Of a DNA stretch of 46,435 nucleotides, positions 1 through 46,435 are shown in pieces. Numbering within the stretch: position 1 is the first letter of the stretch; every line of letters begins with the position of its first letter. The notes beneath the pieces were generated by a model. That model was not told where the DNA came from. It worked only from the letters and a program-made list of their open reading frames with translations, and searched no databases. A program made the translations under genes and the position numbers. This DNA comes from a virus: the IMG/VR virus record IMGVR_UViG_3300037485_000843, positions 1-46,435 of that record, one strand, 5' to 3'.

Positions 1-127
1 TATACTACGTTAATGGATTTGGTGAAGTTACAGCAACTTGATGGCAAGATTGCTACTGTCACTGAAATCCTGTCCCGCGCTTGTCCTATGATGGAGGACA
101 TGCACTTCCAGGAAGGAAACCTGGAGA
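1..127. repeat. Terminal direct repeat, left copy (contig closure)
   Basis: Bases 1-127 are identical to bases 46309-46435. An exact 127-base overlap is what a de Bruijn assembler with k=127 leaves at the ends of a circular contig. It therefore shows that the molecule assembles as a circle of 46,308 bp rather than proving a biological terminal repeat. The repeat lies inside the major capsid gene, an unlikely place for a packaged direct terminal repeat. Confidence 0.95.
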
Positions 128-1014
128 ACGGCAATAGAACAACCATGAGAACCTCCCTGCCGTCAGGCACATGGGTAGGTTACAACCAAGGTTGGAGTAC
201 AGGCAAGGGAACGGTAAGCACCTTCGATGATATGGCGAAGATGTGCAAACTGCGCTCTATGCTTGACTGTGAGTTGGCTGAGTACGGCGGAAACGTCGCT
301 GCCAACCGCGCCGCTGTCGACTTCCCCGCTGCCATGGGCCTGACACAACAGTTGGAAACAGCTATACTTTATTCCAACTCTGCTACAGCCCCGGATGAGC
401 CTCTTGGCTTAACCCCGCGCTATAACCTGACTACAGGCGCAACCGGAAACAACATTGTAAACTGTTCCGGAACCGGAGCCACAGACCTGACCTCAATCTG
501 GATTATCACATGGGGTCCTCAGACTGTGTTCGGCTTCTACCCACGCGGTAGCCAGCTTGGTCTTAAGATTGAAGACATGGGTAAAGTCCAGGTCACTGAC
601 CAGGGTAACGTGGCTACTGCTGCTGCGTATTGGGCCTATGATACAGAGTTCACATGGAAGGTTGGTCTTGCTGTAGCAGACTGGCGTTACGCTACTCGTG
701 TATGCAACATTGACCAGGCTGCTCTCGTAGATGATGCGGCTTCCGGTGTGGACCTGTACGACAAGATGATAACTGCTTGGTACAAGCGCCCAGCTAGTTC
801 CCTTGGGGACTTTGGCAGGACCTACGTTTATTGCACTCCTACCATTGCTGAGTACCTGCACAAGCAAGCTCTGTCCAGGGCCTTTGGTGGCCTGACCCCT
901 GATACGGTAGCTGGTGCGCCAGTAACCCGCTTCATGGGTGCGCCAATTAGAATCTCAGACAGAATCAAGCCCACAGTGGACGCAACCACAACGGGCGAGA
1001 CTGCTGTGAGTTAA
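1..1014 (+). CDS. Major capsid protein, BPP-1-like (main part; starts at 46288)
   Basis: Forms the icosahedral shell. The reading frame is open from base 1 and continues from the ATG at 46288 across the contig junction, giving 344 aa in all; the ATG at 13 is internal (Met12). The N-terminal pattern of DGKIATVTEILS, then MMEDMHFQEGNL, then TTMRTSLPSGTW is the signature I know from the Bordetella phage BPP-1 type of major capsid protein. A scaffold-like gene lies directly upstream and a cement-protein gene directly downstream, the usual head-gene order. The downstream gene is 11 nt away behind an AAGGAGAAAG ribosome binding site. Confidence 0.88.
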   Translation, partial: YTTLMDLVKLQQLDGKIATVTEILSRACPMMEDMHFQEGNLENGNRTTMRTSLPSGTWVGYNQGWSTGKGTVSTFDDMAKMCKLRSMLDCELAEYGGNVAANRAAVDFPAAMGLTQQLETAILYSNSATAPDEPLGLTPRYNLTTGATGNNIVNCSGTGATDLTSIWIITWGPQTVFGFYPRGSQLGLKIEDMGKVQVTDQGNVATAAAYWAYDTEFTWKVGLAVADWRYATRVCNIDQAALVDDAASGVDLYDKMITAWYKRPASSLGDFGRTYVYCTPTIAEYLHKQALSRAFGGLTPDTVAGAPVTRFMGAPIRISDRIKPTVDATTTGETAVS

Positions 1015-1025
1015 GGAGAAAGACG

Positions 1026-1448
1026 ATGAGAGATGCGAATCTGACAATTGCAGTTGCACAATCGCCCACTACTACGGCTATCTCTGAACATGTCATCACT
1101 GGTAAGGCTGCTCAGTATATAGCTAATGGCAAGCCTCTGTATCTTGTGGTAAGGGTAACTACTGGTTTCACTACCAGTTCTAATACTCTTACTGTAACGG
1201 CAGAGATGGACAGTGCGGTGGGCCTGGACGCTACACCTACGGTACTTGGTTCTTCACCAGCAATACCTACTTCTTCACTGACTAAGGCTGGCACACAGAT
1301 AGTCGTAGCTCTTTCACCTGGTTATCAGGTTGCTACTGACGTATATATCGGATGCCGATTTACGTGCAGTACAACCCTGGCTACTGGTGTGGTAGATGCG
1401 TGGATTACCCCGGATGTGGAAACTGTCCCGTTTAACGTGGGAGTATAA
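1026..1448 (+). CDS. Capsid cement/decoration protein, Bbp16-like
   Basis: A 140-aa protein probably decorating and stabilising the capsid. The pattern GKPLYLVVRVTTGFTTSSNTLTVTAE, in which a short alpha-beta start is followed by alternating beta strands rich in Thr and Val, matches what I remember of the Bbp16 family of capsid cement proteins in BPP-1-like phages. It follows the major capsid gene by 11 nt, as in that group. It ends before a strong stem-loop at 1464-1485. The family call rests on recalled sequence pattern and gene order; no search was run. Confidence 0.72.
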   Translation: MRDANLTIAVAQSPTTTAISEHVITGKAAQYIANGKPLYLVVRVTTGFTTSSNTLTVTAEMDSAVGLDATPTVLGSSPAIPTSSLTKAGTQIVVALSPGYQVATDVYIGCRFTCSTTLATGVVDAWITPDVETVPFNVGV

Positions 1449-1463
1449 TAGCTCGATGAGGTT

Positions 1464-1485
1464 GGGGAGGGCATCGACCCTCCCC
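1464..1485 (+). terminator. Stem-loop after the capsid genes
   Basis: A perfect 8-bp stem GGGGAGGG/CCCTCCCC around a 6-nt loop, 16 nt after the cement gene. It has no clear U-run, so it could be a weak terminator or an mRNA 3'-end stabiliser that separates high-level capsid expression from the genes downstream. Confidence 0.55.
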
Positions 1486-1510
1486 TCCTACAAATACCAA
1501 AGGAGGTAAG

Positions 1511-2458
1511 ATGAGCGTCTATTGGAGGGGAAGAAATAAAATAAAATGGCTGGATATGGTTCCAGGTGGAGCCATAACAGGATACATGCCTTATATATGG
1601 GGTAATGGCAAGGTATTCTATGTAGACAGCCGAAGTTGGGGAACTGCCAGCGACACAAATGCCGGAACTGACCCCAATTACCCATTGGCTACCATAGCCG
1701 CAGCCCTTGCATTGTGTACGTCAGGAGAGCAGGATTATGTTGTCTGTCTTGATGGATACGATAATGATGCTGCTGCTATATCTGTGGCAAAAACAGCATT
1801 ACATATTATCGGGGTTGGAAACTCTAATACATTCAGCCCGTTCGTGTGGTTAAACACTACTGGTGATGCCGTGTTCTCTTTACAGGGCGGAAGTGCGGTA
1901 AACGTTGAAATCGCCGGGTTCACCCTAGGAGCCGATGCAACACATGCATGTATTACATTTGAGGCCGGAGGTTCCACGGAACTGTCCTATGGGCATATCC
2001 ACCACTGCGGATTTGCTGCTTCGACTGATGCTGCGTTTGTAGCGCAAGATGGCATCCTAGTACCAGCAGGTAGAGAAGCAAACTGTCTCTTAGTTGAGGA
2101 TTGTATCTTTGGTGACGAAATCACCAGAGATGGAGTTAGGATACTTGGAGGCATGACAAGTGGTTTAATCCGCAATAGTTTCTTTAACAACTGTGGCGGG
2201 GTTGGTGTAAACCACACCGTTGCCACAGCTAATGCCTCGATGCCATCTGTTTTAGACTGCAAGTTCAGGGCAAGTCATGGAGCATCGGAAGGATGGGCTG
2301 TTACTATACAGAATGCCTCTGGCGGCTTAATAGATGGTAACCATGCTTCCGCAGACTTTGCAACCGCTGATGCCAACCCGTATCTGGACCATACTGATAA
2401 GTCACAGTGGGGCCTGAACTACAACGTTATAACGGCGACAGCGCCAGCGACAACCTAA
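1511..2458 (+). CDS. Right-handed beta-helix (pectate-lyase-like) virion protein
   Basis: A 315-aa protein. Residues from about 35 carry FYVDSRSWGTASDTNAGTDP followed by YPLATIAAALALC, the start motif of many phage beta-helix proteins. After it come repeated coils rich in small residues and Asn (for example LIRNSFFNNCGGVGV and SGGLIDGNHASAD). Such folds occur in tailspikes and capsid-attached fibres. It lies just after the capsid cement gene and has an AAAGGAGG ribosome binding site. No catalytic residues were identified, so its role (adhesin, head fibre or glycan binder) is open. Confidence 0.65.
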   Translation: MSVYWRGRNKIKWLDMVPGGAITGYMPYIWGNGKVFYVDSRSWGTASDTNAGTDPNYPLATIAAALALCTSGEQDYVVCLDGYDNDAAAISVAKTALHIIGVGNSNTFSPFVWLNTTGDAVFSLQGGSAVNVEIAGFTLGADATHACITFEAGGSTELSYGHIHHCGFAASTDAAFVAQDGILVPAGREANCLLVEDCIFGDEITRDGVRILGGMTSGLIRNSFFNNCGGVGVNHTVATANASMPSVLDCKFRASHGASEGWAVTIQNASGGLIDGNHASADFATADANPYLDHTDKSQWGLNYNVITATAPATT

Positions 2459-2468
2459 AGGAGAATCT

Positions 2469-2756
2469 ATGCCTATATATGGATTCCATTGTGAATGTGG
2501 TGCAGAGAAGGATGTTGTTCTCCCGATGGAGAAACGCAATGACCCGCTACAATGCCTATGTGGAAAACAAATGAAGCGGGTCATAACACTCGCTGCCTTT
2601 AAGATACTACATTCTGGTAGGACAAGGGTCCTGGGTGCTTTAAATAAAGAGGTCGGGTATAATCTACCAGCGGGACCACAGGATAGGACGCGCATGGAAT
2701 ACGTTTTAAACAGGAGTATCAATAAAGAAAAGCCTGTGCGGGGTATAGGATTCTAA
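2469..2756 (+). CDS. FmdB-type zinc-ribbon protein
   Basis: A 95-aa protein whose first 40 residues (MPIYGFHCECGAEKDVVLPM, then CLCGKQMKR) match the FmdB-type putative regulatory zinc-ribbon pattern, with two Cys-x-Cys/Cys-x2-Cys type pairs. The C-terminal half is basic and has no recognised domain. It sits among virion genes, where small zinc-ribbon proteins are common but of unknown function. The ribosome binding site AAAGGAG is 6 nt upstream. Confidence 0.55.
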   Translation: MPIYGFHCECGAEKDVVLPMEKRNDPLQCLCGKQMKRVITLAAFKILHSGRTRVLGALNKEVGYNLPAGPQDRTRMEYVLNRSINKEKPVRGIGF

Positions 2757-2772
2757 CTGAATAAAGGGCTTC

Positions 2773-2798
2773 GGCGGCTGTGCCTTGAAACAGCCGCC
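2773..2798 (+). terminator. Intergenic stem-loop
   Basis: A 9-bp perfect stem (GGCGGCTGT/ACAGCCGCC) with an 8-nt loop, in the gap between the FmdB-like gene and the next gene. It is not followed by a U-run, so termination would be partial at most. Confidence 0.5.
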
Positions 2799-2815
2799 AA
2801 TAACAAAAGAGGTGG

Positions 2816-3058
2816 ATGATGGCTAAATTTATTGTAAACAGCATTGGGGATAAGGCGGTACGGTTATCATCGGTATGGGCCATAGAAATTCTCCCCTTAT
2901 ATAGTGGTACACAACCAGAGCCAGGAGAGATTGTAGGTTATCAATTACAGATAAGAGTAACAGACCCGCAATCAGCGAACATTGTGTTTGAATACGGCCC
3001 AAGCATAGAGGCAATACAGGCATTGGCAGCGCCAGTCATAGTTGCGTTAGAATCATAA
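2816..3058 (+). CDS. Hypothetical protein (80 aa), structural block
   Basis: Not recognised. The protein has an N-terminal IVNSIGDKAVRLSSVWAIEI segment and looks like a small alpha/beta domain without membrane segments. Two ATG codons in tandem (2816 and 2819) follow AGAGGTGG. It is co-directional with the neck-region genes and is followed 11 nt later by the next gene, so a minor virion or assembly role is inferred from position only. Confidence 0.6.
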   Translation: MMAKFIVNSIGDKAVRLSSVWAIEILPLYSGTQPEPGEIVGYQLQIRVTDPQSANIVFEYGPSIEAIQALAAPVIVALES

Positions 3059-3068
3059 CGGAGGTTTT

Positions 3069-3401
3069 ATGTATATAGCAAAGCATATGTGTATGGTACA
3101 AGGCAAAATGTACCAGATGGCGGATGAATGGAAGGGAGAGGGCGACCCTCCCTTAAAGTATTTTAGCCTGGCAAGGGAACGAATTAAGGTGCGTCCTACG
3201 CCAATCCCTGTGGTAGAGACACTCCCGGTAACTATCCCTGAGCCTTATGAGCCTCCTCCCACTAAGCCCAAAGAGTTAGAGGAGATGGAATACTACGAAC
3301 TCCGGAAGATAGCCAAGAAGTTGAAACTTCCTGAGAAAGTAAAGAAAGCCAAGATGATTAAGCTCATCAAAGAAGCGCAAGCAGCTAAGTCAGGAGAATA
3401 A
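3069..3401 (+). CDS. Small protein with C-terminal HeH/Rho-N-like helical domain
   Basis: A 110-aa protein. The middle is Pro-rich (VETLPVTIPEPYEPPPTKPK). The last 40 residues (EYYELRKIAKKLKLPEKVKKAKMIKLIKEA) fit the helix-extension-helix fold of the SAP/HeH/Rho N-terminal type, seen in small phage head-region proteins and often thought to bind nucleic acid. It starts at ATG 3069 after CGGAGGTTTT. The following gene begins 3 nt after its stop, implying one transcript. Confidence 0.6.
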   Translation: MYIAKHMCMVQGKMYQMADEWKGEGDPPLKYFSLARERIKVRPTPIPVVETLPVTIPEPYEPPPTKPKELEEMEYYELRKIAKKLKLPEKVKKAKMIKLIKEAQAAKSGE

Positions 3402-3403
3402 GC

Positions 3404-4396
3404 ATGAGATATTTGGCAGGTTATATAGCGTCAGTACGCGAGAAGATGCGCGATGAACTCACAAACGTCAATGTTGAGCTAGATTTAGAGGACGGAGAGA
3501 TTATAGGGCATATAAGTAGTGCTGTTGACGACATCTCTGACCGTATCCCTAAGATGCATGACGTTACTTTGCCGATTTATGCGTGTGCAGACGATGATTA
3601 TATCGTTGATGCCCAGGACATAAGCGCCTGGACAGCCGGAAGCACAGCAACCCTCACAAATACAGCCATAGCACCTGCCAGGAACATCACCATAAAGTTT
3701 ACTGATGCTAATTATTCCATAACCGCCTTCACTTTAACAGTTGTAGGTAAGGATTTCCGCGGAACAGCACAGACTGAGATTTTCTATTGGGCCGGGGGCC
3801 TGGTACAAGAGGGAGAAAAGCTCTTTTCTTCCATCACTTCTGTCACAGGGACAGCCATAACCGGGAACGGCGCGGCAGACACGCTTGATGTAGGCTTTGG
3901 TAAGTGGGTACACAAGGGATTCTCCCTTAGACCCTCCGGACCTACCACAATGCTCGACCTCACCACTTGCAGGGATGACTACGGGCAAGAGTATTTCAAA
4001 GATTTAATGAGCATAAACGCTATAGAGTATGAGATAAACACAGAGACAAGCGGAACGGTCAATTATCGCAATTTTGGCATGCTTGGTGACATTGTAAACA
4101 TCCTCTATGGCTCCGCAATAGAGTCAAGTAAGAACCTACGCATGGAATGGATGGGAAAACACAAGGTTACATTTGAATCTTCCACTATCCCGGCTAACCT
4201 TGAGGAGACAGTAATCATTGGCGCATTGGCCCATGCTTTTAGCTCCCTTGGTTCACGTAAGATAGACATGGTGAACATAGGTGGCGCTGTAGCCGGGCAA
4301 ATCAGGGACATTGCCTTGATAAAGAGGCAAGAATTTGATAAGAAACTTCGCGGGAAGCAACCCGTTAGAATAAATAAATCTTATAGTACGGAGTAA
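3404..4396 (+). CDS. Putative neck/head-tail adaptor protein
   Basis: A 330-aa protein. The N terminus (YIASVREKMRDELTNVNVEL, then DGEIIGHISSAVDDISDRIP) is helical, as in gp6-like connectors, followed by a beta-rich middle from about residue 55 to 190. The C terminus (IGALAHAFSSLGSRKIDM ... DIALIKRQEFDKKL) is the helical end typical of such adaptors. Its place between head genes and long fibre-like genes supports a neck or adaptor role. I cannot assign a family, and the beta-rich insertion is unusual for a simple adaptor. Confidence 0.5.
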   Translation: MRYLAGYIASVREKMRDELTNVNVELDLEDGEIIGHISSAVDDISDRIPKMHDVTLPIYACADDDYIVDAQDISAWTAGSTATLTNTAIAPARNITIKFTDANYSITAFTLTVVGKDFRGTAQTEIFYWAGGLVQEGEKLFSSITSVTGTAITGNGAADTLDVGFGKWVHKGFSLRPSGPTTMLDLTTCRDDYGQEYFKDLMSINAIEYEINTETSGTVNYRNFGMLGDIVNILYGSAIESSKNLRMEWMGKHKVTFESSTIPANLEETVIIGALAHAFSSLGSRKIDMVNIGGAVAGQIRDIALIKRQEFDKKLRGKQPVRINKSYSTE

Positions 4397-4400
4397 GACG

Positions 4401-4721
4401 ATGGCAGGAACAATGACATGGTACAAGACTGGTTCCGGTAGACTCGGCATATGTGCGGCCCTGGCAGCGGGTGATACAGTAGTGGTACAGGCTGAGGCTG
4501 GTACTGTAAACAAAGTTATCAACGTATTTTATGAGGGTGGTATCACCATGGCCTATGTTGATATAGTCGGGACTGTGTGTTCCTTCTATACTTCCAATGA
4601 TGAGGCCGGGTCAGAAGAATTCAGTAACCTACAGATACAGGACTCCACTAAGATGTGGCTGAGAATAACAAATAACAATGCTTCTGCCCAGGATGTAGCT
4701 GTAGACACGGTTATTTGGTAA
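4401..4721 (+). CDS. Hypothetical virion-region protein (106 aa)
   Basis: Not recognised. Its composition (rich in Gly, Thr and Val; predicted beta sandwich) resembles small phage head or tail decorations. It starts 5 nt after the adaptor gene and ends 11 nt before the large fibre-like gene, so it belongs to the same operon. No signal peptide or membrane segment is visible. Confidence 0.6.
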   Translation: MAGTMTWYKTGSGRLGICAALAAGDTVVVQAEAGTVNKVINVFYEGGITMAYVDIVGTVCSFYTSNDEAGSEEFSNLQIQDSTKMWLRITNNNASAQDVAVDTVIW

Positions 4722-4731
4722 GAGGTGACAG

Positions 4732-7700
4732 ATGAGTAAAGGGACACCATTCACAAGGGAAATAGTTGACCGTCTTGATGACCTTGAGACAGATATAGAT
4801 GCTGCTGTTGTAGCTATAGAGGCAGCAGCCACCGATATTGAAAGTATTGCAAATGTTTTTCTTGGAACTATAACCGTTGGTGGTTCTACTACCGAGTGGG
4901 CAATCGAGGGCTTGGATGGAAAGGGAGACCACTTCTTCTTAGGTGGTGCGTGGTATGCCTTTATGTTCTATACGACGGACTCTGCCGCCCCTATTGGTGA
5001 ATGGGTAGCTATTACAGACTATACATCAACTGGTGGAGTATTTACCTCAGCAGCCTTCACCGAGGTAACTACCGCCGGAGATAAGTTATATATCGTTCCG
5101 TACTATGTCCATGACGTATACATAGCAGCCGTGGCCATAGATACAGCATTAGGCGATATGGACGACACCCCGACCAACACCAATCTCTCTGACATCACGA
5201 CCACTTCCGCCCATGCCAAACTGAGTCGCTTACTGACCGACTATACCAATGGTCGGGCTGGATACCTAGATGAACTCAGTGAGGCCAATATCCCGGCTGA
5301 CGTGGACTCGATTAAGGGTTATACACACCATCTCTATGCAGTAACCGATGGCGCGTCGAGCAATCTTGCATCAGCTAATGTTGTGGATGGCTCAATCATC
5401 GCCAAACTAGCGTCCAAGACTGCTCTTGGCGCAGCCCCCGAAGCATTTGATTGTACGACTGATTCGTTAGAGGCCATATCTGATGCTGTTGCTGCTGTAA
5501 CAAGTGAGTCATCGTATAACCGCTATGGAGACAGGTTGTACTTCGACTCGGTTCAAGGCTCGGCGGGTACGGCATGGCCTATAGGCGTGGCTCAGAGTCC
5601 CGCTTCCAACGTAGCCAACCTACAAACCATAGCTGGAACCACGAAGATAAAGTCCATAGGTGTTCGTGGTATTATGACGCTGGGTCAGTCTTGGGAAGGA
5701 TATGACTTCCATGGACAAAATCTTGGTGCTGCGACTGAATATGTCGCTCTCGGTGGGCAAGATGTTGATTCTTCCAGTATGTATAATCTTATCGTAACAG
5801 GCACACAGGCTGGCACAGGGGCATTGTCAATCATGGATGGTGTAGCAAGTTCCATCACTGACTTCTACGGCTCGATAAAGCACTCTGCCATAGCTGGATA
5901 TGTCTATCTCAAGGACGCTACGTATGCCGCATTGACCGATTGTAACGCTGCGTGGGGCGCTATTACCATTAAAGTACAGGCTCCTACATGGTGTCAATGT
6001 TCCAAGATGACAGGCGAGTATACACTAGACTTACAGGACGGCGGAACGGTCTACTTCGAGTCTATTGGTCAGGTCAATGTGACCAACATGACTTCCGGGA
6101 CTCTCTATCTCATAATGAACGGTGGTCGAGTCTCAATCGCTGCTACCTGTGTTGGTGGAACGATAGTAATCAGTGGTATTTATGGTGTGATAGCGAACTC
6201 CACTGGTGGCACAACCGTAACCGATAATACAATCAACGGCTCTCTCGGAAACACTACGAATAATATGGGTGATGTTACTGGTAGTGAAACTGGAGACTTG
6301 GCTGAATACTTCAAGTTCTTCCGTGAAGTAACAAAGGTCAAGACACAGACTCGTATCGGCCTCATCGTTCCAGACCTTGCCAACATAGCGTCTGATACCG
6401 ATAACGCTACCCTGTACACACAGTTAAGCCTCATCTCGATTCCCAACTATATAGACCAGACTGGCGTAGATGCTGGGAAGCAGGATTGGCTGGTCTATGA
6501 CATGATAGTGGTCGGGTCTGACAAGTATGCGGCCTTCACCACGTCCAACCTAGACGACCTTATTACTCTGAAAGTGCCAGTTCTAGTATGCAACTCTCCT
6601 GTTGCAGCTTTTATGAAGCTTGGTACTGCCGCTGCTGACGGAGACTCAAGTGTAGACGAATATGTGCAGTCCGTAGCTAACCGCACTACGATACTTGACT
6701 TTGCCGCTGTTGGCAATGCCACGTTATTCTCACCTGCTGCAACTTCCGATAGACTCGATATGTCCGACGCTCAACTTTCAGAGCAGCTTCTAATGACGAA
6801 CCTTGTAGGTGACTCCAACACGACAGCGGTTGTAGGATGGCTTCCTGCCGCTAATGCCGCCGGGACAGCTTATACTTTGGACGATGCCTCTGATATTCCG
6901 GCTGGTCGTGTATTTGCGGGATGCTTTAATAATGCCGATAACCTAACAACTTTAGGTCTATCATTCTTCAAGAGAGTTTGTCGTAACCTGGCCTTGTCCT
7001 CGCTTACTGCCTCAATCACAGTCAATGCAAACGCGGCTAAATTGAACGACATTGACACCGACCTGGGCGAGCCTAATGATGCGACCACCGACACTGTTCA
7101 TGGCAAGATAGGGACCGACACAGAGATGAACGATGTGTCTCTGTACGATATGCTGAAGTATTACCTTCATGTGACAGACGGGGCGGCAAGCACGTTAGCT
7201 GCTGCCAACGTAGCAGATGGCTCAATCGTTGCAAAGATAGTATCAAAGACAGCTAACGGCGCGGCTCCAGAAAACTTTAACTGCACCACTGACAGTCTTG
7301 AGGCTCTGTCTGACAAACTTGGAGCCTTCACTGGAGATGGTGGAACAGACCAGAACGACTCTGTTTTAGCAGACCTTAACCTTATCAATGACCTGGTAGA
7401 TGGGTTAGAGACAGCGGTAGGAACATCAGCCGACACCCATGCAACCACTACTTCTTTACATGGCGTATTAGATAAGGTCTATGATGCTGTCATTACAGTA
7501 GATGACTATGTGGATGCTGAGATAACCACGCTTAATACCAACTGTGATAAGAAAGTCACTGGTAGGATACAGACGTTCTCTAAGGCCATCACATCTGCTG
7601 CCAATGCCGGAGATGTGACGCTGGCTACGGCTACTACTCAAAAGGTATTGGTGCATGGACTGACACTTAGGAGCAACGGAGCCACAACTGCAAACTTGAC

Positions 7701-7941
7701 CAATATCGCCATCTATGCAGCCACAGGCAAAAGAGTGACATTGCTTACACCAGCACAGGGCGTGTTGGCTAATCTAGCCGCAGACGGCAATCAAGTATCT
7801 ATAAGTTGTGGTAGTGCTGGCGTTGAATTAGACGCAGCCGAGACTATTGTTGCCACGCTTACAGGAACAGGGGCAACGGCTGTCGCTCTGACGGCGTACT
7901 TCACCTACTCGGCTGTGGTGGACGGCGGATATTTAGCGTAA
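4732..7941 (+). CDS. Large fibre-like virion protein with internal repeats
   Basis: A 1069-aa protein. It starts with a short coiled coil (residues about 5-40, FTREIVDRLDDLETDIDAAV). A repeated block occurs twice: VTDGASSNLASANVVDGS...CTTDSLEAISD (nt about 5326-5485) and VTDGAASTLAAANVADGS...CTTDSLEALSD (nt about 7162-7319). Between the copies lie a beta-helix-like stretch (residues about 290-520) and an alpha/beta domain (about 535-770, TRIGLIVPDLANIASDTD ... LKVPVLVCNSPVAAF). The last domain has the look of a Rossmann-like or ThuA/amidotransferase-type fold, though no catalytic residues are claimed. A receptor-binding fibre is the best guess. Confidence 0.6.
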   Translation: MSKGTPFTREIVDRLDDLETDIDAAVVAIEAAATDIESIANVFLGTITVGGSTTEWAIEGLDGKGDHFFLGGAWYAFMFYTTDSAAPIGEWVAITDYTSTGGVFTSAAFTEVTTAGDKLYIVPYYVHDVYIAAVAIDTALGDMDDTPTNTNLSDITTTSAHAKLSRLLTDYTNGRAGYLDELSEANIPADVDSIKGYTHHLYAVTDGASSNLASANVVDGSIIAKLASKTALGAAPEAFDCTTDSLEAISDAVAAVTSESSYNRYGDRLYFDSVQGSAGTAWPIGVAQSPASNVANLQTIAGTTKIKSIGVRGIMTLGQSWEGYDFHGQNLGAATEYVALGGQDVDSSSMYNLIVTGTQAGTGALSIMDGVASSITDFYGSIKHSAIAGYVYLKDATYAALTDCNAAWGAITIKVQAPTWCQCSKMTGEYTLDLQDGGTVYFESIGQVNVTNMTSGTLYLIMNGGRVSIAATCVGGTIVISGIYGVIANSTGGTTVTDNTINGSLGNTTNNMGDVTGSETGDLAEYFKFFREVTKVKTQTRIGLIVPDLANIASDTDNATLYTQLSLISIPNYIDQTGVDAGKQDWLVYDMIVVGSDKYAAFTTSNLDDLITLKVPVLVCNSPVAAFMKLGTAAADGDSSVDEYVQSVANRTTILDFAAVGNATLFSPAATSDRLDMSDAQLSEQLLMTNLVGDSNTTAVVGWLPAANAAGTAYTLDDASDIPAGRVFAGCFNNADNLTTLGLSFFKRVCRNLALSSLTASITVNANAAKLNDIDTDLGEPNDATTDTVHGKIGTDTEMNDVSLYDMLKYYLHVTDGAASTLAAANVADGSIVAKIVSKTANGAAPENFNCTTDSLEALSDKLGAFTGDGGTDQNDSVLADLNLINDLVDGLETAVGTSADTHATTTSLHGVLDKVYDAVITVDDYVDAEITTLNTNCDKKVTGRIQTFSKAITSAANAGDVTLATATTQKVLVHGLTLRSNGATTANLTNIAIYAATGKRVTLLTPAQGVLANLAADGNQVSISCGSAGVELDAAETIVATLTGTGATAVALTAYFTYSAVVDGGYLA

Positions 7942-7950
7942 GGAGTTGAT

Positions 7951-8265
7951 ATGTTTTACTTTAAGTTTGAAATCCCAAACAACAAGGATGGCACTGTTGT
8001 GACCTATTCGCCAGGCTGGTGTGGCACTCGTGATAAGTGCGCTCTAAACGAGACTGGCCTCCTCTACAATGACGAGGAAGGCTGGGGAGTAGGTCAGGCC
8101 GAAGGCGACTTTATACCTCCAGATGTGGAAGTGCTGACCGAGAAGGAAGCATTGAAGTTGGTCAAGGCTGCCGATTCTACCAATCCCAAAGTGTTTACAG
8201 GGCTGAAGCTGAAGTATCGAGAATGGGGCAAGGTGACTCCGAAGGTGGTCTACGATGTCAGATAG
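7951..8265 (+). CDS. Hypothetical protein (104 aa) between fibre genes
   Basis: Not recognised. It contains TYSPGWCGTRDKCALNETG and a Trp-rich middle. It lies between two fibre-like genes and overlaps the next by 11 nt, which suggests translational coupling. A small fibre-assembly or tip-associated protein is possible, judged from position only. ATG 7951 follows AAGGAG. Confidence 0.6.
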   Translation: MFYFKFEIPNNKDGTVVTYSPGWCGTRDKCALNETGLLYNDEEGWGVGQAEGDFIPPDVEVLTEKEALKLVKAADSTNPKVFTGLKLKYREWGKVTPKVVYDVR

Positions 8266-9508
8266 ATATATTGTCATGGGGCAAATATTCATAGTAGATG
8301 GTACTGCCGTTATCAGCACTACAGGCCGCAAGGTAGCAGATACCAACTTCACTTGCGTAGGTGCTGGTAACTTTACTGTCTGGATGGCTAACGGCACAAC
8401 TGGCACACTATCTGGCACTAACGTGCAGGGGACGCCTGTTGCACTGGCTGCTGGACTTAATACGATAACCACAACAGGAGCCGTAGCAGATGGTGTGATA
8501 GATATTACCATAGGAACTGCTGCCAATACTAATACCGTAAACTCATGTTCTGCTGCTTCTGGTGGTCAATGTGGGGCGAGTATCCCAACAAGTGCAGATA
8601 ACCTCTACGGTGACAGCAATAGCTTTACAGCTGGCAGCCAGGTGCTGACCGTTGATGCGGCACTGAACGTGCTAGACCTCGACTTTACGGGGGCGACGAA
8701 TAGCCCGACGTTAACTGGTGCTAACTGGTTAAACATATATGGTAATACAACATTAATTTCCGCAATGACATTTAGCGTAGTTCATCTCGATTTTTTAGGG
8801 GCAGGGACTTTTCAGCCAGCTGGTTTAGTATTTGCAAGTACAGTACATTTTATTATAGGTAGTTTGGTAGGTACATTTGAATTATTAGGCGATTTAAGTA
8901 CACAACTTATCAGTGTAGACACTTGTACATTCGATACGGGGGGATATGATATTACCTGTACTTCTTTTGAAACAGGAGGAGCAGGTGCAAAAACAATAAC
9001 ATTAGGCGACTCTATCATAAACTGTACCTCTTGGGATATGGTAACAGGTGGTGGAGCAGTAACCCTCACCGCCAACACCGCAACCATCAACTGCTCAGGC
9101 AATTTCGCTGGCAGCTCCTTAGACTATAACGGAGCGACTGTCAATCTTACAGGAGCCACAAGCACTGTCACTGGAAATAATGAGTTTGCGACGCTGGGCT
9201 TTACTAGGGCAGGCGTGCAGACCATTTCCTTTACGGACGGGACGACCCAGACAGTCACGGCATTGGCAAGGGACGCTGGCACATCAGTCAAGACACTGCA
9301 AGGAACATCAACAGCAGGTTGGGCTATAGCAGCAGCCGGTGCTGCAACACATCTGGACTACATCAGTCTACTCTATAGTGCAGCCTCACCAGCTAATAAG
9401 TTCTATTACGGCATTGGTTCAACTGTAGGCATAGGCAATAGCGGCTGGCAGCCTTATCAGTCAAATGTCTTTGGGACAACCTACTCATTTATGGGAACGG
9501 TAGCATAA
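8255..9508 (+). CDS. Beta-rich tail fibre/appendage protein, mosaic
   Basis: A 417-aa protein dominated by Thr, Gly, Ala and Asn, with repeated beta strands (for example GAKTITLGDSIINCTSWDMV and DGTTQTVTALARDAGTSV), typical of phage appendages. No membrane segment. The middle (nt about 8720-9050) is visibly richer in A+T than the flanks and uses different codons, suggesting a swapped internal module, as in host-range fibres. It is the last large gene before the rightward block ends. Function is inferred from composition and position. Confidence 0.6.
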   Translation: MSDRYIVMGQIFIVDGTAVISTTGRKVADTNFTCVGAGNFTVWMANGTTGTLSGTNVQGTPVALAAGLNTITTTGAVADGVIDITIGTAANTNTVNSCSAASGGQCGASIPTSADNLYGDSNSFTAGSQVLTVDAALNVLDLDFTGATNSPTLTGANWLNIYGNTTLISAMTFSVVHLDFLGAGTFQPAGLVFASTVHFIIGSLVGTFELLGDLSTQLISVDTCTFDTGGYDITCTSFETGGAGAKTITLGDSIINCTSWDMVTGGGAVTLTANTATINCSGNFAGSSLDYNGATVNLTGATSTVTGNNEFATLGFTRAGVQTISFTDGTTQTVTALARDAGTSVKTLQGTSTAGWAIAAAGAATHLDYISLLYSAASPANKFYYGIGSTVGIGNSGWQPYQSNVFGTTYSFMGTVA

Positions 9509-9560
9509 TTAATACACGCATGGCTAGAATAATGCTGATGAGTCCGTAGAATGAGAGACG

Positions 9561-9725
9561 ATGATGGCTTATCACGAATCAGATGGCATGGTGCAGGAGT
9601 GGACCTCCAGGTGCTTACTATGCCGTTACTGTGGCTTCGACTATGATAATATTAAAAATCAAGAACCCTATTGTCCAGCCTGCGGAAGTGAGGAGTTTGA
9701 TATTCTTGAAGAATACTATGGATGA
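9561..9725 (+). CDS. Small zinc-ribbon protein (53-54 aa)
   Basis: Tandem ATGs at 9561 and 9564. The product has CLLCRYCGFDY and CPACGSEEFDILEEYYG, a four-cysteine zinc ribbon with an acidic C terminus. Its last 18 residues have a near-copy just after the neighbouring HNH gene (10292-10369), so the region once held two related genes or one gene that was partly duplicated. Function unknown. Confidence 0.65.
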   Translation: MMAYHESDGMVQEWTSRCLLCRYCGFDYDNIKNQEPYCPACGSEEFDILEEYYG

Positions 9726-9750
9726 CATTATGTATCAACTGTAGTATAAT
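9722..9750 (+). promoter_or_regulatory. Promoter of the HNH gene
   Basis: ATGACA (9722-9727), a 17-nt spacer and a perfect TATAAT (9745-9750), with the expected start near 9757, 15 nt before the HNH start codon. It gives the endonuclease its own transcription inside the fibre operon, common for mobile HNH genes. Confidence 0.6.
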
Positions 9751-9771
9751 GACTACAAATGGAGATGAGTT

Positions 9772-10296
9772 ATGCCACAGTTAGGAGAAATTCAACGAGG
9801 TTCAGAAATTGGGAAAAGACAAGATTGCAAGTTTATATGGCACGCTTGTATCCTGTGTGGTAAAGAAAGATGGGTGCGAATAGATAGAACCACAACAGAC
9901 CAATCCCGTTGTATTGTATGTAGTCGTAAAACATTTGGCGATAGAATGCGTGGTGAGCTAAATTGGAGATGGAGTGGTGGTAAGTATAAATCACTTGGTT
10001 ATTACTATATAAGGGTTTACTCAGAAGATTTCTTTTGGCCTATGGCTGTTCATCTTAAAGACCGAACTTACGGTAAAGTATTGGAACATCGTTTAATAAT
10101 GGCGAAGCATCTCAATCGTTGCCTTTTGCCGTGGGAAGTAGTTCATCATAGGAATGGTATTAGAGATGATAACAGACTAGAAAACCTTGAGTTATTAGGA
10201 AGTCAAGGTCGTCACAACACACAGATAAACCAATACATTAAAAAATTAGAGAAAAGAATCAAGGAATTAGAAAAAGAATTAGCGAGTAAAGGTTAA
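9772..10296 (+). CDS. HNH homing-type endonuclease with N-terminal zinc ribbon
   Basis: A 174-aa protein. An N-terminal ribbon (CILCGKERW ... CIVCSRKTFG, residues about 29-60) is followed by an HNH_3-like core, VLEHRLIMAKHLNR, then WEVVHHRNGIRDDNRLENLELL (residues about 103-142). It ends in a Lys/Glu-rich coiled coil. This is the layout of free-standing phage homing endonucleases that cut DNA and spread by copying. It is richer in A+T than the neighbouring virion genes. A related zinc-ribbon gene stands upstream and a truncated one downstream, so it looks inserted. Confidence 0.85.
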   Translation: MPQLGEIQRGSEIGKRQDCKFIWHACILCGKERWVRIDRTTTDQSRCIVCSRKTFGDRMRGELNWRWSGGKYKSLGYYYIRVYSEDFFWPMAVHLKDRTYGKVLEHRLIMAKHLNRCLLPWEVVHHRNGIRDDNRLENLELLGSQGRHNTQINQYIKKLEKRIKELEKELASKG

Positions 10297-10369
10297 ACGT
10301 GGAGAAGATGATTGTTGCCCGGCTTGTGGTGGTGAAGATTACGATTTACTAGAGGAATATTTTGATTAG
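10292..10369 (+). pseudogene. Truncated zinc-ribbon relic after the HNH gene
   Basis: In frame with a TAG at 10367 this stretch encodes CCPACGGEDYDLLEEYFD, which parallels CPACGSEEFDILEEYYG at the end of the intact gene at 9561-9725. There is no start codon; a stop lies just upstream in this frame, within the end of the HNH gene. The 5' half is missing, as expected if the HNH gene replaced it on insertion. Confidence 0.6.
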
Positions 10370-10378
10370 AAAGGACTT

Positions 10379-10606
10379 ATGCCAATGACACCTGACGTTA
10401 TCGAGCGCCCTGAATTCACCGAGTTATGCCGGAGAGTTGATAACCACCTCAATCATCTTGATGAATCAATGGATGGCATAAACACGCGCATGTCAAAGAT
10501 GGAGGGTGGGCTGGCTACCCTGAAGTGGATGGTAGGCATAGGTCTTACTTTTATATCTGTGGCGGTGGCTGTTATAAGCGTTATCCTGGCTTTAGCAGGG
10601 GGCTAG
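10379..10606 (+). CDS. XhlA-like membrane protein, possible holin
   Basis: A 75-aa protein: a helical, charged N-terminal part (TELCRRVDNHLNHLDESMDG, coiled-coil-like) followed by one membrane helix (about residues 50-73, MVGIGLTFISVAVAVISVIL). This is the layout of haemolysin XhlA-like and related phage membrane proteins, which are often found near lysis genes. It is the last gene of the rightward block, 48 nt before the terminator. Whether it is the holin, or the two-helix protein at 12705 is, cannot be decided here. Confidence 0.6.
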   Translation: MPMTPDVIERPEFTELCRRVDNHLNHLDESMDGINTRMSKMEGGLATLKWMVGIGLTFISVAVAVISVILALAGG

Positions 10607-10653
10607 GTTGCGAAAATTAGGGCATAGACTAGGTGGGGTGGTGTAAGATGTAT

Positions 10654-10675
10654 AGGCCGCTTGTTTCAGCGGCCT
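10654..10675 (+). terminator. Terminator of the rightward block
   Basis: A perfect 8-bp stem AGGCCGCT/AGCGGCCT with a 6-nt loop, followed by CTTTATTTCTTCTTTTTT. It lies between the convergent ends of the rightward and leftward blocks, where a terminator is expected. Confidence 0.85.
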
Positions 10676-10677
10676 CT

Positions 10678-11049
10678 TTATTTCTTCTTTTTTCTGATTT
10701 CTTTTGTTACCGCCTCAACTATCGCTGCGACACAATGGGCATAGGCTTCATGTTTACAATCTTCTCCAATGTATTCCCAAATCTGATTTATAGCGTGAAC
10801 TGATTCATGTGATACTGTGGCATAGAAGCGGTCATCCTTAACTGGAATGTTTATATATATTACAGGAACACAGTGCCAGGAGTTACTTGCCCACCAGTGA
10901 CCCCTGCCACCCTCTAAGTCTTTCGGTGTGGTGTGTATGTCCCCGGCTTTCTTGAGCCATGGGATAGCCTTCTTCTGCTCCCCCCATGCTACTAAGACAA
11001 AGTATTCATTGTTTAGTATAGGGACATTGATATGAGTGAACTTATCCAT
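10678..11049 (-). CDS. HExxH putative metallopeptidase-like protein
   Basis: A 123-aa protein with HESVH at residues 81-85 and a downstream acidic/His helix (EDCKHEAYAHCVAAI, Glu at about 101) that could supply a third zinc ligand. Small phage proteins of this kind resemble minimal zincin domains; activity is not shown. It is the last gene of the leftward block and ends in a Lys-rich tail (EIRKKKK). Its start overlaps the preceding gene by 8 nt. Confidence 0.6.
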   Translation of the reverse strand: MDKFTHINVPILNNEYFVLVAWGEQKKAIPWLKKAGDIHTTPKDLEGGRGHWWASNSWHCVPVIYINIPVKDDRFYATVSHESVHAINQIWEYIGEDCKHEAYAHCVAAIVEAVTKEIRKKKK

Positions 11050-11194
11050 GGATGTCCAGCGAAAGTCTGTCTTCGTAGTCCCGGAGAAGGGTTAAGATAA
11101 CCCTGAACTTCTCCGCGAAAGAATCGGTGCTTGGGATAATCTCCCTCAACTCAAGTAGGTCCTTCTCATAAACTTCGACACGCACCTTTTTCAT
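11042..11194 (-). CDS. Small protein (50 aa), ribbon-helix-helix-like
   Basis: The ATG at 11194 overlaps the stop of the upstream gene (ATGA). The product begins MKKVRVEVYEKDLLELREII and continues with an amphipathic helix. An N-terminal strand followed by two helices is what CopG/Arc-type DNA-binding proteins look like, but this is weak evidence. It is coupled on both sides by short overlaps. Confidence 0.55.
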   Translation of the reverse strand: MKKVRVEVYEKDLLELREIIPSTDSFAEKFRVILTLLRDYEDRLSLDIHG

Positions 11195-11364
11195 TCTTCT
11201 CCTTCTTTAAGAAAATGCCCATGAATAGGGCAGCATTCTATCATTACAAATATACCCTTCTGCCCCATATATCCTTGACCATGCCCATTGTCCATTATGG
11301 GACATTCACAACCAGCCTCTATTGCCTCATCGCTTCCAGGGTTTAGTATTTTCTTTTCCATCAT
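11191..11364 (-). CDS. Small Cys-rich phage protein (57 aa)
   Basis: It contains NPGSDEAIEAGCECPIMDNG and ECCPIHG, a pattern I have often seen in short uncharacterised phage proteins; the Cys/His set suggests metal binding. The start is one of two tandem ATGs (11364, 11361) and overlaps the metallophosphoesterase stop by 4 nt; the stop overlaps the next ATG. Function unknown. Confidence 0.7.
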   Translation of the reverse strand: MMEKKILNPGSDEAIEAGCECPIMDNGHGQGYMGQKGIFVMIECCPIHGHFLKEGEE

Positions 11365-12191
11365 TGTACCTTATACACATTGATGTCATGTGACTTGATA
11401 TTCAACTCGTACCTTACGCAACCCAGGGTGTTAGGCGTATAGTTCTTCTTTTCTCCATAAGAAGGGGTGATGTCCTGGGTATATGTGGTGAAGTAACTCC
11501 CGGTCAATGCTCCGTTCCTCATTGAATCAGAAACCTTTGGCTCATTGCGCTTCCCTGTAACACATAGCTTAGGAATCTCTACATCTGTCACTAAGGCATG
11601 TGTATGAGCGTAGCCGAACAGGTCCGTGTCTGTGTATTGGCTCATAAAAGTAACTAGAGCGCCAACCTTCCCGGATAAGGTAACGGCTCCACTTGAGCCA
11701 TGGGTAAAGATACAGGTGAACATGTGTGTTTCCTGGCTGTGTTCCCGGTCAAAGAAGAAGCGTATACATGCTACATGCCCACCATTAGGCACATCAAGCA
11801 CCTTGCATATGTTCTTCATTACGTCCTGGTTATCATGGGACTTTCTTGTGGCTTCATGGTTCCCCTCAAGCATGACCTTGAGTTTGCGCTGCCCGGCTAA
11901 CTTCTTGAACTTCTTGGCTATCCATTCTTCCTGAGAGTCACAGATGTTCTCTACGTCCACCCATGAAGCAAGGCTCCCTATGTCAAAGCGTTTGTCATTA
12001 GGCGCTATGAACTCTCCGTAGTCTCCCATCCCGACAACAGCACAGAAGTCATCCTCCTCCATGGTACGGATAGCAGAATCAATACGCCTCTCCTGGCAAT
12101 GCTTGGTCCCTCCATGTGTGTCTCCCATAGCATACAGGTTAAAGATATGCCTGGAGTTAGTATAAGGGATTGTTATATCTAAAGTCTTCAT
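11361..12191 (-). CDS. Calcineurin-like metallophosphoesterase
   Basis: A 276-aa protein with the family motifs in order: GDTHGG (23-28), GMGDYGE (54-60), GNHE (110-113), THGSSG (163-168) and GYAHTH (193-198). These build the two-metal centre that hydrolyses phosphoesters. The substrate is unknown; phage relatives may act on nucleotides, RNA ends or DNA ends. The gene is followed by overlapping small genes and preceded by a strong stem-loop. All metal-ligand motifs are present, so an active enzyme is likely. Confidence 0.88.
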   Translation of the reverse strand: MKTLDITIPYTNSRHIFNLYAMGDTHGGTKHCQERRIDSAIRTMEEDDFCAVVGMGDYGEFIAPNDKRFDIGSLASWVDVENICDSQEEWIAKKFKKLAGQRKLKVMLEGNHEATRKSHDNQDVMKNICKVLDVPNGGHVACIRFFFDREHSQETHMFTCIFTHGSSGAVTLSGKVGALVTFMSQYTDTDLFGYAHTHALVTDVEIPKLCVTGKRNEPKVSDSMRNGALTGSYFTTYTQDITPSYGEKKNYTPNTLGCVRYELNIKSHDINVYKVQ

Positions 12192-12210
12192 ACGCCCTTT
12201 CGTTATTAGT

Positions 12211-12237
12211 GGGAGGGGGACGAGTTGTCCCCCTCCC
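12211..12237 (-). terminator. Strong stem-loop upstream of the metallophosphoesterase
   Basis: A perfect 11-bp stem GGGAGGGGGAC/GTCCCCCTCCC with a 5-nt loop, in the gap between the 141-aa zinc-ribbon gene and the metallophosphoesterase. No U-run follows on the minus strand, so attenuation or mRNA stabilisation is as likely as termination. Confidence 0.6.
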
Positions 12238-12247
12238 TGCTATCATG

Positions 12248-12673
12248 CTATTTCTTACCGGATTTTACTGGCTCTTTGGCACACTTTGTCTTAGGCTTAC
12301 CCACTTTCTTATCACCCCCTTTTATTACTGTTCCTTCCGGACATTCGCATATTATGGAAGCATGAATAGTGTCGTAGAGTGTGTCATAGATAGATATTCT
12401 TTCCACCAGTTTCTCGTCAGTAACCTTTTCAAACTGCTTGCCACATCCATAGCAGTAATAATCTCTGCTGTCGCCAATATATATAGGCGCGAGTTTCTTC
12501 CCAAGCGTCACTCTCTTACACACCGGGCAGTTAATGTCTTCAAGAACTGCTTCCTTCTTAAGTTTGCATACGGCATCTTCAAGGTTATTAAGCCTACCGA
12601 TAATATTTGATACAACACTTTGCGCCCAACCACCTGGCGCTACATCTAACCACTTTACTATTTTTTGTTTCAT
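12248..12673 (-). CDS. Zinc-ribbon protein (141 aa)
   Basis: The central part has CPVCKRVTLG and, 20 residues on, CYGCGKQFE, two CxxC knuckles of a zinc ribbon. The N terminus (IVKWLDVAPGGWAQSVVSNI) and basic C terminus (KKVGKPKTKCAKEPVKSGKK) are not recognised. It has its own promoter at 12691-12719, with an AAAGGGGG ribosome binding site. Nucleic-acid binding is inferred from the fold only. Confidence 0.6.
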   Translation of the reverse strand: MKQKIVKWLDVAPGGWAQSVVSNIIGRLNNLEDAVCKLKKEAVLEDINCPVCKRVTLGKKLAPIYIGDSRDYYCYGCGKQFEKVTDEKLVERISIYDTLYDTIHASIICECPEGTVIKGGDKKVGKPKTKCAKEPVKSGKK

Positions 12674-12690
12674 ATTCCCCCTTTTCTACG

Positions 12691-12719
12691 AGTGTATCAC
12701 AGAATTATGGTCTTGTCAA
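12691..12719 (-). promoter_or_regulatory. Leftward promoter, TGA-extended family
   Basis: On the minus strand TTGACA, a 17-nt spacer ending in TGA, then TACACT. The start is expected near 12684, 11 nt before the zinc-ribbon gene. It shares the exact spacer length and TGA with five other sites in this genome. Confidence 0.75.
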
Positions 12720-12896
12720 CTTCTTCACTGTTCTCTTGATGCCTCCAACAACAGGTGGTAGTCCGAACATCGCTGTGATAACAGCTATCGTTACCCATTC
12801 CCAATTATTAGGCAAGCACCCGGCGGCTGACATCACCGCCCACCCAATCAACAGCATGATTGTAACTATCCACTTAACAATACTTTCTGGTGTCAT
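12705..12896 (-). CDS. Two-helix membrane protein, holin candidate
   Basis: A 63-aa protein from the ATG at 12896, which follows GGAGGGAAAG and overlaps the peptidase stop (ATGA). An upstream in-frame ATG at 12908 lacks a good ribosome site. Two hydrophobic helices (IVTIMLLIGWAVMSAAG and VTIAVITAMFGLPPVV) and a basic tail (KRTVKKLTRP) are typical of small class II holins. Its coupling to the cysteine peptidase gene suggests a holin-endolysin pair, an inference. Confidence 0.6.
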   Translation of the reverse strand: MTPESIVKWIVTIMLLIGWAVMSAAGCLPNNWEWVTIAVITAMFGLPPVVGGIKRTVKKLTRP

Positions 12897-13789
12897 CTTT
12901 CCCTCCATATTTTTAATACTTCCGACATTTTATTGCAAGGGCATATAGGCTTAGGTGGCTTAGGTGGGACCGGAGGTTCCGGCGGTATAAAACCAGACAT
13001 GTCAACGTCTATACAGTGAGCGTCATACCCTCCGAAGTATTCCTTAAGAACATCTATGTCTTCCATCCTGAACTTGAAGCCACCCTTCGTTCCCAAGAAT
13101 GGAATAAGCTGGCCCCAATTCTTACCCCATGTGTTGATGGATTCGTATAACCCATTGTCTGTATAGGTGTGGATTAAGAACTCGTGGCCTCCACCCATCT
13201 TGGTGTCCTTGTTGATAGCTGGCTGTACTTCAAGGCTCCCATTGAACCAACTAGTAGGCCAAGGAATACCTATTGCTACACACTTACGAGCAGCAAGGGC
13301 ATCCATGATGCCTTCATTGCCATTCTCTATGCGTAGTTTCTTGAACTGCGGGTAGTGTATAGCCAGGTCATCCTTAAGGTTCGGGTCAGTAGTATCAAGC
13401 CTCACTATATTAGACATAGGCTCAAAAGTTACAGGCCACAGCGCCCAATCAAGGAAGCCATGTTCCTCCAGCCACCGGAAGGCATCGTTAGGGAAGCATC
13501 CCCAATCAATATTCAGTTTCCCTTCATAGTAACGCGCTCCGTTATACATCCACCATGGAGAGAAGGCAAGGGGGGCCTTCTTTGCTATCATCCCATCCTT
13601 TACCCCCTCTGTATGGCACAACTCAGCGCCAGTGTAGCCTACGCACATTCCTATGCCATCCTGGTCCCCGGTCTGTGGGAGTAAGTCGCTGTTGTTTGCC
13701 GATGGCGGGCGGGCTATTGCTTTTCTAACGAAGTATGTTTCATTGGATATGTGTGGGTCCTTACGCCACCCTCCCATTAACTCAGGCAT
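12893..13789 (-). CDS. Papain-like (C1-type) cysteine peptidase
   Basis: A 298-aa protein. The papain catalytic set is visible: Gln43 in QDGIGMCVGYTG with nucleophile Cys49, His202 in GGGHEFLIHTY, and Asn219 in NTWGKNWG. Residues about 260-280 are Pro-rich (PPEPPVPPKPPKP) ahead of a short basic end. There is no signal peptide. It is directly coupled to a two-helix membrane protein, so it may serve as the lytic enzyme acting on envelope protein or peptide cross-links. Virion maturation protease is the alternative. ATG 13789 follows GAGGTTGAAGG. Confidence 0.8.
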   Translation of the reverse strand: MPELMGGWRKDPHISNETYFVRKAIARPPSANNSDLLPQTGDQDGIGMCVGYTGAELCHTEGVKDGMIAKKAPLAFSPWWMYNGARYYEGKLNIDWGCFPNDAFRWLEEHGFLDWALWPVTFEPMSNIVRLDTTDPNLKDDLAIHYPQFKKLRIENGNEGIMDALAARKCVAIGIPWPTSWFNGSLEVQPAINKDTKMGGGHEFLIHTYTDNGLYESINTWGKNWGQLIPFLGTKGGFKFRMEDIDVLKEYFGGYDAHCIDVDMSGFIPPEPPVPPKPPKPICPCNKMSEVLKIWRER

Positions 13790-14006
13790 CCTTCAACCTC
13801 CTTTTATCTGCTGCTCTTTTCTTCCGGGTTTCCTTCTTGTCTGTATAAAAGACAAGCGATAGTTCTGCTGGCTTAGTCTTGGTTGGCAGCTTGTCTATGG
13901 TGATTCTAACGCGATGTACTAAACTGCAATCACAACACGCCAAGAGTAAGCCCTCATCTGCCTTCATCTTATATGGTTCTCCATTGTATATCTGGTCGTA
14001 CTTCAC
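13782..14006 (-). CDS. Small CxxC protein (74 aa)
   Basis: GTG start at 14006 behind GCGGAGG. It carries LLLACCDCSLVHRVRI, a motif of short phage proteins with a single Cys cluster, and a Lys/Arg-rich C terminus (KKETRKKRAADKRRLKD). It overlaps the peptidase start by 8 nt and is the first gene after the promoter candidate at 14028-14056. Function unknown. Confidence 0.6.
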   Translation of the reverse strand: MKYDQIYNGEPYKMKADEGLLLACCDCSLVHRVRITIDKLPTKTKPAELSLVFYTDKKETRKKRAADKRRLKDA

Positions 14007-14027
14007 TTTCTATGCACCTCCGCTATT

Positions 14028-14056
14028 ATGATACAACATACAAGCGCGATTATCAA
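14028..14056 (-). promoter_or_regulatory. Leftward promoter candidate for the lysis-side genes
   Basis: Minus strand: TTGATA, 17-nt spacer, TATCAT, ending 22 nt before the GTG at 14006. It sits in one of the few real gaps of the leftward block. It is weaker than the six TGA-type promoters and lacks their TGA. Confidence 0.45.
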
Positions 14057-14058
14057 AG

Positions 14059-14559
14059 TCACTTGCCTCCTTTAATCTGGAACGTCCCTCCACATAGAGG
14101 GCATTGTATGTCCTGGTCCAGCTTAGGAATATTGTGTCCTAATTCCCGGCGCAGGTCCGAGTCATGTAATACCTTTGCGTCTTCCCATAGTTCCTGTGTC
14201 AGCTTACCCTCCTTTGCAAGTGGAAGAAGCCTTACCATGCTGGTCCAGCCGGGGGTCTCTGTGCCATCAACAAAAGGCAGGGTTAAGACGTACTCCACAA
14301 CTTCTATCATCTTCCGGGCCGCGGCCTTCTCTATACCAAGGTCACGTAGGTACTCCCAATAAGCCTCATACCCTAAGAGAAGCCAATGCTCCTCATCCCT
14401 GGCCTGTTTAAGAAGCTGACCGATGTGTATATAGTAGGTCTTAATGGCTCCAGAGAACTTCTCTATCTCCTGCTTGACAGCGTATGCCTTCTCCTCCGCG
14501 GAAGTTACTACAGTTACCCTTGAATCTTTAGGTGCTGTGTCTCTTGGTTTTTCCATCAT
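14059..14559 (-). CDS. DUF3102-like helical protein with C-terminal zinc ribbon
   Basis: A 166-aa protein. The central region (KTYYIHIGQLLKQARDEEHW, then YEAYWEYLRDLGIEKAAARK) resembles the helical domain of plasmid/phage DUF3102-type proteins, some of which contain DNA-binding helices. It ends with CPLCGGTFQIKGGK, half a zinc ribbon. It starts with tandem ATGs after AAGGAGAC and overlaps the gene before it by 32 nt, the largest overlap in the block. A regulatory or partition-like role is possible but unproven. Confidence 0.55.
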   Translation of the reverse strand: MMEKPRDTAPKDSRVTVVTSAEEKAYAVKQEIEKFSGAIKTYYIHIGQLLKQARDEEHWLLLGYEAYWEYLRDLGIEKAAARKMIEVVEYVLTLPFVDGTETPGWTSMVRLLPLAKEGKLTQELWEDAKVLHDSDLRRELGHNIPKLDQDIQCPLCGGTFQIKGGK

Positions 14560-14749
14560 GTCTCCTTACGATTTCATAGAAAGCGTGTTGCCCTAAGCCA
14601 CACTTAAACTCTCTAAGCAATGGGTCAAGCCCGGTGGGTGGCTTCCAATCTGTAATCCTGCCATGTACATAGTGGATAGGACATACTCTTGTGCTGCCCT
14701 TGGGAATCGCTTTACCTTGCGCTTTCTGTAACGGGGTTAGTGTGTCCAC
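14528..14749 (-). CDS. Hypothetical protein (73 aa)
   Basis: Starts with GTG at 14749, directly after the TAG of the preceding gene and behind AGAGGATTAG. It contains CPIHYVHGRITDW and a basic end (RRHDGKTKRHS). Not recognised. It overlaps the next gene by 32 nt; both frames have good ribosome sites, so I keep both. Confidence 0.55.
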   Translation of the reverse strand: MDTLTPLQKAQGKAIPKGSTRVCPIHYVHGRITDWKPPTGLDPLLREFKCGLGQHAFYEIVRRHDGKTKRHST

Positions 14750-14959
14750 CTAATCCTCTCCAAATAATCTGTAATTGTCTAATGGAATCCATGTGCCGTT
14801 GACGCTTATTCTACATCCACCAAAGATACTCCACGTATTATCAAACCCAATTCCTTCTGTCTTGTCATTACAAATCTTGCAGTCCCAAGCTGCACAGCAA
14901 GCGCCAATAGCAGCGCATATTGCTATAAAGACCACTATCATCACTATTGTTTCTTTCAT
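14750..14959 (-). CDS. Small single-span membrane protein (69 aa)
   Basis: An N-terminal hydrophobic helix (ETIVMIVVFIAICAAIGACCA) serves as membrane anchor or uncleaved signal. It is followed by a short soluble part with CKIC and Trp residues. It starts 10 nt after the helicase stop with GGAGGTAGC upstream. Function unknown. Confidence 0.6.
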   Translation of the reverse strand: MKETIVMIVVFIAICAAIGACCAAWDCKICNDKTEGIGFDNTWSIFGGCRISVNGTWIPLDNYRLFGED

Positions 14960-14968
14960 GCTACCTCC

Positions 14969-16228
14969 TCATATTACTTCTTCATAAGTTTGCGATTCTA
15001 CGTTGAACTTTAGTTTTACCGTTGGATGGTTGCCACCCTGCTTGTGCTTCTCAACTATCAACTCTGCCATAAGAAACTCAGGGGTGTTATGCTTTGCTTC
15101 TTTATTTCGCTTGATAAACATAACCCAATCAGAGTCATTCTCGATGTTACCAGAATCTTTGAGTCTTGTCAAGAGGGGGCGGTTGATAACCTTCCCATCC
15201 TTCCCTACTGACGAGTCTCTACTGAGTTGAGAAGACAATATAACTGGCGTTTCAAGTGACTTAGCCATGTCTGCAATCTCCCTGGATGCTGATGATACTG
15301 ACTCATATGTTGCCCTTACTCCTTTCAGTCTTTGTAGATAGTCTATGATAATCAAGCAGCACCCCGGAAGGTTAGCTGCTTCTGCATAGATTTGTTTTGT
15401 GGTCACGCTGCCCACCAAGATGTGTAGGTTGGACTTCTTCATGTCTTCTACTGCCTGTAGCCACTCTCTCTTATGTGCCTTTAAGTAGAAGGGATTGCCC
15501 AACTGCTCCATACGTATACGCATTATCCTTGCCACTTCACGTTGCGACCATTGAGCGCGAGTCATCTCTGTAGTGCAGAACAGGACAGGGCCTTTCTGAT
15601 TACGTGCAATCTGATTGAGCCAAGTCGTCTTCCCCATCTCCGTTTCCGCTCCTAAGACCACAAGTTCTCCCGGCTGCATGCCACCAAGCAAATCAAGCGT
15701 CTTAATGCCAAAGCGTATAGGTGTTATGTCTCCATTTGCAAGCCCATCATAGTAGCCAAGCGCAAACTCTGACAGGTCCTCCGGAGAAACTATGTCTCTA
15801 TTCTTCCCCTTTAAAGAAAGCACTTCCTTAAGGGCTTCGCTTACTCCATCCTCTTTCTGCTCATAACCTAGGTCTGAGATTCTTGCCCCAGCTCTTATCA
15901 ATCTACGTGCGTTGCCCATCTTGCGTAAGATGTCAGCATAATACTCTATGTGTACTGAAGTAGCCACATGAGCTATTAAGTGTGATAGATATGCAGCCCC
16001 ACCTATTGCTTCAAGCCTACCATCACGCTCTAGTTGATGCGCCATAGTTACCTGGTCGCATACATCTAGCTTCTGCCGGGCTTCATATATCCAACAGTTC
16101 TTGTCACGATAGAAGTCGTCCGGGCGTAGGTCATTGCATATTGTGTAGTATGCTGAACTATCTATCAAGAGTGACCCTAGGACAGCCTCCTCGCTCTCAA
16201 GTGAGTGCGGGAAAACTTTGTCGGTCAT
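14969..16228 (-). CDS. dnaB-like: Replicative DNA helicase, DnaB family
   Basis: A 419-aa protein that unwinds DNA at the phage replication fork. The N-terminal domain begins HSLESEEAVLGSLLID, the classical DnaB start. The Walker A loop is at 193-201 (GAETEMGKT, a variant of the usual GARPSMGKT), a Walker B-type strand at 292-300 (LIIIDYLQR), and SSQLSRD is the conserved DnaB H4-type motif. It is slightly shorter than bacterial DnaB (about 450-470 aa). The initiator-like gene with iteron repeats lies 2 kb upstream on the same strand. Confidence 0.93.
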   Translation of the reverse strand: MTDKVFPHSLESEEAVLGSLLIDSSAYYTICNDLRPDDFYRDKNCWIYEARQKLDVCDQVTMAHQLERDGRLEAIGGAAYLSHLIAHVATSVHIEYYADILRKMGNARRLIRAGARISDLGYEQKEDGVSEALKEVLSLKGKNRDIVSPEDLSEFALGYYDGLANGDITPIRFGIKTLDLLGGMQPGELVVLGAETEMGKTTWLNQIARNQKGPVLFCTTEMTRAQWSQREVARIMRIRMEQLGNPFYLKAHKREWLQAVEDMKKSNLHILVGSVTTKQIYAEAANLPGCCLIIIDYLQRLKGVRATYESVSSASREIADMAKSLETPVILSSQLSRDSSVGKDGKVINRPLLTRLKDSGNIENDSDWVMFIKRNKEAKHNTPEFLMAELIVEKHKQGGNHPTVKLKFNVESQTYEEVI

Positions 16229-16258
16229 CTCCCCTCCTTCTGTGCCTGTATGTAGGCT

Positions 16259-16426
16259 TTAAATATATCTTCCCTTCCAATCATCATTTATTCTATCTTT
16301 TAGTTGATTTATTTTATCTTTGTCGCTTGCTGTTTTATCAGCTTTCTTTTCAAGTTCTTCTACTTCGTGTTTTTCACTACTACTATCACTACCATTTACA
16401 AAGAAATCCCATAATGCACTACCCAT
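16259..16426 (-). CDS. Small acidic/basic helical protein (55 aa)
   Basis: ATG at 16426 with GGAGTGG upstream, overlapping the preceding gene by 8 nt. The product starts MGSALWDFFVNGSDSSSEKH and continues as a charged coiled coil (EVEELEKKADKTASDKDKIN). Not recognised. Confidence 0.6.
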   Translation of the reverse strand: MGSALWDFFVNGSDSSSEKHEVEELEKKADKTASDKDKINQLKDRINDDWKGRYI

Positions 16427-16742
16427 TTTTCCACTCCAATATATATTTTTTTACCTTATTTACCCACTGCTCAAATTTGTAATTTATATCATCTTCTGTT
16501 GGCTCATCAGAACCATCTTCTCTTAGGTCGCCTAAGTCCTCAATGTAAAGTTCAGGCATCCCCGCCGCTATCCTGTCTAGTTCTGCATTGTGGGCGGAGA
16601 GGATGCGGTCTGTGCGGCATTGCTCACATGATGGACGTTCTTCGTACTTGTCTAGTGTCATATCTGAGCAAATCCTGCCGTCTAATTCGCAACTATGAAA
16701 TGACTCTATCGCTAGTACCTGCTGCTTGAATGTCTTAGTCAT
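16419..16742 (-). CDS. Hypothetical acidic protein (107 aa)
   Basis: Not recognised. It has four Cys in the N-terminal half (FHSCELDGRIC and CEQCRTDRIL), which may bind zinc, and a strongly acidic region (ELYIEDLGDLREDGSDEPTE). It overlaps the preceding gene by 8 nt and the following one by 8 nt, so it is part of the coupled early operon. Confidence 0.6.
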   Translation of the reverse strand: MTKTFKQQVLAIESFHSCELDGRICSDMTLDKYEERPSCEQCRTDRILSAHNAELDRIAAGMPELYIEDLGDLREDGSDEPTEDDINYKFEQWVNKVKKYILEWKNG

Positions 16743-17550
16743 TGCTTCCTACCTCTGCCATAGCCCTGATGTGGGCTATTAGTTCTGGCTCAAGTAAATC
16801 TCCGCTATCATTGTCAAAATTACCTCGTGTAATTTCAGAGATGATAGTCTCAGCAAATGCCTTCCGCACCTGCTGGACTTTCTCTTTGTGCCACGCCATG
16901 TCTGCGTCTCGCTGTCTATCTGCACCTATTTCTACATCAGAAGGACATTCGTAACTATGTGGGTCAACCTTTATTAGTGGCATTTCAGGCTGTGGCTCTG
17001 CTTTAGTTTCCTGCATATACAAATCACACTCCTTTTTACCAAGTGACTTGATAGCACACACTATTTGCATCTTGCAATCTTCGCAAATTGAAATCCTGTG
17101 TGGCTCTGCTGGCTCTAACTCAACATACTCGCCCTTCTTAGCGTTTGTCTTGGCGATGTAGGCTGGCTCTGCTGGCTTGAGGTCGGCAGGGGTACACCCA
17201 CAAGAACGATAATCAAATAGGTCTCTGTCATTATATCTTTCAAGAGGGACTAGCTCTGTGCATCTATCTTTATGCACTGGATGCCCACACTCAGGGCAGG
17301 TTGCTGGCTTCTTGGGTTGCCTAGCCTTCATGTCCTCAGCCCCCATCATATAGGCCACTGTTAGCTCGCCTTCCCTGTCCTTCTGCTCCTCTGTGATGAG
17401 GGCCAGGATGGCTTGCTGTGCTTCATCTAGGTATTTACAATGGGCATTATTAAGTTCATTGCACTTATAAGTTGTCTGCTCGTTGCAACAAGGGCATATA
17501 AACTTAACTAATATTGCTCTTATCTCAGCTATCTTCTTCTGCTCTATCAT
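16735..17550 (-). CDS. Multi-cysteine zinc-binding protein (271 aa)
   Basis: The start is placed at ATG 17550 because GGGAGGAG lies 4 nt before it; an in-frame ATG at 17583 would overlap the upstream gene and lacks such a site. Several Cys pairs are present (FICPCCNEQT, ATCPECGHPVHKDRC, ICEDCKMQIVC), suggesting two or three zinc knuckles in an otherwise charged, probably flexible protein. One segment (TVAYMMGAEDMKAR) is helical. No family recognised; a nucleic-acid- or protein-binding scaffold is possible. Confidence 0.55.
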   Translation of the reverse strand: MIEQKKIAEIRAILVKFICPCCNEQTTYKCNELNNAHCKYLDEAQQAILALITEEQKDREGELTVAYMMGAEDMKARQPKKPATCPECGHPVHKDRCTELVPLERYNDRDLFDYRSCGCTPADLKPAEPAYIAKTNAKKGEYVELEPAEPHRISICEDCKMQIVCAIKSLGKKECDLYMQETKAEPQPEMPLIKVDPHSYECPSDVEIGADRQRDADMAWHKEKVQQVRKAFAETIISEITRGNFDNDSGDLLEPELIAHIRAMAEVGSND

Positions 17551-17561
17551 CTCTCTCCTCC

Positions 17562-17708
17562 CTATGAATTCTTTAAGTAACACTCATGTACTGCACCACA
17601 ATTAGAGCATTTAATCTTCCATTGGAATGCGTCTACTGCTATTATATTCTTACACAATGGGCATTGCAATGAGTATGTTACCGTCTTTTGAACAGGAACT
17701 TTATCCAT
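17562..17708 (-). CDS. Minimal zinc-ribbon protein (48 aa)
   Basis: Two CxxC knuckles (LQCPLCKNIIAVD and IKCSNCGAVHEC) fill most of the protein, a Com-like or rubredoxin-type ribbon. ATG 17708 follows AAGGAGAAGA and overlaps the HNH gene by 8 nt. Function unknown. Confidence 0.65.
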   Translation of the reverse strand: MDKVPVQKTVTYSLQCPLCKNIIAVDAFQWKIKCSNCGAVHECYLKNS

Positions 17709-17997
17709 TCTTCTCCTTTAGGTGACATGCTTCACACAACACGCGTAGTTTCTTAGGTGGCACAAGTATCTCCTCCCGGATTATCTTGAATACTTTCTCC
17801 CACCCATTAATTCCGTCTATGTGATGCACCTCTATCTTAACCTCAGCCCCTTTGCGCTTGCTCTGTTTGGCCCCACACTCCTGACACGTATAGTTAGCAG
17901 CCTTTAATGCTGCCGCGCGTTCTCTTGACCTGAGCCATAGCTGGCGAACCATTGACCGGATGCGGCTTGTCGGGGTGTAGGGTAACTTAGTCCCCAA
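17701..17997 (-). CDS. HNH endonuclease (98 aa)
   Basis: CQECGAKQSKRKG and CEACHLKE form the structural zinc pair, and VHHIDGINGWEK with the following LRVLC supplies the HNH active site (HH plus downstream residues). The start is most likely the TTG at 17997, preceded by a stop in frame; Met16 (ATG) is an alternative without a ribosome site. Compact HNH proteins of this size in phages can act in packaging or as nicking enzymes. The position within replication genes rather than next to terminase leaves the role open. Confidence 0.75.
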   Translation of the reverse strand: MGTKLPYTPTSRIRSMVRQLWLRSRERAAALKAANYTCQECGAKQSKRKGAEVKIEVHHIDGINGWEKVFKIIREEILVPPKKLRVLCEACHLKEKNG

Positions 17998-18121
17998 TTA
18001 TTGTACTCTTTTCTCGCTTGTGGCAGCGTTGGCAGAATCTTGTATCATACTTAGCATTATACATTGAAGGAAACCAACGTGTCCACATATGTCCAAACAG
18101 AAAACATCTTATCTTATTCAT
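17987..18121 (-). CDS. DUF1660-like small zinc protein (44 aa)
   Basis: ATG at 18121, 6 nt after AGGAG (a second ATG at 18124 is closer). The product MNKIRCFLFGHMW...FCQRCHKRE has the C-x3-FGHxW...CxxCH arrangement of the short phage DUF1660-type proteins (recalled pattern). It overlaps the neighbours by 8-11 nt on both sides. Confidence 0.65.
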   Translation of the reverse strand: MNKIRCFLFGHMWTRWFPSMYNAKYDTRFCQRCHKREKSTIIGD

Positions 18122-18311
18122 CATCTTCTCCTACAAAGTGTCTACTATTTTCTGCTAGTATTTCTGCGTCCACGAATTTAGGGCAATTGGGATTATCCCA
18201 TTCCCCATTCTCTGAGCATCGTCCATTACCAGAAAGACCACACCCGCCCACGCAAGCTATCCAGTTACACTTCCACTTACTGCTATCTTCTGGTGCTACT
18301 TTCCTAGTCAC
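18114..18311 (-). CDS. Small Cys-rich protein (65 aa)
   Basis: GTG start at 18311 after GGAGG. Six Cys cluster as CNWIACVGGCGLSGNGRC and NPNCPKF, suggesting a metal- or disulphide-stabilised mini domain. The C terminus is acidic (FVGEDDE). Not recognised. It overlaps the next gene by 8 nt. Confidence 0.6.
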   Translation of the reverse strand: MTRKVAPEDSSKWKCNWIACVGGCGLSGNGRCSENGEWDNPNCPKFVDAEILAENSRHFVGEDDE

Positions 18312-18333
18312 GCCGCACCTCCTTTAAACCATC

Positions 18334-19128
18334 TTATCCTTGCCATAATCCCTCCGTACAATCTTTAGCTGTATTCTTTTCCTCTTGCTTGGGCTGTCGC
18401 TTCTTTTCTTCCCGGTCCCAATTAAGAATGGTCATATAATGTGACACATACCTCTTCCCATGGCTCCCCATATAAAGGAACAATCCCTCACACTTACTCC
18501 GGGTTTCCTCTGCCCCATACCTAAGAATTAGTTTGTCGTATTCTTCCTTTGAAAGAAGTATCCCAGGGAGGTCGGAGAAGAATTCTTTCTTTACTTGTTT
18601 CTTTCTAAGGGGTAACTTTGCTTTCTCTTTCTTTATAAGGGGGTATGGGGGAAAACTTTCTTTCTCTTTCATTTCTAGGGGAAGTCCATCAATTACTATT
18701 TCTTTTATATAAGTTCCTTCTTTCTTTACTTCTTTAGTATTCTTAATACTTCTTGTTTGTGGTTGATTTGATGGTGATTTGCTGGTTGATTTGTTGGTTG
18801 ATTCCTCCTGATAATCCTGCCATTTTACGATTGAAATGACACTAAATTTGTTGGTTGATTTGATGGTGATTTGCTGGTTGATTTGCAGGTTGTTTAGCTG
18901 GTTCCTTATCTCCTGTTCTGACAACCCGGTTTCTTCTACCGCCTTAAATCTTCCAGTAACAAACTGTCCCGGCAAGAGATGGACTACTTGCTTTCCTACA
19001 GGCTGGTCAATTTCACACCACGTAGCTTTTAATAAGCACCATGTCCATACACGCCATTGCTTTTGATTCTTCCAACAATCAGATGCGAGACATCTACGCC
19101 ATAGTTTAATATATCCATCAGGTATCAT
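18334..19128 (-). CDS. Replication initiator-like protein (DnaD/phage replisome organiser type)
   Basis: A 264-aa protein. The start is set at ATG 19128 by GGAGG and the stop of the HNH-like gene 1 nt away; an earlier open frame would overlap that gene fully. The N terminus, MIPDGYIKLWRRCLASDCW, then WTWCLLKATW, GQFVTGRFKAVEETGLSEQEIRN and the VVKW-like ISIVKWQDY, follows the winged-helix domain of phage replisome organisers that load the helicase at the origin. The C-terminal domain (YDKLILRYGAEETRSKCEGL) is DnaD-like. Two perfect 34-bp repeats lie inside the coding region. Confidence 0.72.
   Translation of the reverse strand: MIPDGYIKLWRRCLASDCWKNQKQWRVWTWCLLKATWCEIDQPVGKQVVHLLPGQFVTGRFKAVEETGLSEQEIRNQLNNLQINQQITIKSTNKFSVISIVKWQDYQEESTNKSTSKSPSNQPQTRSIKNTKEVKKEGTYIKEIVIDGLPLEMKEKESFPPYPLIKKEKAKLPLRKKQVKKEFFSDLPGILLSKEEYDKLILRYGAEETRSKCEGLFLYMGSHGKRYVSHYMTILNWDREEKKRQPKQEEKNTAKDCTEGLWQG
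18760..18793. repeat. 34-bp repeat, copy A (iteron-like, inside initiator gene)
   Basis: A perfect copy of the 34 bases at 18852-18885, made of GGTTGATTTG-type units spaced by 11-12 bp, with a further related unit at 18796-18805. It is read in a different frame from copy B (92-bp offset), giving NKSTSKSPSNQP instead of QINQQITIKST. The conservation is therefore in DNA, not protein. Confidence 0.8.
18852..18885. repeat. 34-bp repeat, copy B (iteron-like, inside initiator gene)
   Basis: Identical to 18760-18793, with a further degenerate unit (GGTTGTTTAG) at 18888-18897. Iterons inside the initiator gene are known from lambdoid and other phages, so this is a candidate replication origin. Confidence 0.8.
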
Positions 19129-19129
19129 G

Positions 19130-19447
19130 TCACCCTCCCTTGTGGTTGGGTTCATACTTAGAATGTGCTGGCATACCAAGGAGTCTATCAAACTCGCGCC
19201 GGGTAATGCGTTCATCGAATAGGTCATGCCCATACTGACATAGTTGCAGTATGTTAGCTGCTGTATTTCTACTCTTTGAGCCACCCATTCCGCGGTGCTT
19301 GATGTGGGCCATAACCAACCGGAAGCGCCCACGACAAGGGCAGGGGCCGAGCGTATCGGCCCCGCCCTTTACTCGTTGGTATAATCCTTCACATCTATCC
19401 CCTGCTCTTGCCCTAACTTCCTGGCAAACTGCATAAGGGATAGGCAT
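19130..19447 (-). CDS. HNH-like nuclease, NinG/Ref-like layout
   Basis: A 105-aa protein. After a Cys-rich start (RCEGLYQRV...CPCRGRF) comes VMAHIKHRGMGGSKSRNTAANILQLC, then GHDLFDERI. The His-x-x-His...Gly-Gly...Asn...His pattern is that of HNH enzymes of the NinG/Ref type acting on recombination intermediates or ssDNA. The place between the SSB-like gene and the initiator supports a recombination or replication role. ATG 19447 overlaps the stop of the SSB-like gene by one base. Confidence 0.65.
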   Translation of the reverse strand: MPIPYAVCQEVRARAGDRCEGLYQRVKGGADTLGPCPCRGRFRLVMAHIKHRGMGGSKSRNTAANILQLCQYGHDLFDERITRREFDRLLGMPAHSKYEPNHKGG

Positions 19448-19935
19448 TAGAAGGGTAAGTCTCCGGCTTCAGCAGCCATCTTCCTTGCCTCATCTGCAAG
19501 CGTAGGTTCGTATACATACTTCTCGAAAGCCTTAGCCGCGGCTAAGATGTGGTCAACTGTTACCGTCTTGTTTCCCTGAAAGAGAAGACATGCCGACTGG
19601 ATAACATTGCACCGGGTTTTCTTTAAGCCTATGGAATCCCAATCAGGCTCCTTGTCTATACCCTCAGCCTTTGAGGGCCTTTCTTGGGCATCCTTGCCCC
19701 CTGTCGGGGCAGACTTGGGAGTTTCCACTAGCTTAATTGCGGATATGTGGAAGTATTTGTTGTCCACGTTCTGCATAAGCCGTGCCTGTACGCGCTTGCC
19801 TACATACTCAGAGCATTCCACCTGTACCTTAACGTCTATAACGTCCCTTGTCCAGTCACCATTATCTGTAGTGATGACCGCCTTGAAGTGTTTGTTCTTG
19901 TCGAACTCTGCCGACTTCAGTATACCTTCTAACAT
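19447..19935 (-). CDS. SSB-like OB-fold protein
   Basis: A 162-aa protein from the ATG at 19935 (AGGAG 8 nt upstream, TAATG junction with the previous gene). It begins MLEGILKSAEF and has a beta-rich first 65 residues (RDVIDVKVQVECSEYVGKRV) compatible with an OB fold. It ends in GDLPF, close to the DDIPF tip by which single-stranded DNA-binding proteins contact partners. Its neighbours are the HNH/NinG-like and initiator genes. The fold is inferred; an alternative is an unrelated DNA-binding protein with an SSB-like tail. Confidence 0.6.
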   Translation of the reverse strand: MLEGILKSAEFDKNKHFKAVITTDNGDWTRDVIDVKVQVECSEYVGKRVQARLMQNVDNKYFHISAIKLVETPKSAPTGGKDAQERPSKAEGIDKEPDWDSIGLKKTRCNVIQSACLLFQGNKTVTVDHILAAAKAFEKYVYEPTLADEARKMAAEAGDLPF

Positions 19936-20135
19936 TACTTTACTCCTTTTCCTGCTATTTGTCTCAATGACTGTGCTATTGATACTGTGGCGCATTTATT
20001 GTCTACCCACCAGGCGCACCATTCTCTAGTGCAATCCTTACTAAGAAGGTCGCGGCTTAGTGGGCATTCCAAACCTGGCATCATAACTTTTTCCACCTCC
20101 TTCAGTATATCCACTTTCTCTTGTGTCATTGTCAT
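19935..20135 (-). CDS. Small Cys-rich protein (66 aa)
   Basis: It contains LECPLSRDLLSKDCTREWCAWWVDNKC, a four-Cys/Trp motif that recurs in short phage proteins, followed by an amphipathic helix (IAQSLRQIAGKGVK). Probably metal binding. Joined by a TAATG overlap to the SSB-like gene, so co-translation is likely. Confidence 0.62.
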   Translation of the reverse strand: MTMTQEKVDILKEVEKVMMPGLECPLSRDLLSKDCTREWCAWWVDNKCATVSIAQSLRQIAGKGVK

Positions 20136-20302
20136 GCCTTCACCCCCATATTCTTTAATACTTCACACACTTCTTCGATACCTTGCTGCCTCCCACCTCT
20201 TAAACATTTCTCACATGGTGGAACATACACCGGGCTGTTCTTGTCATGCTCTATGTCGCATATCTTTACGCTATGCACATCACAGTATATCTCAATCTTC
20301 AT
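20132..20302 (-). CDS. Small CxxC protein (56 aa)
   Basis: Start at ATG 20302, 6 nt after GAGGAGG; a longer frame upstream overlaps the previous gene. MKIEIYCDVHSVKICDIEHD and PPCEKCLRGG provide four Cys. Not recognised; a small metal-binding protein is likely. Confidence 0.6.
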   Translation of the reverse strand: MKIEIYCDVHSVKICDIEHDKNSPVYVPPCEKCLRGGRQQGIEEVCEVLKNMGVKA

Positions 20303-20441
20303 ACTCATCCTCCTCAAAGCAATCACAATCATTCCCTAGCGAGGCCCAACATTCCCGGTCTTCTAGCTTGCACCATGTATAGCCCTCATCCCCTACGTTC
20401 CGGGCCTCAGCATAGGAGCATTTGGTATAGTCTACTTTCAT
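20292..20441 (-). CDS. Small acidic Cys-rich protein (49 aa)
   Basis: ATG 20441, with GGAGGTGAAATCCAG upstream; it overlaps the gene before by 4 nt (ATGA) and the one after by 11 nt. The product MKVDYTKCSYAEARNVGDEG ... CDCFEEDEYED is strongly acidic at its end. Not recognised. Confidence 0.6.
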   Translation of the reverse strand: MKVDYTKCSYAEARNVGDEGYTWCKLEDRECWASLGNDCDCFEEDEYED

Positions 20442-20605
20442 CTGGATTTCACCTCCACTTCTATTTCACCGGAACCGTTACAGGTCCAACACTTTTGGGG
20501 AGGCCGGGGGTTAAGGGGGAAGTTCGCTACCACGTAGAAGTTGCCATTTACTTCGCCACTTCCCTTACATATAGGACACGTTTGTTTTTCTAGCCACTTA
20601 TCCAT
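20438..20605 (-). CDS. DnaJ-type zinc-finger mini protein (55 aa), probably leaderless
   Basis: Two CxxCxGxG modules (TCPICKGSGEV and CWTCNGSGEI), the zinc-finger unit of DnaJ, are nearly all there is to the protein. The ATG at 20605 has no ribosome binding site and lies only 3 nt beyond the -10 box of the promoter at 20609-20637, so the mRNA probably begins at or within a few bases of the start codon. Confidence 0.7.
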   Translation of the reverse strand: MDKWLEKQTCPICKGSGEVNGNFYVVANFPLNPRPPQKCWTCNGSGEIEVEVKSR

Positions 20606-20608
20606 ACG

Positions 20609-20637
20609 ATTGTATCACACTTTCTACGTTTTGTCAA
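20609..20637 (-). promoter_or_regulatory. Leftward promoter, TGA-extended family
   Basis: Minus strand: TTGACA, 17-nt spacer ending in TGA, TACAAT. The expected start point falls at about 20602-20605, that is, on the ATG of the following gene. It lies in the short gap between two genes of the leftward block and should raise expression of the SSB and initiator genes downstream. Confidence 0.8.
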
Positions 20638-21043
20638 GTGATATTATTCTTCTATGGCAATATCTACAGAAGAATGCGGGCTTCATCATGCTACCACTTC
20701 TCATCTTTCCCGACTTCCTCATCGGAGAGCCGCAGCACCATGGCCTATCTGTGAATATCACCTCCTTATCCATAGTTGTTTTAGGACAACGTGCGTCAAA
20801 TATTTCCCGGCATAATCGCAGGTGGGGGCATCCATCGCACCCACACCTACATAGTTTTCTGTTATCTTTCTCGCAGAACTCAAGCTGGCGCACCATTTCA
20901 TCAAAGTCTATTGGAGTAAGGCTATGCTGCATCAGCCATACTATGCCTCGGCGTAGAAGCTTAGGTAGGGGCATGTTCACTGGCACATAGCCTTCTATAT
21001 CTTCTGGTATGTAGTATTGATGCGTCGTGCTAAATGACCTCAT
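20624..21043 (-). CDS. Cys/His-rich protein (139 aa)
   Basis: Start at ATG 21043, 5-6 nt after AAGGGAGA; an upstream ATG at 21082 has no site. It has many Cys (KLCRCGCDGCPHLRLC, RPWCCGSP, FFCRYCHRRI), suggesting two zinc knuckles, the last of ribbon type. Not recognised. Its 3' end carries the -35 box of the downstream promoter. Confidence 0.55.
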   Translation of the reverse strand: MRSFSTTHQYYIPEDIEGYVPVNMPLPKLLRRGIVWLMQHSLTPIDFDEMVRQLEFCEKDNRKLCRCGCDGCPHLRLCREIFDARCPKTTMDKEVIFTDRPWCCGSPMRKSGKMRSGSMMKPAFFCRYCHRRIISLDKT

Positions 21044-21089
21044 GTAGTCTCCCTTCGGATAGCGCGATAAACGTAAAGTCAAGTTTCCT

Positions 21090-21248
21090 TTACCAAGTTT
21101 TTATATGACCACGTTTTTCAACGCACAGGCCAGCAGCTTTTAGCCCACCTCTTGATGCGAACATAGTTACTTGTTCGCCATGTTTTTCCAACCATACCCT
21201 TGTTGGCTGGTCAGTATCTCTCGGTTGTTTCCCTACGACGTACTTCAC
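21090..21248 (-). CDS. Hypothetical protein (52 aa)
   Basis: GTG start at 21248, 7-8 nt after GGAGG and overlapping the preceding stop (GTGA). It begins MKYVVGKQPRDTDQPTRVWL and looks like a single small alpha/beta unit with a basic end. Not recognised. Confidence 0.6.
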   Translation of the reverse strand: MKYVVGKQPRDTDQPTRVWLEKHGEQVTMFASRGGLKAAGLCVEKRGHIKTW

Positions 21249-21589
21249 TGTGCGACCTCCTTTATTTTTCTATGTGTTGCACAATAGTTATGGGTTGCAG
21301 GATTATAACTTCCGGGACTCAGTGGAAGGTCCCAAAGATGTCTTCCGCATGTGCTTCCCCTCTTAGTTATTGCTCTACAGTAGGGATTGTTTTGTATATC
21401 TAAGAATTCTGTAATCTTAGAAAACGTGACCTCATAAGAGTCAGCCCAAAATTGCGTGGGACTGGTACAATATTGCTCTATGCCTTCTGCATTTGTAGAA
21501 CACCACCCAAGAGGGCCATCTGCAACTGCCATCTGAACTCCCTTTAATTGGAGTTGTGTTAAGAATTCTTTCTGCTCTTTCGTAAACAT
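21245..21589 (-). CDS. Cys-containing protein (114 aa)
   Basis: Not recognised. The C-terminal half has YCRAITKRGSTCGRHL and HNYCATHRKIK, a Cys/His pattern resembling the short zinc module of phage and bacterial proteins that read CxAxTxxGxxC...C..H. The N-terminal half is helical (EQKEFLTQLQLKG). ATG 21589 follows CCGGAGAG directly after the preceding gene. Confidence 0.6.
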   Translation of the reverse strand: MFTKEQKEFLTQLQLKGVQMAVADGPLGWCSTNAEGIEQYCTSPTQFWADSYEVTFSKITEFLDIQNNPYCRAITKRGSTCGRHLWDLPLSPGSYNPATHNYCATHRKIKEVAQ

Positions 21590-21590
21590 C

Positions 21591-21836
21591 TTAACTCTCC
21601 GGCGCTTCAGTGACTACTTTCTTTACTCGGCGCTTGCGTTCTGCCTTAGCCTTTGGGCCGGGCCGGAGGCCGAAGGCCGGGCGTAGCTCTATTATAAGGG
21701 TGTGCTTCTGTGCCTTTAGGTCTTTGATGTCTGCTGTAGTAGCTACTATGTCAGCCTTGAGTTGGATAACGTGCTGTTCCAGAAGTTCTATCTTCTCAGC
21801 CAGTTCCCCAAACTGCATCAACTTATCTTTGTCCAT
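21591..21836 (-). CDS. Coiled-coil protein with basic tail (81 aa)
   Basis: A long heptad-like helix (GELAEKIELLEQHVIQLKAD, then VATTADIKDLKAQKH) is followed by a Pro/Arg/Lys-rich tail (GPKAKAERKRRVKK). The tail suggests contact with nucleic acid. ATG 21836 follows TTAGGAGG. It overlaps the gene before it by 14 nt. Function unknown. Confidence 0.62.
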   Translation of the reverse strand: MDKDKLMQFGELAEKIELLEQHVIQLKADIVATTADIKDLKAQKHTLIIELRPAFGLRPGPKAKAERKRRVKKVVTEAPES

Positions 21837-21999
21837 TCTTTCCTCCTAATTTATTTCTAAGGTCGTATATCATACGCCTTGCTTCATACCTATTGCTTAC
21901 TGTGTCTTCTAAGTATTCTCTTATTCTGAGCGCCCTCCTTAACCTAAAGATAGCTTCTGTTTGGTCTATAGTAGCAGGTAGCGCCCACTTATCTAGCAT
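21823..21999 (-). CDS. Small basic helical protein (58 aa)
   Basis: ATG 21999 overlaps the preceding gene by 7 nt. The product (MLDKWALPATIDQTEAIFRL ... RRMIYDLRNKLGGK) is Arg-rich and helical. Not recognised; a nucleic-acid-binding role would fit the charge only. Confidence 0.58.
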   Translation of the reverse strand: MLDKWALPATIDQTEAIFRLRRALRIREYLEDTVSNRYEARRMIYDLRNKLGGKNGQR

Positions 22000-22190
22000 A
22001 GTTCTCCATTCACTATAGCTGCTCCGTAATCCTCCTCATCTCCAGCATCAAAGAATGCCAAGTCTCCTTCACTATAGAAGCACTCATTACATACATCGCC
22101 TAGGTCCTCGTAGTTCTCATGGAAGGTTTCTTGTGTAGCATCTATGAGTTTGCCACAGTTATCGCACTTCACTATCCATGCTACTATCAT
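21993..22190 (-). CDS. Small zinc-binding acidic protein (65 aa)
   Basis: The start is at ATG 22190 behind AAAGGAGG; the frame is open further upstream but without a site. MIVAWIVKCDNCGKLID and VCNECFYSEGD form a CxxC...CxxC ribbon; the rest is acidic. Not recognised. Confidence 0.62.
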   Translation of the reverse strand: MIVAWIVKCDNCGKLIDATQETFHENYEDLGDVCNECFYSEGDLAFFDAGDEEDYGAAIVNGELC

Positions 22191-22191
22191 G

Positions 22192-22419
22192 CTACCTCCT
22201 TTGTAAGAATAGTACACCCCATGCCATAAGTGCCACCGCTTCTGCCCCAAAGGATAGCCATAATCCAAGAGTAGCAAACGACACAAGGCACAGGGCTAAG
22301 GGGGCCATTGTTATTGCACAACTAGACCTAGCAGGTTTTTGCTTGCCCAATATTGATGGCAGTAGGGCAAATGCAAACCCGAAACATGAAACCATAATCA
22401 CATAATCTTGCCAAATCAT
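22192..22419 (-). CDS. Membrane protein with two to three helices (75 aa)
   Basis: ATG 22419 after CGGAGG, overlapping the preceding stop (ATGA). Hydrophobic stretches VIMVSCFGFAFALLPSIL, APLALCLVSFATLGLWLSFG and AVALMAWGVLFL predict an inner-membrane protein. There is no recognised family. Early phage membrane proteins may block superinfection or alter the host membrane, but nothing here shows which. Confidence 0.6.
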   Translation of the reverse strand: MIWQDYVIMVSCFGFAFALLPSILGKQKPARSSCAITMAPLALCLVSFATLGLWLSFGAEAVALMAWGVLFLQRR

Positions 22420-23000
22420 ACTTCCTCCGTTCTTCTGTGATACACCCATGTTGCAGCTTGTAATTCTGTTACCGGAATACCTATGGTCTTAGCTGCTGCC
22501 CTGTAGGCATCTACGAATATATCATAGATTTGCTTATTTGTCAAGTACATTCTGTCCTTTTCTCCGCAATGCGCTCCGAAGGCTACGTCTACTGAGTGCC
22601 TGTCTACCACTACGTTGTCAGTTTCTCCGGCGCTAAGGATGCACTCATAGAAAGCCTTCACTTTATTCCCCCTTATGTAGCCTAACCTCCCTTCGTAAAT
22701 CTCCTTTGCTTTCATGTACCTGTCTGTGTTGATTCCGGACGGCCTTACATACGGGTCAACCATAAACTCATAGGCCAGGATTATGTTCCTCTCCCATGAA
22801 ATCTGTGGTGAGAAGGTGGCTATGATTCCGGACGTTCTATCCACGCTGGACTTAAACTCATCGGCAAACCCTCTCGCTATGCAATGGGCTGTGGGATACC
22901 ACCACTTCCCACAAGCCCTATCCTCCGAAGAACATGATAGGTACACAAGCACGATGTTGGAAACTAACTCGCGCTGTGGTATAAGTCTGAATATGTGCAT
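22416..23000 (-). CDS. Conserved phage protein, DUF7178-like (194 aa)
   Basis: The sequence follows a pattern I recall from many tailed phages of varied hosts: SGIIATFSPQISWERNIILA, GNKVKAFYECIL, then VVVDRHSVDVAFG and a closing ELQAATWVYHRR. A helical fold related to HhH-type DNA-binding proteins is my guess; no reaction is known to me. An internal promoter of the TGA family lies within this gene at 22516-22544. ATG 23000 is the first Met of the frame. Confidence 0.6.
   Translation of the reverse strand: MHIFRLIPQRELVSNIVLVYLSCSSEDRACGKWWYPTAHCIARGFADEFKSSVDRTSGIIATFSPQISWERNIILAYEFMVDPYVRPSGINTDRYMKAKEIYEGRLGYIRGNKVKAFYECILSAGETDNVVVDRHSVDVAFGAHCGEKDRMYLTNKQIYDIFVDAYRAAAKTIGIPVTELQAATWVYHRRTEEV
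22516..22544 (-). promoter_or_regulatory. Leftward internal promoter, TGA-extended family
   Basis: Minus strand: TTGACA, 17-nt spacer ending in TGA, TATATT, inside the DUF7178-like gene. The transcript would start near 22509 and feed the genes from 22419 leftward. The match to the other family members is full despite the coding constraint. Confidence 0.72.
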
Positions 23001-23008
23001 CCGTACTC

Positions 23009-23998
23009 CTATCTACCTATGGCAAAGAACTTGTCAGCATATGCTTGCTTTGCATCATGGCACTCTTGGTTGATTACTTCCTTAGCTTTCTGCCCTCTTG
23101 TGTTAACCTCTAGGGTTTTGTCGTTGGCTATCTTCTCAATTTCACGTATCCCCTTGTTGTAGTTAACCTCAGCATCCTTCCATCTGTAGAGAATCTTTGT
23201 AAGCTGGATGGACTGAGCTACGTACTTGTTATCACCCTGCTTAATTTCGCCTCTTGCTTTGCACTCACATACGAGAGTGTCTGTTCCGTTGTATTCCCTT
23301 GTCACCCATCGCTCGATGTCCTTAGCTTCGATGACATGGTAGCCCCTGTTACAGAGAGAGATGTCATTTATCGTTGGTGTCCATTCTGTCGGGCCGTCCA
23401 CTGGTAACGTGTACTTAAACCCTGTGCTACGTGCGCTGCCATTAGCCGGAGCGCCATCAATGCGTACCACTTTGTAGAATGTACGTGGGTCTTCTACTAA
23501 TTCCGGAGGTATTGGCGGAGACTTCGCGCCTTTAGCTAACTTAACTCTGGTAGCGTAAACTCCAACTTCATCTTTCGTCCCCTTGTAATATAGAAGTTGC
23601 CCTCCATCGTTTTCCCCAATGCGTGTTAGGGTAACTTTATCCCCTATCTTTTTGCCACCATCAGGTTTATAGTTCTCAATGAACTCCACTTCGTCACCCA
23701 CTACGAATGGGGTCACGCTCCGGTCAGCCGCTTTCTTCTTATGGCTACGTTTGGCTATCTCTACCTTCTTTATGCACGATAGTGGAAAGTAGTAACCATC
23801 ACTGGAACATTGCCCACTTAGAGAATGCAATACTCCGGCGAGCTTGAAGTCAAACTTAAGGCCATAGTCGTTTCCTCCATTAGAACATACTTCCATAACC
23901 TTTGCTATGCTTCCCACTTTATCCTTCGGGAAGTTGTCAATCACCTCTAGTATTTTTACCTTATCTCCTACCTTGATTGCTCCCTTTGTTGCTATCAT
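23009..23998 (-). CDS. Phage protein with SH3/KOW-like N terminus and DUF7666-like domain (329 aa)
   Basis: Start at ATG 23998 (AGGAGAGTA upstream, TAATG overlap). Residues 1-80 and about 105-150 look like two small beta barrels (IKVGDKVKILEVIDNF; FVVGDEVEFIENYKPD). Residues about 165-270 carry FYKVVRIDGAPANGSARST, PTEWTPTINDISLCNRGYHV and CECKARGEIKQGDNKYVA, a layout known from uncharacterised phage proteins (DUF7666-like, from memory). The C terminus is a charged helix. Function unknown. Confidence 0.55.
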   Translation of the reverse strand: MIATKGAIKVGDKVKILEVIDNFPKDKVGSIAKVMEVCSNGGNDYGLKFDFKLAGVLHSLSGQCSSDGYYFPLSCIKKVEIAKRSHKKKAADRSVTPFVVGDEVEFIENYKPDGGKKIGDKVTLTRIGENDGGQLLYYKGTKDEVGVYATRVKLAKGAKSPPIPPELVEDPRTFYKVVRIDGAPANGSARSTGFKYTLPVDGPTEWTPTINDISLCNRGYHVIEAKDIERWVTREYNGTDTLVCECKARGEIKQGDNKYVAQSIQLTKILYRWKDAEVNYNKGIREIEKIANDKTLEVNTRGQKAKEVINQECHDAKQAYADKFFAIGR

Positions 23999-24174
23999 TA
24001 CTCTCCTTTCTTGTGGCAGTTGCCACTCTCTATTAAGCTCATAGCTGTCCTTCCATAGTGACCTTGAAGTTGCCACACAGAGCCATCATCTATCATCTGC
24101 TGGAAGAACTCTATGATTTCACCCATGTCCATGTTGCCGGATTCGTAGTCTATGATTTTGCCTACGTCTATCAT
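23998..24174 (-). CDS. DUF7417-like small protein (58 aa)
   Basis: ATG 24174 after GGAGGTAAC. The product MIDVGKIIDYESGNMDMGEI...FFQQMIDDGSVWQLQGHYGR matches a very common short phage protein pattern (recalled as DUF7417). It ends with a TAATG overlap with the next gene. Function unknown. Confidence 0.72.
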   Translation of the reverse strand: MIDVGKIIDYESGNMDMGEIIEFFQQMIDDGSVWQLQGHYGRTAMSLIESGNCHKKGE

Positions 24175-24182
24175 GTTACCTC

Positions 24183-24464
24183 CTATTGAATCAGTGATAC
24201 TTCAAACCTACGTTTGCACCAGTCCTTGATTGTAGTTTCTGCTACCATACCTAACCTGAGAGATATGCCCATGTATGTGAAGTCGAAGGTCTTGTCACCT
24301 CTACTGTCAACACTTACCTCTACTTCCTCGTCTTCATACCAGCCCTTTGCCGCAGCTTCAGCCTTATCTAAGGCATTGTCAAGACAAGTGGCTTGTATTA
24401 TCATGTCATGGTAGTATTCTTGCGTGCCATTCCTCTCATGGAATGTGACTGAAAAGTATTTCAT
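24183..24464 (-). CDS. Hypothetical protein (93 aa)
   Basis: Not recognised. An alpha/beta protein with MKYFSVTFHERNGTQEYYHD, an amphipathic helix (LDNALDKAEAAAKGWYEDEE) and further strands. The pattern is compatible with small modulators of host proteins but gives no specific clue. ATG 24464 follows AGGAGGTGAAG and overlaps the previous stop. Confidence 0.6.
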   Translation of the reverse strand: MKYFSVTFHERNGTQEYYHDMIIQATCLDNALDKAEAAAKGWYEDEEVEVSVDSRGDKTFDFTYMGISLRLGMVAETTIKDWCKRRFEVSLIQ

Positions 24465-24574
24465 TTCTTCACCTCCTTACTTGCTACTATGCGTATCTCC
24501 CTATGCTTGATAGAAGATACAGTCCAATGCCTTATGGCACACCTTGCCCTCAGATGTAGCTCATCCTTAATCAT
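24461..24574 (-). CDS. Short basic protein (37 aa)
   Basis: ATG 24574 overlaps the preceding stop (ATGA) and its own stop overlaps the next ATG. The product MIKDELHLRARCAIRHWTVS ... is Arg/Lys/His-rich. It is supported mainly by the perfect coupling on both sides. Confidence 0.5.
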   Translation of the reverse strand: MIKDELHLRARCAIRHWTVSSIKHREIRIVASKEVKK

Positions 24575-24810
24575 TTCACCCTCCTTGCATAGCCTTTAAT
24601 ATCTGAGACATAAACATCTCCCATCTCATAACCAGAGGCACATTGCTCTCTTGTAATGGGAGAATACACAGCACAGAACCATCGTGCATATGGCTTATTG
24701 TCATCAACTTGCCACTTCTTTAGCACGTGCCACTCCCAATCTCCGCCAAAGCTACGCCATATCTCGTATGGCTCCTCCACTTTCCGCATCTTGCCACATT
24801 CGTTCTTCAC
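24571..24810 (-). CDS. Conserved small phage protein (79 aa)
   Basis: GTG start at 24810, overlapping the previous stop (GTGA). The pattern EEPYEIWRSFGGDWEWHVLK, then KPYARWFCAVYSP and GYEMGDVYVSDI is one I recall from actinobacterial and other phages. Function unknown. It is tightly coupled on both sides. Confidence 0.68.
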   Translation of the reverse strand: MKNECGKMRKVEEPYEIWRSFGGDWEWHVLKKWQVDDNKPYARWFCAVYSPITREQCASGYEMGDVYVSDIKGYARRVK

Positions 24811-24923
24811 TTTACAGCCTCCTTCCTACATACGTTACAGGAAGCGGCTACAAAATGCCCCTTCCCATCCGTCTTTATAGTGTGGTTAGTAAACTTCCCA
24901 CACTTATTACAGAAGTGTGTCAT
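24807..24923 (-). CDS. Minimal zinc-ribbon protein (38 aa)
   Basis: ATG 24923, overlapping the gene before (ATGA). The product is almost only a ribbon: MTHFCNKCGKFTNHTI and AASCNVCRKEAVK, with two CxxC knuckles. Function unknown. Confidence 0.62.
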   Translation of the reverse strand: MTHFCNKCGKFTNHTIKTDGKGHFVAASCNVCRKEAVK

Positions 24924-25090
24924 GCTTCCACCGCCTGTATTGAGATAACTCGCATATCATCACTGTGTCCACTCATGTTAGCATATAGGTCAGCTTCTTC
25001 AAGTGTACCAAATAAACGGATACCCCCATCTGGATTCGATACACACGTTAGGAAATTGTTATCTTCTAGCCATCTAAGTATCATGTACAT
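24920..25090 (-). CDS. Hypothetical protein (56 aa)
   Basis: ATG 25090, 7 nt after GGAGG (a second ATG at 25084 is possible). MYMILRWLEDNNFLTCVSNP, then FGTLEEADLYANMSG suggests a small alpha/beta fold. Not recognised. It ends in an ATGA overlap. Confidence 0.58.
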   Translation of the reverse strand: MYMILRWLEDNNFLTCVSNPDGGIRLFGTLEEADLYANMSGHSDDMRVISIQAVEA

Positions 25091-25092
25091 GG

Positions 25093-25272
25093 TTACACCT
25101 CCGTTCCGTTATCTTTGCATAGTGTATACTGTGACTTCAATGGGCATCCATTGCATTTCTCTTGGCTCACAGTATCCTTCAAAGCAGGACACCATACATG
25201 AGGCACTACGTCTACACCTACGCCTTCTCCTGAGTAATGCACAGTCTTGGGCATCTCGTAAATCTTCTTCAT
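25093..25272 (-). CDS. Cys-containing small protein (59 aa)
   Basis: Start at ATG 25272 after GAAGGAGAATAAG; an open frame upstream belongs to the neighbour's region. It contains PHVWCPALKDTVSQEKCNGC and LC near the end, a four-Cys motif. Not recognised. Confidence 0.6.
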   Translation of the reverse strand: MKKIYEMPKTVHYSGEGVGVDVVPHVWCPALKDTVSQEKCNGCPLKSQYTLCKDNGTEV

Positions 25273-25273
25273 C

Positions 25274-25384
25274 TTATTCTCCTTCTTCCCATGTAGGGAT
25301 GTCTTTACATATGCCTTCATTCGGCACAGATTCTAGGAGTTCATACTCTAAGAACTCCACCCTCAAGGCGGTCAATTCGTCCAA
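25274..25384 (-). CDS. Short acidic protein with TTG start (36 aa)
   Basis: TTG at 25384 lies 8 nt after GGAGG, and its TAA at 25274 is one base before the next ATG. The product MDELTALRVEFLEYELLESV...PTWEEGE is acidic and helical. Accepted because of the spacing and ribosome site; coding is not otherwise supported. Confidence 0.48.
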   Translation of the reverse strand: MDELTALRVEFLEYELLESVPNEGICKDIPTWEEGE

Positions 25385-25385
25385 T

Positions 25386-25475
25386 CTATTTCACCTCCTT
25401 ATAGATATGCGGTATCCCATTCAACACAGGAATGGGTTTCCTTTCCTTCGTAATCATCACCTTATGGTACAGCAT
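25386..25475 (-). CDS. Short peptide (29 aa)
   Basis: ATG 25475 directly follows the stop of the preceding gene, with AAGGTGAAGTGA as a weak ribosome site; its TAG is one base from the following TTG start. Product MLYHKVMITKERKPIPVLNG... A possible leader peptide or small early protein. Confidence 0.42.
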   Translation of the reverse strand: MLYHKVMITKERKPIPVLNGIPHIYKEVK

Positions 25476-25622
25476 TCACTTCACCTTCTTTCTCTTACTC
25501 GCTACTACTGGCTTCCATGTTACACATTCGCCATTGCGGTCTACCCTCTCGACCTTCGGATGAGTGTACATAGTACACCCCTTCGTACAGCTAACCATCT
25601 TAGCCAAATTCACCCCCTTCAT
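25476..25622 (-). CDS. Small basic protein (40-48 aa)
   Basis: Open from ATG 25622 with a second Met at 25598; neither has a clear ribosome site (GGGGGTG precedes the second). MVSCTKGCTMYTHPKVERVD...KPVVASKRKKVK has three Cys and a basic tail. It lies just after the stem-loops that follow the first early gene. Confidence 0.5.
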   Translation of the reverse strand: MKGVNLAKMVSCTKGCTMYTHPKVERVDRNGECVTWKPVVASKRKKVK

Positions 25623-25634
25623 AGCCGTCTGTCA

Positions 25635-25660
25635 GGAGACAGGCTTGCCTTCCTGTCCCC
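25635..25660 (-). terminator. Paired stem-loops after the first early gene
   Basis: On the minus strand GGGGACAGG pairs with CCTGTCTCC (9 bp with one G-T) around an 8-nt loop. It is preceded by a 5-bp hairpin TAGCC/GGCTA (25661-25673) that overlaps the stop codon of the gene at 25671. No U-run, so attenuation or RNA processing is more likely than full termination. Confidence 0.5.
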
Positions 25661-25670
25661 TAGCCGAAGG

Positions 25671-25910
25671 CTATTTCCTGTTGGTGTAGATGCCCACTAT
25701 GTGAGCGTCCTTGAAACTTCCTGCCTTGTAGTTATCAGCGAAAGTTCCGTCAGCCTTATGGCTGTGCTTCAACGTGATGGGGCAAGCAGCTATCCACTTC
25801 TCCATCTCAGTCATCTCCTTCGCCTTCGATGCCTGTACAGGTGCATACTTCACCCCGTCTACCAGTCTGAATCCTGCCTTCTTCTCTGCCTTGCTAAGTC
25901 CATTTATCAT
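25671..25910 (-). CDS. First gene of the leftward block, hypothetical (79 aa)
   Basis: Not recognised. It begins MINGLSKAEKKAGFRLVDGV and contains CPITLKHSHKADGTF; basic, soluble, small. ATG 25910 follows AAAGGGGACTCAG. It is the promoter-proximal gene about 520 nt downstream of the leftward promoter at 26438-26466, so it should be among the earliest and most abundant products, the usual place for host-takeover proteins. That role is inference. Confidence 0.6.
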   Translation of the reverse strand: MINGLSKAEKKAGFRLVDGVKYAPVQASKAKEMTEMEKWIAACPITLKHSHKADGTFADNYKAGSFKDAHIVGIYTNRK

Positions 25911-26431
25911 CTGAGTCCCCTTTCATACAGCCTGTATTCGTACAAGCTGGAACAGGACGCAGCTTTACACTACGTCCTAGCCCAGCCTAACTACAATGGG
26001 ACTCCTGTGTTATTGCATAGCTCACGCCTACGTTAGCCATCGTTGCCTATTACCAATGCGAGAAAATAGACGTTGCTATCTTTATGCCTATCTTTATTGT
26101 CGGCATGTACGTTGTTTACACTCTGTAATGAGTGTTGCGATTGAATACGTACCCTAGATAACGCATTACTTTATAGGATGTAACCACGTTATCAATTTTC
26201 AGTATGCCTAATCATAAAACCTCTTGTCACATCTACTACGTGTAGACTTTCAAAGATGCTCATTCTCACGTCAATGGTGGTCTATAACATCTTTACTAAT
26301 CATCTATCATTCGATGTGTGATTAGGTATTCTGTTTTCGTGTGATATACGGATGATACGACACCGCTTATTCATGCAATATCAATTGCATGGAGTCTTGT
26401 ATCCTGTTATCCCGTATTCACTTTTTAAGGT
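25911..26431 (-). other. Long untranslated leader of the leftward block
   Basis: About 520 nt between the predicted start point of the leftward promoter and the first gene, with no convincing ORF. It contains stem-loops: CATGCAAT/ATTGCATG with a 4-nt loop (26372-26391), ACACTC/GAGTGT (26118-26135), TCTAC/GTAGA near 26232-26246, and a distant inverted repeat GATAACG/CGTTATC (26157-26163, 26187-26193). It may be an antitermination or regulatory leader. Confidence 0.5.
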
Positions 26432-26437
26432 AGCTAC

Positions 26438-26466
26438 AATATATCACTGTTTTAGCTATATGTCAA
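26438..26466 (-). promoter_or_regulatory. Main leftward (early) promoter
   Basis: Minus strand: TTGACA, 17-nt spacer ending in TGA, TATATT. It is embedded in a hairpin (TCAATAG/CTATTGA, 26463-26483) that covers the -35 box. It points at the leftward block of about forty genes and belongs to the six-member TGA promoter family. Confidence 0.82.
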
Positions 26467-26641
26467 TAGTTTTTGACTATTGATTGTAAAAGTCATTCGT
26501 AAACAAAGCTATGAAAGTATAGGTTAGAACGATGCTAGGATAAGCAAGGTTAAGGGATAAGGATATGGGACATAGCAAAGCATAGGTTAGGATAGCAAAC
26601 AATAATGTAGATACGGAGTAAGCTCCCGGCCCCCAAACTAT

Positions 26642-26733
26642 TAACGCGTCACGTTACTAATAACGCTTGGCGTTACTATGTCATAACGCTAGGCGTTAAT
26701 AACGTAAGGCGATACTAATAACGCTAGACGTTA
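26642..26733. promoter_or_regulatory. Array of five operator-like 15-bp palindromes
   Basis: Five sites: TAACGCGTCACGTTA (26642), TAACGCTTGGCGTTA (26661), TAACGCTAGGCGTTA (26684), TAACGTAAGGCGATA (26700) and TAACGCTAGACGTTA (26719). The consensus is TAACGCTNGGCGTTA. Start-to-start spacings are 19, 23, 16 and 19 bp. Arrays like this bind dimeric repressors, initiators or partition proteins. It lies between the divergent promoters, about 180 bp upstream of the leftward one. Confidence 0.8.
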
Positions 26734-27004
26734 TGCCTTACTTGACAAAAGATTTATTGTGCGAAGTTGCTAGTTTAGGGGTGCATACACATAAGGGGGT
26801 AGTGGATGTGGACGAGCAATATTTGTATATGGGTGGTGTGTGTACTACCCAATGCCTATTCTGTTGAAACTTCCTAATGCTAAACTACTTGACAATTCCG
26901 AGCGCCACTAGGGGGGAAAATGTGCCTTTGTTCGTAAGGGGACCCCCGGCAAGGCAAGGGTAAGGTTAAGACTCCCTGGGTGCTATTGGTATCCATCAGA
27001 TGAA

Positions 27005-27055
27005 GTGTTCTCTTTAAGAACACAGGGTTACGAATAGTTGTTGTCATATATGACA
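27005..27055. promoter_or_regulatory. Stem-loop and perfect palindrome in the control region
   Basis: GTGTTCT/AGAACAC with a 5-nt loop (27005-27023) is followed by the perfect 14-bp palindrome TGTCATATATGACA (27042-27055). The palindrome resembles a binding site for a dimeric regulator. A run of TA repeats (27071-27083) follows. Confidence 0.55.
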
Positions 27056-27206
27056 GTAACAAAAGAAAGTATATATATATATTACTTAGAATAGTTAGTT
27101 AGTACGCTAGTTAGTTAAGCTAGGGGGAGTACCCTTAGTTTCTTAATAACCTCTTATTTCCTGGACAAGAAAATTTTTAAAATAAGAATGCTCATTTAAT
27201 GGAGCG

Positions 27207-27308
27207 AACTGGTGACAAAATGATACCGGTTTAATTATGGCAGATTCGCCCCATTTGGGAACCATATTGTTGGTGTCAACAATATGATAGTTTCACCAGA
27301 TGGTGAAA
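27207..27308. ncRNA. Three consecutive stem-loops, possible small RNA
   Basis: AACTGGT/ACCGGTT (27207-27213, 27225-27231), a perfect 10-bp stem CATATTGTTG/CAACAATATG with a 4-nt loop (27263-27286), and a perfect 7-bp stem TTTCACC/GGTGAAA with a 4-nt loop (27291-27308). The first pairs only on the plus-strand RNA with a G-U. No promoter directly upstream was identified, so the strand and transcription are unknown. Confidence 0.42.
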
Positions 27309-27495
27309 GTAAACAAACTATAGAGGCCCCATATACGCGTCTTAAATTGACAAGGGTACTCCTTAGAACAGGGGGATTACGTTTTATGCACTTTCCCGAA
27401 AGTGAGCAAAGGGACGCTCGCTGAAGCTCGCTTATATATATTTAATATACATTGGTCCGGGGGTACGTTCTGGGGAACATAGGTTACCTACCATA

Positions 27496-27524
27496 TTATT
27501 ACCACAAATAAAAAGTTTTGTCAA
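27496..27524 (-). promoter_or_regulatory. Leftward promoter candidate
   Basis: Minus strand: TTGACA, 17-nt spacer, TAATAA. It starts TTGACAAAAC like several family members but its spacer lacks the TGA. It would transcribe the gene-free control region toward the stem-loops. Confidence 0.45.
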
Positions 27525-27539
27525 CTTCCTAAATACCCC

Positions 27540-27569
27540 ATTCTATATCTATGTTGATATTTTTGTCAA
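27540..27569 (-). promoter_or_regulatory. Second leftward promoter candidate
   Basis: Minus strand: TTGACA, 18-nt spacer, TAGAAT. The -35 box lies in a hairpin (ATGTTGA/TCAACAT). Less certain than the site at 27496. Confidence 0.4.
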
Positions 27570-27619
27570 CATATTGGTAGCAAAGACTAGACAACTGACT
27601 AGGTATACAACACCCCCAC

Positions 27620-27648
27620 TTGACAAAACTTAAAGTATCTGATATACT
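27620..27648 (+). promoter_or_regulatory. Main rightward promoter
   Basis: TTGACA (27620-27625), 17-nt spacer ending in TGA, TATACT (27643-27648). Start expected near 27655, exactly where the structured leader begins. It belongs to the same six-member family as the leftward promoters. Confidence 0.85.
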
Positions 27649-27654
27649 ATATGG

Positions 27655-27833
27655 CGTGGATTAGGGGTCTTGGCTCTGACAGTCCACAAGGGTTGGTGCT
27701 TCCAACCCGGCGAGATGACTGGGGAACGCTGTGATGGTTGGTCTTTACGGGGTTCCCCCACGTGAAGATTAAAGGGGGGCGAGAGGCTAAGGTGTGAGCC
27801 TAGTCGTACGCGTCTAGGTGTGACCTAGCCTCT
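27655..27833 (+). ncRNA. Structured leader RNA, novel candidate
   Basis: Begins at the predicted start of the rightward promoter. A closing stem CGTGG/CCACG (27655-27659, 27758-27762) encloses two arms. The first is CAGTC/GACTG (27680-27684, 27717-27721), holding the hairpin GGGTTGG/CCAACCC with a 5-nt loop (27690-27708). The second is GGGAAC/GTTCCC (27722-27727, 27752-27757). A second domain pairs AGAGGCTA/TAGCCTCT (27782-27789, 27826-27833) with inner stems GGT/ACC and CCTAG/CTAGG. GGTTGG recurs in the loop of the second arm (27736-27741) and could compete for CCAACC. No known RNA class recognised. Confidence 0.62.
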
Positions 27834-27856
27834 TTAAACCCTTAATACAGGAGACT

Positions 27857-28345
27857 ATGAAAGAGATATTACTAAATCAAAATAAAGTAGCATTAGTAGA
27901 TGATTCTGACTATGACTGTCTTAACCAATATAAATGGCATGCTCATCAAAATCATGGCAGAGGGTGGTATGCAGAACGGCTTATTAAGCAAGATGGTAAA
28001 TGGAAAGAAGTCTTTATGCACCGCGTAATTCTTAATACACCCAAAGGTATGGAATCAGACCATATCAATGGCGATGGGTTAGATAACCGTAGGTGTAATT
28101 TAAGGATTTGCACAACTTCACAAAATCAACAAAACCAACAGACACAATCTCGTATTAAATCCTCTGGTTTCAAGGGAGTTAATTGGGCAAAGCGTGCAAA
28201 TAAGTGGGTGGCTAGGATAGTTATTGCTAAAAAAGAAATGTGGCTTGGTTCGTTTGATAGTGAGCTTAAGGCTGCATTAGCCTATGACAATGCAGCTAAG
28301 AAATACTTTGGAGAGTTTTCCAAAACAAACTTTATAGAGATTTAG
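27857..28345 (+). CDS. HNH-AP2 homing-type endonuclease, copy 1
   Basis: A 162-aa protein. The N-terminal module (KEILLNQNKVALVDDSDYDC ... YKWHAH) precedes the HNH core FMHRVILNTPKGMESDHING, then DNRRCNLRICTTSQNQQN (residues about 54-95). It ends in an AP2 DNA-binding domain (GFKGVNWAKRANKWVARIVI, then WLGSFDSELKAALAYDNAAK, about 105-155). This is the standard layout of free-standing phage homing endonucleases. It is first in the rightward block, directly after the structured leader, and has a close paralogue at 28717. Confidence 0.9.
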   Translation: MKEILLNQNKVALVDDSDYDCLNQYKWHAHQNHGRGWYAERLIKQDGKWKEVFMHRVILNTPKGMESDHINGDGLDNRRCNLRICTTSQNQQNQQTQSRIKSSGFKGVNWAKRANKWVARIVIAKKEMWLGSFDSELKAALAYDNAAKKYFGEFSKTNFIEI

Positions 28346-28349
28346 GGAA

Positions 28350-28393
28350 AGGCCGGGGAAGATGTTATCAAGTGGTTAGTCCACCTCCGGCCT
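28350..28393 (+). terminator. Nested stem-loop between HNH copy 1 and the next gene
   Basis: AGGCCGG (28350-28356) pairs with CCGGCCT (28387-28393), and inside it GTGG (28372-28375) pairs with CCAC (28381-28384). There is no U-run. It could end the HNH transcript partly or be a small structured RNA element. Confidence 0.5.
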
Positions 28394-28417
28394 CCAACCC
28401 TATTTCAAAGGAGGGTT

Positions 28418-28663
28418 ATGAGTCATAAGCATAGTCACGATTGCGCGGTATGTAAGCACGAATGTCTCCACCACTGTACCTGTTGCGACAAGGTGTACTG
28501 CTGTAAGTGCGGTAAGGAATGGGGCAATACATACTGGCCCACTTGGACTTCTACGCATACCGCATCACCAGATTACGTATATTGTGGTACTTCTAGCGGT
28601 ACGATAAATTGCGGTAACACTTGTGGTTCTACGGATACAGTAACCTGCACACATTGTCATTAA
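28418..28663 (+). CDS. His/Cys-rich zinc protein (81 aa)
   Basis: Unusually rich in Cys and His: HKHSHDCAVCKHECLHHC, then CCDKVYCCKCGKEWGNTYW, ending VTCTHCH. Several overlapping zinc knuckles are possible. The stretch VYCxKCGKEWG is familiar from short uncharacterised phage proteins. ATG 28418 follows AAAGGAGGGTT. It lies between the two HNH genes. Function unknown. Confidence 0.62.
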   Translation: MSHKHSHDCAVCKHECLHHCTCCDKVYCCKCGKEWGNTYWPTWTSTHTASPDYVYCGTSSGTINCGNTCGSTDTVTCTHCH

Positions 28664-28672
28664 AGGAAAACT

Positions 28673-28720
28673 ATGATTGAGATACTAAGGCAAGGTGATG
28701 AAGTAAGGTCAGAAGAATGA
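28673..28720 (+). pseudogene. 15-codon relic of a phage zinc-ribbon gene
   Basis: ATG 28673, with AAAGGAAAACT upstream, encodes MIEILRQGDEVRSEE and stops at the ATGA where HNH copy 2 begins. The peptide resembles the start of a common phage zinc-ribbon protein (MIEIL-x-G pattern, recalled), so it may be what the HNH insertion left. It could also act as a leader peptide coupled to the HNH gene. Confidence 0.45.
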
Positions 28721-29208
28721 AAGTGATACCTTTAACTCAAGGTAAAGTTGCTATTGTGGATGACGCAGATTTTGACATTCTTACGCAATGGAAGTGGTGT
28801 GCCCATAAAAGGGGTAATAATTCATGGGTAGCTTGCCGCAATGTATCTGATGGATGTAATAAAAGAAAGACTATTCTAATGCATCGCTTAATACTAAACA
28901 CACCTAAAGGCATGGAAACAGACCACAAGAATGGTAATGAACTTGATAACCGTAGGGATAATTTGAGAATTTGTACTACAGCCCAGAACCAGCAAAACAG
29001 ACATCTATTGCAGGATGGGAAATCGTCTCTATTCAAAGGCGTTTCTTATAGGAAGTTAAGTAAAAATTGGGGTGCATGGATTAGGGTAAATGGACACTTA
29101 CTAAACTTAGGCCATTTCATAGATGAGGTTAAAGCTGCACTTGCGTATGATGGTGCTGCTAAAAAATATTTTGGTGAATTCGCACATCCTAATTTTATTG
29201 AGGTTTAA
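28717..29208 (+). CDS. HNH-AP2 homing-type endonuclease, copy 2
   Basis: A 163-aa paralogue of the protein at 27857: KVIPLTQGKVAIVDDADFDI, then LMHRLILNTPKGMETDHKNG, DNRRDNLRICTTAQNQQNR and an AP2 end (LFKGVSYRKLSKNWGAWIRV ... ALAYDGAAKKYFGEFAHPNF). The active-site His and Asn positions are kept. The start overlaps the stop of the 15-codon ORF. Two paralogues in tandem suggest duplication or two independent entries of related elements. Confidence 0.9.
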   Translation: MKVIPLTQGKVAIVDDADFDILTQWKWCAHKRGNNSWVACRNVSDGCNKRKTILMHRLILNTPKGMETDHKNGNELDNRRDNLRICTTAQNQQNRHLLQDGKSSLFKGVSYRKLSKNWGAWIRVNGHLLNLGHFIDEVKAALAYDGAAKKYFGEFAHPNFIEV

Positions 29209-29230
29209 ATGATAGTAACCGAGGTTCAAT

Positions 29231-29449
29231 GTGAAGACCCGTTACCAAATCCTAAAGAGGGTGTCTATCCTTCTGAACATACTAGGTTCGTTATTGTTCG
29301 GGGGAGGGATATACTCGGCCTCAACAGGTGCAGGGTACTTCCTGTTCTTGTTTCTAGGAATGGGGCTTCTGTATTGGGTTAGCTATGAACTGGACTTCTA
29401 CGTCCAGGAGCTATTGGTAAACATATACAGCAAGGAGAAGCATGGATAG
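29231..29449 (+). CDS. Two-helix membrane protein (72 aa)
   Basis: GTG start at 29231 behind GAGGTTCAAT. Helices ILLNILGSLLFGGGIY and YFLFLFLGMGLLYWVSYEL are followed by a short soluble tail. Not recognised. An overlapping frame from ATG 29209 (57 aa) is possible but less protein-like. Its end overlaps the next gene by 8 nt. Confidence 0.58.
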   Translation: MKTRYQILKRVSILLNILGSLLFGGGIYSASTGAGYFLFLFLGMGLLYWVSYELDFYVQELLVNIYSKEKHG

Positions 29450-29570
29450 AATTAAACTACTGTTTGAGGCAATCATGGAGCTTGTTAAAATCTTCAAGGA
29501 TATACCCACAAGTATAGTCTCGCGCTTTATCATATGCGTGGCGAAGATTAAAGAGGCGCTCACATTCTAA
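29442..29570 (+). CDS. Small helical protein (42 aa)
   Basis: ATG 29442 behind CAAGGAGAAGC, overlapping the preceding gene by 8 nt. MDRIKLLFEAIMELVKIFKD...FIICVAKIKEALTF is amphipathic and hydrophobic. Not recognised; a membrane-associated peptide is possible. Confidence 0.55.
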   Translation: MDRIKLLFEAIMELVKIFKDIPTSIVSRFIICVAKIKEALTF

Positions 29571-29806
29571 TCCGGATTAAATGGCTGGACCACCTGGGAT
29601 GCAATGAGCAATTAACCAAGTTCCAGGTTGATGCGCTTCAGTATGCAATCTATTCAACATGTGGATACCTTGTTTCTGAAGACGAATTAACACTAAAGAT
29701 TTGCAACCATATTGTTCAAGAGAACGATAACGTCTTCTATGAAGGAATCACAGTTGTAATAAAAGCGTGTATCATAGAACGTCAAGAGATGGAGGAGCTA
29801 CTTTGA
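29564..29806 (+). CDS. ORF without a canonical start, upstream of small terminase (80 aa)
   Basis: The frame is open from 29552 to the TGA at 29804-29806 and encodes a protein-like sequence (IKWLDHLGCNEQLTKFQVDA ... EGITVVIKACIIERQEMEEL). There is no ATG, GTG or TTG near its start; the only plausible sites are ATT codons at 29564 (9 nt after AAGAGG) and 29576. The stop overlaps the TTG start of the next gene (TTGA). It may use a rare start or frameshifting from the previous gene. Confidence 0.5.
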   Translation: MLIRIKWLDHLGCNEQLTKFQVDALQYAIYSTCGYLVSEDELTLKICNHIVQENDNVFYEGITVVIKACIIERQEMEELL

Positions 29807-30162
29807 AAACACCATACACACTATCTTCAAAGATGGGTCGTACACTTCTAAAGAACAACACCCAAAAGTTAGTAACTCACCTTCTTCAGAATGAGAAGTG
29901 GCTTAACGACCAGATAGCAATAGCACAGGAAGCAGGAGAAGCTGACCGAGCCGCAGACTTGATTAACCAACACCGTCTGTTTGTTGCAGACCTTCTTCCG
30001 TACTGTCTTCCTAAGTTGTCAGCTACTATGAACAATGACAACGATGAGGCTCAGAAACTAATAGCCGAGTTGATGTCAGTAGGGAAAACAGAGGAGCCTA
30101 GCGATATCGCTATCAATAGCAATTCAACTGGTAACACATTGACACCGGATGGTGATAAGTAG
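29803..30162 (+). CDS. terS-like: Putative small terminase subunit
   Basis: A 119-aa protein from TTG 29803, placed by GGAGGAG 5 nt upstream and the TTGA overlap. It is mostly helical: SSKMGRTLLKNNTQKLVTHL, then EKWLNDQIAIAQEAGEADRA, with a polar C-terminal tail. No DNA-binding motif is certain. The call rests on size, helical character and position one short gene before the large terminase. The TAG stop is followed in frame by 31 open codons encoding a membrane helix. Confidence 0.5.
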   Translation: MKTPYTLSSKMGRTLLKNNTQKLVTHLLQNEKWLNDQIAIAQEAGEADRAADLINQHRLFVADLLPYCLPKLSATMNNDNDEAQKLIAELMSVGKTEEPSDIAINSNSTGNTLTPDGDK

Positions 30163-30165
30163 TGT

Positions 30166-30255
30166 GTGGGTGCATGGGACTTTGTGGCAATTGCATTAAT
30201 ATACTTTATCACCTTGTTGTGTTTATTCCGAATCTTATTACGTGGACTAGGGTAA
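30166..30255 (+). CDS. Possible membrane mini protein (29 aa)
   Basis: GTG at 30166 gives MGAWDFVAIALIYFITLLCL...LLRGLG, one membrane helix with a positively charged end. It lies in the same frame as the small terminase, immediately after its TAG, so it could be a separate product or a readthrough extension. Weak ribosome site (GGATGGTG). Confidence 0.35.
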   Translation: MGAWDFVAIALIYFITLLCLFRILLRGLG

Positions 30256-30301
30256 AGTTACGAATCTAACAAAAGAACAAAAACAATTAATATGGGATAA
30301 G

Positions 30302-31597
30302 GTGAATTATGTTCCCAATCCCCAACAACGTGAGGTGCTTGATTGCACCTCTTGGCTTAGAATGATGGTAGGAGGAGAAGGCTCCGGCAAGTCTCTATTG
30401 GGCGCAATGGAGATGCTTGGAAGATGTTTTGAAGGGACTCTGTTTTGGCTGGTAGGCGCTGACTATGACAATACCAAACCTGAATTTGATTACATAGTTG
30501 AGGGGGCAAACAAGTTAGGGATACTTGAGTTCGCTTCCACAGTTGTCAACCCAGGCAAGATAGTTCTTAAAGGTGGAATAACAATATCAACAATAAGTGC
30601 GAAGGACCCAAGAAATATCTCGAAGTTCTCCCCCCATGGAATACTGGTATGCGAAGCCGCACAATGCGACTTCCAGGTTATCCAAAGACTTATCGCTCGC
30701 TTAGGCCGCGCCGGAGAAGGCGGGTGGATGCTAATGACCGGAACATTCGAGGGTTCGCTGGGCTGGTACCCTGAAGTGTATTTAAGCTGGCTAGGCCCAA
30801 ACAAGGAAGATGGGAAAAGTTTTGCTCTTGCTTCATGGACAAACACAAGCCTTTACCCTGGTGGGCGAGAGGACCATCTGCTTAAAAAGATAGAGGCTAC
30901 CATGTCTCCGGACCTGTTCAATGAGCGCATGGGTGGTATACCATGCCCTCCGTCCGGGAGAGTGTTCCATGAGTTCAGGAACTCGTTGCATGTACTAGAT
31001 AAACCATTCGACCCTGAGAAGGAAGTAGAGATATGTGTGGACCCAGGCTACTCCGCGGGATGGCATGCGGTAGAGGCCGGGCAATGGGATGGGGATTACT
31101 TCCATGTATTCGATGAAGCGTATGAACAGTTCAAGACTTCTGAGCAGATGATTTCTATTTGTAGGATGAAGCCATGGTGGAAGAAGGTAACAGGAGGGGC
31201 CATTGATATTGCTGGTACAGCCCACAAACCCGATGTCCCTGCTTCTGAGATTTGGAAAAAATCCGCCGGGGTACATCTTAGGTCTAAGAAAGTTCCAATC
31301 GCCGCGGGCATCGAGCGAATGCGTACCTACCTTATCCCTGACCCAATCACACATAGACCGCACCTTACAATCAACCCAAGATGTCAAGGACTCATCTCTG
31401 AATTCGGAGGATGCCCCCATCCTGTGTCTAAAAGAACAGAGGTCTACCAGTATGACACAGACCGCAATGGTGTCGTCATAGGGGTCAAGGATTCAAATAA
31501 TCATGGCATAAAGGCCGTGACCTATGAGATAGTATGCAAGTTCGGATACTCAAGGCCACAGGGTCAAAATCAGCAGTTGGTTAGGAGATTTGGATAG
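30302..31597 (+). CDS. terL: Terminase large subunit
   Basis: The packaging motor ATPase-nuclease, 431 aa from GTG 30302. Walker A is GGEGSGKS (24-31), Walker B ILVCEA (113-118), and the coupling segment WMLMTGTFEG follows at about 142. The nuclease domain has Asp247 in ICVDPGYSAGWHAV and Asp302 in GAIDIAG as likely metal ligands. The codons just before GTG 30302 also read like terminase sequence (LTKEQKQLIWDK), so translation may start earlier from a non-standard codon. The stop abuts the portal ATG. Confidence 0.93.
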   Translation: MNYVPNPQQREVLDCTSWLRMMVGGEGSGKSLLGAMEMLGRCFEGTLFWLVGADYDNTKPEFDYIVEGANKLGILEFASTVVNPGKIVLKGGITISTISAKDPRNISKFSPHGILVCEAAQCDFQVIQRLIARLGRAGEGGWMLMTGTFEGSLGWYPEVYLSWLGPNKEDGKSFALASWTNTSLYPGGREDHLLKKIEATMSPDLFNERMGGIPCPPSGRVFHEFRNSLHVLDKPFDPEKEVEICVDPGYSAGWHAVEAGQWDGDYFHVFDEAYEQFKTSEQMISICRMKPWWKKVTGGAIDIAGTAHKPDVPASEIWKKSAGVHLRSKKVPIAAGIERMRTYLIPDPITHRPHLTINPRCQGLISEFGGCPHPVSKRTEVYQYDTDRNGVVIGVKDSNNHGIKAVTYEIVCKFGYSRPQGQNQQLVRRFG

Positions 31598-33229
31598 ATG
31601 GAAGCAAAAGAGATTATCAGCCAGGTAGCCAAGGTTAAAGAGTCTACAGTAAGGACTGCGCTCAAGGCCAGGTGGGATAGCGACCTGAATATATATCTTC
31701 GTGATGCCCATAAGATGAAGGGGTCTAACGGCAATGCGTTGCCGGGTGTTTACAATGTTACATCGGCAGACCCGCAGACATACATGGACCGCATCACCGG
31801 ACTCATGGCAAGGGCCGAGCCTAGGCTACATGTTGTTTCCGCACTATCAGATGACCAGGTACGCATGGTTGAGAATTGGTGGAAGTGTGTCCTGTACTCT
31901 GCTAATAATCTCTATGCTGGCAATGCTAATACTACAATGTTCCCTTCGTTGGCCTTCTATACAAACCTCCGTGGGTATCCGATAACACGCGATGTTATCT
32001 ACCGTGATGCTGACAACAAGACTGTGTTCGAGATTAAGCCTATTGATGTCTATGACACGTACTGGAAGAAGTACGGGAACAGATTGGCATGGGCCTGCGT
32101 TGTTTCTTCAATGGAGCCGGAGGATATAGAGGCGTTCTTTAATATCACAGTCAAAGAGAAGACAGATGTTTATAACTACTGGAACAAGGACGGCGTTGAG
32201 TACACAATAGTTGGCGAGACTATGATACCCAATACAAGGGCCTATATCAACTATGTGCCATTCTCAATATGCCCTGTGGTAACTACACCACAGGTAAATG
32301 GAACTAACACTAAGAAAGACTCTATGGTTGGTGAGTCCCTGTACCATAGTGTACGTGATGCAATCAAAGAGCGCAACGATATACTCTCAATCATAAAGAC
32401 CCATGCCATGCTTGGTATGCGTCCTCCATTAACACACGTTACTGATGGAACAGTAGGCCGAGAGATTAAAGAATACCCGGCAGAGTGGGGAACTGTCATA
32501 GAGCAGTTGGCGGAGGAGAAGTTCGACTCACTGAAGTTCTCTGATATGGCTAACACCAACGCCATGTTCTTCAATATGGTGGATGGAGAATACCAGCGTG
32601 GCACAGTTCCCAACAACGAGTACGGCGGGCTGAACTTTCAGCTTTCTTCATTGGCTCTTGATACATTGTCCAGCCAGCGTGGAGTAGTCTTCCTCCCAAG
32701 ACAGACCACACTTGAGAATATGTACAAGTCTATCTTCAACCATATGTTCCAACAGTTCATTGATGGCAAGTTCGACACAGAGATGATAGACGATAGTGGT
32801 GCTGTAATCAAGGTTGGATATGCTGACCTGGCTCCTTTGCAGGATAAGTTCCGGGTGGACTTCGATGTAGATGTAGAGTCTCCGGAGGAGGAGACTTCTA
32901 ACTACCAGAAGGCTGTGATGGCTCTCAATGCACGTATGCCTCTGGATTTCATAGTAAGGAATGTCTTTAAGGCTGAGGACCCTGACAGACTCCTGGCGAT
33001 AATCGCTGATGAGAACCTGATGAGAGAGTTGCCTGAGATGAGGTTGGTTCGGGCTTATGACCAGGCAATGAAGGATTCCGCCAATCTAAAGGGCGACCCA
33101 AAGGCTGCAAAGTTAATGGAGGCTAAGTTGCTTGAGGGTAGGATAGCTCAGATTATCCGGTCAATGCAGCCACAACAGCCGCCCGCGCCGCCCGCGCAGG
33201 GTGCAGCGCCAGCCCAGGGGGTGATGTAA
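31598..33229 (+). CDS. Portal protein
   Basis: A 543-aa protein forming the ring through which DNA enters and leaves the head. N-terminal region: VRTALKARWDSDLNIYLRDA, then YMDRITGLMARAEPRLHVVS. The long central alpha/beta part (EIKPIDVYDTYWKKYGNRLA) and the helical DAIKERNDILSIIKTHAMLG with QLSSLALDTLSSQRGVVFLP fit portal architecture. The C terminus is Pro/Ala/Gln-rich (PPAPPAQGAAPAQ). It follows the large terminase without a gap, the canonical order. Confidence 0.82.
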   Translation: MEAKEIISQVAKVKESTVRTALKARWDSDLNIYLRDAHKMKGSNGNALPGVYNVTSADPQTYMDRITGLMARAEPRLHVVSALSDDQVRMVENWWKCVLYSANNLYAGNANTTMFPSLAFYTNLRGYPITRDVIYRDADNKTVFEIKPIDVYDTYWKKYGNRLAWACVVSSMEPEDIEAFFNITVKEKTDVYNYWNKDGVEYTIVGETMIPNTRAYINYVPFSICPVVTTPQVNGTNTKKDSMVGESLYHSVRDAIKERNDILSIIKTHAMLGMRPPLTHVTDGTVGREIKEYPAEWGTVIEQLAEEKFDSLKFSDMANTNAMFFNMVDGEYQRGTVPNNEYGGLNFQLSSLALDTLSSQRGVVFLPRQTTLENMYKSIFNHMFQQFIDGKFDTEMIDDSGAVIKVGYADLAPLQDKFRVDFDVDVESPEEETSNYQKAVMALNARMPLDFIVRNVFKAEDPDRLLAIIADENLMRELPEMRLVRAYDQAMKDSANLKGDPKAAKLMEAKLLEGRIAQIIRSMQPQQPPAPPAQGAAPAQGVM

Positions 33230-33390
33230 TGGGACACATGGAAGACCTTAACAAGAGACTGGATGCTATGATGGCTCCTCCTAAGATGCCGCGGCCTAAG
33301 ATGAGGGGTTCTATCATGCCGCCTAAGATGCCTATATTAACTCCCAAGCAGAAGATACAACCGAAGGAGAGTAAGTATAAGTTTCTATAA
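33229..33390 (+). CDS. Pro/Met/Lys-rich small protein (53 aa)
   Basis: ATG 33229 overlaps the portal stop by one base (TAATG) and its own stop overlaps the next ATG in the same way. It has a short helix (MEDLNKRLDAMM) and PPKMPRPKMRGSIMPPKMPI, a disordered basic repeat. Not recognised; perhaps a packaged or portal-associated peptide. Confidence 0.6.
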   Translation: MGHMEDLNKRLDAMMAPPKMPRPKMRGSIMPPKMPILTPKQKIQPKESKYKFL

Positions 33391-35783
33391 TGCTTAACTA
33401 TACTATCTTCGAGAACCATTCATATAACGATGACTCCACCAAGTTGTTTGGTGGAACTACTTATGTGTGCCAAACATTCACTTCAGGAACAGCACATGAA
33501 ATATATGTTGTGCAAATGGACCTTATTCGCATTGGCGCTTGTGGCACAGTAACGCTAGGTCTTTATGATACTGACACTAATGGCAAACCCACCGGCTCCG
33601 CATTAGCCACAGCAATGGTAGACCAGAGCGCAGTCGGAACGTCTGCGGCGATGGTGGACTTTACGCTGTCTCCTACTTACATAGTGGGTAATGAGAAACT
33701 TGCTATTGTTTTATCTGCTGATGGAGCTTTGGGTACTATAGGGTGCAGGTATAAAAATGTGGGTATATATACAGCAGGTGGCATATTTAGTTCTACTAAT
33801 TCAGGAGTAACCTGGACAGAGACATTACTCAGTGACTTTATATTCGCGGAATGGGGAGTAGTTCTTCCTGTTCACGATGCAACTATAGTACAACTATATC
33901 CAAGGAAAGAGGGTTCATACACTCAGTTACAACCAGCAACCACAGCATCTAACTGGCAACAGGTGGCTGACCCTGTTGATTCTCCAGATGAGGAAACAAG
34001 TTATGTTGCTTTCAATGTTGCTGACAATACCGGATTCTTAACAGGTGAATCTGATGGAGCTGCTGGCGTTGTTTCCGGAACAAGAGCTTTCTGGAAAAGC
34101 AATGGCTCTGGACTTTGGGGAGAAGGCACAACCTTTGATACGGAATTAGCGGCAGGTTATCTTCTCAAGAGTCCAAACATAAACGAATGGTTTGCTAAAG
34201 ACTGGCAAAGAGTATCAGAAATTTCTAGTGTTGGTAGTGCTACGGAAGTATCATTAACAGAAGCATGTGGACCTCTATCTCAAAACCCGTCTACTTCCTG
34301 GTTCTTAACTCCAGCTACTTCATCGGAAGCTACTGCTGGTAAAGTATCTCGTATGTTGACATATGGAACAGAGCCACTACCCATGGCTTACTTAGATGGA
34401 ACATGGACTTGGACACATGATAGTAAGATAGTTTCTGGCTCTGGTGGTAACGCCAAAACAATATTCCCGGACACAAGTGTACACCCGTATGCTGCAAGAG
34501 GATTCATAAGTTCTGGTAGTAGCACTAGGATAAACACAGGGCAAGCATATCCAGTAGATACTGTTGATACAGAGGACCAGGTTACTCTATATGTAACGTA
34601 CACTGGAGCATTAAAAGAAGACTTAACTGATTACACTAAATATGCCTTCTTTGGATATTACGATGACTGCACCGATGAAGACAAAGCGACCATGTGGTGT
34701 ACCAAGACTAAGAAAGATTCATACCTGGTTAAGCAGACATTAATATCTGGTAATATAAGACGGCTAGATGTAGTATTCAGGGTATGTTTCTATAACAAAG
34801 CCTTCGTTCAGGAATACTATCCCTCCTCTCTTAAAGGAGATTTATCAACATTATCTGAGATGTTCAATATAATAAGAACTGCAACAAGCGCAGGTGTTGT
34901 GGCATTATATAAAGTTTATTATGCCACTTATGCTTCATCTTTAAAGTCGGAGTTATCTTCATTAGCGTCTTCGTACCCTGCCATAGCTTCATCTGTTACT
35001 GCTACTAATACTCAGATAGATTCTACTACTGCTATTATAAATGCCTTTGTTGTAACGGACGAGAAGGACACTATACAAACTTCATTCGATGCTATGCAAG
35101 CATCTGTAGCATCAACAATGATGCTGTATGTAGACCAGACCGGAGTTCTACCAACCGCTACTGCGCAACCATTCTTAACTCTTTCCGGAACAACTTCATT
35201 GGGTACAGAGCAGACACTTACTCCTATAACTATTTCAGTTATAGATAAAAATCCAACTCCTGTTACTCCTACTCCGCAACCTAGGCGTAGGAGGAAAGAA
35301 GAAGAAAAGCCAGCGGTAGTTTCATCTGTTAAAGAAGAAGACGAATCAAAATGGTATTCTTTTAAGACATATAGGCAGACGATAACTCGTCCTGGTGGTG
35401 GAATATTTACATTAGATGACCTTAACAACCTTGAGGTTGGTATAACACTAGGGAATATCAGTGACTTCACAAGCCAAACAAAAGTTATATGCACACAGAT
35501 ATACGCTGACTTATATGTGTCTACCACCCCGTTTATTAAAACTCAACTCGTTGGTATGACACAATATGGGTTCAAAACTTTTGCCAACAGGATGGATGAA
35601 TGGGCGCTTCCAACCTTTTCTAATGGTATGAATATGCTTACTCATAAGATATATAGAGGGTCTACACCTTTCTTTGCAAGACCATTACAGATATTGAGGG
35701 GCATAACAAGTAGAATACTTGGGCGTAGGAAGACATCATCTTCTCCAAGGAAGATAGGGACATCCGGTAGTATCACGCAGTAG
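33390..35783 (+). CDS. Large virion protein with carbohydrate-binding-like N terminus (797 aa)
   Basis: Residues about 10-170 (YVCQTFTSGTAHEIYVVQMD ... GSALATAMVDQSAVGTSAAM) resemble the jelly-roll 'choice-of-anchor' domain seen in secreted and phage proteins. The middle is beta-rich with a helical hairpin (about 490-560). A Pro/Arg/Lys linker (TPVTPTPQPRRRRKEEEKP, about 625-645) precedes a final globular part with a basic end. The position between portal and hub-like genes suggests a tail or neck appendage. No enzyme motif seen. Confidence 0.55.
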   Translation: MLNYTIFENHSYNDDSTKLFGGTTYVCQTFTSGTAHEIYVVQMDLIRIGACGTVTLGLYDTDTNGKPTGSALATAMVDQSAVGTSAAMVDFTLSPTYIVGNEKLAIVLSADGALGTIGCRYKNVGIYTAGGIFSSTNSGVTWTETLLSDFIFAEWGVVLPVHDATIVQLYPRKEGSYTQLQPATTASNWQQVADPVDSPDEETSYVAFNVADNTGFLTGESDGAAGVVSGTRAFWKSNGSGLWGEGTTFDTELAAGYLLKSPNINEWFAKDWQRVSEISSVGSATEVSLTEACGPLSQNPSTSWFLTPATSSEATAGKVSRMLTYGTEPLPMAYLDGTWTWTHDSKIVSGSGGNAKTIFPDTSVHPYAARGFISSGSSTRINTGQAYPVDTVDTEDQVTLYVTYTGALKEDLTDYTKYAFFGYYDDCTDEDKATMWCTKTKKDSYLVKQTLISGNIRRLDVVFRVCFYNKAFVQEYYPSSLKGDLSTLSEMFNIIRTATSAGVVALYKVYYATYASSLKSELSSLASSYPAIASSVTATNTQIDSTTAIINAFVVTDEKDTIQTSFDAMQASVASTMMLYVDQTGVLPTATAQPFLTLSGTTSLGTEQTLTPITISVIDKNPTPVTPTPQPRRRRKEEEKPAVVSSVKEEDESKWYSFKTYRQTITRPGGGIFTLDDLNNLEVGITLGNISDFTSQTKVICTQIYADLYVSTTPFIKTQLVGMTQYGFKTFANRMDEWALPTFSNGMNMLTHKIYRGSTPFFARPLQILRGITSRILGRRKTSSSPRKIGTSGSITQ

Positions 35784-35791
35784 GAGTTAAT

Positions 35792-36079
35792 ATGGAAAGA
35801 ATACAGCGCGGAGAACATGTTTATATAAGGGTGCTGAATACACCAGTAGGTGATGGTGTTGAGGTGAACTGTGACACTGGCTATCCAACAATTACTATAT
35901 GGGATAGCGCAGAGAAAGAAGTTCTTTCATCTACTTCCATGACCAACCAGGCCACAGGAGATTACTACTATCAGTTCCTAATACCTACTACAAGTGACTA
36001 TGGCTTCTATAGATGGCAAGCAAAGTTAGCCAACTCATCTAAGTACGAATATGTAGATGGAGCATTTGAGGTAGTATAG
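35792..36079 (+). CDS. Small beta-sandwich virion protein (95 aa)
   Basis: ERIQRGEHVYIRVLNTPVGD, then YPTITIWDSAEKEVLSSTSM and YRWQAKLANSS give an Ig-like beta pattern, frequent in phage tail accessory proteins. ATG 35792 follows AGGAGTTAAT; its TAG overlaps the GTG of the next gene (TAGTG). A tail or baseplate-linked role is inferred from position. Confidence 0.58.
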   Translation: MERIQRGEHVYIRVLNTPVGDGVEVNCDTGYPTITIWDSAEKEVLSSTSMTNQATGDYYYQFLIPTTSDYGFYRWQAKLANSSKYEYVDGAFEVV

Positions 36080-37692
36080 TGAGAAGATTACCGCCTCCAT
36101 TAGAGTTGGCCCAAAGACAGTCATCTGTTCGTCCGGCTATTATGATTACTGTTGGCGATGTGGCCTTCAAGACTACAGGCACAGGGTCTACTGTCACATG
36201 CCATAATACTTCTGCTTCTGAATTGGCTTGGACCAAGGATGAGGGTGGGCGCATATTAAAGGTCAAGGCTCTCGAATCTCCTTACAAGCAGACAGCAGAG
36301 ATAACCTTAAATAACTATGATAGGTTGTTATTCGAGTTGGCTTTAAAGGGCCAGCGTCTTAGTATAGCATGGGGCGCAACTACTTCAGAGGGAGACTTGT
36401 ATTCTACATCTCCTGTGCTGTGGGTTAAACAGCAGATGTTCTATGAGGCCCAGGGTGTTATGCAATGCCAGTTGAAGTGTATTGGAATCATGGACCTCCT
36501 GGGTAGTGATACAGCTTCAGAGAAGTACATTGATGATGGGACCACTGCTCTTGGAGATTTGGTTACTGCCATATTAACATCAACACTAGATTGCTTTGAC
36601 CATTGTAAAGTATATAATGTCGTTATAGATGATGACCTCGATGATTTATGGACCGGGGTTTATCTTGGTGAAACATTTGTAATAGACAGGGATGAAACAA
36701 GGGCGCATGTTCTAGCGCGTCTGTTCGACATGACCCATGCTTCTATGCGTCCGGGAGGAGAAAGACCGGATGATGATGACCATGACACAATACACATCTT
36801 TACTCCTTCTCAGATAATACAAAGTGAGTATACACTAGAACGCGCTAACCATAGGTTCTATGTTGATAGCGATGCGTCCGGTATAGTGATGCCAAATGAG
36901 ATTATCATTAAGACACCATCTGGAACGACCCCGGCATATGAAGGCAGGGCTATAGATGCGGTGTCACACAACACCAATCCTTGTTCAAGAACACAGCTTG
37001 TTGTAGGATTAGTAAGTAGTAACCAGGCTCAGACAATAGCCAACACAATGCTTTCCAATATCATCAATGCTGAGAGCGGGTCAAGTGCTTTTGTTCCAAT
37101 GAACTGTGGCACGGAGATATTCGACAGGATGAAGATATATTCCAAGAGGTCAGGACGTACCCTGGAGGGCGCTGTTGGCTCGATTACTAGAGTGTTTGAC
37201 CCCATGGCTAAGGAACCACGTTACGACATGGCTGTTGGTTTTGGTAAATGGTTTGACCCGCGGGCCATGGATGACTCCCTGGGATATGGGTATGGATTCG
37301 TAGATGACGTAGTTCCTTCGTCTAATAGTTTTGACTCAGGACATATCACAATACTTGGGACTGCATATTACACTAAATCAGCAGATGTAATCCCATACTT
37401 TTTTAACACTATTATTATAGTAAATGAGAATTCTAAAGCTTCATGGAAGTTTCAATTAGGTGCTGGAACATACACAGTAATAATATCAGGCTATCAAGAA
37501 CTGTCAGGCAATACTGAAATATATATTGATGACGTTAAAGTTGATACTGTAGATTTCTTTACAGCATATCACTCAAAGACCACAGCGGCTTTCTCAGAAG
37601 GAACACACACTGTAGAAGTAAAAAAAGTCTCCTCAGGAAATGTTATTTGGGTATTTGGAATATCTATTTCAAAATCAGGATTTGTGGCATAA
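36079..37692 (+). CDS. Tail hub-like protein (537 aa)
   Basis: GTG start at 36079, overlapping the preceding TAG by one base. Residues about 45-110 (GGRILKVKALESPYKQTAEI, TLNNYDRLLFELALKGQRLS) follow the pattern of hub domains of the gp27/late-control-D kind, where ring subunits carry LDNxDxxL. Residues about 185-260 are acidic (YNVVIDDDLDDLWTG; GGERPDDDDHDTIHIF). The last 110 residues form a separate beta domain that may bind a ligand. The gene stands between the appendage gene and the giant protein. Confidence 0.5.
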   Translation: MRRLPPPLELAQRQSSVRPAIMITVGDVAFKTTGTGSTVTCHNTSASELAWTKDEGGRILKVKALESPYKQTAEITLNNYDRLLFELALKGQRLSIAWGATTSEGDLYSTSPVLWVKQQMFYEAQGVMQCQLKCIGIMDLLGSDTASEKYIDDGTTALGDLVTAILTSTLDCFDHCKVYNVVIDDDLDDLWTGVYLGETFVIDRDETRAHVLARLFDMTHASMRPGGERPDDDDHDTIHIFTPSQIIQSEYTLERANHRFYVDSDASGIVMPNEIIIKTPSGTTPAYEGRAIDAVSHNTNPCSRTQLVVGLVSSNQAQTIANTMLSNIINAESGSSAFVPMNCGTEIFDRMKIYSKRSGRTLEGAVGSITRVFDPMAKEPRYDMAVGFGKWFDPRAMDDSLGYGYGFVDDVVPSSNSFDSGHITILGTAYYTKSADVIPYFFNTIIIVNENSKASWKFQLGAGTYTVIISGYQELSGNTEIYIDDVKVDTVDFFTAYHSKTTAAFSEGTHTVEVKKVSSGNVIWVFGISISKSGFVA

Positions 37693-37702
37693 AGGATAAA
37701 CG

Positions 37703-40700
37703 ATGGCGAAGAAACAACCGTTTGATTTAGCCCACTATATCAGGAACCAGAATATGCCAGGTCAGTTTGGTGGGGCCGCGGCAGGGCAATGGGGTATACC
37801 AGACCCCGCTGGAACGGCAAGGGGCCGCCTTGCTCAATTTAGGCGCGGCCTAGTGGGTATTGGCGTGGCACAGAACCCTGTTGAACAATGGGCAATGGGG
37901 TCGAAGCCAGGACAGGAAGCTGCCGGGATTGCTGCCGGGATGAAAGCATATACAGAAAAGAAACAGGCTGCTGCCGCTAAGTATTCTGAACGACAAACCA
38001 AGAACCAGCTCTCACGTTCTCAGGCGGCAGGTGGCGTTGATTTAGAGGAGCGCCGCCTTAGTTCACTTGAAACACAGAATAGAACAGGGTGGTCCACTCA
38101 GAGAACCATGGACTTTATGGCAAATGGCGTACCGAGCAGCACAGGTAAATACTTACAAGCTGGTCGTAGTCCTGCCGAGCAAGAGTCCTACATGGAAACT
38201 ATCCAGGATAAGTTTGACATAGTTAATGATGCTCTATGGAATGCAGCTATATATTCAGGTATGAGTCAGTTCACTGACATAGGTTCTTTGGAAGGTGTAG
38301 AGTACGATACGAATCCTGAGTCTCCCACATATGGCGAACCTATTATAGAGAATGCGGATGACCAGAAGGCATATGATGATGCCGTGTCTGCCGCTGCTGC
38401 TAATCCTGACAGCACAGCCATAGAGAAGTTTGGCAGGATGCAGTCGTACTACTATACGTGGAATACCTACCACGATGAAGATTGGTCTAGCCTTAGCGAA
38501 CTCGCAAGTCTTGGTGTTAGTCAAAGGACAGAGGAAGGCAAGGCGGAGACTCTGGCATATAGGGCCTTTGTTATACAGGACATGCAAAACAAAGGCATGC
38601 CGGGTAGCATAATCAACATGGCTCTCAGCACCACAACTCCTATGCCCTTGCAGAATATGATTGACTTCGGATTCCTTAAGGTGGGACAAGTGCTTTCCGC
38701 TGAATGGGCCAGGGCTTATGGTTACGACCTACCTAAAGGTGTGGTATCTGTTAAGATTGTAGATGATTTAACATCTGATGGTACAGGTGGGTGGGTTGAA
38801 GGAAAAGGTTATCCAGTTCTTAATGCTAATAATGAAGTAATTCCAGGAGCATATCAAAGCACTCAGAGTTTTGGATTAGAGCAAACATATGGACCTGCTC
38901 CAGAAGAAGAAGTAACAGACAGGGAGAAGATTGCTGCGTTAGGGTTGCCATCACTATTTGGTATCCCTGCTCCGCAACCTGAAGAAGAAGTAGAAACCAC
39001 ATCTACACATGGCCTCCTTCCTAATGAGTTTAGTAGTGGTGAAACATTTGTATCAAGTGGCGAGGAGTTCCGGTCAGGCCGTGACTGGTCACAGCCTCAG
39101 ATTCTTTCTGCTAATGAGGCCAAGTATTACTACGAGATTGACGGCGAGTTGCCTTCAGATTTCACCATGACTGCCCAAGAGATAGATGGTAAACTGACCA
39201 CGCTATCTCAGACCCTTGGTGGCTGGACAATGAATTACACTGATGGAGCCATTACAGAATGGATTTCACCAGTAGATGCCAAGGGAGAGGTTCATACATT
39301 CACCACCATTGAAGAAGTAACTGCATATGAAGAACAGATACAGAACGAGGCTGCTTTAGCTTTTACAACCGGAGGCGAAGTAGGCGCCCTCAATAATAAA
39401 CTAGATACCAACACCAAATGGGGCGACCCTAATGCTATTATATGGACTGGTGGATTTGTCCCAGGTGTTCCAGTTATGGGTAATCTTAGTACAGGCGACC
39501 AGTTAGTTTTAGTAAGTGTTCCACGTACTGCACCAGCGCCAGCGCCAGCACCATCTCAATTACCTATTGGATATGGTGGTAGTTCTACGTGGGAGAAAGG
39601 CGTAGTGCCTACCTTACCACAACAGCAATACCTCGCCATGCCTAATACATCACAGCTTGGCCTGGTGATACCTCCAACTACACCACCAACATGGACTGGT
39701 AGTTCTGTATCAGTTCCTAATATACCATTCGGTACTGACATTTCAGTAAACGCATCTCCTATAAAGGACCTTGCGGAAGTTGTAATAAACGGTAGTATGA
39801 CCCAGGTACTCAGTACCGGGTTAGATGGCTTCTCTAAGGCAGGAGATGTCCTTGCACAGTACCAAGGTCCTATGCCGTATGATGATAACAACCTCCCTGA
39901 TTTCGTGGTTAAAATAGGGGAAGACTACCATGTTAAATGGAACTCACCTGCTGGTAAAGAACACCTAATTTCTGTCTATCCAGAGCGTTACCTTGCGATT
40001 ACATGGAGCATGGGAGAATGCCCTGAGTCAGATGCTTTACTAAAGAACACACTTGGATTTACAGACCAGGAGATAGTTGATTGGTGGAAAACGAAACCTT
40101 TTGGTTTTAAGGAAATAGACGATACCTCATACCTTGGTGGTGTACTAGAAACATTGAGGGGCATGCTTTCTTTACCTGTAACCGGACCTGCTGATTTGAT
40201 GTGTCTCCTTACAGACCCATTCGATAGGGACCCGGTTGGGCAAGCAAGACTAAGAACCTATATGGTGGGAAGTAACCCATTAACCTATGTAGGTGAAGGT
40301 TTTGGTGGGTTAATAAATACTGTTAAAACACTAGAGGCTTTAACTGACTATGGTCTTAGTGCTATTAGTCATACAACCACTCCACAAGGTAGAGTATTTA
40401 TAACTGATTTTAGGAAAGCTATTAAAGATAATGGTCTTCTCCTAGTGTTTAACAAGAAAATACAGGAAGACCTAAATGACTATTTACCTGCATGGCAAAA
40501 TGTGGCTGCTGAGGCATCCATATTCCTCATTCCTTTTGGGGCATTAAGATACTTTAAAATGCCAGGAATGTTGAAACTTGTTAGGACAGGTGAACTTAAA
40601 CTTGTACGTTCTATAGCAACAGTTGAAGATTTATACGCGGCCTCCGCAGTACGCGGGTGGCGAGTGATGGGAACTGGTATCAAGGGAAGGTTTGTTATCT

Positions 40701-43700
40701 TTGTTAAGGATGCTTATGGTAAAGAAGTAGCAACACCTTTAAGAAATCTTGCCGAAGCTGATAGTTTCTTTAAGTATGGCACTCCATACAGGTTGCGCCC
40801 TGCTCGCATGAGAGCGATTGAGAAAGCGATTCTTGCCCCAATCAAACTCATAGAGAACTGGACTGACTTTGCAAAATTAGCGAAGGAACATAGATGGGAG
40901 GTTGTATTCAAGGGTGGTGCTTTCAAAGTAAGTGCTATAGATAAGGCAGTATCTAGCGCTGCCCGTAAAGTATTTGTCAAGATAGACCAAGAGTTAATAG
41001 AAATAAACTCCATACAGGAGGCCAATAACCTTCTCCGTGATAGAGCATTTAGACAAAGAGTTGCCTCCCTACCCAATAGTGGTAACATACGCATCACAAT
41101 AGATGGTAAAGAAATTCCACTATTCACAATGCCTACTGATTTAGAACTTCTCTTGGACACATTAAAGAATCAGCCAGGACGCTTGGGTTTGGGTTTAGCA
41201 AAGTTAATTCAGGCAAAGTTACAGGGCCAGGGTAGGCCCAAGTTAAGCATAGATGATATAAAGAAGATAGCTGACCCTGAGTTACAGGGTGTGATGGCTG
41301 AGTTAGTACGAGAGGGCAAGGTTTCTATTGACACTATCTTCCGCGCTTCAAATATCGTTAAGATACGTTGTGAAGCTGCTGCCAAGGAGATGACAGACTT
41401 ACTCAAGTCTCAATGTAATACCAAGTTTATTGATAGTAGGAAGGGTCTTCCACTAGATGCTAAGGGTGATGTACCAGCCGGGCAAGTAGAATTACTCGCT
41501 AGTATTCCAGAAGAACTTACCATACGTGTTGGTAATAGTGGGTTGTATGCCGGGCATGATGTGGCTGAGATGTGGAAATACTTCAAGTTCAAGAACCCTG
41601 AGATACCCAGGTGGTTCAGTAATATTGATGAGTTGCTAAGAGGACTTGAGGAGCTTGGACTCCAGGAAGGCATAATAAATAAATCCTTTAGGCGGTATCG
41701 AGACTTAGAGGCTAAGGGAATATATAGGAGTTACTTCCCGCGCGTAATCACGGGCCAGGATACAATGGCTGAGGTGCTTTTAAAAAGTGAGGAGGACTTC
41801 CTTAAGCAACGTACGTTCATTGATGCTGTGCAAGGAAGGGACCTGGGGTTACACTATGGAACATTAGGTAAGTCCATAGATGCTTACATAGACACCTTCT
41901 ATAGTAAGCTGGTAAACAAAAGGCATCGTGCTTTTATTAACAGAAGTGGCCTTACTATCCCTGAGATTTGGGAAACAGCAGAAGGCCGTACTATAATGGA
42001 GACTGCTCGTGCTACAGCAAAGAAGGCCGGACAGGTTAAGATAATAGACAGCGTTATCCGTCACATCTACGGGCCAGCCGGGAAAGAGATTCCCGCGGGT
42101 GGGCGTATGGCATGGATAAACGAGAACTTCCCTGGGCTAGCAGATAGGGTGAGGAAGTTAATCTATTATTCCTCCGATGCTGCGCGTAGAGATATACTGC
42201 ATAGTCTTGAGAACAGGATGCGGGTACGCAAACTTATCTTACAGAATGAGATAAGGAATATCAAGGTAGCTTCTAAGGCAGAGCGTACAAGTATAATGGG
42301 TAAACTATACGATGATACAGTAAAGCTAAGAACTGCCGAAGAAAGAATACAAGAGATAATAGACTCACTCTCTGCCACTGGTATACTTACCGATGCCAAC
42401 GCTTCGTATCTTAAGTGGTTCGCTGAGTGGGCGCAGAAGGAATACCCTGGGGCGTTCAGGTGGTACAAGAACTGGACAGCAGAGCCGGGCGCTTCACATT
42501 TAGTAACAGTCAAGAGTTTCTTGGATGATGTGGTGGACCTGCGTAAGAGTATAGCAGATGAGATTTCCTGGTTCAATGGCATGACAGAGATACAGAGGGC
42601 TGCTAGACTGTCAGACCCACTTGCAGTCATGGGGAGACTTGAGGAAGCCAATGCTATCCTCACTAAGATATGGAGAACAGAGAAACCTGGGAAAACCATA
42701 GAGCAACTAAGGACTCTGCTTGATGGCGTGTTCCCTGGCGAGTTCACCGGACGGCTGGACGACCTGGTTGCCATCTTTGATAAATCTAAGGTGAGGGGTA
42801 TATACGAATCCCTTGAAGCAGATGTAAGGAAACTCTTAGACGAAGCCGAGAAGGCCAAAGTTGCCGCGGCTATAGACCGTAAAGCAGCAGAAGCACCATT
42901 GGCAAAGGGAGCCACTACACATAGATTTGAGGACGAGGGTAGAACAGCAGCAACATTTGATAGGGTGTTTGGTGAGATAAAAGTCAACGGTAAGACTATA
43001 AGCGGAGAAGCTGTAAGGAAAAAGATTGAGAAGATATATACCGATAAAGCCAACCCGCTACTGTCGGCCTTTGCACAAGTAGCTTCTTCCATGTTGCCAT
43101 TGCAATTAGCGATGGACTTCTCTTTTGCTACTATACAGGGCGCTCCTATGCTTGGCCTAGAGGCTGTGCTTAACTTCCGGGCCTTGGTAAATGGTGAGTC
43201 TCCTTCATTCATATGGGCCGAGGCTATGAAGTATAGCGTAGGGCAAACATTCTCAGGCATGCTAGGCAAGAGTGTGATGAGAACCTTCCGTAACAAACAC
43301 ATTGATGTGTATGATAGAAAGCTAGGTAAGGGCCTTGTTATCAATGACTCATCAGATTTCTTCGCAAGTGTTGGATGGATAGGAAAGAACATAGAAAAGA
43401 TTTCCAACAAGAATGCAAGGCGACCCTTGGAGTGGGCTATCGCTCCGTATGCAGGTTTCCAGTCAGGATTCTCAGCCTGGAGCGAGGTTGCTAGAGTTTT
43501 ACTTATTGAGAAACTTGAAACATCATGGTATCTTTCTGGTGGTACAGAGGCAGAGTTGGCTCGATTTGCCAACTCTATAACAGGGTCATTAGCAGAGCCG
43601 GGACGAGGTGCAATGCAGAGGGCATCTGAGACTGCTTTGTTCATCGCCCCAAGATACTATCGCGCCAACCTATTCGTTCTAAACCGCATGTTGCCCAAAT

Positions 43701-45646
43701 TCAAGACTGGTGGAACACGTGGTATAACAGGTAAGATGATGGCTGAATCTATAGTGGGGATGTATGCTTCATTTACTGCTGCCTATATCGCTCTATGCTA
43801 TGCTTTAGGGCAGTCTCCTAAGTTAGACCCACGCCCTAAATCTATGGGAGGCGATGGCTCAGAGTTCCTTTCCTTGGAAATAGATGGTCAATTCATTGGA
43901 GTACCTAACCCATGGTTCCAGGGAGCAAGGGCAGCTTTAAGTGCTGCTGCTATAGGTCTTGCCAATCCTGATAAGATATTCTCTATTGACTGGAATAATC
44001 TTAAAGAGTCTAGCGTTGGAACACTGTTGAGTTTTGCCACAGATAGGCAATCCTTGGCTCTCAGTTTCATAGAAGAAATGGCTACCGGAGAAGCGTATGG
44101 TGGTATAAGGCTTGAGGATAGTAATGATTACCTTAAAACAATAGGGGAAAAGTTTATCCCTACTGCGTGGAGGAACTTAACTGAAAGTGGTGATAAGCCT
44201 AGTACCTACTTAGCCTGGGGGATGCGTATACTTGGTCTTAGGAACTGGCGGCAGAACACATGGGTAGACTACGCTGAGGCTTTTAATGAGTTCTTAAGTG
44301 ATGTTCCTGATTCATATCTAGTAGGGGACCAACTTGAGAAACGTGACTCAGGTAAATTAACCATGAACGATATGATGTCGTGGCAGATTGATAAGATTCT
44401 ACTAGAGAATCCTGAGCTTAAGGCGAAGTGGGATATAGCAGATGAATCCTTCCGTAAGAGTGAGAGTGATATGGAACGCTCTTATAATACTGATAAAGAA
44501 AGGATAGATACAGAAACGACAGTTAGAAATAATAATGCTGGCGCTGACCTAAGAGACACTACAAATACAACAGGGATAACTAATACAAAAGAATACAACG
44601 ATGCCTTAAAAGAAATTTCCCAAGACCATGCTGCTCTTAGTGGCGACTTACATACAAGATATCCTGAGTTCTTTGCTGAACTAGAAAAGCAATTGTCAAA
44701 CAAGACAGGAGATGCCTATAACTTTGATTTAGCCATGAACGACTACTATGATAATGTTGTCAATGGCGCTGGCAACTATGATAAATATAATAACTTTATT
44801 ATGGAAAATTACCAACAGGCTAAGCAAGACTGGAAGGATAGGTGGGACCCCAATGGTTCCACAGGTTTCTATTCATACCTTCTTGAAGTGAAACGATATG
44901 GCCTTATGGACCAGGACCCATTACTTCTCAAGATGTGGGAAGCTAAAGAAGAACTCGGAGCTTATTGGGCAGTACCAGAAGAAGACAGGGAAGCATTCCT
45001 TGAAGACCCGGATAATGTTCTATATGATGCTGACCTTATCTTCACAGGGTATACGAGCGTTATACATAACCCTGATGCCGAAGCAATAGTAAGGCAATGG
45101 TGTGCAGAACTTGGGTTAAATGCAGACGCAGTTATACCCGCCTTGACAAAACTTATTATTCCTGATATAATGTTAGAGAAATTTGCTGATGTTGATGGTG
45201 ATAGTCTAAAACCAAATGACAAGAGAACATGGAGCAGTCTACCTATAAGCGGTTATGCGAGAGAGTGGTTCTTAGCCACGAATCCAGCTTTTAGAGCATA
45301 CGCTACTAGCACAGAAGAAATAGATGGCAAGAGGATTGGATGGCTTAACGGAACGGACTCTATGGGTAGGGATAAGTACACAATAGAGAGAGTTCCTAGC
45401 CCTAGAGAAGAAGAACAAATAGCTGAATACAATAGGATTGTTGAAGAAAATGGAGCAAACTCAAAGGCTGGTCAATACTGGAGGTGCGCAAACAGGGGAG
45501 ACAATGGAGAAGCTGCGTTAAAGAAGATAGGCATACAGCCAATCAGTCAAGAATGGTGTGAGAGAAACGCAGCAGAAACCAGTTCATTCGCACAAGCAAC
45601 ACAGTTTACTGGTGGGGGAAGTTCCCTGCCGGATTTTGAAAGATAG
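37703..45646 (+). CDS. Giant virion protein, candidate DNA-ejection protein (2647 aa)
   Basis: The largest gene, one sixth of the genome. The N-terminal third is low-complexity and beta-rich with Glu/Pro/Ala linkers (PAPAPAPSQLPIGYGG, about residue 614). The central 1000 residues are helical and charged (IRCEAAAKEMTDLLKSQ; EVLLKSEEDFLKQRTFIDAV). Around 1797 and 2016 hydrophobic helices occur (MLPLQLAMDFSFATIQ, MYASFTAAYIALCYALG). The C-terminal part is acidic and helical. Size, helices and place after the hub fit the internal/ejection proteins of short-tailed phages that line a channel into the host. No lysozyme or protease motif recognised. Confidence 0.55.
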   Translation: MAKKQPFDLAHYIRNQNMPGQFGGAAAGQWGIPDPAGTARGRLAQFRRGLVGIGVAQNPVEQWAMGSKPGQEAAGIAAGMKAYTEKKQAAAAKYSERQTKNQLSRSQAAGGVDLEERRLSSLETQNRTGWSTQRTMDFMANGVPSSTGKYLQAGRSPAEQESYMETIQDKFDIVNDALWNAAIYSGMSQFTDIGSLEGVEYDTNPESPTYGEPIIENADDQKAYDDAVSAAAANPDSTAIEKFGRMQSYYYTWNTYHDEDWSSLSELASLGVSQRTEEGKAETLAYRAFVIQDMQNKGMPGSIINMALSTTTPMPLQNMIDFGFLKVGQVLSAEWARAYGYDLPKGVVSVKIVDDLTSDGTGGWVEGKGYPVLNANNEVIPGAYQSTQSFGLEQTYGPAPEEEVTDREKIAALGLPSLFGIPAPQPEEEVETTSTHGLLPNEFSSGETFVSSGEEFRSGRDWSQPQILSANEAKYYYEIDGELPSDFTMTAQEIDGKLTTLSQTLGGWTMNYTDGAITEWISPVDAKGEVHTFTTIEEVTAYEEQIQNEAALAFTTGGEVGALNNKLDTNTKWGDPNAIIWTGGFVPGVPVMGNLSTGDQLVLVSVPRTAPAPAPAPSQLPIGYGGSSTWEKGVVPTLPQQQYLAMPNTSQLGLVIPPTTPPTWTGSSVSVPNIPFGTDISVNASPIKDLAEVVINGSMTQVLSTGLDGFSKAGDVLAQYQGPMPYDDNNLPDFVVKIGEDYHVKWNSPAGKEHLISVYPERYLAITWSMGECPESDALLKNTLGFTDQEIVDWWKTKPFGFKEIDDTSYLGGVLETLRGMLSLPVTGPADLMCLLTDPFDRDPVGQARLRTYMVGSNPLTYVGEGFGGLINTVKTLEALTDYGLSAISHTTTPQGRVFITDFRKAIKDNGLLLVFNKKIQEDLNDYLPAWQNVAAEASIFLIPFGALRYFKMPGMLKLVRTGELKLVRSIATVEDLYAASAVRGWRVMGTGIKGRFVIFVKDAYGKEVATPLRNLAEADSFFKYGTPYRLRPARMRAIEKAILAPIKLIENWTDFAKLAKEHRWEVVFKGGAFKVSAIDKAVSSAARKVFVKIDQELIEINSIQEANNLLRDRAFRQRVASLPNSGNIRITIDGKEIPLFTMPTDLELLLDTLKNQPGRLGLGLAKLIQAKLQGQGRPKLSIDDIKKIADPELQGVMAELVREGKVSIDTIFRASNIVKIRCEAAAKEMTDLLKSQCNTKFIDSRKGLPLDAKGDVPAGQVELLASIPEELTIRVGNSGLYAGHDVAEMWKYFKFKNPEIPRWFSNIDELLRGLEELGLQEGIINKSFRRYRDLEAKGIYRSYFPRVITGQDTMAEVLLKSEEDFLKQRTFIDAVQGRDLGLHYGTLGKSIDAYIDTFYSKLVNKRHRAFINRSGLTIPEIWETAEGRTIMETARATAKKAGQVKIIDSVIRHIYGPAGKEIPAGGRMAWINENFPGLADRVRKLIYYSSDAARRDILHSLENRMRVRKLILQNEIRNIKVASKAERTSIMGKLYDDTVKLRTAEERIQEIIDSLSATGILTDANASYLKWFAEWAQKEYPGAFRWYKNWTAEPGASHLVTVKSFLDDVVDLRKSIADEISWFNGMTEIQRAARLSDPLAVMGRLEEANAILTKIWRTEKPGKTIEQLRTLLDGVFPGEFTGRLDDLVAIFDKSKVRGIYESLEADVRKLLDEAEKAKVAAAIDRKAAEAPLAKGATTHRFEDEGRTAATFDRVFGEIKVNGKTISGEAVRKKIEKIYTDKANPLLSAFAQVASSMLPLQLAMDFSFATIQGAPMLGLEAVLNFRALVNGESPSFIWAEAMKYSVGQTFSGMLGKSVMRTFRNKHIDVYDRKLGKGLVINDSSDFFASVGWIGKNIEKISNKNARRPLEWAIAPYAGFQSGFSAWSEVARVLLIEKLETSWYLSGGTEAELARFANSITGSLAEPGRGAMQRASETALFIAPRYYRANLFVLNRMLPKFKTGGTRGITGKMMAESIVGMYASFTAAYIALCYALGQSPKLDPRPKSMGGDGSEFLSLEIDGQFIGVPNPWFQGARAALSAAAIGLANPDKIFSIDWNNLKESSVGTLLSFATDRQSLALSFIEEMATGEAYGGIRLEDSNDYLKTIGEKFIPTAWRNLTESGDKPSTYLAWGMRILGLRNWRQNTWVDYAEAFNEFLSDVPDSYLVGDQLEKRDSGKLTMNDMMSWQIDKILLENPELKAKWDIADESFRKSESDMERSYNTDKERIDTETTVRNNNAGADLRDTTNTTGITNTKEYNDALKEISQDHAALSGDLHTRYPEFFAELEKQLSNKTGDAYNFDLAMNDYYDNVVNGAGNYDKYNNFIMENYQQAKQDWKDRWDPNGSTGFYSYLLEVKRYGLMDQDPLLLKMWEAKEELGAYWAVPEEDREAFLEDPDNVLYDADLIFTGYTSVIHNPDAEAIVRQWCAELGLNADAVIPALTKLIIPDIMLEKFADVDGDSLKPNDKRTWSSLPISGYAREWFLATNPAFRAYATSTEEIDGKRIGWLNGTDSMGRDKYTIERVPSPREEEQIAEYNRIVEENGANSKAGQYWRCANRGDNGEAALKKIGIQPISQEWCERNAAETSSFAQATQFTGGGSSLPDFER
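45143..45171 (+). promoter_or_regulatory. Internal promoter for scaffold and capsid genes
   Basis: TTGACA (45143-45148), 17-nt spacer ending in TGA, TATAAT (45166-45171): the perfect consensus and the best member of the six-site family, although it lies inside the giant gene. The start near 45178 is about 490 nt before the scaffold gene, so it should boost scaffold, capsid and cement synthesis. Confidence 0.8.
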
Positions 45647-45663
45647 AAAGGGAGGGTAATTTT

Positions 45664-46275
45664 ATGGTTCAGGACGCAAAGGGCGGAAAACAGGATGAGA
45701 AATCTTCTGTTACTCCTGCACCTGCTTCTGAGAAGACAGCAAAGACGTACACTGAGGCAGAGGTTGAACAAATCCGGAAGGAGATGCAAGGTCATAAAGA
45801 CCGGGGCATCGCCGAGAAGGACAAATGGCTGAATGCTGGTATCCTGCAAATAAGGAAGCATGAATCAGAGATAGCCAAACTGAATGCCGAGCGTGACGAA
45901 TTGCTGACTAAGGCCGATGGTGGCGCTGATATGGTAGCAATCAACAAGAGGCTGAAAGAGGAACGCAATGCTTTGGAGAAGGAAAGAGCCGACTTTAATA
46001 TGGACCGACTTACTCACGAAGAAGAAAAGGCCAAGGTTAATGAGTTCAAGCGTCAGCAAAAGATTGAGGCGATTGCTGCCGAACTTAAGGTTAACCCGGA
46101 ATCCCTGAAGAAACTTAATCCTCAGACAGAGGAACAGATGAGGGAGTTTGCCGGAATCATCGCTGCTAACGTAGCCCCTCCTGCACCACCGCCCGCACAG
46201 ACTGACAATAGCGGGCCACAGAAGAAGACCAAGCAACAGATATTGGATGAGATGTATCCAACACTAAAGAAATAA
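45664..46275 (+). CDS. Scaffolding protein
   Basis: A 203-aa protein, almost entirely a charged helix: TYTEAEVEQIRKEMQGHKDR, then HESEIAKLNAERDELL and EERNALEKERADFNMDRLTH (coiled coil about residues 30-145). It has a disordered start and a Pro/Ala-rich segment (APPAPPPAQ) before a short basic C-terminal helix (KKTKQQILDEMYPTLKK), the usual capsid-binding end of scaffolds. It sits 12 nt upstream of the major capsid gene. ATG 45664 follows AGGGAGGGTAATTTT. Confidence 0.8.
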   Translation: MVQDAKGGKQDEKSSVTPAPASEKTAKTYTEAEVEQIRKEMQGHKDRGIAEKDKWLNAGILQIRKHESEIAKLNAERDELLTKADGGADMVAINKRLKEERNALEKERADFNMDRLTHEEEKAKVNEFKRQQKIEAIAAELKVNPESLKKLNPQTEEQMREFAGIIAANVAPPAPPPAQTDNSGPQKKTKQQILDEMYPTLKK

Positions 46276-46287
46276 GGAGAAAGAAAG

Positions 46288-46435
46288 ATGACGACATTAA
46301 CTGGTAGTTATACTACGTTAATGGATTTGGTGAAGTTACAGCAACTTGATGGCAAGATTGCTACTGTCACTGAAATCCTGTCCCGCGCTTGTCCTATGAT
46401 GGAGGACATGCACTTCCAGGAAGGAAACCTGGAGA
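46288..46435 (+). CDS. Major capsid protein, 5' end (continues at base 1)
   Basis: This is the true start of the capsid gene: ATG at 46288 after AAGGAGAAAGAAAG, 12 nt beyond the stop of the scaffold gene. It adds MTTLTGSYTTL in front of the internal Met at position 13 of the left end. The copy is cut by the contig end, not by a biological break. Confidence 0.9.
   Translation, partial: MTTLTGSYTTLMDLVKLQQLDGKIATVTEILSRACPMMEDMHFQEGNLE
46309..46435. repeat. Terminal direct repeat, right copy
   Basis: This is the second copy of the 127-base end repeat, identical to bases 1-127. Joining the ends restores an intact major capsid gene that starts at 46288 and ends at 1014. Confidence 0.95.

Follow-up and report, generated by a model that had tools for sequence, protein, structure and literature searches.

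A putative structured mRNA leader and a second hairpin of like design in the late operon of a circular phage genome

What does a strongly folding, non-coding segment do at the head of a phage's rightward gene block? The window, the whole 46,435-nt stretch of IMG/VR record IMGVR_UViG_3300037485_000843 analysed here, begins and ends with an exact 127-bp terminal repeat (bases 1–127 equal 46309–46435) and is therefore a circular phage genome, with a unique length of 46,308 bp. A leftward block from 10678 to about 25910 encodes a DnaB helicase, a DnaD-like loader and other proteins; within the loader ORF lies a direct repeat of ~49 bp (18756–18803 and 18847–18895, 92% identical). The rightward block starts at 27857, passes through terminase, portal and major capsid protein genes and continues round the circle to about 10606, a late operon of roughly 29 kb. 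The two blocks are separated by almost 2 kb of intergenic sequence, the control region.

The promoter at 27620–27648 is the top plus-strand match of the region and places the predicted transcription start near 27655, in agreement with the strong rightward promoter proposed in the initial annotation. This promoter is kept at positions 460–488 of a second viral contig, L002 (TTGACAAAAC...TATGGC), where none of 2000 shuffles equalled the alignment score; a promoter pattern search returned L002 as its sole match. The promoter motif, TTGACAAAA(C)..TG.TA.AAT, recurs at 27524–27495, 27569–27540 and 20637 on the minus strand and at 45143 on the plus strand. Two of these copies are divergent from the leader promoter, and one lies within the ORF of 2647 aa that precedes the capsid gene.

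Directly downstream of the promoter lie 202 nt of GC-rich, non-coding sequence, the leader, with 55% GC against 38% in the surrounding intergenic region. Its predicted fold has a free energy of −84.9 kcal/mol (z −3.75), and shuffles of equal composition, a check proposed in the initial annotation, did not match it (0/200); the opposite strand reaches −64.1 kcal/mol (z −2.95). In a calibration on random 202-nt windows of the genome, 3/160 had z < −3.5, which places the leader in the top 2% but does not make it unique. The fold is real and unusual, yet not extreme. Folded alone, the region of its long 3′ hairpin, hp1 (27764–27848), gives z −5.2, and the GGGGAAC hairpin (27719–27759) gives z −4.0. 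Among about 9,270 85-nt windows on both strands hp1 ranks 13th; the most stable 85-nt fold genome-wide, both strands considered, is at 19291–19375, inside coding sequence.

The helices listed in the initial annotation are all present: CGTGG (27655–27659) with CCACG (27758–27762), CAGTC with GACTG, GGGTTGG (27690–27696) with CCAACCC (27702–27708), GGGGAAC (27721–27727) with GTTCCCC (27752–27758), and, within 27773–27842, the hp1 arms AGAGGCTA/TAGCCTCT with inner CCTAG/CTAGG. The closed junction into which they had been arranged survives as one of two folds of equal energy, at −84.7 kcal/mol versus −84.9 kcal/mol for tandem hairpins, but as the minor one. In the tandem fold, GUGGAUU (27656–27662) pairs with AGUCCAC (27681–27687), and the predicted pair probabilities are 0.71 for GUGGA/UCCAC versus 0.18 for CGUGG/CCACG. 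According to the folding model, the closed four-way junction is a minority alternative of the 5′ domain, and a more fitting description of the leader is a predicted chain of stem-loops that ends in hp1, ahead of a mostly exposed AGGAG. GGTTGG does occur twice, at 27691 and 27736; the two-state switch suggested for this repeat was rejected, the alternative GGTTGG/CCAACC pairing being 7.6 kcal/mol worse, with an ensemble probability of about zero.

A search of Rfam 15 gave no match in the window at the gathering threshold, and at E ≤ 5 just two weak matches, each lying in a coding sequence away from the leader; within Rfam 15, the statement that the RNA belongs to no known class holds. Elsewhere in the genome, a string at 9520–9580 (CTGATGAGTCCG..GACGATG) is like a hammerhead ribozyme core, lacks the GAAA and has no Rfam match; it is probably a chance occurrence.

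The strongest comparative support belongs to a hairpin that the initial annotation had missed. This second hairpin, hp2, overlaps the stop codon of HNH1, the first gene of the operon, and precedes the Shine–Dalgarno (SD) sequence of an 81-aa Cys-rich ORF (z −2.9; Table 1). No terminator-like site and no U tract, as an intrinsic terminator or attenuator would have, was found at hp1 or hp2, and an intrinsic terminator was rejected because neither hairpin is followed by a U tract. An alternative pairing between the CCCT and the Cys-rich ORF's SD was likewise rejected, at a probability of about 0.04.

Table 1. Positions in the window of the promoter, the predicted RNA elements and the neighbouring rightward genes.
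Feature	Position	Strand or direction	Remarks
Promoter	27620–27648	+	TTGACA-17-TATACT with extended −10 TG; 11/12 consensus matches
5′ domain	27655–27763	+	Hairpins 27656–27687, 27690–27708 and 27721–27758, from folding and pair probabilities
hp1	27773–27842	+	Long hairpin closed by AGGG/CCCT, upstream of the HNH1 ribosome-binding site
SD of HNH1	27849–27853	+	AGGAG; predicted mostly unpaired (unpaired probability 0.65–0.88)
HNH1	27857–28345	+	Homing-type endonuclease, HNH_3 + AP2 (Pfam), 162 aa; absent from L002
hp2	28344–28402	+	Second hairpin, design like hp1; homologous to L002 796–856
Cys-rich ORF	28418–28663	+	81 aa, after hp2; no family match
HNH2	28717–29208	+	Second HNH endonuclease gene, HNH_3 (Pfam); AP2 match below the Pfam cut-off; absent from L002
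Small terminase, likely	29767–30162	rightward	By position
Large terminase	30302–31597	rightward	
Portal gene, likely	31598–33229	rightward	By position; no family match

L002 is the sole public relative found to span the region and is 81% identical across terminase and portal. Its order is promoter, a 54-aa Cys-rich ORF, a structured stretch (684–868) and a small ORF equivalent to that at window position 29443; it has no HNH genes here, and the structured stretch precedes a different gene, the MERIQ ORF. The last hairpin of this stretch, L002 796–856 (z −2.4), is the homologue of hp2. The two align with a score of 57, where shuffles reached at most 43.5, and a covariance model built on hp2 alone (R1) finds the L002 hairpin at E 1.5e-7, a score that comes partly from plain sequence similarity. 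All 15 of 15 pairs are kept and none is broken, with two double-sided changes (C-G/U-A and U-A/A-U) and one one-sided change (A-U/G-U). These counts were taken from the model-fitted alignment (A11), because the MAFFT alignments (A6 and A7) misplace the 3′ arm, shifting it by one base. Conservation is seen in two loops, the internal AUGUU(U)AUCAA and the apical UUAG, while the stems vary. In a shuffle control of the two sequences, 133/500 shuffles did as well, which is not significant, and the covariation is therefore suggestive of a real signal rather than proof of one.

The resemblance does not extend evenly through the leader. A comparison of hp1 with the L002 hairpin was marginal: 15/2000 shuffles were as good, and the model match had E 0.088 in 4.4 kb. 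Common to both are a 5′-side GATT..A.GGG and a 3′-side AACCCT. Between the 5′ domain (27655–27763) and L002 684–783 no similarity was detected (905/2000 shuffles as good). The covariation sought in the initial annotation is thus suggested for hp2 and its L002 counterpart, by two compensatory changes with no broken pair in two sequences, but not for the 5′ domain, for which no homologue was found.

The control regions of the two phages hold other repeated or conserved sequences. In the window, 26639–26733 holds four to five palindromic ATAACGCTAGGCGTTA-type repeats in tandem, while L002 1–120 carries repeats of a different type, TAGTTGACGG; both sets are operator- or iteron-like. A non-coding block at 27096–27180, 82% identical to L002 180–262 and better conserved than the leader, is possibly an origin or regulatory site.

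Searches for further relatives came back to the same contig. The leader DNA had no match among annotated phages, and an exact search for GGGTTGGTGCTTCCAACCC had none in viral contigs. The hairpin pattern search found L002 only, as did a hairpin covariance model (R2) run on five viral records. Terminase, portal and small-terminase queries matched only L002 and a third contig, L003, which stops short of the leader; major capsid protein relatives, at 35–39% identity, were too distant, and one genome search with the terminase returned no match. In a descriptor scan the only non-coding copies were at 27773, 28344 and L002 794, and shuffles gave equally many chance matches. Homologues of the large terminase at ~41% identity occur in Chloroflexota, in 22/400 genomes at E ≤ 0.001 and mostly at E < 1e-70; they may represent a lineage of domesticated prophages or gene-transfer agents. 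Just upstream of the terminase homologue, both Chloroflexota loci read (L016 and L017) have a short ORF. Model R2 found no AGGG/CCCT hairpin at the Chloroflexota terminase loci and had no match in the 400 Chloroflexota genomes.

Could the RNA serve the HNH genes, which the initial annotation supposed it to protect or control, as a homing-endonuclease control hairpin or a guide-like RNA of the HEARO/IscB kind? Its placement invites the idea, with hp1 directly upstream of HNH1 and hp2 directly downstream, and RNA structures are known to lower the translation of free-standing homing endonucleases: the ribosome-binding-site hairpins of mobE and segB likewise adjoin an HNH endonuclease gene at its start (PMC3014915). 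In the phage leader, however, the SD of HNH1 lies outside the hairpin and is predicted to be open, no sequestering pairing of the HNH1 SD or start codon was found, and hairpins of this kind also precede non-HNH genes. L002 keeps the hairpin without an HNH gene, and no comparable leader was found upstream of the HNH relatives examined in annotated phages (52% and 43% identity) or viral contigs (33–43%); for these two reasons the HNH-linked cassette was rejected. A HEARO RNA or intron was rejected as well, HNH1 combining HNH_3 and AP2 with no RuvC domain match, no RuvC+HNH protein being adjacent and no Rfam HEARO match being found. Service to the HNH genes is accordingly hard to credit, and the leader RNA appears, on comparative grounds, to be no HNH accessory; the element is not specific to HNH genes. 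Since HNH1 and HNH2 are present here and absent in L002, the simplest history would be their insertion into a pre-existing leader or operon. A put-like antiterminator is a better contender, though still an improbable one: the nascent leader would bind RNA polymerase and allow terminator read-through across the late operon. In HK022, two related put RNAs, each about 70 nt with two stem-loops, lie downstream of early promoters in the left and right operons, putL directly after its promoter and putR about 270 nt downstream, much as the structures are placed in the window and in L002, and act in cis via the zinc-binding domain of the RNA polymerase beta′ subunit (PMC9378689). The phage leader shares with them tandem stem-loops near a promoter where a very long operon begins, and from position alone such antitermination is possible. 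The leader is longer than put RNA, though, with three to four stem-loops and no Rfam match; its promoter-nearest domain is not conserved in L002, and hp2 is located inside the operon. A related partner in the leftward operon was rejected: the leftward untranslated region shows no similarity to the leader (884/1000 shuffles as good) and folds only moderately (z −1.73).

The conserved loops of hp2 and its L002 counterpart, kept while the stems change, would be explained by an RNA operator, in which the hairpins are bound by a protein of the phage or its host that represses the next gene's translation or sets its timing. T4 gp43 and gp32 act in this way as translational repressors on their own messages, and the gene 43 and gene 32 operators resemble the present hairpins in lying upstream of the SD and in having conserved loop bases (PMC3014915). 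By contrast, the SD lies outside the hairpins described here; hp1 has different loops, the next genes are not the same in the three cases, and the binding protein would be a putative one. We regard an operator as no more probable than antitermination. A DNA-level site whose inverted repeats merely resemble RNA hairpins, such as a packaging (cos/pac) site or a replication region, is conceivable because the terminase lies downstream. The segment belongs to the control region and lies upstream of the small terminase in both phages, and hp2 and the L002 stretch fold equally well on both strands; but in the leader the transcribed strand folds better, the distance to the terminase differs (about 2 kb versus 0.4 kb), and placement right before SDs would be unexpected of a DNA site, which leaves this explanation somewhat less probable again. 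The segment might, finally, lack any RNA-level function, a GC-rich intergenic stretch folding by chance and the likeness of hp2 to L002 reflecting ordinary common ancestry. About 2% of random genome windows fold as well, the covariation comes from two sequences, and the 5′ domain and L002 684–783 share nothing. Against this stand the compensatory changes with no broken pair and none in slid registers, two hairpins of one design in a single transcript, and a GC content well above that of the surrounding region. On balance, we consider absence of function as doubtful as the operator.

The leader of this late operon is probably genuine and functional, and is probably an RNA element that protects or controls the late-operon message: the initial proposal that the rightward block opens with a structured leader RNA is supported by the promoter, by the z-score of the fold and by L002, which shares the promoter and carries a related hairpin in its own leader region. 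As to its mode of action, our leading but tentative candidate is that the leader and the intercistronic hairpins of the late-operon mRNA act in cis on stability, processing or translation. The transcript would start near 27655 and run through the terminase, portal and capsid genes around the circle. Its leader would form a chain of stable stem-loops, with the long AGGG/CCCT-closed hairpin last and an exposed ribosome-binding site after it, and hp2, of the same design as hp1, would stand between operon genes one and two. These hairpins may hinder mRNA decay from the 5′ end, mark processing sites between genes, and keep the next ribosome-binding site open. We infer transcription of the leader, its structure as a selected trait, and an effect on decay or translation.

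hp1, hp2 and the L002 hairpin each end shortly upstream of an SD, those of HNH1, the Cys-rich ORF and the L002 MERIQ ORF. Closure by AGGG/CCCT, no U tract, an SD soon after and differing next genes together indicate an element that would act on the mRNA itself, both at its 5′ end and between its genes. Like the HNH1 SD, that of MERIQ is mostly unpaired in prediction, and slid-partner registers, which show no compensatory changes, also count in favour. Other observations count against a cis role: the structured stretch of L002 does not stand at the 5′ end, the L002 hairpin in its homologous fold lies 2.4 kcal/mol above that hairpin's own predicted optimum, the model pairs part of the SD that follows hp2, and hp1, the hairpin inside the segment originally annotated, is just marginally related to hp2 and its L002 homologue. 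Going beyond structure and placement, mRNA stabilisation or processing with an open ribosome-binding site would be the most economical reading.

No known RNA family matches, yet the kind of element, a structured phage mRNA leader or intercistronic hairpin, is familiar. Phages such as T7 carry intercistronic RNase III processing hairpins, which like those described here are irregular and stand between genes, before ribosome-binding sites; we claim no sequence relation to them, and cleavage of the present hairpins would be a candidate activity. Stabilisation of a whole message by a 5′ leader is established in other bacteria, with aprE and ermC as examples of stem-loop leaders (reviewed in PMC3997798). 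In these a stable 5′ untranslated stem-loop is followed by an accessible SD (PMC3997798), and the phage leader likewise has a stable stem, from 27656, near its predicted start; it differs in having several stem-loops and a second hairpin inside the operon. A more ambitious proposal, which we think unlikely, is that the AGGG/CCCT hairpin with AUGUU(U)AUCAA and UUAG loops (hp2, L002 796–856 and perhaps a diverged hp1) represents a new phage-specific RNA family, deployed at the starts of several late-operon genes, where a dedicated factor would recognise it and coordinate the processing or translation of late mRNA. To our knowledge, structured leaders of phage late operons are little described outside well-studied model phages. 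With a defined sequence and a covariance model, other phages can be searched for the element as sequences of further relatives become available. Should the hairpin prove to be a reusable mRNA element, the lineage would be a case of a phage that uses repeated RNA modules to regulate how its mRNA decays or is translated.
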